Assembly (NCBI GenBank): GCA_014654705.1
Contig: JACVZY010000075.1
Span: 1 to 32,025 of the forward strand
DNA from: Ignavibacteria bacterium
GTDB lineage: Bacteria; Bacteroidota; Ignavibacteria; Kapaibacteriales; UBA4661
Length of the DNA stretch: 32,025 bases
Direction: 5' to 3'
The position numbers and the translations under genes were made by a program. Shown here one piece after another: positions 1 through 32,025 of the stretch. The number at the start of each line of letters is the position of its first letter. The stretch's first letter is position 1. A model generated the notes under the pieces. It was not told the origin of the DNA and did no database searches. It was given only the letters and a program-made list of their open reading frames with translations.

Positions 1-30
1 CAGACTGGCTGCCGCTTTGATTGCTCTGAT

Positions 31-52
31 TTTTAACTTTTAATTGGCATTA
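31..52. repeat. Left copy of a 22-bp dispersed inverted repeat
   Basis: The sequence begins TTTTAACTTTTAATTGG and is matched exactly, as its reverse complement, at 31971-31992. The match stops at once on both sides. It lies in the AT-rich gap ahead of the first promoter. A 22-bp exact match across the window is far beyond chance for two random sites, so a dispersed intergenic repeat is the simplest reading. Confidence 0.7.
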
Positions 53-67
53 AAACTACGTTCTCAT

Positions 68-180
68 AGTACACGACAAAAACTCTGTACATCGCTTCAA
101 TACTCAGTTTTGCAAACAAGGGATTGTAACTCCTTGTGATGAGGCTTGGTCAGTATTTTGGCAAAAAATTGTCGTGTACT
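68..180. repeat. 113-bp segment bounded by a 12-bp perfect inverted repeat
   Basis: AGTACACGACAA at 68-79 is the exact reverse complement of TTGTCGTGTACT at 169-180. The right arm covers the -35 hexamer of the first promoter. It could be a pair of operator half-sites that act by looping, or the ends of a tiny MITE-like element. No target-site duplication is visible at its edges. Confidence 0.5.
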
Positions 181-197
181 TTGCTAGGTTCTATAAT
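169..197 (+). promoter_or_regulatory. Sigma70-type promoter for the DUF1684 gene
   Basis: TTGTCG (169-174) and a perfect TATAAT (192-197) are separated by exactly 17 nt. This predicts a transcript start near 204, about 24 nt ahead of the ATG at 228. It probably drives the rightward run that starts here. Confidence 0.65.
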
Positions 198-215
198 TTC
201 TGTATCATTCAATAC

Positions 216-220
216 AAGGA
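216..220 (+). promoter_or_regulatory. Shine-Dalgarno site that fixes the DUF1684 start
   Basis: AAGGA sits 7 nt ahead of ATG 228. The site favours this ATG over an in-frame GTG at 174, which lies upstream of the predicted transcript start. Confidence 0.65.
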
Positions 221-227
221 TAAAACT

Positions 228-1499
228 ATGAGACAACTATCACAAAACGCGGTCTTTGCCGCGCTCAGCTTATTGCTCGTTGCGTCGACGGCGCTGGCAG
301 CGCAGAAGGCGAAAAACCCTGAGCCAAGTTTTTGGACACTCACATATCTTAAAGCAAAACCCAATCAAGGTGCGCGTCTGACACATTTTCTCGAAAAAAA
401 CTGGTTAGAGTTAGACCGGATTGCTGTGGAGAAAAAGTTAATTAAACAGTATCGGCTTGTCCGCAACGCGAAAACCGACGAGCAGTACTGGGACGTGGTT
501 GTTGCTGTTGAGTACAACAATGAACTTCTGTATGACGGCATCCACGAGGAGTTTGAAACGATCCGCAGCCGCCATAAAACTGCGCTCATTGACGGTTTGA
601 ATTTCAAAGAGCTTGGCGACATCGTTAAATCGGCAACAAGCGCAGCCTTCGACGAAAATGAGGCAATCAAGCAAGCCCCTGATTATGCATACAGCGTTCA
701 GCAGTGGCGCTCGGAGCGCGAGGCTACGTTAAAAAGTGAAAATGGCTGGCTATCGTTGGCTGGTCTATTTTGGCTCAAACAAGGCGCGAATACTGTTGGT
801 GCGGACAAGAAAAACGCGGTGATTCTACCATCGGCAAATGGCGCAGTCGCCGCCCGCATTGGAACAATACAATTTGACGGCAAAACAACGAAGTTTTTGC
901 TTGAAAACGGCGTAAAAGCACGAGCAGACGGCAAGGTAATTGAAGGTGAAATCGCAATAAACAATGATGATGGGCAGCCCCCGACCATTGTTGAAATCGG
1001 CGGCATCAAATTTCATGTCGTCAAACGCGGTGCGCGGTACGGTGTACGCGTCAAAGACCCGAACAGCACTACCCGTCGCGATTTTACTGGGCTAAAATGG
1101 TTTCCGGTTAACAGCGAATTTACCATTAAGGCACGTTTTGAGACATACCCCGAGCCGAAAGAAGTGTTCGTCCCGAACATCTTGGGCGACACCAGCAGAC
1201 AGAAAAGCCCCGGTCTGCTGGTCTTTCAACTTGGGGGCAAAGAGTATCGGCTTGAACCCGTCGGCGAAGGAAAGCGGTTGTTTATTGTCTTCCGCGATTT
1301 GACCTCTCGCACCGACACCTACCAAGTCGGGCGTTTTCTGTACGCCGACGTGCCTGAGAACGGTAGCACAGTTATCCTAGATTTTAACCGTGCCGAAAAT
1401 CCGCCGTGTGCCTTCACCGAATTTGCCACTTGCCCTCTGCCGTCCGCACAAAACCAGCTTCAAGTTGCAATCCCAGCGGGCGAAAAACGGTACCATTAA
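228..1499 (+). CDS. Exported DUF1684 family protein with an extra N-terminal domain
   Basis: This 423-residue protein starts at the ATG with a good Shine-Dalgarno site. Residues 1-25 form a signal peptide ending in ALA. From about residue 150 to the end it matches DUF1684 (PF07920): an early W-x3-E-R-E, then GWLSLAGLFWLKQG, and near the C-terminus DFNRAENPPCAFTEF followed by CPLP and AGEK. The biochemical role of DUF1684 is not established. Residues about 27-140 are an added segment with alternating helices and strands, which may be a ferredoxin-like alpha/beta fold; this is inference. The stop codon is 1 nt from the next ATG, so the gene is tightly linked to the permease. Family assignment is firm, function unknown. 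Confidence 0.85.
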   Translation: MRQLSQNAVFAALSLLLVASTALAAQKAKNPEPSFWTLTYLKAKPNQGARLTHFLEKNWLELDRIAVEKKLIKQYRLVRNAKTDEQYWDVVVAVEYNNELLYDGIHEEFETIRSRHKTALIDGLNFKELGDIVKSATSAAFDENEAIKQAPDYAYSVQQWRSEREATLKSENGWLSLAGLFWLKQGANTVGADKKNAVILPSANGAVAARIGTIQFDGKTTKFLLENGVKARADGKVIEGEIAINNDDGQPPTIVEIGGIKFHVVKRGARYGVRVKDPNSTTRRDFTGLKWFPVNSEFTIKARFETYPEPKEVFVPNILGDTSRQKSPGLLVFQLGGKEYRLEPVGEGKRLFIVFRDLTSRTDTYQVGRFLYADVPENGSTVILDFNRAENPPCAFTEFATCPLPSAQNQLQVAIPAGEKRYH

Positions 1500-1525
1500 A
1501 ATGAAATCACGAAAATGAAATCACG
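1498..1525 (+). repeat. Perfect 14-bp tandem duplication over a start codon
   Basis: AAAATGAAATCACG occurs twice back to back (1498-1511 and 1512-1525). The duplication copies the first codons of the permease gene. The upstream copy reads M-K-S-R-K-stop (1501-1518), and its TGA overlaps the permease ATG as ATGA. Only the downstream ATG opens the long frame. Confidence 0.85.
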
Positions 1526-2834
1526 AGTTTTCGGCTTCCCACAAATGACTGCTTTTGTCATCGCTGCTATGATTGGCACGGGCGTATTCACGTCGCTTGG
1601 TCTTCAGGTCAAGGCAATTCCGTCTGTTCCGGCTGTCATATTGTTGTGGATTGTGGGCGGCGTTGCATCGCTCACAGGCGCACTGGCATACGCGGAATTG
1701 GGCGCAGCACACCCGCGCTCGGGCGGCGAATATCATTTGCTGGGTACGATTTACACGCCCACACTTGGCTTCATTGCTGGTGTAGCAACTCTGGTAGCGG
1801 GTTTGGCTGCACCGATTGCGCTTTCTGCGGTTGCTTTTGGGAAGTACGCACAAAATCTCATTGCCCTGCCGGAACCAGTGTTTACGGTCGGCGTGATTCT
1901 TCTTGCCACGATTGTCCACAGCGTGAATGTGCGCGTGGGTGCTACGTTACACAGCGCCGTGACGTATTTCAATGTTGCGCTCATTCTGGTTTTTATTGTT
2001 GCTGCGTTTCTTGCACCAACGCCCGCACCGTCGCTTATTCCGACGGCATACGATTTCTCGCTCATTCTTACCCCCGCCTACGCCGTATCCTTTGTGTTTG
2101 TATCGTATGCGTATTTGGGCTGGAACACGTCAGTGTATGTGATTGACGAAATCAAGGACGTACAAAAAAATCTTCCCCGCTCGGTCATTACTGGTGTCAT
2201 CGTCGTAACTGCATTGTACGTGGTCTTGAATTATTCCTTTCTGAAAGTAGCTTCTATTCAGGCATTGTCGGGCAAACTGGACGTGGGCTATATCGCCGCA
2301 CAAGGTATGTTCGCCGAGCGCGGAGCACTGGTGATGAGTGCGCTCATTGCTCTCGTGCTCTTAGCAAGTGTGAGTTCCTACGCCGTGCTGGGACCGCGCG
2401 TCTGGAATGTGATGGGCGAAGATTACACGCTTTTGCGTTTTGCTGCGGTGAAAAACAAACACGGCGTGGCGGTACGCGCCTTCTGGCTGCAAGCTGTGAT
2501 TGCGATTACGATTGTGCTGACCTCCAGCTTTGAAGCCATTTTGATTTACACGGGCTTTTTGCTGAATGTGTTCAATATGCTGGCGGTAGTCGGCGTGATT
2601 ATTTTGCGCCGCAAACACCCCGAACTCCCGCGTCCCTACAAGGTGTGGGGCTATCCTGTAACGCCACTTATCTTTGCCGCTATCAGTTTTTGGATGGCGG
2701 CATCGGTCGTTATGGAGCGTCCGAAAGAATCGCTGGCAGTGCTTGCGACCTTTGGTTTGGGCTTTGTGCTGAGTTCAAGAAGAGGTTTGCAAGCGAAGCC
2801 GACAAGCGAAGATTCACCAGAAAAACAACCCTGA
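1515..2834 (+). CDS. APC-superfamily amino-acid permease
   Basis: The 439-residue product is an inner-membrane secondary transporter of the amino acid-polyamine-organocation superfamily. Helix 1 carries the unwound substrate motif GTGVF at residues 21-25, which in this fold contacts the amino-acid backbone. The conserved stretch YAELGAAHPRSGGEYHLL follows helix 2, and about 12 hydrophobic segments are visible. The charged C-terminal tail is cytoplasmic. The substrate cannot be read from the sequence. The gene starts 15 nt after the DUF1684 stop and overlaps a five-codon ORF made by a 14-bp duplication, so translation is probably coupled to the upstream gene. Length is normal for the bacterial family. 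Confidence 0.88.
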   Translation: MKSRVFGFPQMTAFVIAAMIGTGVFTSLGLQVKAIPSVPAVILLWIVGGVASLTGALAYAELGAAHPRSGGEYHLLGTIYTPTLGFIAGVATLVAGLAAPIALSAVAFGKYAQNLIALPEPVFTVGVILLATIVHSVNVRVGATLHSAVTYFNVALILVFIVAAFLAPTPAPSLIPTAYDFSLILTPAYAVSFVFVSYAYLGWNTSVYVIDEIKDVQKNLPRSVITGVIVVTALYVVLNYSFLKVASIQALSGKLDVGYIAAQGMFAERGALVMSALIALVLLASVSSYAVLGPRVWNVMGEDYTLLRFAAVKNKHGVAVRAFWLQAVIAITIVLTSSFEAILIYTGFLLNVFNMLAVVGVIILRRKHPELPRPYKVWGYPVTPLIFAAISFWMAASVVMERPKESLAVLATFGLGFVLSSRRGLQAKPTSEDSPEKQP

Positions 2835-2874
2835 CAATACAATCTATCTTTTTTTTCAACTTTTTTCTACCGAT

Positions 2875-3528
2875 ATGCGTTTTTTTTTACTCCTCAGTTT
2901 TTTGATTATCGCCTTTGCACCCAACATTCATGCTGCCTTGCCACCTGTGGGTACTGAGCAGGACGAGCTACTGCGCGTCGTAGAGTTTTTAAGCGGCTCT
3001 TTCTCCAGCAAAGAACAGTCTGAGAAAGACTCTGCATTTTTTGAAGTGCATTTGACCATGACACCAATTTGGCAAGAACGAACGGGCGAGCATTGGCTCT
3101 ACGTAGAACAAGCGATGGCAACCGCGCTCGACAAACCCTATCGGCAACGTATTTATCGCGTTGTATGGAAAGAGAATACCCCTGTAAGCCTCGTCTATAC
3201 GCTGCCCGATAACCCTCTCAAATACGCCGGTGCTTCTAAAAATTCCACCCTGCTTGCTGGTCTGAAGCCTGAAAACCTCACCGAGCGTGATGGCTGCGCC
3301 ATTGTCCTCAAAAAACTTCCCGACGGCTCGTATCAAGGCGCTACGCAAGGGACAGGCTGCAAAAGCGATCTTCGCGGTGCTTCCTACGCCACATCGGAGG
3401 TCTTTCTGACATCGAACAGCCTCACAAGCTGGGACAGAGGATTTAATGCTGAGGGCAAGCAGGTGTGGGGTGCTGTGAAAGGTGCTTACATTTTCAAAAA
3501 AAATGTGCTTTCGGCAGGCAAGAAATAA
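2875..3528 (+). CDS. Exported CpeT/CpcT family protein
   Basis: The 217-residue protein begins with a signal peptide (residues 1-20, ending IHA). The rest matches the CpeT/CpcT family (DUF1001): MTPIWQERTGEHWLYVEQAM, then PYRQRIYRV, DGCAIVL, GCKSDLRGASYATSEV and SWDRGFNAEGKQVWG. In cyanobacteria these proteins are lyases that attach bilins to phycobiliproteins. Outside that group the family is exported and its role is unknown, so a chromophore-lyase name would over-reach here. The gene follows the permease by 40 nt on the same strand and is probably co-transcribed. The start ATG at 2875 puts the hydrophobic segment right at the N-terminus. Confidence 0.85.
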   Translation: MRFFLLLSFLIIAFAPNIHAALPPVGTEQDELLRVVEFLSGSFSSKEQSEKDSAFFEVHLTMTPIWQERTGEHWLYVEQAMATALDKPYRQRIYRVVWKENTPVSLVYTLPDNPLKYAGASKNSTLLAGLKPENLTERDGCAIVLKKLPDGSYQGATQGTGCKSDLRGASYATSEVFLTSNSLTSWDRGFNAEGKQVWGAVKGAYIFKKNVLSAGKK

Positions 3529-3568
3529 TCACAATCACAGATACTACACTGAGACTTTACAAACCATT

Positions 3569-4861
3569 ATGGACATTCTCCGCTTTATTACTGCCGGCAG
3601 CGTGGATGACGGCAAAAGTACGCTCATCGGGCGCTTGCTTTACGATAGCAAATCTATTTTGCAAGACCAATTGGAAGCAATCGAATCGCAAAGCCGCTCC
3701 AAAGCTGACGGCGAACTTGACCTCGCACTCCTGACCGACGGACTTCGTGCAGAACGCGAACAGGGCATCACGATTGACGTGGCGTACAAGTATTTTTCTA
3801 CGCCGCGCCGAAAGTTCATCATTGCCGATGCGCCGGGACACATCCAGTACACACGCAATATGGTCACAGGCGCGTCCAATTCCGACCTTGCCATTATCCT
3901 TGTGGATGCCCGTAACGGCATCATTGAGCAAACGCGGCGGCACAGCATCATTGCTTCCTTCCTCGCACTTCCGCACGTCGTTGTGGCAGTCAATAAAATG
4001 GATTTGGTCAGTTTTTCGGAGGAGCGCTTTAACGAGATTGTTACGGAATACCGCGTCATTGCTGAAACCCTTGGCTTGAAGGACGTACATTATATTCCCA
4101 TCAGTGCGCTTGGCGGCGACAACATCGTAGAGCGCTCACCAAATCTCGCGTGGTACAAAGGTGCACCGCTTTTGGAGTTTCTGGAAAACGTGGAGGTGCA
4201 AAATGATACCGACCTCACTCACCCGCGCTTTCAAGTGCAGTACGTCATTCGCCCGCAAACGGAGGATTTGCACGATTATCGCGGCTATGCTGGCATGATT
4301 TCGAGCGGCTCGTATCGCAAAGGTGATGCAGTGACGGTGCTACCCTCCGGCATACAAAGCCGCATTAAAGCCATTGAAGTTGCGGGCACGGACGCAGTGC
4401 CACACGAAGTTGAGGAAGCACACGCACCGCATAATATCATCTTGCACCTTGAGGACGACGTGGACGTGAGCCGAGGCGATACGATTGTGAGTAGCAATAA
4501 TACGCCTTCGGTTACGAACACACCTTTCAGTGAGGACTCGCCTACTGTGCAGCAAGAAATCGAAACTCTACTTTGCTGGATGGACGCAAAACCGCTCACG
4601 GTGGGTAGTAAATATCTTTTGCAACACAAAAGCCGTACTGTTCGCGCCGTTGTGCGCTCTATTGATTACAAACTGGATGTGAACACGCTCGAACGCACAG
4701 AAAATGTTGCTTCGCTGGGATTGAACGATATTGCGAAAGTATCGCTCAAGACGGCTTCCCCGCTCGTGTTCGACCGCTACGCAGACTTGCGTTCAAGTGG
4801 CGGTGCAATTTTAGTGGATGAGACTAGCTACGGCACGGTCGGGGCGTGTATGCTGCAATGA
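3569..4861 (+). CDS. cysN: Sulfate adenylyltransferase subunit 1 (CysN-type GTPase)
   Basis: CysN is the GTPase subunit that works with CysD to make adenosine 5'-phosphosulfate from sulfate and ATP in sulfate assimilation. The 430-residue product has the P-loop GSVDDGKS at residues 10-17, EREQGITID near 62-70, DAPGH at 87-91 and NKMD at 142-145, followed by EF-Tu-like beta-barrel domains. It lacks a C-terminal APS kinase (CysC) domain. I chose ATG 3569 because MDILRFITAGS is the usual start; the longer frame begins with GTG inside the previous gene. The usual partner cysD is not in this window, and the neighbours are a CpeT-like gene and a rhomboid gene. NodQ is the same family under another name. 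Confidence 0.9.
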   Translation: MDILRFITAGSVDDGKSTLIGRLLYDSKSILQDQLEAIESQSRSKADGELDLALLTDGLRAEREQGITIDVAYKYFSTPRRKFIIADAPGHIQYTRNMVTGASNSDLAIILVDARNGIIEQTRRHSIIASFLALPHVVVAVNKMDLVSFSEERFNEIVTEYRVIAETLGLKDVHYIPISALGGDNIVERSPNLAWYKGAPLLEFLENVEVQNDTDLTHPRFQVQYVIRPQTEDLHDYRGYAGMISSGSYRKGDAVTVLPSGIQSRIKAIEVAGTDAVPHEVEEAHAPHNIILHLEDDVDVSRGDTIVSSNNTPSVTNTPFSEDSPTVQQEIETLLCWMDAKPLTVGSKYLLQHKSRTVRAVVRSIDYKLDVNTLERTENVASLGLNDIAKVSLKTASPLVFDRYADLRSSGGAILVDETSYGTVGACMLQ

Positions 4862-4893
4862 TTTTCCATCAATTCCGCGAGAAAAATTAAAGT

Positions 4894-5985
4894 ATGAGCA
4901 AGACTGATTTGAAACGTATAACCATTCGACAGATGCAGTCGTGGGATGAACTCATTGATTATCCAAAACGCCCGCCATTGATTGAATATGGTTACGTTAC
5001 TTCTGGCAATGCTACAATAATACCGTGTTCGAGAGAAGAATTGGCAAAAATTTTAGATGATGAGACAATGCGCTTGCGATTTATCGCAACGCCGGAGTAT
5101 CACCATTGCATCATACCCGGCACGGATAATTTTTCGTTTGCCATTGTCCGCAATAAAACTATTCGCGTTCTTCGCAAAGCCATGGAGCGCTCAATAAGAA
5201 CGACAGTAATAGTAGCTCTCATTCTTTTTATCTCATTCGCGTCCAAAAACTTTGCTGCATTGCCATCGCGTTTCTGGCGATATTTTTTCGTTGCTTTTGG
5301 TATCGTTCCTTTAGCAACACAACTTTTTGATTTTTTCAAATTACGGAATCGCGGTCAGCAACCGTGCAAGGAAGAAACTGAACAGATAAAGTTTTTGTAC
5401 TGGCTTGGCAATAGTGGTATTTCGCGTTGGCATCTGCTCTTTCTGCCTGTTCTTCTGAGCCTTGCATTTGCATTGCAAACAATATTCGGCTCGGAAATAG
5501 TAATTTCGCACTACGGACTGGTTAAAACCGCAACCAAAAACGGAGAGGTTTGGCGTTTATTATCAGCGATATTCTTGCATGGTGGATTTTTTCATATTGT
5601 GGGAAATGTCGTATCCCTGCTGGGCTTGAGCATTATTGTACTCAAGTTCACTTCACTTCGATACCTTATAGCCTGCTTTGCTATATCTGGTATTGTGGGC
5701 AATCTCCTCAGCCTCGTTCTCTACCCCAATGTAACATCTATCGGTGCATCGGGTGGCATTATGGGGCTTCTCGGCTGGACACTTGCCCTTGCATTCCAGC
5801 TTCGTAGAATTATTCCCCATGAATTTTTGAAATCGCTGTTATTGGGCGTATTTTTTGTAGGAATTTTAGGAGCAATATGTTTCGATTTTATTGATAATGC
5901 CGGGCATTTTGGCGGCTTGGCGGCAGGTTTTTTCTTGGGTTACATACAAATACGAAATTCAAACCTTACCGCACAGCAAATCTAA
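4894..5985 (+). CDS. Rhomboid family intramembrane serine protease
   Basis: The 363-residue protein carries the rhomboid core: HGGFFHIVGN at 229-238 (the HxxxN oxyanion pair H234/N238), GASGG at 284-288 with nucleophile S286, and NAGHFGG at 335-341 with catalytic H338. All catalytic residues are present, so it should cut transmembrane substrates within the membrane. A polar N-terminal region of about 100 residues, mainly soluble, is followed by two hydrophobic segments (about 103-120 and 128-147) ahead of the six-helix core. I do not recognise the soluble part. The gene starts 32 nt after cysN on the same strand. ATG 4894 has no clear Shine-Dalgarno site. Confidence 0.9.
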   Translation: MSKTDLKRITIRQMQSWDELIDYPKRPPLIEYGYVTSGNATIIPCSREELAKILDDETMRLRFIATPEYHHCIIPGTDNFSFAIVRNKTIRVLRKAMERSIRTTVIVALILFISFASKNFAALPSRFWRYFFVAFGIVPLATQLFDFFKLRNRGQQPCKEETEQIKFLYWLGNSGISRWHLLFLPVLLSLAFALQTIFGSEIVISHYGLVKTATKNGEVWRLLSAIFLHGGFFHIVGNVVSLLGLSIIVLKFTSLRYLIACFAISGIVGNLLSLVLYPNVTSIGASGGIMGLLGWTLALAFQLRRIIPHEFLKSLLLGVFFVGILGAICFDFIDNAGHFGGLAAGFFLGYIQIRNSNLTAQQI

Positions 5986-6026
5986 AGAATACAATACATC
6001 ACTTTGACAACCATTTTTTCAAACAG

Positions 6027-7223
6027 ATGAATACTGCATCACATCTCACTTCTTCCACCCTCACTCACCTCGAATGTAGCATGACGGGCGAACGCTACGA
6101 TGCCGACCAAGTGTGGAATCTTAGTCCGACAGCGCAGCGTCCGCTTCTTGCCCGCTACGACCTCGCCAAAGCTGCACAAACACTCACGCGAGAGAGTCTC
6201 AAAGAGCGCCGAAAAGACCTCTGGCGCTACGAGGAAGTTCTGCCTGTGCGCGAACGCAAAAATATTGTCTGCCTTTCCGAAGGCGGTACGCCACTTGTCC
6301 ATGCCGAACGGCTTGGGAAGCAGATTGGGTGCGCAGCAACGTTTATCAAAGATGAATCGCCGAACCCAACGGGCAGCTTCAAAGCGCGTGGTCAAGCAGT
6401 CGCCGTCAGCCGTGCACTGGAATTGGGCGTAAAAACACTCGCCATTCCCAGTGCTGGCAATGCCGGAGGTGCAATGAGCGCATACGCCGCCGCAGCCGGA
6501 CTGCCCGCGCACGTGTTTATGCCTGCGGACGTGCCACTTGCATTCCGCGCCGAGTGCAATGCTTTCGGTGCACATCTGACGCTTGTGAACGGCCTTATCA
6601 ATGACTGTGGTGCAAAAGTCCGCGAGGGTGTAGCAGCACACGGTTGGTTCGACGTGAGCACACTCAAAGAGCCGTACAGACTGGAAGGTAAAAAAACGAT
6701 GGGCTACGAACTCGGCGAGCAGATGAATTGGGAATTGCCCGACGTGATAATCTATCCCGCAGGCGGCGGAACGGGACTCATTGGGCTGTGGAAAGCATTT
6801 GCCGAAATGGAAGAATTGGGTTTGCTTCCGAAAGGCAGCAAACGCCCACGTATGGTCACCGTCCAAAGCACAGGCTGTGCGCCGATTGTGAAGGCGTTCC
6901 ATGACGGCAACGAACACGCTCCGCTTTGGGAAGGCGCAAAAACGATTGCCGACGGGCTGCGCGTACCCGTGGCGGTAGGAGATTTCCTGATGATTCGCGC
7001 TATGAAAGAAAGCGGTGGCACTGCGCTCGCCATACGCGACGAAGACATGATGGAATACTCCAACATGATTGCCCGTACAAGCGGCATCTTTCCTGCTCCC
7101 GAAGGTGGTGCTTGCTTGGCGGCACAGGTGGAACTACTCAAACAAGGCTGGATAAAGCCCGACGAAACGGTTGTACTCTTCAATACCGGTACGGGATTGA
7201 AGTACGCGCATTTGTGGGGATAG
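6027..7223 (+). CDS. thrC: Threonine synthase
   Basis: This PLP enzyme converts O-phospho-L-homoserine to threonine in the last step of threonine synthesis. The 398-residue product has the PLP-lysine motif PTGSFKARG with K119, the SAGNAGGAMSAYAA loop that binds the substrate backbone, and a phosphate-binding glycine loop PAGGGTGLIGLWKA. The N-terminus (LECSMTGERYDADQVWNLSP) resembles the short zinc-knuckle-like lead of plant-type threonine synthases. Length fits the class of about 400 residues. A threonine dehydratase is less likely given this N-terminal segment. The gene ends in TAG 9 nt from the end of the convergent chemotaxis gene, and no terminator hairpin is evident between them. Confidence 0.88.
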   Translation: MNTASHLTSSTLTHLECSMTGERYDADQVWNLSPTAQRPLLARYDLAKAAQTLTRESLKERRKDLWRYEEVLPVRERKNIVCLSEGGTPLVHAERLGKQIGCAATFIKDESPNPTGSFKARGQAVAVSRALELGVKTLAIPSAGNAGGAMSAYAAAAGLPAHVFMPADVPLAFRAECNAFGAHLTLVNGLINDCGAKVREGVAAHGWFDVSTLKEPYRLEGKKTMGYELGEQMNWELPDVIIYPAGGGTGLIGLWKAFAEMEELGLLPKGSKRPRMVTVQSTGCAPIVKAFHDGNEHAPLWEGAKTIADGLRVPVAVGDFLMIRAMKESGGTALAIRDEDMMEYSNMIARTSGIFPAPEGGACLAAQVELLKQGWIKPDETVVLFNTGTGLKYAHLWG

Positions 7224-7232
7224 ACCGGCACG

Positions 7233-9203
7233 TTACCGCACGAGCCATGATTTCGCGGCTTCTTCTTCTTCAAAAAACAGCACCTGAAGCAGTTCTTTGG
7301 CACGTTTTTCCTCAAATGCTGCTTCTGAACTGCTGCGCGTCAGTGAAGACGGGGGCGCGAGAAATGCCATTTTGACGATACCCGCTTTGGCATACCGCGG
7401 GACAATATTGGCATCATGCCATGCCTGAAGATCCGGCGTGAGGACGTGTCGGTTTTGAAGAACATTCACAAAAATTCCGCGCGTGTACATTTTCTCCGAA
7501 AGTTCTGCGAAAATGAGCAGCGCTTCTTTGAACTCTTCATTCGTCATCCGCTCAGTTTGTGGTGTCCAGTGAATTTCGAGAATTTTTTTCTCTACATCAT
7601 GAAAAACGCCGCAATACAGATTCTCAAATACGTGTGTCAACTTGCTTTTGAGTGCAAGACCTCGCTCCGATGAACCTAGAACGCCACTTCGTGATTCATT
7701 GTAGGACGCAAGTAATGACGAGGATTTAGTGTGCGATGAAATCTCCTCCGGCAATCCTCGCTGCGAGGAAGTAGTTCGCACGCGCGGCGATGAGGAAGAG
7801 CGCGTAGATGCAACGGCTGATGATGATTGAATAGTAAAATTGCTGACCAGACGCTGCAAGTGTGCGACGATATTACTGAGCTGCTCGGTATTGCGGGCAA
7901 TTTCGTTAATACCCGATGCTGTTTCTTCGACCGATGCGCTCATCTGCTCGACATTGCGCGTAATGAAACTCCCCGTTGAAGCCTGCTCTTCATTGGCTCG
8001 AACTACCTCTCGGACAAGTCCAGCTACATTTCCGGCGCTCATCACCATTTCCTCAAGCGCACTTCCGGTAGTCTTCGCAAGCTGCAACCCTGATTCTGCC
8101 TCACTTGTGCCACGCTCAATGCCTTTGACGGCACGTTCGGTTTCTCGTTGGATATGGCGAATAGTACCGCCTATTTGCTTCGTCGCTTGAGCAGTGCGCT
8201 CGGCAAGTTTACGCACTTCATCGGCAACGACGGCAAATCCGCGTCCCTGCTCACCGGCGCGGGCGGCTTCGATGGCAGCATTGAGCGCCAGAAGATTCGT
8301 TTGGTCGGCAATTTCCTCGATGACCATCACAATCTCACCCACTTCCGCGCTTGCATTGCCTAGCCCTCGCACGACGCTCGCCGCCTCGCTTACCACACGG
8401 GCGATTTCTTGCATTTTTGCGACCGTATTTCCTGTTACTTCAGCACCACTCTCGGCTGCTTTTCCGTTTGCTTCAGCCATACGCTCCACATTAGACGTTT
8501 TTTCTACACCGGAGGAAATACCTGAGACAATGTTTATCACCGATTCCGCCAGCGCTGTTGTTTGGCGGGCTTGTTCCTCAGCCGTCGTAGTAATCTGATG
8601 CGAAGCAGTCGTCACAAGCTGCGCAATTTCGCCCGTGCGCTGCACGGTTTCTTGCACCTGCGAGACAAGAAAGCGGATTTTGCTGACGGCAGCATTCACA
8701 TTTTCGGCAAGTGTGTTCATCATCTGATTCTGACTTTGCAGAACGATGTGCACCGTCAGATCACCTTCGGCAAAACGGTGTATGCTTGCTATTATCATTT
8801 CGGCATCGTGCTGTAAGGTTTTGCTTTCTTGTGCGAAATGCTCTTCAGCTTGCTTTGCGCGCTGCTGTTCGGCTTCCAAGAGCGTTTGTAGGTGATGAAG
8901 CGCTTGTGCATCCTCCTTGCGGCGCTCTTGCTCTTCTTGGAATTGCACTTGTAGTTGAGCGTACAATTTTTTATAGAGAAAGGCAGCAATACTTGTTAGA
9001 AAAGCTATCACGACACTCGCCCCGATAGCAAGCAATAGCGCTCCGCGAATACTACCCCATACGGAGTATATGGCTATCACTCCGATAACGGCAAGAAGGG
9101 TGAGCAAAGCAGCGACTCGCGGAAGAAGTTGCACCGCACCTACTTCAGAAGGTGTAGGGCTGAATGGTACTGGTGAGGCGGAATACGTCTGTACGATGGG
9201 CAT
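7233..9203 (-). CDS. Methyl-accepting chemotaxis protein with C-terminal SpoIIAA/STAS-like domain
   Basis: The 656-residue protein has two adjacent membrane segments (about 28-48 and 53-77) with almost no periplasmic loop, so it has no external ligand domain. A coiled coil (80-135) and a HAMP-like segment (135-185) lead to the signalling domain. Its hairpin tip, about 298-338, includes [20 protein letters not shown] and [16 protein letters not shown], the part that contacts CheA and CheW. A Ser-rich linker (459-520) then joins a domain at about 525-656 that looks like the SpoIIAA/STAS fold found in small Bacteroidota proteins ([15 protein letters not shown], then [20 protein letters not shown] and a final [10 protein letters not shown]). 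That part is inferred from pattern. Input is likely cytoplasmic or membrane-borne. No chemotaxis partner gene lies nearby. Confidence 0.88.
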
Positions 9204-9231
9204 GAAAGCAACTTTCTGAAAAAAATATCCT

Positions 9232-9267
9232 AAAAAAGCCCTTCACGGCAAGGAACTTGCCGATGAA
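9232..9267 (-). terminator. Intrinsic terminator after the interrupted kinase gene
   Basis: CGGCAAG (9246-9252), loop GAA and CTTGCCG (9256-9262) form a perfect 7-bp stem. TTCA/TGAA extends it with one bulged base. Read leftward, the stem is followed after four bases by six T residues (9237-9232). It ends transcripts coming from 11347-9395 and separates them from the chemotaxis gene. Confidence 0.65.
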
Positions 9268-9394
9268 ACTGTGGTGATAGCGTGAGACCCAAGTTTACAA
9301 AAAAATCAACCATTTACCCAATATCGTTCTTTCTTTTTTTTCAGTTCCCGTTGCCAATCGCTTCCAGCCTGCCTTGCCTGCCTTTGGCTTGGCT

Positions 9395-9790
9395 TTAATC
9401 TACGGCTTCCATAAATTCGACTATAAAGGTTGCGCCCTTTCCATGTTCACTTTCACACCAGACCTGTCCGCCCATTGCTTCCACCAGACGCTTGACAATA
9501 GAAAGCCCAAGCCCAGTCGAGCTTTCTTGCCCTGTGGGTTTTGCCGAAAGCCGCGCAAATTTGGAGAAGAGTTTTAGTTTATCCTGCTCGGTCAGCCCAG
9601 GTCCTTCGTCCTGAATCTCAATACGCACTTTTGCTTCTCCACTTTCGCTCAGATGACGCACCATACGCACAACGACCTTTGACCATTTTGGCGAGAATTT
9701 TATGGCGTTCGAGATGAGATTATCAAATACCTGATGAAGGGCGAATTCATCGGCAAGTATGGCAGCATCTATTGATTCATGAGAAAGCAT
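9395..9790 (-). CDS. ATPase (HATPase_c) part of the interrupted histidine kinase
   Basis: These 131 codons hold a full GHKL ATPase domain: N box FDNLISNAIKFSP, G1 box DEGPGL and G2 box TGLGLSIVKRLV, ending in GATFIVEF. It is in the same frame as the upstream kinase piece, separated only by a TAG at 9850-9848 and 19 sense codons. Those codons read as a normal kinase linker (EVFDKKIENYQARAAEKAI). The ATG at 9790 has no good Shine-Dalgarno site, so independent translation would be weak. It is best seen as the C-terminal quarter of one gene, although a two-part kinase is possible. Confidence 0.75.
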   Translation of the reverse strand: MLSHESIDAAILADEFALHQVFDNLISNAIKFSPKWSKVVVRMVRHLSESGEAKVRIEIQDEGPGLTEQDKLKLFSKFARLSAKPTGQESSTGLGLSIVKRLVEAMGGQVWCESEHGKGATFIVEFMEAVD

Positions 9791-9847
9791 GATAGCTTTT
9801 TCTGCGGCTCGGGCTTGATAATTTTCAATTTTTTTATCAAATACTTC

Positions 9848-9850
9848 CTA
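9848..9850 (-). other. In-frame amber stop inside a kinase gene
   Basis: On the minus strand the frame reads ATT-CCC-TAG-GAA-GTA, and TAG is codon 500 counted from ATG 11347. The frame is open and kinase-like on both sides. A single base change from CAG, TTG, TGG, AAG or GAG would restore it. TAG is an ordinary stop for other genes here (thrC, the nuclease, the second MFP), so general recoding is unlikely. Confidence 0.85.
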
Positions 9851-11347
9851 GGGAATGCGGCGTATGTGGACTTCATAGCCGCCACTCTCTATTTTGTTGA
9901 CATCAAGAAGATTGGTCACAATATCAAGCATCTGGTCAACACTCACAATGATATTCTGAATAAATTTTGCCGCTCTTTCTTCTTGAATGTAATATCGAAG
10001 TAAAATCTCCGCACTGGAACGAATTCCGGCAAGAGGATTTTTCAAATCGTGGGCAGCTATACCCAAAAACTCATTCTTTTCTTGATTCAATTTTATCAAC
10101 GATTTAGTGCGATCCTCTACACGCCTCTCCAAACCTTCATTTACATCGAGCAGATATTTTTCAGCCTCTTTACGCTGAGTAATATCGACACATGACCCCA
10201 TATACCCAGCAAATTCACCATTCGGAAGATACCGCGGTGTACCAATTGACAGTAACCACCGATATTCTCCAGAGTGATGCAATATGCGATACTCTATACT
10301 CAATTGCTGCCGAGCTTCAAATGCTTCGGTATATACCTGCATACATTTCCCTATGTCATCCGGATGAATGATATCCGCCCAGCCGTATCCAGTATCCTGT
10401 TCTATTGTTCTGCCTGTGAAGTCAAGCCATGTTTTATTGAAATAGGTAATCAATTTTTCCGTATCAGACATCCAGACCAGTACCGGAGCAGTGTCGGCAA
10501 GCGTGCGAAAGCGAAGTTCACTTTCGGCTATGCGTATAGCTGCCTCTTTTTGATCGGTACAAATATGACGGACTGACATAAAACCGTAGAGGTCATTTTC
10601 CGTATTGACAAGAGGGAAAACTGTTGTGTCCACCCAATAATAACTTCCATCTTTGGCTTTATTCCGAATATCCCCACGCCATACTTTACGATTAGTAATC
10701 GTGTGCCAAAAATCTTCCCAAAATTCTTGTGTATGATAGCCCGAGTTAACTATACTCTCATTCCTGCCTATTATCTCTTTTTCGGTATATCCCGATACCT
10801 GACAAAAAAGCTCATTAGCAGAAATAATCGTTCCGTCCAGACTCGTCATGGTCGTGAGCGTACTGGTATTTATCGCTGTGATATAGTTTTTAAGTTCTTT
10901 GAATAACTGCTGATTGACTTTTTCCTGCCAGCGATATTCTTCTCTGCCCCGTGCTTCTCGAATTTCTCTGAGAATTGCGTGAGGAAGTTTGAGTAATCGG
11001 TCTTTGATGAGATAATCATGCGCCCCTGATTTGATGCAATGCACAGCATCTTCTTCACTAATCGAGCCGGAAACGACGATGAAGGGAATGTCTATACCTA
11101 ATTCCTGTACAATATGCAAGGCTTCAAAAACCGAAAATTGGGGGAGCGTATAATCACACAAAATCGCATCCCATTCAGACGTAGCCAGCGCTGCGCGAAA
11201 TCCTGCTTCCGTATCCACGCGGAGCGCTCGGGGTGTAAATTCGTTCTTCAAAGCATGAAGGCAAAGCTCGAAATCATCTTCGGAGTCTTCAACAAGTAAA
11301 ATGTTGAGAGAATACGTAGTTTTTGGTGTAGGTAAAGTAGCAATCAT
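9848..11347 (-). CDS. Receiver-PAS-PAS-HisKA hybrid sensor kinase, N-terminal part
   Basis: This piece encodes 499 residues before the amber codon. Residues about 15-130 form a response-regulator receiver domain with ILLVEDSEDD, phospho-acceptor D65 (CDYTLPQ) and K115 (YLIKDR). Two PAS domains follow (about 155-270 and 280-395, the latter with IIHPDD and a PAC end). A coiled region leads to HisKA with FLGIAAHDLKNPLAG, phospho-acceptor H433. Without the downstream ATPase it could be phosphorylated only by another kinase. I use ATG 11347; the longer frame begins at TTG 11383. There are no membrane segments, so the protein is cytoplasmic. The receiver probably takes phosphate from another kinase, perhaps the CHASE3 kinase upstream. 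Confidence 0.85.
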   Translation of the reverse strand: MIATLPTPKTTYSLNILLVEDSEDDFELCLHALKNEFTPRALRVDTEAGFRAALATSEWDAILCDYTLPQFSVFEALHIVQELGIDIPFIVVSGSISEEDAVHCIKSGAHDYLIKDRLLKLPHAILREIREARGREEYRWQEKVNQQLFKELKNYITAINTSTLTTMTSLDGTIISANELFCQVSGYTEKEIIGRNESIVNSGYHTQEFWEDFWHTITNRKVWRGDIRNKAKDGSYYWVDTTVFPLVNTENDLYGFMSVRHICTDQKEAAIRIAESELRFRTLADTAPVLVWMSDTEKLITYFNKTWLDFTGRTIEQDTGYGWADIIHPDDIGKCMQVYTEAFEARQQLSIEYRILHHSGEYRWLLSIGTPRYLPNGEFAGYMGSCVDITQRKEAEKYLLDVNEGLERRVEDRTKSLIKLNQEKNEFLGIAAHDLKNPLAGIRSSAEILLRYYIQEERAAKFIQNIIVSVDQMLDIVTNLLDVNKIESGGYEVHIRRIP

Positions 11348-11681
11348 AAACACAACAAGAAAAAAGAGACTGAAAAAGCACAAACTGTAACCGTAAGCAT
11401 TATAGAGGATTCCCGAAAGAGTATCTTCCTACTTGTAAAAAACACCTACGATGCTATGAATGGTCAAGGTATGGTCACGATAGCACGCGTTTCGATGCCG
11501 ATACGTAAGTCGCCTGCTTTTCAAGGAATCAAGCATGAGAGGTGAGTACGAGATCTTTTTTACAATTTTCCCACGAGCAAGGGTTGTGGCTCGACAACCT
11601 AAGAAGTCAATGAGCAGATAAATTAAATTATTGGTACTGTGTAAATTATGACAAATATAGAACCGCCCTAATATAACAAAT

Positions 11682-11744
11682 TGTGTCATACCGCGCTAGT
11701 GACACATGTAACGGAAAACCCGTTACAATCAATGTTGCAACATT
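11682..11744. promoter_or_regulatory. Cluster of three operator-like dyads
   Basis: TGTGTCA-N11-TGACACA spans 11682-11706, GTAACGG-N5-CCGTTAC spans 11708-11726, and the perfect 14-bp palindrome AATGTTGCAACATT spans 11731-11744. The three are nearly contiguous in 63 bp, about 335 nt upstream of the kinase start. Regulator binding is inference; no known operator consensus is claimed. Confidence 0.45.
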
Positions 11745-11892
11745 TAATTTTCAACCACAAAAAACCCACAAATCGAACATAGAAAATCACTTACAATCAC
11801 AAAATGCAAAGAGAAATCGAAAAATATATTTTTATTTTTTTCACTTTTTTTTCACTTTTTTGGCAATATTACCCACAAAGGAGAGACATTGT

Positions 11893-11958
11893 ATTCTTTG
11901 CAGATGCCTCAAGAGTAGATTCTGGCACTCTTTCTTACTTGAAGCATCCGCAGAGAAT
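11893..11958. repeat. Long imperfect hairpin (21-bp stem, 24-nt loop)
   Basis: The arm 11893-11913 pairs with 11938-11958. There are 18 Watson-Crick pairs, one G-U pair and two mismatches, and pairing continues weakly outside. It starts 34 nt beyond the response-regulator stop. No T run follows directly on the minus strand, so it is not a classic terminator. It may be a MITE-like remnant or an mRNA 3' end structure. Confidence 0.5.
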
Positions 11959-11992
11959 AAGTATCGTCAAAGACAATCACAGAGTATGGCAA

Positions 11993-12436
11993 TCACAGCG
12001 TATTATGACTGGGCTGATTGACAAGCAGCCAGTAGAAACCTACGGTCGAAACAATATCTGCAAAACTGTCGAACGTGACGGGTTTGACGATATAGCTATT
12101 TGCGCCAAGCGCATAAGCTTCTTGTATGTCCGGCTCTTCTTTGGAGGAGGTCAGCACCACGACCGGAATTTTTGATGTGCGCTTATCGGATTTAATTATT
12201 TTCAATACTTCCAGACCACTTAGCTTGGGCATTTTTAAGTCGAGCAGTACCAATTTGGGCTGCTCTACTCCGTTGCGCCCAGCGAATCGTCCTTCGCCAA
12301 ACAGAAATTCGAGGGCTTCTTCTCCGTCTTCTACGTGCGTCAATGCACTTGCGAGGTTCTTTTTGCGCAGTGCACTAATGGCTAATTCGGCATCGTCGAG
12401 ATTGTCTTCGACGAGCAGTATTTCTACGGGATTCAT
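11993..12436 (-). CDS. Single-domain response regulator (CheY/Rcp1-like)
   Basis: The 147-residue protein is a receiver domain alone. It has EDNLDD at 10-15 for metal binding, phospho-acceptor D66 in LVLLDLKMP, the switch residues VVVLTSS, and K118 in IVKPV. The insertion [18 protein letters not shown] before the phospho-site is typical of the Rcp1-type regulators that pair with phytochrome-like kinases. It has no DNA-binding domain, so it must signal by protein contact or act in a phosphorelay. It lies 157 nt downstream of the CHASE3 kinase on the same strand, which makes that kinase the likely partner. Confidence 0.9.
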
Positions 12437-12507
12437 GGTGATTCTTTCCTACTATGAGGTTGAAAAATGAGAGGTTAACAATGAGCTAAGTTCTTGACCA
12501 AAAGTAA

Positions 12508-12537
12508 TCTGGTATGAGAAACTCTGGTATGAGAAAC
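12508..12537. repeat. Perfect 15-bp tandem duplication between kinase and regulator
   Basis: TCTGGTATGAGAAAC occurs twice in direct succession (12508-12522 and 12523-12537) in the noncoding gap between the CHASE3 kinase and its response regulator. The exact identity suggests a recent event. Confidence 0.9.
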
Positions 12538-12593
12538 AAAGCAGTATGCAGCCTTGCTCAAAAGAAAATACCAAAAAATTATTGTTCACGAAC

Positions 12594-14825
12594 TTAGGGG
12601 GTATTCTGTGCACTAAGGTTCAAGAGCGAGAACGAGAACGTCGCACCTTTATTCACATCAGCTTCTGCCCAGACTTGCCCACCGTGCTTTGTAATAATGC
12701 GTTTCACAATAGCCAGACCGATGCCTGTGCCTTCAAAATCACGCTCTTTATGCAGCCGTTGAAAAACGCTAAAGAGTTTGTCGGCATAGCGCATATCGAA
12801 GCCTACGCCGTGGTCGCGGACGGCATAGACAGGAACTCCGTTCTGCACGGAGGAAGTAATAGAAATAGTTTTTGACGCGGAATGACGTGAATACTTTACG
12901 GCATTGGAAAGCAGATTTACCCACACCTGCCAGAGAAGAGAGGCATCGCCGACAGCATTGGGAAGCGCGGAAATTTCTATCGAATAGTCGGCTAATTCAT
13001 TGTGCGTATTAAGGTCTTCCAGTACAGAGCGAACAAGTTCCATCATATTCACATCAGATATTTGCAAGGCTTTTCGCCCTAAACGCGAGAGTGCGAGAAG
13101 CTCATCTATCAATATACCCATTTTTTGCGCACCATTCATAATTCTTCCTAAAATGCGCAGCCCTTCTTCATCGAATTGGTTCTCATATCGCTCACGCAGC
13201 ATTTCAGCAAACCCATTGACGCTGCGGAGTGGCGCGCGGAGGTCGTGCGAAACAGAGTAGGAAAATGCCTCTAATTCCTTATTTGTTTCTTGGTATTGTT
13301 GATTGATAAAAACCAATTCTTGATTGGCAAGAAGAAGTTGGGCAGTGCGCTCTTCTATGAGGCGCTCTAAATCAGCATTTGCCGATGCCAGCGCAGCATT
13401 GAGTTCGATGACCTTTGCCTCGGCAGCTTTACGGTCGCTAATGTCGTAGTAAAGAATCACCAAACCATCATTGAGCTTAGAGCAAACATTCGTGAACCAA
13501 TTATTAAAGCCATCACCAACATACTCAACGTCAATAATTGCACTATTGCCAGTTTCCAGCACTTCACAATATCGTGAAAATTGTCCGGTTTGAAGAACTC
13601 CCGGAAATAACTGTGCCATCGTGGATGACTGTACTTCATCTATGGAGCGCCCAAATCCTTTCCGTGCTGCTTCATTCAGTAGAACATACCGAAAGTCCAC
13701 TATTTTTTGTGTGTCATCACGCACAGCTTCCACAACCAAAATACCGTAGAGCGCTGTATCAAGGACGCTTTTGAGAACTGTTTCCGACTTCGCTCGCCCT
13801 TGTTCAGCATGAACTCTATCGGTAATATCGTATAAGAACGAAAGAATGAACTTTATTGCTCCATTTTCATCCCTGCGAAAAACGATGGCACGATCAGTAA
13901 AATAGCACCAAGAGCCATTTTTGTGAAGTAATCTGTATTCACTTTCGTATGTGGTATGGTCTTCGCCATTTTGTATGATTTCCCCAAAACGATTCCGAAG
14001 ATACTCAGCATCGTCCGGGTGAATCAGAGACCAAAGCAAATCCGCTCCCCGCTCTTGAAGCTCAAGAGCAGAATAGCCGGTGAGACGCTCAAAGTAACTA
14101 TTGGTATATTCAAATGTTCCTTTTTGCACGTCGAAAAGATAGACAAAGCTGGGAACCGTTTCCAGAATAGTACTGGTAAACTTTTGTTGTGACAGAAGTT
14201 CCTGTTCACTTCGAATACGATACCGAAGGAACATGACCATCGTTACGGTAAAGCCAACAAGAAGGAGCACAACCGCAAATAAACTCGTAAAGACAGCGGT
14301 AGAATTATTACGAATGTGCTGCGTAATAGCATCGGAGGTAATGGCTTCCTCTTGATACTCAATTCGACTGCACAAAGCCCTAAGACTATCCATCACATAC
14401 ACCCCCTTCTTGCTTGCAATCGCCAACTGTGCTTCGGTAAATCCTCGCTCCCGCCGAATATTCACAACCTCGGTAATTAATACCAGCCTTCTTTTGACTA
14501 GATTTTCGAGTGTAGTATATTCATTCATTTGGTCGGGTAATTGCTGATGCAGCTTGTGAAGTAACGAATCAATGCGGAACGATGCCGCTTTATAGGGTTC
14601 CAAATACGCCTCATCTCCAGTCAGAACAAACCCTCGCAGACTGCTCTCGGCATCTTTCACAACCGAGAAGACTTTCTCTAAAACTGCCATCGTATGGCGT
14701 TTATTCGCTATTTGCCATACATTACTCTCAAGCCGCTCAATAGACCAAAAGAGATATACACCAAGCACGACCACCATCATTCCTGTGAGAACAAGCCCAG
14801 CAATTATTGCGCGATAGTAATGCAT
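12594..14825 (-). CDS. CHASE3-PAS-PAS sensor histidine kinase
   Basis: The 743-residue membrane kinase has helix 1 at about 5-28 and a periplasmic CHASE3-type domain at 30-172 (KDAESSLRGFVLTGDEAYLE is diagnostic). Helix 2 lies at about 178-200, with PAS/PAC domains at 215-337 and 346-466. A coiled coil leads to HisKA with FSYSVSHDLRAPLRS (phospho-acceptor H527) and then a HATPase domain with NLLSNAVKYS, DHGVGFD and GTGIGLAIVK. The kinase core is of the phytochrome-like class that signals to Rcp1-type regulators. Such a gene lies next downstream, after a gap with a 15-bp duplication. The stimulus is not predictable. moaA ends 96 nt upstream on the same strand. Confidence 0.9.
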   Translation of the reverse strand: MHYYRAIIAGLVLTGMMVVVLGVYLFWSIERLESNVWQIANKRHTMAVLEKVFSVVKDAESSLRGFVLTGDEAYLEPYKAASFRIDSLLHKLHQQLPDQMNEYTTLENLVKRRLVLITEVVNIRRERGFTEAQLAIASKKGVYVMDSLRALCSRIEYQEEAITSDAITQHIRNNSTAVFTSLFAVVLLLVGFTVTMVMFLRYRIRSEQELLSQQKFTSTILETVPSFVYLFDVQKGTFEYTNSYFERLTGYSALELQERGADLLWSLIHPDDAEYLRNRFGEIIQNGEDHTTYESEYRLLHKNGSWCYFTDRAIVFRRDENGAIKFILSFLYDITDRVHAEQGRAKSETVLKSVLDTALYGILVVEAVRDDTQKIVDFRYVLLNEAARKGFGRSIDEVQSSTMAQLFPGVLQTGQFSRYCEVLETGNSAIIDVEYVGDGFNNWFTNVCSKLNDGLVILYYDISDRKAAEAKVIELNAALASANADLERLIEERTAQLLLANQELVFINQQYQETNKELEAFSYSVSHDLRAPLRSVNGFAEMLRERYENQFDEEGLRILGRIMNGAQKMGILIDELLALSRLGRKALQISDVNMMELVRSVLEDLNTHNELADYSIEISALPNAVGDASLLWQVWVNLLSNAVKYSRHSASKTISITSSVQNGVPVYAVRDHGVGFDMRYADKLFSVFQRLHKERDFEGTGIGLAIVKRIITKHGGQVWAEADVNKGATFSFSLLNLSAQNTP

Positions 14826-14921
14826 AAAGCGGAATGAATATCAAGTGAGGAAATAGCCGACACCTTCTCCTAACCTACACAAATGAAAGACACTTACCAA
14901 ATGCCGTTCATTCATAGCCCG

Positions 14922-15971
14922 CTACCCGCCAATTTCCGACATTGAATCAAAAGCAGCACTCGTATGCGTATGCCGCTCCGCCTCAATTCCATCACGAAAG
15001 CGATGCTGCACACAATCCGCTATTGCCGTAGAAACCTCTTCATTGCTTGCACCGGAGCGCAAGAGCGCCTTTAGGTCAAGCACACCATTGTCGTACAGGC
15101 ACGTTTTCAATGTTCCCTTCGCTGTGATACGGATGCGGTTGCAAGCACCGCAAAAGGTTCGCGAAAAGCCAGCAATAATGCCAATTTGCCCCGCATAGTC
15201 CGGCACACGGTAGAGTTCTGCCGTGGCGTGGTTGCTACGCCCGACGCGCTCAAGGTTTGGGTATGCGGCTTGAATGGAGGCAAGTATTTTTTTGTAGTCC
15301 CACACTATCGTCGGAAGTTCGTGCGTACCGCCATTGAAGGGCATTTCTTCAATAAAACGCATCGTGAAATTTTGAGTGCGTGTTTTTTCGCACATTGCAA
15401 TAACATCATCGGTATTGTTGCCTTCCATTACGACCGCATTAACACTGAGAGGAATACCGCTTTCAATGAGCATTTCAAATGAATTCTGAACAGCCGCAAA
15501 TTCATTGCGGCGGGTAAGTTCAAAAAAGCGACCTGCATCGAAAGAGTCCATACTCAAATTCACCGACGCAATTCCCATACGCTTTAGTTCCGGCACATAT
15601 TGAGCAGTCAGAACGCCATTGGTCGTAATGTGCACCTCCTCAATGCCCTTTGTTTCGCTAATCCGCCACAGCAAATCCATAATGCCCTGACGCACAAACG
15701 GCTCACCGCCCGTAAGGCGTACCTTGCGAACACCGAGCGCCGCCGACACCTCCACAAGCCGCATCATTTCTTCATTCGTCAGAAGTTCTTTTGTTGGCAA
15801 AAACCGCATATTTTCCGGCATACAGTACACACACCGAAGATTGCACCTGTCGGTAACGGCAAGCCGCAGATAGGTGATCGGACGACCGTAATTATCTGTC
15901 AGAGGTGTATTTGCTGAGGCAGTTGAGTGCTTATTCGATGACGCGGGTGACGGCAGAACCGGAAGTTGCAT
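14922..15971 (-). CDS. moaA: GTP 3',8-cyclase MoaA (molybdenum cofactor synthesis)
   Basis: MoaA is the radical-SAM enzyme that opens molybdopterin synthesis by cyclising GTP. The 349-residue product has the SAM cluster motif CNLRCVYC, the GGEPFVRQ loop, the second cluster motif CGACNRIRITAKGTLKTC near the C-terminus, and the conserved terminal Gly-Gly needed for activity. I start at ATG 15971; the longer frame opens with TTG at 16022 and adds 17 residues without clear support. About 30 Ser/Pro-rich residues precede the conserved YGRPITYLRLAVTDRC, somewhat longer than usual. It diverges from the MoeB-type gene, a partner in the same pathway. Other moa genes are not in the window. Confidence 0.93.
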   Translation of the reverse strand: MQLPVLPSPASSNKHSTASANTPLTDNYGRPITYLRLAVTDRCNLRCVYCMPENMRFLPTKELLTNEEMMRLVEVSAALGVRKVRLTGGEPFVRQGIMDLLWRISETKGIEEVHITTNGVLTAQYVPELKRMGIASVNLSMDSFDAGRFFELTRRNEFAAVQNSFEMLIESGIPLSVNAVVMEGNNTDDVIAMCEKTRTQNFTMRFIEEMPFNGGTHELPTIVWDYKKILASIQAAYPNLERVGRSNHATAELYRVPDYAGQIGIIAGFSRTFCGACNRIRITAKGTLKTCLYDNGVLDLKALLRSGASNEEVSTAIADCVQHRFRDGIEAERHTHTSAAFDSMSEIGG

Positions 15972-15980
15972 ATTTTTTCG

Positions 15981-16009
15981 TTGGTGCGTGAGAGAAACAG
16001 TGCTAATAT
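15981..16009 (+). promoter_or_regulatory. Possible sigma70 promoter for the MoeB-type gene
   Basis: TTGGTG (15981-15986) and TAATAT (16004-16009) are 17 nt apart in the moaA/moeB divergent gap, predicting a start near 16016 and a 45-nt leader. The hexamers are imperfect. Confidence 0.4.
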
Positions 16010-16060
16010 AGCGAGAAAACAACCTGTTTTGCAGAATTTTTTTGGAACCGCGCTACCGCA

Positions 16061-17218
16061 ATGAATCATTCGGAACATCCAAACACCGCTCAAACGCTGT
16101 CATCCGACGAAGTGGCACGATATAGCCGTCACTTGCTTTTGCCCGAAATTGGCTTGCGGGGACAGCTAGCGCTCAAATCCTCGCGTGTACTCGTCATAGG
16201 CGCTGGAGGCTTGGGCTGCCCTGCCGCATTGTACCTTGCTGCGGCGGGAATAGGCACGCTTGGAATAGCAGACGCTGACGTGGTAGAAATTTCCAATTTG
16301 CAGCGCCAAATTCTCCACACCTCTCAGCGCATCGGTCAACAAAAAACGGACTCTGCGCAAGAGGCTCTTCAAGCGCTTAATCCCGCCATCACCGTTGAAG
16401 CGCATACAACCACGCTCTCCCGCGACAACGCACTTGAGATTCTCAGCAATTACGATGTTATTCTGGACGGCACGGACAATTTCGCCACACGCTATCTCGT
16501 GAACGATGCCGCCGGACTTTTGGGCAAGCCGCTTGTCTATGGCAGCGTCTTTCGCTTCACGGGGCAAGTGAGCGTCTTCGATGCCAGGCGTGGTGGCTGC
16601 TATCGGTGTTTGTACCCCACGCCGCCACCGCCCGAACTTGTGCCGAATTGCGCCGAAGGCGGTGTGCTGGGAGTATTGCCGGGAATTATCGGAACGCTTC
16701 AGGCGGCAGAGGCGCTCAAAATCATTCTTGGCATTGGCGAAACGCTTCACCGGCGTTTGCTGCTCGTGGATGCGCTTACGATGCAGTTTTCACGTCTCAA
16801 CATCCCCCACAATCCGCATTGTGCATTGTGCGGAAAAGAACCCACCATCACGGAATTGCAGGATTACGAAGCGTTTTGCTCACCCATGCAAAAGTCTGTT
16901 CTCGAGGTGACGGCACACGAAATTTCGGCTCACGAAATCACGGCACAAGAACTATTGCGCCGTAGAGAAGAATTTATCATCATTGATGTTCGCGAAGCGC
17001 ACGAACGATTTATTTCGAGCATTGAAGGAAGCGAACACATACCGCTTGGTGAGCTTGCGGCAAGCATGGACACCATTGCAGCATTCACCCGTCCTGTCGT
17101 TTTTCATTGCCAATCCGGCAAACGCAGTGCTGATGCGCTGCGCTTGGCAATGGAACACGGAATTTCCGCGCAGCATCTACGCGGTGGAATTACAGCGTGG
17201 ATGCAGCACGTGGACTAA
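16061..17218 (+). CDS. moeB: MoeB/ThiF-type adenylyltransferase fused to a rhodanese domain
   Basis: The 385-residue protein joins an E1-like enzyme to a sulfurtransferase. Residues about 15-260 hold the ATP site VLVIGAGGLGCPAA, DGTDNFATRYLVND, zinc cysteines C180/C183 and C254/C257, and C197 (PNCAEGGVLGVLPG), which matches the catalytic Cys of the Uba4/MOCS3 class. A linker (282-300) contains a threefold five-residue repeat. The rhodanese domain at about 300-385 has the active loop CQSGKRS with C350. Such proteins adenylate the C-terminal Gly-Gly of MoaD- or ThiS-like carriers and load sulfur onto them. MoeZ/MoeBR is the closest label. Divergence from moaA supports a molybdopterin role, but a ThiS- or CysO-type partner cannot be excluded. 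Confidence 0.88.
   Translation: MNHSEHPNTAQTLSSDEVARYSRHLLLPEIGLRGQLALKSSRVLVIGAGGLGCPAALYLAAAGIGTLGIADADVVEISNLQRQILHTSQRIGQQKTDSAQEALQALNPAITVEAHTTTLSRDNALEILSNYDVILDGTDNFATRYLVNDAAGLLGKPLVYGSVFRFTGQVSVFDARRGGCYRCLYPTPPPPELVPNCAEGGVLGVLPGIIGTLQAAEALKIILGIGETLHRRLLLVDALTMQFSRLNIPHNPHCALCGKEPTITELQDYEAFCSPMQKSVLEVTAHEISAHEITAQELLRRREEFIIIDVREAHERFISSIEGSEHIPLGELAASMDTIAAFTRPVVFHCQSGKRSADALRLAMEHGISAQHLRGGITAWMQHVD
16910..16954 (+). repeat. Three 15-bp tandem units in the MoeB-rhodanese linker
   Basis: Three successive 15-nt units (16910-16924, 16925-16939, 16940-16954) encode TAHEI, SAHEI and TAQEL. They lie between the adenylyltransferase and rhodanese domains, where length change should be tolerated. 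The copies have diverged by several bases. Confidence 0.75.
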
Positions 17219-17269
17219 GACGAGATTTTTTTCTTGCTTGAAACCGTTCCGCTTCTGTATGTTTGTAAC

Positions 17270-17710
17270 ATGATTCGCCCATTCAACATACCATCAGCGA
17301 ACATCACGCTTTATCCCGATACCCAACACACGTGTCGGCGGGTAAGCGCATTACTCCTTGTCATTGTCCTTTCGCTCTTTGCCCGTACTGTTGCCTACAA
17401 CTACGATTTCTCCCAAAGCCTTAAAGACAATGCCCGTAACTACAACCCTTTCCACAAACCCGTCAAAAGCCAGCCCATCAAGGCAAAAACGCCACGCGCA
17501 ATGTCGAGTATCACTTTGCCGATGGCACAAAGCCAATCCGATATTCGCTCTACTACCCCACTCGTAAAAACGTTTCCCACACTGACGGGCGCGTTTATTT
17601 CTCTCTTCCCGCAAGCACCCTCCTTTGTCCGCGAAAAATCCACATTTTTTATCCTCTCCCTCGCTGCCCCGCCCAATCTCTGCGTTCTCAACTCCACCTT
17701 TCGTATTTAG
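17270..17710 (+). CDS. Hypothetical exported protein, possibly frameshifted
   Basis: The frame from ATG 17270 gives 146 residues with a signal-like segment (RRVSALLLVIVLSLFARTVA, about residues 23-42) followed by YNYDFSQSLKDNARNYNPF. Up to about codon 72 it looks protein-like. After the A-run near 17485 the frame turns Ser/Thr/Pro-rich and less plausible, while the frame at 17440-17853 becomes protein-like. The gene may be real but broken, or not a gene. I recognise no family. It sits between moeB and the first efflux operon. Confidence 0.35.
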   Translation: MIRPFNIPSANITLYPDTQHTCRRVSALLLVIVLSLFARTVAYNYDFSQSLKDNARNYNPFHKPVKSQPIKAKTPRAMSSITLPMAQSQSDIRSTTPLVKTFPTLTGAFISLFPQAPSFVREKSTFFILSLAAPPNLCVLNSTFRI

Positions 17711-17853
17711 CCTACACTGCTTACCCCCCAGTAAGCAAACCTCTACAAATCGTAACGTGCAAGCACAAGCCGTTGTGCGAAGTGAGCATAGCAACCGGAA
17801 TGCAGAATTTATTCCGCAGATGCTGTTCTCGTGCTAGTTCTGAGGCGAAATGA
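17440..17853 (+). pseudogene. Open frame that may continue the exported protein after a frameshift
   Basis: This stop-to-stop frame has no early ATG. At about 17488-17613 it reads NATRNVEYHFADGTKPIRYS and continues with YYPTRKNVSHTDGRVYFSLP, much more like a folded beta-rich protein than the overlapping frame. A one-base change in the A-run at about 17485-17489 would join it to the signal peptide of the frame at 17270. Its 3' part runs into the REP-like pair and is probably not coding. Confidence 0.3.
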
Positions 17854-17869
17854 ATTTCGCGCTCCGGTT
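17793..17869. repeat. Inverted REP-like pair (REPIN-like element)
   Basis: The right unit GCGAAATGAATTTCGC (17845-17860) is a 7-bp hairpin followed by two bases and TCCGGTT (17863-17869). The left unit, at 17793-17817, is the same design on the other strand: AACCGGA, two bases, then a 16-nt imperfect hairpin. Over 25 positions the two units agree at 19, and all six differences are transitions. The outer AACCGGA/TCCGGTT arms can also pair with each other. Two extra small hairpins lie just upstream (17719-17736 and 17763-17778). Confidence 0.6.
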
Positions 17870-17943
17870 CTTCGTAAGCGCTGCATACCACAGACGCAGA
17901 GATGTTTCTGAGACTTGATTTCAGTCTGTCTCGGGCATTATCT

Positions 17944-18002
17944 TTTTGCACTTTGCTCTTTTGCGCTTTACTCTTTTGCGCTTTGCTCTGCACTTTCTCT
18001 CC
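17944..18002. repeat. Nearly four 15-bp tandem units upstream of the first RND gene
   Basis: The units TTTTGCACTTTGCTC (17944-17958), TTTTGCGCTTTACTC (17959-17973) and TTTTGCGCTTTGCTC (17974-17988) are followed by a partial, diverged fourth copy. The array is noncoding and ends about 50 nt before the RND start, so it lies in the likely leader or promoter region of the efflux operon. Confidence 0.85.
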
Positions 18003-18052
18003 GTGTACGAATGAATTTTTGAACAATTTTCACCCTTAATCTTCTCAACACC

Positions 18053-21000
18053 ATGATTCGTCTTGCTTTCAAAAACCCGTATTTGGTTGTGGTCGTTGCT
18101 ATTTTGGTTGCCGTGATGAGCGTTGTCGCCACTATGCGGCTGCCCATTGATATTTTGCCACAATTCAAAATCCCCGCCGTTCAGGTACTCACAATTTACA
18201 ACGGAATGCAAGCAAGTGTGCTGGACCGCAATATTACAAGCCGCCTTGAGCGATGGACAGGTCAGGCGGACGGCATCACGCAACAGCAATCCAAAAGCAT
18301 GAACGGTGCGAGTATCGTCAAAAACTTTTTCACCTCCGAAACACCGCCTGCTGCTGCTCTTACTCAAGTGTCGGCGCTGGCATTTTCGGCAATGCGAAAC
18401 CTGCCGCCGGGTACTCTGCCGCCGCTTATCACGCAGTTTGACCCCACTGCCTCCGTGCCGCTTGCACTCTTAGCGGTGAGCAGCGATTCCCTCTCAGAAA
18501 AAGAAATTTACGACCTCGCCAATTTTGAAATCCGCACCCTTCTTGGCGCAGTCGAAGGCATCACCGTCCCGACGGTTTTCGGCGGACAAATTCGGCGCGT
18601 TTTTGTGTACGTTGACCCCGATAAACTCCAAGCCCGCAAACTCTCGCAACTGGACATCGTGGAAGCGCTCTCGAACAGCAACGTGATGATTCCGACCGGA
18701 AATGCTCAAATCGGCGGCGTGAACTACAATGTGAACGCCAATGCACTCGTTCAAAACGTCAAAGACTTCGACAACGTTATCATCAAATTCGATGACAACG
18801 GTGCCCCGATTTATGTGCGTGATATTGGACGAACACTGGATGCAAACGCAGTGCAGACCAACATTGTCCACGTCAACGGCAAGTCCCAAGTATATATTCC
18901 CATCTACAAACGTCCCGGTGCAAATACCATTCGTGCAATTGACAACGTGCAAGCTAGTTTGAAGCGCATCAGCGAGCGATTGCAGGGCGCAGCGCGAATG
19001 GATGTGATTATGGATCAGTCTGCCTTTGTCCGCAGCGCTATCGAAGGGCTGTCGCGCGAGGCAATTATCGGGCTGGTATTGGTGTGCGTGATGCTTCTGA
19101 TTTTTTTGGGCGGTTTGCGTCCGGCTTTTATCGTCGCCCTTAGCCTACCGCTCTCAGCAATGTTCGCTTTTATCGGACTGCTGATAGCAGGTGAGTCCAT
19201 CAATACCATGACACTCGGCGGTTTGGCGCTCGCCATCGGCTTGCTGGTTGATAACTCCATCGTCGTGCTGGAAAACATTGACAAACATCTCAAGCTGCAC
19301 AAAACACCGATGCAAGCCGCATTTGACGGAGCATCGGAGGTGGCGCTGCCGGTAACCGTTACGACACTTGTACTCATCATCGTTTTTCTGCCAATTTTAT
19401 TCCTGACCGGCGTTGCAAAGTTTCTTTTCCCGCCCTTGGCAATCGCCGTTTCGCTTTCGATGATTGGTTCAATTGTGTTTTCTCTTACCCTCATTCCTGT
19501 AGCAGCCGCTCAATTCCTCAAGCCGCACGAAGGCGAAGCGAGCGCAGTCGGGCGGTTCTTGGAGCGTCTTGAGAATCGGTATCAAGCGCTGCTCATAACG
19601 GTACTGCGCTTTCGGTGGTATGTCTTGGGCGCTGCTGTTGGTCTTTTTGCGCTTGCCCTCGTCCTCGCCACGCAGTTGGGTACGGAACTTTTTCCTGCCT
19701 CCGATGCCGGACAATTCACGGTTTATGTTCGTATGGAACCCGGCTATACGGTAGAACGGAGCGAGCGTATTGTCAGCAAAGTCGAGGAAGCCGTCCGCCG
19801 TGAACTGGGAAATGATGCCGGAACAATTGTCTCCAATATCGGTATTCTCTACGGTCTGCCTGCTGCGTACACGCCTAACTCCGGCACGTTTGACGCTTTT
19901 GTGAATGTGCAGCTCCAACACGAACGAAAGGAAAGTACCTTTGAATACGTCCGGAGGCTGAGAACGAGCCTTCCCAAAGAGTTTGGCGGGGTCGAATTTG
20001 CCTTCGATGCCGGTGGCATTATCACTGCGGCTCTCAATCTGGGTGCCATCGCCCCGATTGATGTGCAAATAACGGGCAAAAACGCGGATAAATTGCACGC
20101 AATAGCACGGCAAGCCCGCGACATCGTTCGCGGAGTAGATGGCGCTGTTGACGTGCGCGTGCAGCAACGAAAGAATCAACCCGAACTTTTTGTGGAAGTT
20201 GACCGAGAAAAGGCGGCAGAACTTGGATTGACGCAAGACGAGGTGATAAAAAATTTGCTCACCGCCGTTAGCTCCAGCGTCAATTTCAACCGCAATATCT
20301 GGACAGACGAGCGCACGGGTAACTTCTACTACGTGGGGGTAATGTATCCCGAAGGCAAGGTTGATGCTCAGAATGCAATTGAGAATATTGCGATTAACAA
20401 CAAAAAAAGAACCGTGAGCACCTTACTGAAAAACATTGCTACCGTGCGCGTCAGCGCCAGCCCGCCGGAAATCAATCATGCCGATTTGCAACAAGTGGTG
20501 AACATATACGCAAGCACTGAAGGGCGCGATGTGGGTTCGGTTTCGGCAGAAATTGAAACGAAGCTGGAGGAATTACAACGCAGTCTCCCTGCGGGCTACG
20601 CCCTGCGTGTAAGCGGCGAATACCAATCACTCAAGGAGGCATTTGGCGGCTTGTCGTTTGGTCTGGTGCTCGCCGTTATCATGGTGTATTTAGTGATTGT
20701 TCCCCTTTTGCGCTCCTTCAAGCTGCCGCTCATCATTTTGCTGACTGTTCCGCTTGGTCTGACGGGCGTAGTCTTTGCTCTTTTTGTAACAAATACGACG
20801 CTGAACATCCAATCATTTTTGGGTGTGATTATGATGGTCGGCATTACGGTCGCTTATACCAATTTGCTTGTGGATAGAATCAACACCTTGCGCACCGAAG
20901 AACGCTTGCCCCTCACCGACGCAATCACCATCGGCGCATCCTCGCGCTTGCGTCCGGTGCTGATGACGGCGATAACGGCAGTAATGTCGCTTTTGCCGAT

Positions 21001-21229
21001 GGCGCTGGGGCTGGAACGCGGCGGAGAAGCCAACGTACCGCTTGGACGCGCCATTATTGGCGGAACGCTTGCCGCAGCGTTTTTGACCATGTTCGTTGCG
21101 CCCTGTTTGTTTTTTGTCTTTGCATCGAAGGAAGAACAAGCCAATGATGCACACCCACACAACCACGCCCCAATGCTTTCATCGGGCGATATTTCTCACA
21201 CCCCTTATTCCTCGGAGACAGACGCATGA
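18053..21229 (+). CDS. RND efflux transporter (inner-membrane pump), system 1
   Basis: The 1058-residue product has the usual RND plan: one N-terminal membrane helix (NPYLVVVVAILVAVMSVVAT), a large periplasmic loop, helices 2-6, helix 7, a second periplasmic loop and helices 8-12. Helix 4 reads GLLVDNSIVVLENI with D400 but N401 where AcrB-type pumps have a second Asp, so the proton path differs from the classic DD pair. The family includes drug, dye and lipid exporters, and the substrate is unknown. The gene leads an operon in the order pump, adaptor, outer-membrane channel. Its last codons overlap the adaptor start by 4 nt (ATGA). The start at 18053 follows a 15-bp repeat array. Confidence 0.9.
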   Translation: MIRLAFKNPYLVVVVAILVAVMSVVATMRLPIDILPQFKIPAVQVLTIYNGMQASVLDRNITSRLERWTGQADGITQQQSKSMNGASIVKNFFTSETPPAAALTQVSALAFSAMRNLPPGTLPPLITQFDPTASVPLALLAVSSDSLSEKEIYDLANFEIRTLLGAVEGITVPTVFGGQIRRVFVYVDPDKLQARKLSQLDIVEALSNSNVMIPTGNAQIGGVNYNVNANALVQNVKDFDNVIIKFDDNGAPIYVRDIGRTLDANAVQTNIVHVNGKSQVYIPIYKRPGANTIRAIDNVQASLKRISERLQGAARMDVIMDQSAFVRSAIEGLSREAIIGLVLVCVMLLIFLGGLRPAFIVALSLPLSAMFAFIGLLIAGESINTMTLGGLALAIGLLVDNSIVVLENIDKHLKLHKTPMQAAFDGASEVALPVTVTTLVLIIVFLPILFLTGVAKFLFPPLAIAVSLSMIGSIVFSLTLIPVAAAQFLKPHEGEASAVGRFLERLENRYQALLITVLRFRWYVLGAAVGLFALALVLATQLGTELFPASDAGQFTVYVRMEPGYTVERSERIVSKVEEAVRRELGNDAGTIVSNIGILYGLPAAYTPNSGTFDAFVNVQLQHERKESTFEYVRRLRTSLPKEFGGVEFAFDAGGIITAALNLGAIAPIDVQITGKNADKLHAIARQARDIVRGVDGAVDVRVQQRKNQPELFVEVDREKAAELGLTQDEVIKNLLTAVSSSVNFNRNIWTDERTGNFYYVGVMYPEGKVDAQNAIENIAINNKKRTVSTLLKNIATVRVSASPPEINHADLQQVVNIYASTEGRDVGSVSAEIETKLEELQRSLPAGYALRVSGEYQSLKEAFGGLSFGLVLAVIMVYLVIVPLLRSFKLPLIILLTVPLGLTGVVFALFVTNTTLNIQSFLGVIMMVGITVAYTNLLVDRINTLRTEERLPLTDAITIGASSRLRPVLMTAITAVMSLLPMALGLERGGEANVPLGRAIIGGTLAAAFLTMFVAPCLFFVFASKEEQANDAHPHNHAPMLSSGDISHTPYSSETDA

Positions 21230-22296
21230 TACTCAGAACCTCACATCTCATTTTCTGCTTGGTGCTGCTCTTTTGTATTGAAAGCTGCGCACCGCACAAA
21301 AATGAGTCCGCAAGTACGCAACGCCAAAGCAAAATAACGGTCATGGTCGCCAAACCTGAACGGCGCACACTCGCCGGAAATGTTGAATTGCCGGGAACAG
21401 TTACCCCCAACCAAGAAGTGAGGCTCTACGCAATGGTCAGCGGCTCGGTATCTTCTCTTTCGGTCGATATTGGAAGTTTTGTACACGTCGGTCAGGTGGT
21501 GGCAAGCATACAAAACCCAGAAATCACTCAACGCCAGCAGAAAGCGGAAGCGGATTTTCTGGCTGCAAAGACAAATTACGAACGGATGTCCTCCATTGCA
21601 AAACAAACGCCGGACTTGGTAACGCCCCGCGACGTGGAGCGTGCTCAAGCTGAGTTTTCGGGCGCAAAAGCAATTCTCAAGGGAATGGACGAAACCGTAG
21701 AACTCATGCAGGTACGAGCGCCTTTTTCGGGCGTGGTAACGCGCCGTTACCTGAATAAAGGAGCAATCGTGCAGAGCGGGACATCCAGCGGAGCGGCTCC
21801 GATTGTTGACATCATGGATTTGTCCGTGATGCGTATTGCTGTGGACGTGCCGGAGACGGACGTTCCGCTTGTTCGTGAAGGTACGCCCGCCGATATTGTG
21901 CTTTTTGAGCTACCCGACACCAAAATTCGCTCGTCGGTGAGTCGTATTTCCTACGCTCTAAAAGCCGAATCGAAAACGATGCGCATTGAGTTGGATGTTC
22001 GCAATCCCAACCGCGCTATTCGTCCGGGAATGTCCGCGTCGGTGATGATGGAATTTTCGGCACATCCAAACGCACTTATCATACCGAACGAAGCTATTAC
22101 CATCAACAAAGGAGAACCCTGTATTTATCGGGTTGTAAAGAACATCGTTGAGCGTGTTCCGGTGCGGTTGGGCTTTCGAGAAACAAAATTCAGCGAGGTA
22201 CTGCCGGGTGGTAAACTCACGGCTGAAGATTTTATTATTATTCGCGGTAAAGAACTTGTTACGGAGGGCGACAATGTTGCGACGACTCAACAATAA
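21226..22296 (+). CDS. RND periplasmic adaptor (membrane fusion protein), lipoprotein
   Basis: The 356-residue adaptor links the pump to the outer-membrane channel. It has a lipoprotein-type signal (residues 1-20) with Cys at 21, although the -2 residue is Glu, unusual for a lipobox. A beta-barrel/lipoyl half (VELPGTVTPNQEVRLYAMVS, then GSFVHVGQVVASIQNPE) follows, then a short alpha-hairpin with KAEADFLAAKTNYERM. The second lipoyl half reads VRAPFSGVVTRRYLNKGAIV, and the C-terminal membrane-proximal part follows. The hairpin is short, as in adaptors that dock onto TolC-like channels without long contacts. Translation is coupled to the pump (ATGA overlap) and to the channel gene (23-nt overlap). 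Confidence 0.9.
   Translation: MILRTSHLIFCLVLLFCIESCAPHKNESASTQRQSKITVMVAKPERRTLAGNVELPGTVTPNQEVRLYAMVSGSVSSLSVDIGSFVHVGQVVASIQNPEITQRQQKAEADFLAAKTNYERMSSIAKQTPDLVTPRDVERAQAEFSGAKAILKGMDETVELMQVRAPFSGVVTRRYLNKGAIVQSGTSSGAAPIVDIMDLSVMRIAVDVPETDVPLVREGTPADIVLFELPDTKIRSSVSRISYALKAESKTMRIELDVRNPNRAIRPGMSASVMMEFSAHPNALIIPNEAITINKGEPCIYRVVKNIVERVPVRLGFRETKFSEVLPGGKLTAEDFIIIRGKELVTEGDNVATTQQ
22263..22267 (+). promoter_or_regulatory. Strong Shine-Dalgarno site for the OMF gene inside the adaptor gene
   Basis: GGAGG lies 6 nt ahead of ATG 22274, within the last codons of the adaptor gene. It selects this start over ATG 22304, which has no comparable site. It is one of only two good Shine-Dalgarno sites seen in the window. 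Confidence 0.75.
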
Positions 22297-23749
22297 AACG
22301 AGTATGCACATACTCATCGGATACGGAATAATCATTGCCACTATATTTATCGCCGAGGCAGAAACCGCACGGGCACAGAACGTTCAAGCACAGAGCGCTC
22401 AAGCACAAAGCATTCAAGCACAAAGCGCTCAAGCACAAATTCCCCAGCGGTCAGTAATGCTGCTGCCACGAGGGATTCCATCGTCCATTGCCACAACCAC
22501 TGCGAATATTTTTGGGACCCCCTTGCGCATGACTTTCAAAGACGTTTTGGAACGTGCCGGCGCAGATAATTTGCTCATCAAAGAGTCCGAGTCGCGGTTT
22601 GCTCTCGCCCGTGCAAACGAAACTCGCGTCAATGCTTGGTTTCTTCCGTCGTTGTATGCCGGAGCGGGTGTGTACGGTGCTTCGGGAACGGTCATGAACG
22701 CACGGGGTGAGTTTTTTCAGAACGTAACGCCCAATAACGCATCGCTTGTTGGCGGTGTCCTTGGCGAATGGAGTATTGCGACTGCCGTCTATGCCACCAA
22801 AGCAGCCGAATACCGTTCGCTCTCCGCACAGGAAGATATCGCCACACAGCGCATTCGTACGCTCACAAGTGTCATCGGGGCGTATTTCGACCTTGCAGCC
22901 GCACAAGAACGTATTCGGCTCTTAGGAGAGACCTTTGCGCTGAATGAACGATTACTTGTGCAGTTGGAACTGCAACAAGGCGCAGGCTTGAGTTACAAAT
23001 CGGACGTGCTACTTGTTAAAAGTTCCCTCAGTCGCTTGAAAGTTCTTTCGCAGCAAGCCGCAACGGAGGTCTATCGCCGCTCGGCGGAACTCTCGGCAGC
23101 GCTCAATCTCCCTTCGCCGCGCTTGATAGCAGCTAGTGATTCCGTTTTTGTTCCGATTATGCTCAATGATTCGCTGTCGCTGGACACGCTAACGCGCGAA
23201 GCACTTGCGGCACGCCCTGAAATTCGCAGCGTTGAATACGAACTTTCCGCTCTCCGCGAAGAAACAACTGCCCTGACGACCGGGCGGCTTCTGCCAACCC
23301 TTACACTCAATCTTTCCACAACGCTTTTGGGCGGCGCACCACTGCCGCAATATGGCAGAGCGGCTTCCACGCTGGGCATTTCATGGTCGGCACCAATTTC
23401 CGACCTCCTTGGGCGTGGTCAGGCGCAACAGCTCGAAAGCACTTTGAATGTTCGTAAAGCTCAAACAGAGGTGCTTTCTAATCAGATTGGGCGTGAAATA
23501 GCCTCGTTTGTCGGCGCACTCGCTATGCTGCGCCCTGCGCTCACCTTCGCCCGCGAGGGTCTTGCAGCATCACAAGAGGCGTTGGAGCAAAGCATTGGTC
23601 GGCAAAAACTCGGCACATCAAAGCCGTTTGAAGTCTTGCAGGCATACGACTACGTGACGCGAGCGCAAAACGATTATGTACAGATAGTCAACGAATACAA
23701 CAAAGCAGAATACGGCTTGTTTTTAGCGCGAGGGCGAATGATACGGTGA
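22274..23749 (+). CDS. TolC-family outer-membrane efflux protein, system 1
   Basis: The 491-residue outer-membrane factor forms the exit channel of the first RND system. After a signal peptide ending near ARAQ it carries four five-residue units (VQAQS, AQAQS, IQAQS, AQAQI). The TolC repeat domains follow: residues from MTFKDVLERAG, long helices such as AAAQERIRLLGETFALNERL, and a second repeat from ALAARPEIRSVEYELSAL to PFEVLQAYDYVTRAQNDYV. There is no lipobox Cys, so it is not a NodT-type lipoprotein. The start overlaps the adaptor gene by 23 nt, which implies coupled translation. No clear terminator follows. Confidence 0.88.
   Translation: MLRRLNNKTSMHILIGYGIIIATIFIAEAETARAQNVQAQSAQAQSIQAQSAQAQIPQRSVMLLPRGIPSSIATTTANIFGTPLRMTFKDVLERAGADNLLIKESESRFALARANETRVNAWFLPSLYAGAGVYGASGTVMNARGEFFQNVTPNNASLVGGVLGEWSIATAVYATKAAEYRSLSAQEDIATQRIRTLTSVIGAYFDLAAAQERIRLLGETFALNERLLVQLELQQGAGLSYKSDVLLVKSSLSRLKVLSQQAATEVYRRSAELSAALNLPSPRLIAASDSVFVPIMLNDSLSLDTLTREALAARPEIRSVEYELSALREETTALTTGRLLPTLTLNLSTTLLGGAPLPQYGRAASTLGISWSAPISDLLGRGQAQQLESTLNVRKAQTEVLSNQIGREIASFVGALAMLRPALTFAREGLAASQEALEQSIGRQKLGTSKPFEVLQAYDYVTRAQNDYVQIVNEYNKAEYGLFLARGRMIR
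22382..22441 (+). repeat. Four 15-bp tandem units near the OMF N-terminus
   Basis: Units of 15 nt at 22382-22396, 22397-22411, 22412-22426 and 22427-22441 follow the pattern [GA][CT]TCAAGCACA[AG]A[GT][CT] and encode a Gln/Ala-rich string just after the predicted signal cleavage site. Copies differ by one to three bases. Confidence 0.9.
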
Positions 23750-23864
23750 GTTTTGCAACCGAAGAAAGGTTTTAAGCCATAAAGCCGTATATTGCGTCCC
23801 AAATATTCAACGACTATGCTTACAATCACTGTTCATTTTATCAATCACCTTAAGGGACCGACCA

Positions 23865-24932
23865 ATGACAAACCGAACAAGGAACAATCGTACAAGGAGC
23901 AATCGTACAAGGAACACGTCGAACCTCTACCGGCTCGCTTTCGTCTGCCTCACAGCATCCCTATTTATTGCCGGAACGTCTTCGATTTTGTACTCGTGGG
24001 GCGTGTGGGGACACCAGCATATCAGCCATGCGGCAGTCTTTGCGTTGCCGCCGGAGATGCGCACTTTTTTCTACAATCACATTGATTACATCACCGAAGA
24101 ATCAAGTGTCCCCGACGTGCGCAAATACGCAATGAGTGACCGCGAGGAATTTGCACGGCATTTTATTGATGTGGAAGCATTTGGCGACAAGCCATTTGAA
24201 ACGCTTCCCAAAACGTGGAAAGAAGCCAAAGCAAAGTACGGCAGCGACACACTTCAGCGCAAAGGTATTCTCCCGTGGTACTTACAGGAAATGCAAATCA
24301 AACTTACCACTGCCTTCAAAGACCGAAAAAAAGATGCAATTCTCTTTCTCGCATCGGACATGGCGCATTACATCGCCGATGCCCATATGCCGCTCCACAC
24401 CTCGCTTAATCACGATGGACAGCTTACCGACCAGCGTGGTATTCACGCATTTTGGGAGTCGCGGTTGCCGGAACTTTTTGGCAGCACCTATAACTTTAAC
24501 GTTGGGCAGGCTCGCTACATAGAGGATATTACAGCGGAATCGTGGCGTATTATTCGGGAAAGCAATGCCACCGCCGACACGCTTCTTTCGGTAGAGCGGA
24601 CACTGAAAGCAAAACTGACGAAGGAGCAAATCTGGCAATTGGACAGCAACAAAAATATGAAGAAAAACACCTTCGGGCAGCCGATGCACACCCTCGAATA
24701 TGCAAAAGGCTACCACACGGCTTTGAACGGAATGGTCGAACGCCAGATGCGTGCTGCAATCAGCGTCACGGCAAGTTTTTGGTACACAGCGTGGGTAAAT
24801 GCAGGCAAACCGAACATCACGGACTTGGATTCGGAAGCAACCATAAAGCGTAGTAAACCACATCTGGAAGAAGAGATTGAGCTGTGGAAACAAGGTAAAC
24901 TCTTTGATTTTAAGTCCTTCAATGAATTCTAG
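23865..24932 (+). CDS. Exported S1/P1 nuclease / zinc-dependent phospholipase C-like enzyme
   Basis: The 355-residue protein belongs to the superfamily with a three-zinc site. After a polar N-terminal extension (1-20) and signal helix (21-44) it reads WGVWGHQHISHAA (W45, H50), then RHFIDVE (H99, D102), and ASDMAHYIADAHMPLHTS with H168, D172 and H178. A later HAFWE (H194) completes the likely ligands. In S1/P1 nucleases the mature N-terminal Trp binds zinc through its amino group. Cleavage before W45 would fit that here. The enzyme should act in the periplasm or outside on single-stranded nucleic acids, nucleotides or phospholipids. The first ATG gives an odd NRTRN repeat before the signal helix. 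A terminator follows at 24964. Confidence 0.88.
   Translation: MTNRTRNNRTRSNRTRNTSNLYRLAFVCLTASLFIAGTSSILYSWGVWGHQHISHAAVFALPPEMRTFFYNHIDYITEESSVPDVRKYAMSDREEFARHFIDVEAFGDKPFETLPKTWKEAKAKYGSDTLQRKGILPWYLQEMQIKLTTAFKDRKKDAILFLASDMAHYIADAHMPLHTSLNHDGQLTDQRGIHAFWESRLPELFGSTYNFNVGQARYIEDITAESWRIIRESNATADTLLSVERTLKAKLTKEQIWQLDSNKNMKKNTFGQPMHTLEYAKGYHTALNGMVERQMRAAISVTASFWYTAWVNAGKPNITDLDSEATIKRSKPHLEEEIELWKQGKLFDFKSFNEF
23871..23915 (+). repeat. Three 15-bp tandem units at the nuclease N-terminus
   Basis: Units at 23871-23885, 23886-23900 and 23901-23915 encode NRTRN, NRTRS and NRTRN ahead of the signal helix. The second and third copies differ by a single base. The array lengthens the positively charged lead of the signal peptide. 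Confidence 0.9.
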
Positions 24933-24963
24933 TGCTTTGTTTGGAGAGATTTTTACCCTTGAA

Positions 24964-24991
24964 GGAGTGCGGAGTTACAATTCCGCACTCC
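24964..24991. terminator. Bidirectional hairpin terminator between convergent genes
   Basis: GGAGTGCGGA (24964-24973) pairs perfectly with TCCGCACTCC (24982-24991) around an 8-nt loop. On the plus strand a loose T-rich tract (ATATTTTGATTT) follows. It starts 31 nt after the nuclease stop and 25 nt from the stop of the leftward small gene, so it can serve both. Confidence 0.7.
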
Positions 24992-25016
24992 ATATTTTGA
25001 TTTGTCGTTGTCATAA

Positions 25017-25169
25017 TTATCCAAACACTCCAATACCAGTCGCTCCAATCAACACGCCGAAAACGAGAATATTCGGTTGCAAAATCTCTGGAATAGTATC
25101 AAGACCTTTGCTGCAATTATGACAATGAAGTTTTGAGAGGAAAGCCAAGTACACTGAGCACTCATCCAT
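25017..25169 (-). CDS. 50-residue Cys-knuckle single-span membrane peptide
   Basis: ATG 25169 to TAA 25017 encodes 50 residues. A short N-terminal part leads to LHCHNCSKGL with C16-x2-C19, a zinc-knuckle-like pair, plus a lone C4. After LDTIPEILQP comes a hydrophobic Gly-rich segment (residues 33-50, NILVFGVLIGATGIGVFG) that would span the membrane at the very C-terminus. The composition is unlike random translation, and the gene fits neatly between a convergent terminator and a divergent promoter gap. The family is unknown to me. With only one Cys pair, zinc binding would need dimerisation or His15/His17. No Shine-Dalgarno site is visible. Confidence 0.55.
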   Translation of the reverse strand: MDECSVYLAFLSKLHCHNCSKGLDTIPEILQPNILVFGVLIGATGIGVFG

Positions 25170-25181
25170 CAAAATAAATTG

Positions 25182-25212
25182 TTGCCCAGAACTAAGAAAA
25201 ACGCTAAGTTTG
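25182..25212 (+). promoter_or_regulatory. Bacteroidota-type promoter ahead of efflux system 2
   Basis: TTG (25182-25184) and TAAGTTTG (25205-25212) are separated by 20 nt, matching the TTG / TAnnTTTG pattern of Bacteroidota sigma-ABfr. The start of transcription would fall at or just before ATG 25219, so the transcript may be nearly leaderless. Confidence 0.45.
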
Positions 25213-25218
25213 CGGTCT

Positions 25219-25593
25219 ATGAATCTCTTCCGCCACCATATCCTTCATCGGCTTTTGAGCATCTTTATGATGCTCCATATCCTCAATCTCAGTGTGGATA
25301 CCAGCAACACGTCTTTTATGGTGGAGAATGGTGATGCAGCCTTCAATGAAATTCATAGCCTTATTGAGTTTGTACTAGAAGATGTTCTCCACATTCCTGA
25401 TGCCGTGCCAGAATACCATAATCACCACGAAGCAGCCGAATTGATGGAAACATCCGACGACTGTATTGCTATTCAGATGGGCATTTCCTTATCTCGGCAA
25501 GACCATCTCTTTTCTCGTCTTACGTTTGCTCCTTCGCCTTGCCTTTTCGTCCAACCTACATTGGACATTGCGTCTCCCCCGCCAAAAGCCTAA
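25219..25593 (+). CDS. Small exported protein at the head of efflux system 2
   Basis: The 124-residue product starts at ATG 25219; a TTG nine bases upstream is the only longer option. Residues about 7-27 form a hydrophobic, signal-like helix, followed by NTSFMVENGDAAFNEIHSLI and then EFVLEDVLHIPDAVPEYHNH. An acidic and His-rich stretch (residues about 70-85, with HNHHEAAELME) could bind metal; this is inference. Small proteins of this style sit ahead of metal-efflux RND genes in some Bacteroidota, from memory and unverified. The C-terminus is proline-rich (PPPKA). It lies 253 nt upstream of the adaptor gene, in the same direction. Confidence 0.6.
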   Translation: MNLFRHHILHRLLSIFMMLHILNLSVDTSNTSFMVENGDAAFNEIHSLIEFVLEDVLHIPDAVPEYHNHHEAAELMETSDDCIAIQMGISLSRQDHLFSRLTFAPSPCLFVQPTLDIASPPPKA

Positions 25594-25602
25594 TAGCTCT
25601 CC

Positions 25603-25632
25603 ATGCTTTTCTTTCCATTTTTGTAAAAGCAT
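25603..25632 (+). terminator. Weak hairpin after the small exported-protein gene
   Basis: ATGCTTTT (25603-25610) pairs with AAAAGCAT (25625-25632) over a 14-nt loop, 10 nt after the stop codon. It is AT-rich and lacks a clear T run, so it may only attenuate or protect the mRNA end. Confidence 0.3.
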
Positions 25633-25846
25633 TCCGCCTTTAATGATGCAATAAATCTACTGCTGCGCACTTTTGCGTCGTGGTTTGTTGTTCGTATTGC
25701 CCTGTGTTCCCTTGCTTTTGAAGCACGTCGCATTTGCAATATCCTTAGCCCTTCAAGGGCAAAGGCTTTTGTATTCGTTTGATTTGCGTTGCTTTTTCGA
25801 GAAAATGTTCTCCCGAAATACCTTGTTTTACCCTTATTCAATCACC

Positions 25847-26959
25847 ATGAAGTTATTTTTTTTGATGCTCAGCGTCTCTACGGCTCTGTTTGCCACATCC
25901 TGCCGAAAAGAATCCACCACTGCTGCTCCTGACACCTTTGAGGTCATGCAACCCATTGTACAAAACATCTCGTATCAAAAAGAGTACGTAGCAGAGATTC
26001 AATCCGTCCGCTACGTCGAAGTCCGAAGCCGCGTCAAAGGCTATGTCGAGCAGGTTCACGTGGACGAAGGGCAAGTTGTTCAGGAAGGTCAGTTGCTCTT
26101 TACCATAAGCAGTAAAATTTTCAGCTATGAATTGCAAAAAGCTCAAGCGGCTGTTAAAAATGCGCTTGCTGACCTCCAATCTGCCCAACTCGAACTCACA
26201 AATACGCGCTCACTTGTGGAGAAAAATATCGTCTCCAAAGCAGAACTCAAAATGATAGAAGCCAAAGTAGATGCCCTCAAAGCAAGTGTCGAAGAGGCAG
26301 AAGCACATAAAGAACAAGCCGCGCTCAACGTTTCTTTTTCCAAAATCAGAGCGCCGTACAAAGGCATTATCAACCGCTTGGCGCATAAATTGGGCAGTTT
26401 GATTGATGAAGGCGATATGCTCACCTCTATTTCCGATAACCGCGAGGTCTTTGCGTATTTCAATTTATCGGAAGCCGACTATTTGAATTATCTCGCTTCC
26501 AACAAAGAAGAGGCGCGGCACGTCAATCTTGTGCTGGCGAATCAAACGCGATATCAGCACCCGGGGAATATTGAAATTATCGAAAGCGAATTCGACCGCT
26601 CCACTGGCAATATTGCCTTCCGCGCACGCTTCCCAAACCCTGATAAAATCTTGAAGCATGGAGCAAATGGTAAAATTATTGTTACCGAACAATTTGCCAA
26701 TGCAATGCTGATTCCACAAAAGTCCACGTTTGAAATTCAGGATAAATTGTATGCTTTTGTGATGAACAAAGATAGCGTTATTGAGCAGCGAAATATCGTC
26801 ACGAAGATGCGTTTGCCGCATTACTTCGTGGTTGAGTCGGGCTTGAAGCAGGATGAAACCATTATCTACGAAGGCGTACAGAACGCCAAGAATGGCAACA
26901 AAATTCTCCCCAAACGTGTGGAAGCAAATACGATTGTTTCGGCATTGGGAGCAAACTAG
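25847..26959 (+). CDS. RND periplasmic adaptor (AcrA-type) lipoprotein, system 2
   Basis: The 370-residue product has a lipoprotein signal with lipobox ATSC and lipidated C19. It follows the AcrA plan: a beta/lipoyl part (YVAEIQSVRYVEVRSRVKGY, then VHVDEGQVVQEGQLLF), a long alpha-hairpin (AQAAVKNALADLQSAQLELT to VDALKASVEEAEAHKEQAA) and the return lipoyl part (KIRAPYKGIINRLAHKLGSL). The membrane-proximal C-terminal domain ends in a typical EGVQNAKNGNKI. I start at ATG 25847, which places the signal correctly; the frame runs open to a TTG at 25673 without support. The next gene, its pump, begins 240 nt later. Confidence 0.9.
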   Translation: MKLFFLMLSVSTALFATSCRKESTTAAPDTFEVMQPIVQNISYQKEYVAEIQSVRYVEVRSRVKGYVEQVHVDEGQVVQEGQLLFTISSKIFSYELQKAQAAVKNALADLQSAQLELTNTRSLVEKNIVSKAELKMIEAKVDALKASVEEAEAHKEQAALNVSFSKIRAPYKGIINRLAHKLGSLIDEGDMLTSISDNREVFAYFNLSEADYLNYLASNKEEARHVNLVLANQTRYQHPGNIEIIESEFDRSTGNIAFRARFPNPDKILKHGANGKIIVTEQFANAMLIPQKSTFEIQDKLYAFVMNKDSVIEQRNIVTKMRLPHYFVVESGLKQDETIIYEGVQNAKNGNKILPKRVEANTIVSALGAN

Positions 26960-27199
26960 TACGCCACATTCACTTGAAAATGCGCTCATGCGAAAATCTG
27001 CGCCATTCGCACATTTCGTTGTCTATCAAGAGGATAATGCACCATTGAAGAAAAAAGCTCTCAATGCTTTGTCCAATCTGGCTTGCAAGTGTTTTCGATA
27101 AAAAAAGCAGTTTGAGAACAAACACCCTCAATGCCGGACACCGCCTTGCTTTGAGAGCTACACAAGCATCGTTAATTTTCGCCATACCATTTTACTACT
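26960..27199. other. 240-nt gap between adaptor and pump of system 2
   Basis: No credible gene is seen on either strand. A 9-bp inverted pair (AGCTCTCAA at 27056-27064, TTGAGAGCT at 27151-27159) brackets the second half and could form a leader structure before the pump gene. A gap this long is unusual inside an RND operon. Confidence 0.35.
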
Positions 27200-30100
27200 A
27201 TGACCTCCACATTCATTCATCGTCCTGTTCTTTCGATAGTCATTTCTATTTTTATCGTACTTCTGGGACTCATTGCCCTTGTGCAACTGCCCGTGACGCA
27301 ATTTCCCGACATTGCTCCGCCGGAAGTGAACGTTACCACAAAGTTCACCGGAGCAAACGCCGAAACCTGCGTCAAAGCCGTCGTAACCACTCTGGAACGC
27401 GCAATTAACGGCGTTCCGGGCATGGCGTATATGACTTCTGTGTCCAGCAATGACGGCACGAGCATTATCCAAATTATCTTCAAAGCTGGTACAAATCCAG
27501 ACGTTGCTGCGGTGAACGTTCAAAATCGCGTTGCGACTGTGTTGGACGAATTGCCGCAAGAGGTGATTAAGTCAGGCGTACAGGTCGAAAAAGTCCAAAA
27601 TAGCATGCTCATGTATATCAACATTTTGAGCAATGATTCGCTTTTAGATGAAAAATTCCTCTTTAATTTCACCGACATCAATCTTCTCAAAGAACTGAAG
27701 CGGATTGATGGTGTGGGCTTTGCCGAAATCGTTGGCTCGAAAGATTACGCCATGCGTGTTTGGCTCAAGCCAGACAAAATGCTGATGTACAATATCTCGG
27801 CAAATGAGATTGTTGAATCCCTGAAAAAACAAAACGTCGAAGCCGCACCGGGAAAAATCGGTGAAAGTTCCGGCAAGACTGCTCAATCGCTCCAATACGT
27901 CTTGCGCTACACGGGGAAATTTACCACCGAAGAAGCATATCAAAACATTGTTCTCCGCAGCAAAGAAGACGGCGATATTTTGCGCCTGAAAGACGTTGCC
28001 GATGTTGATTTCGACGCACAAACCTACGGCGTGATTTCTAAGGAAAATGGGCGACCATCGGCGGCAATCATGCTTAAACAGCGCCCGGGATCGAACGCAA
28101 AAGAAGTTATTAACAACCTGAAAGCAAAAATGGCAGAAATCAAAGCCTCGTCCTTCCCGCCGGGCATGGATTACACGGTGAGTTACGACGTTTCAGCGTT
28201 TTTAGATGCCTCGATTTACGAAGTTATCAAGACGCTTATTGAGGCGTTTATTCTCGTTGCGCTAGTGGTGTTCATCTTTTTGCAAGATGTTCGCTCGACG
28301 GTGATTCCGATTATTGCTGTTCCCGTGTCGCTTATCGGTACATTTTTCTTTATGCAGCTTTTGGGTTTTTCGCTGAATCTCATCACGCTCTTTGCGTTGG
28401 TCTTGGCAATTGGTATCGTGGTGGACGACGCGATTGTGGTCATCGAAGCCGTCCATGCAAAAATGGAGCATTCGCCCACGATTACGCCCTATCAGGCTAC
28501 GGAGAAAGCTATGGGTGAGATTAGCGGGGCGATTATTGCCATTACGCTGGTGATGGCTTCGGTATTTATTCCGGTGTCGTTTTTAGATGGTCCGACGGGC
28601 GTGTTTTATCGCCAGTTTTCGCTCACGATGGCAATGGCGATTGTACTTTCCGGCTTAACAGCGCTCACGCTCACGCCTGCTCTCTGCGCGATGTTTCTGA
28701 AACGTTCGCATACCTTCACGCTGGATAATCCCTCGCGTGTTGCTCGCTTTTTTGCCCGATTTTTCCATGGCTTCAATAGCGGCTATGGCGGGCTTGCCAA
28801 GCGGTATCAGCGCCTTTTGAATGTCATTGCCAGCAGGCGCGTCGTAACGTTTGCAATTTTGCTTGCATTCAGTGTCGGCGCGGGTCTGGTGGGTTCATTT
28901 GTGCCGACGGGCTTTATTCCTGAAGAAGACCAAGGTGCGATTTATGCAAACATCACCACGCCCACCGGAGCTACGCTGGAGCGCACCGAAGAGGTCGTGG
29001 ACGAAGTCCAGCGTATCGCGTCGAGTTTGCCTGCGGTGAACTCCGTGTCAGGATTGGCGGGCTTTAGCATCCTTTCTGACGGAACCGGGTCTATTTTTGG
29101 TATGAACCTTATCAGTTTGAAAAAATGGAAAGACCGCAAGGAATCCGATAAAGACTTGATGAAACTTTTGGATGAAAAAACGAAAGATATCAAAGATGCC
29201 GATATAGAATTTTTCACGCCTCCGCCCGTACCGGGCTATGGAAATTCCAGTGGTTTCGAGATGCGGCTTTTGGATAAAACTGGTTCGGCTGATTTGGCAA
29301 CATTGCAAACAGTTGCCAATGCTTTTGTTGAAGAATTGAACAAACGACCCGAAATCTCGAATGCCTTCACGACCTTCAACGCAAGTTTCCCACAGCTTCT
29401 TTTGCACATAGACGGAGACAAAGCCGCACAGAAAGGGGTTTCTGCCGAAAATGCCATGAGTACGCTTCAAACTTTGATTGGCAGCGAATACGCCACCAAT
29501 TTTATCCGCTTTGCGCAAATGTACAAAGTCATGGTGCAAGCACTCCCCGAATACCGCGCAGAACCTAACGACATTCTCAAATTGACCATTAAAAATGACC
29601 ACGGCGAATTGGTGCCATTTTCAGCGTTTTTGCGTATCGAAAAAGTCTATGGACCGGAACAAATCACGCGCTACAATATGTACACGTCCGCTATGGTGAA
29701 CGGTCAGCCGGCAAAGGGCTACTCAAGCGGTCAAGCTATTCAGGCAATCAAGGAAGTTGCGGCAAATAAGCTCCCACGCGGCTACGGGTATGATTGGGCA
29801 GGTTCCTCACGCGACCAAGCGCAGGCGGGCAGCCAGTCCATCGTTATTTTCGTGATTTGCCTTGTCTTTGTGTATCTGCTGCTGTCGGCTCAGTACGAGA
29901 GCTTTCTTTTGCCCATGCCGATTATTCTTTCGCTGCCGACGGGGATTTTTGGCGCATTGTTTTTCCTGATGGTCTTGGGCTTGGAAAACAACATCTACGC
30001 CCAAATAGCGATGATTATGCTTATCGGAATTTTGGGTAAAAACGCCATTTTGATTGTTGAATTTGCAAGCCAGAAACACCTCGAAGGCAGAACTCCGCTC

Positions 30101-30373
30101 GAAGCCGCCATAGAAGCCGCGACTGACCGTTTACGACCAATTTTGATGACTTCCTTCGCCTTTATTGCGGGCTTAATTCCGCTTATGTTGGCTTCAGGGG
30201 CAGGCGAAATCGGCAACAATACCATCGGCTCGGCTGCCGCAGGAGGCATGATATTTGGTACGGTCTTTGGCGTTATCATTGTTCCGGGTCTCTACGTCGT
30301 TTTTGCGACGCTGGATGAAAAACGCAATCGGCGTGGCAACAAAGAAGAATGCGCATTGACGGAAACGTTCTAA
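27200..30373 (+). CDS. AcrB-type (HAE1) RND efflux pump, system 2
   Basis: The 1057-residue inner-membrane pump matches the hydrophobe/amphiphile efflux family. Its N-terminus MTSTFIHRPVLSIVISIFIV, the following LPVTQFPDIAPPEV and helix 4 GIVVDDAIVVIEAV with the proton-relay pair D409/D410 are all typical of AcrB. The porter-domain phrases SVSSNDGTSIIQIIF, NVQNRV and PPGMDYTVSYDVSAF are also conserved, as is the C-terminal GKNAILIVEFA. It probably exports drugs, detergents or other hydrophobic compounds using the proton gradient. Flanked by its adaptor and outer-membrane channel, it completes a tripartite system in the standard order MFP-RND-OMF. Confidence 0.93.
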   Translation: MTSTFIHRPVLSIVISIFIVLLGLIALVQLPVTQFPDIAPPEVNVTTKFTGANAETCVKAVVTTLERAINGVPGMAYMTSVSSNDGTSIIQIIFKAGTNPDVAAVNVQNRVATVLDELPQEVIKSGVQVEKVQNSMLMYINILSNDSLLDEKFLFNFTDINLLKELKRIDGVGFAEIVGSKDYAMRVWLKPDKMLMYNISANEIVESLKKQNVEAAPGKIGESSGKTAQSLQYVLRYTGKFTTEEAYQNIVLRSKEDGDILRLKDVADVDFDAQTYGVISKENGRPSAAIMLKQRPGSNAKEVINNLKAKMAEIKASSFPPGMDYTVSYDVSAFLDASIYEVIKTLIEAFILVALVVFIFLQDVRSTVIPIIAVPVSLIGTFFFMQLLGFSLNLITLFALVLAIGIVVDDAIVVIEAVHAKMEHSPTITPYQATEKAMGEISGAIIAITLVMASVFIPVSFLDGPTGVFYRQFSLTMAMAIVLSGLTALTLTPALCAMFLKRSHTFTLDNPSRVARFFARFFHGFNSGYGGLAKRYQRLLNVIASRRVVTFAILLAFSVGAGLVGSFVPTGFIPEEDQGAIYANITTPTGATLERTEEVVDEVQRIASSLPAVNSVSGLAGFSILSDGTGSIFGMNLISLKKWKDRKESDKDLMKLLDEKTKDIKDADIEFFTPPPVPGYGNSSGFEMRLLDKTGSADLATLQTVANAFVEELNKRPEISNAFTTFNASFPQLLLHIDGDKAAQKGVSAENAMSTLQTLIGSEYATNFIRFAQMYKVMVQALPEYRAEPNDILKLTIKNDHGELVPFSAFLRIEKVYGPEQITRYNMYTSAMVNGQPAKGYSSGQAIQAIKEVAANKLPRGYGYDWAGSSRDQAQAGSQSIVIFVICLVFVYLLLSAQYESFLLPMPIILSLPTGIFGALFFLMVLGLENNIYAQIAMIMLIGILGKNAILIVEFASQKHLEGRTPLEAAIEAATDRLRPILMTSFAFIAGLIPLMLASGAGEIGNNTIGSAAAGGMIFGTVFGVIIVPGLYVVFATLDEKRNRRGNKEECALTETF

Positions 30374-30429
30374 CCAAAGCACTCTCACCGAAACGCTCAA
30401 AAAAAGTATATTCACACTTCTAAACACGC

Positions 30430-31884
30430 ATGAAAAAATCACGTATTTCACTCATCGCAATGATCATAGTCTTGCTAACGCTTAATTCCTGCAAGACGCT
30501 CGACACAAACGTTTCAATTCCGACACGAAATCTTCCACAATCATTTTCTCGGCAAACAAATTCCCAAGAACGCACCGCCGCAGACACGCTCACGATTGCT
30601 GCGCTTCAGTGGCGGCAATATTTTCAAGACTCGCTCTTGGTGGCACTGATTGACACGACGCTGAACAATAATTTTGACCTTCGTATTGCCTTGCAGCGCA
30701 TTGAAGTCGCTGGCGCAAATGCACAATTTGCAAAAGGCGAATTGCTGCCGAAAGTGTTTGGCAGCCTCGGCGGTGGCGTGAGGAAATTCGGGCTTTACAC
30801 GATGGACGGTGCGGGCAATGCTTCTACTGACATCACGTCCGGCAGGAGGGTTCCAGTGGATTTACCGGATTTGAACATTGGCATCCAGACGACGTGGGAG
30901 GTAGATATTTGGGGCAAACTGCGGAATAAAAATGAAGCTGCCGCCGCGCAATATCTGGCAAGTGTGGAAGGCACACGCTTCATCGTTACAGCGCTTATTG
31001 CCGAGATTGCCACGGCGTATTACGACCTTATTGCGCTTGATGCGGAGGTAGAAATTCTCCGGCGCACTATCCAGACACAGCAAGAAGCGCTTGGTGTGAT
31101 TGGACTCAAAAAAGAGGCTGGAAGGGCAAATGAATTGGCAGTGCAACAGTTCGAGGCGCAAGTGCTGAATATGCAGGCAATGGAAAAAGAAATGCTTCAG
31201 CAAATCATTGTCAAGGAAAACTTTATCAATTTTCTTGCCGGACGCTATCCGCAGCCTATTGTGCGGGATAAACAAGCATTATCGGCAGCACCGCCACCGA
31301 ATATTGTCTCTGGCATTCCCGCACAACTTCTGGAAAATCGCCCTGACGTGCGGGAAGCAGAATTACAGGTAAAAGCGAGTAAATTCGAGGTGGAAGCCGC
31401 CAAAGCAGCTTTTTTCCCGTCGCTCAATCTCTCGGCAGGAGTGGGATTTCAAGCATTTGACCCGCAATTTCTCTTCTTGTCTCCGGCTTCTATTGCCTAC
31501 AATGCGCTTGGGGGCTTGATTGCACCGATTATCAACTGGCAAGGCTTAGAAGCACAATTTTCTGCGGCAAAATCGCATCAAATTCAGGCACTCTATCGTT
31601 ACCAAAAAAGTATTGTCAATGGATATGTGGAAGTGGTCAATGAACTTTCCGCCATCCAAAATTTACAACAAATGAGTGCTCTGAAAACCCAGCAAAGTCA
31701 AGTCTTACAGGCATCGGTAGGAGTTGCAACGGAATTATACAAAACGGCAAAGGCGACGTATTTAGAAATTCTTTTTGCCCAGCAAAACTCACTCCAAGCA
31801 CAAATTGATCTCGTGAATATTCAAAAACGCCAACGAATCGCACTGGTAAGCCTGTACAGAGTGCTTGGGGGTGGTTGGCGGTAA
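30430..31884 (+). CDS. NodT-type outer-membrane efflux lipoprotein, system 2
   Basis: The 484-residue protein has a lipoprotein signal with lipobox LNSC and C21. It continues with the NodT/OprM layout: AALQWRQYFQDSLLVALIDT and ALQRIEVAGANAQFAKGELLPKV in the first half, and ENRPDVREAELQVKASKFEVE and AAFFPSLNLSAGVGFQ in the second. The end reads LEILFAQQNSLQAQIDLVNI and QRIALVSLYRVLGGGW. It forms the trimeric outer-membrane channel for the adjacent AcrB-type pump, 56 nt upstream. Length and motifs are normal for the family. A strong terminator follows 36 nt after the stop. Confidence 0.92.
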   Translation: MKKSRISLIAMIIVLLTLNSCKTLDTNVSIPTRNLPQSFSRQTNSQERTAADTLTIAALQWRQYFQDSLLVALIDTTLNNNFDLRIALQRIEVAGANAQFAKGELLPKVFGSLGGGVRKFGLYTMDGAGNASTDITSGRRVPVDLPDLNIGIQTTWEVDIWGKLRNKNEAAAAQYLASVEGTRFIVTALIAEIATAYYDLIALDAEVEILRRTIQTQQEALGVIGLKKEAGRANELAVQQFEAQVLNMQAMEKEMLQQIIVKENFINFLAGRYPQPIVRDKQALSAAPPPNIVSGIPAQLLENRPDVREAELQVKASKFEVEAAKAAFFPSLNLSAGVGFQAFDPQFLFLSPASIAYNALGGLIAPIINWQGLEAQFSAAKSHQIQALYRYQKSIVNGYVEVVNELSAIQNLQQMSALKTQQSQVLQASVGVATELYKTAKATYLEILFAQQNSLQAQIDLVNIQKRQRIALVSLYRVLGGGWR

Positions 31885-31919
31885 AAGAACTTTATGAGAT
31901 TCTTTTCAAAGATTCTTTG

Positions 31920-31963
31920 AATACCCTCAATACAAGATTGTGTCTTGTCTTGAGGGTATTTTT
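31920..31963 (+). terminator. Strong intrinsic terminator of efflux system 2
   Basis: AATACCCTCAA (31920-31930) pairs perfectly with TTGAGGGTATT (31950-31960). Inside it, ACAAGA (31932-31937) pairs with TCTTGT (31943-31948), leaving a 5-nt loop. A T run follows at once. It ends the OMF transcript. Confidence 0.88.
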
Positions 31964-31970
31964 GTATAAC

Positions 31971-31992
31971 TAATGCCAATTAAAAGTTAAAA
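31971..31992. repeat. Right copy of the 22-bp dispersed inverted repeat
   Basis: This segment (TAATGCCAATTAAAAGTT and four more bases) is the exact reverse complement of 31-52. It begins just after the terminator of the last gene and exactly 55 bases from the end of the window. Confidence 0.7.
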
Positions 31993-32025
31993 CTGGATTG
32001 CCCAGATAATCGTGATAGAAGAAAT

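Follow-up and report, generated by a model that had tools for sequence, protein, structure and literature searches.

A hybrid histidine kinase gene of an Ignavibacteria bacterium carries a single in-frame amber codon between its HisKA and HATPase_c domains

It is known that EnvZ retains activity when its HisKA and HATPase domains are placed on separate polypeptides, and the same source gives, for the SMART database, 1556 of 42417 HisKA proteins that lack HATPase, 711 of which have an HE/DxxN/T motif (PMC3591291). In NtrB and EnvZ the DHp domain is sufficient by itself for phosphatase activity, which the CA domain raises greatly (PMC3510030). The locus described here lies on the reverse strand of contig JACVZY010000075.1 (assembly GCA_014654705.1, Ignavibacteria bacterium), the first 32,025 nucleotides of which were analysed and are referred to as the window. 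A preliminary description had reported a single in-frame amber codon ahead of the ATPase domain of a hybrid kinase, and translation and Pfam show that both the coordinates and the description were right. The features are as follows.

9395 to 11347, reverse strand: hybrid histidine kinase gene; read-through frame of 650 residues (the stop at codon 500 counted) plus the final stop (translation, Pfam)
11000 to 11302, reverse strand: receiver domain (Response_reg), residues 16-116, with Asp65 (Pfam and pattern match)
10553 to 10849, reverse strand: first PAS domain (PAS_9), residues 167-265 (Pfam)
10196 to 10447, reverse strand: second PAS domain (PAS_3), residues 301-384 (Pfam)
9881 to 10078, reverse strand: HisKA (DHp) domain, residues 424-489, with the H-box FLGIAAHDLKNPL, His433 and the HDxxN motif (Pfam and pattern match)
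9848 to 9850, reverse strand: in-frame TAG, codon 500, in the HisKA-HATPase linker (translation)
9413 to 9751, reverse strand: HATPase_c (CA) domain, residues 533-645, past the TAG (Pfam and pattern match)
9395 to 9790, reverse strand: 131-residue ORF from ATG 9790, holding the whole HATPase_c match, with a poor start context (ORF list, Pfam, start score)

The reverse-strand translation starts at ATG 11347 and finishes at TAA 9397-9395, giving 651 codons over 1953 bases in which the TAG is the only internal stop, with no frameshift and no motif missing. In the mechanical ORF list the gene appears as two ORFs, 9848-11383 (with TTG as the first listed start) and 9395-9790. Pfam, applied to the read-through frame, returned the order REC-PAS-PAS-HisKA-HATPase, and the H, N, G1, F and G2 box patterns were all matched in it. 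Asp65 of the receiver stands in what we take to be the usual phospho-acceptor place, and the HDxxN motif reads HDLKN. On the read-through frame the gene thus has the phospho-acceptor His, the HATPase_c boxes and the receiver that characterize a HisKA-type hybrid kinase. Without read-through, the first product has no HATPase part, and it retains, as had been proposed, the receiver and HisKA (residues 16-116 and 424-489).

The earlier statement that the frame is continuous and that both flanks are intact kinase sequence was confirmed by the domain boxes and by the coding signal, which runs across the TAG. An in-frame dicodon score, trained on the long ORFs of 30 stretches of 20 kb plus the window (a set that included the part before the TAG and excluded the part after it), was +0.28 before the TAG, +0.34 for the whole part after it and +0.47 for the 19 codons from the TAG to ATG 9790, while the other two frames of the same strand scored -0.69 and -0.93 after the TAG. 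A dicodon scan of the same sample, which replaced a codon-usage scan for cut genes that had missed the kinase at its thresholds, disclosed 27 adjacent same-frame coding pairs, and only the kinase pair has both flanks at or above 0.5. The HisKA of the kinase ranks 19th best of 149 genome matches and its HATPase_c 74th of 152, ranks that give no sign of decay in either half. Coding signal and normal domain scores therefore point to a kinase that was whole until recently, or is still whole.

Among the matches listed for its own genome and 40 relatives (mostly 30 candidates scored in each), no close orthologue was found; the longest matches extended from about residue 163 to 646 with 36-43% identity, and the catalytic core alone reached up to 57%. 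For the part before HisKA, nothing above 45% besides the kinase itself appeared in 8 genomes of the genus (its own included). A scan of a wider collection of genome contigs gave best segments of at most 47% identity and no close orthologue, one of the nearest named matches being an Ignavibacteria draft genome. The kinases most like it in its own genome had 50-61% identity in the catalytic core. This genome, of 5.7 Mb and with 149 HisKA matches, many of them on contig C104, displays a very large two-component expansion.

To describe the codon-500 column we aligned 41 relatives, namely 20 high-scoring paralogues from the own genome, 14 sequences from the set of 40 relatives and 7 from the wider contig scan; one of them (L028) had matched by its N-terminal part only. 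The column contained L in 12, V in 8, I in 7, M in 3, and F, T and P in 2 each, with H, S, C and A once each and one gap, so that 30 of the 41 paralogues or distant relatives have L, V, I or M. As judged from this alignment, uncut kinases are mostly hydrophobic at codon 500, and the alignment continues through the linker. The combination of uncut homologues, in this case paralogues and distant relatives, with a single disabling lesion is one of the marks of a recent nonsense pseudogene.

A HisKA-HATPase query yielded at least 160 matches in the own genome (150 of 179 candidates scored). Among those listed, a stop occurred in the kinase and in one other (C111), the latter being a TGA at the natural C-terminal end, and no other match was cut internally. 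In the same-genus genome G007 the query gave at least 159 matches, and the one TGA stop among those listed was again a natural end; in the search of the own genome and the 40 relatives (mostly 30 candidates scored in each) no stop was present in any other listed match. A kinase-wide pattern of stop interruptions is rejected on the matches listed in these genomes. We also re-aligned 14 chemotaxis receptor matches of the genus with apparent internal stops: 6 then had none and 8 kept theirs, 7 of these in the tail beyond the conserved domain, where they were taken as natural ends. The remaining one, L204 (G007, C36:30000-33500), has an internal TGA at about position 1646 with homology on both sides. 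This TGA lies within the conserved signalling domain, and L204 is a second signalling gene with a single nonsense codon in the genus.

We believe that the sensor kinase has probably gained its single nonsense codon recently, by an ordinary mutation in one lineage-specific gene out of a very large family of paralogues. This explanation is favoured because there is one lesion, a continuous coding signal, typical domain scores, an RF1 gene and an ordinary use of TAG, and also because the kinase holds the only internal cut among the own-genome kinases listed; the comparable TGA of L204 was counted in its favour. With regard to age, 263 of the 5841 possible single substitutions in the gene create a stop. 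Assuming that indels amount to 10% of substitutions and that selection ended when the stop arose, the neutral chance that a second lesion is still lacking is 0.59 at 0.2% divergence, 0.27 at 0.5%, 0.07 at 1% and 0.005 at 2%. Since there is no second lesion, this estimate implies that the stop is very young, or present at strain level, or an error. The suggestion in the preliminary description that the change is very recent agrees with these figures and is supported by a lesion count of one nonsense codon, with every motif kept and no frameshift over 1953 bases; the absence of decay would also fit an error or a split that still functions.

The first of these, in which the kinase of the organism is whole and the TAG reflects faulty base calling or assembly, or else a minority strain carried into a metagenome consensus, is unlikely, though it is the main rival. 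The assembly is a draft in 118 contigs with 99.19% completeness. A search for its 16S rRNA gene gave nothing, a weak negative because it also fails in 5 of 14 control genomes, and the Ile-GAU and Ala-UGC tRNAs are absent among 41 tRNA matches. Loss of rRNA operons together with these two tRNAs is usual in metagenome assemblies, and the missing 16S gene and tRNAs suggest that this genome is a metagenome-assembled draft. The remainder of the kinase gene is flawless, which also favours an error or variant. On the other hand, no other internal stop occurs among the kinase matches listed for the own genome, and an isolated single-substitution error in a consensus is uncommon.

Under a recent nonsense mutation, translation would end at residue 499. 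The product would keep the receiver, the two PAS domains and the HisKA helix pair and would have no ATP-binding domain, so that it would be unable to autophosphorylate. Any remaining activity might be that of a phosphatase of its own response regulator, which the truncated product could be because HDLKN is present, or that of a phospho-acceptor for the ATPase domain of another kinase. The immediate surroundings of the gene are listed below.

12594 to 14825, reverse strand: CHASE3-PAS-HisKA-HATPase kinase, frame intact, upstream (ORF list, Pfam)
11993 to 12436, reverse strand: stand-alone receiver protein, upstream (profile match)
7233 to 9203, reverse strand: methyl-accepting chemotaxis protein, frame intact, downstream (ORF list, Pfam)

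It had been proposed that the split product could act as a phosphorelay protein phosphorylated by the neighbouring CHASE3 kinase. A role of the first part in phosphotransfer is biochemically possible (Asp65, His433, HDxxN), whereas the link to the CHASE3 kinase was drawn from adjacency alone. Elsewhere in the window, the larger scanned ORFs match their main families across most of the profile length, and no profile match was obtained for 17234-17707, 25210-25590 and three small ORFs at 11683-12467. Since no second cut gene was seen among the scanned window ORFs, the region does not look decayed. The window also encodes, at 2875-3528, a protein of the CpeT/CpcT family, which is known from phycobiliprotein assembly.

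As the genome has about 150 kinases, and the nearest of them share 50-61% of the catalytic core residues with this one, its loss would probably be buffered, and the gene would be an incipient pseudogene, possibly in the sequenced strain only. Loss of one kinase among about 150 is the most likely reading, not a special reading of the code. As it stands the matter is of little consequence, a single gene out of a family of about 150 being cut by a nonsense codon.

It is very unlikely that the gene is a functional split, in which a 499-residue REC-PAS-PAS-HisKA protein is phosphorylated in trans by a re-initiated 131-residue HATPase protein. The arrangement has precedents in the EnvZ experiments and the SMART count cited above, and the 131-residue ORF contains the entire HATPase_c match and the kinase has the HDxxN motif. 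However, scored against 302 first-ATG starts and 2916 internal ATGs, the region upstream of ATG 9790 falls at the 2nd and 37th percentiles, and that of the kinase ATG 11347 at the 35th and 97th, respectively. A Shine-Dalgarno-like motif precedes 15% of first-ATG starts and 7% of internal ATGs and is of little use for judging starts. Re-initiation at ATG 9790, put forward previously as one way in which the stop could be tolerated, found no positive support in these scores, the upstream region resembling that of an internal methionine. As first-ATG starts are a proxy with a few wrongly assigned starts among them, and re-initiation can do without a strong signal, the score counts against a settled split only. 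The 19 codons ahead of ATG 9790 keep full coding signal, which argues for their translation up to recent times, and whole kinases can be aligned with the linker. Moreover, HATPase frames of fewer than 200 residues were two among the matches listed (of 152): that of the kinase (150) and one (187) that begins at a contig end. More improbable still, and the least credible of the readings considered, is that the nonsense codon created a working, switch-like split sensor caught at its origin, made of a 499-residue phosphatase HisKA protein and a small free ATPase subunit. The locus would gain importance only if strains keep the TAG and both halves are made, since it would then reveal how split HisKA/HATPase kinases originate.

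Programmed or constitutive amber readthrough yielding some full-length kinase is likewise very unlikely, marginally more so than a functional split. The flanks of the TAG are intact and coding, as readthrough would have them, but RF1 is present (504.8 bits against a cut-off of 423.25) and TAG is an ordinary stop: of the 304 long coding segments sampled from about 10% of the genome, 48 end in it (TAA 187, TGA 69). Neither is TAG over-represented in the 27 adjacent same-frame pairs (TAG 3, TGA 6, TAA 18), and the RNA from the TAG onward folds unremarkably (z = -0.67, a stability matched or exceeded by 51 of 200 shuffles). No CUA anticodon, and no UUA or UCA either, occurred among the 41 tRNA matches, all 41 typed by ARAGORN (150 of 195 candidates scored); a suppressor tRNA of very divergent sequence is still conceivable. 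The earlier idea that the stop is tolerated by readthrough thus drew no support from release factor, stop usage, anticodons or RNA fold. A search of viral contigs for the DNA pattern around the kinase TAG found nothing. The lowest-scoring of the 41 matches, a tRNA-like gene at C106:104355-104427 (L140 100-173, reverse strand; also in L120), has an apparent 8-base anticodon loop, for which ARAGORN gave the anticodon tacg (Val or Arg), and lies near a Met tRNA at C106:104801-104873. An altered genetic code or amber recoding is rejected, given RF1, the ordinary use of TAG as a stop and no cognate tRNA among the 41.

Incipient pseudogenes with a single nonsense codon form a general kind, and the kinase shares with them one in-frame stop, intact motifs and flanks and a large paralogous family, being known here from one genome, alongside paralogues and distant relatives. 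With the in vitro split of the EnvZ type (PMC3591291) it has in common the break between HisKA and HATPase and the HDxxN motif, but its second half is without a convincing start and there is no sign of a settled arrangement. The CheA3/CheA4 pair of Rhodobacter sphaeroides and Hik36/Hik43 of Synechocystis likewise carry kinase functions on two polypeptides; in contrast to the gene described here, these are CheA homologues encoded by separate, settled genes and backed by experiment (PMC3591291, PMC7656254).
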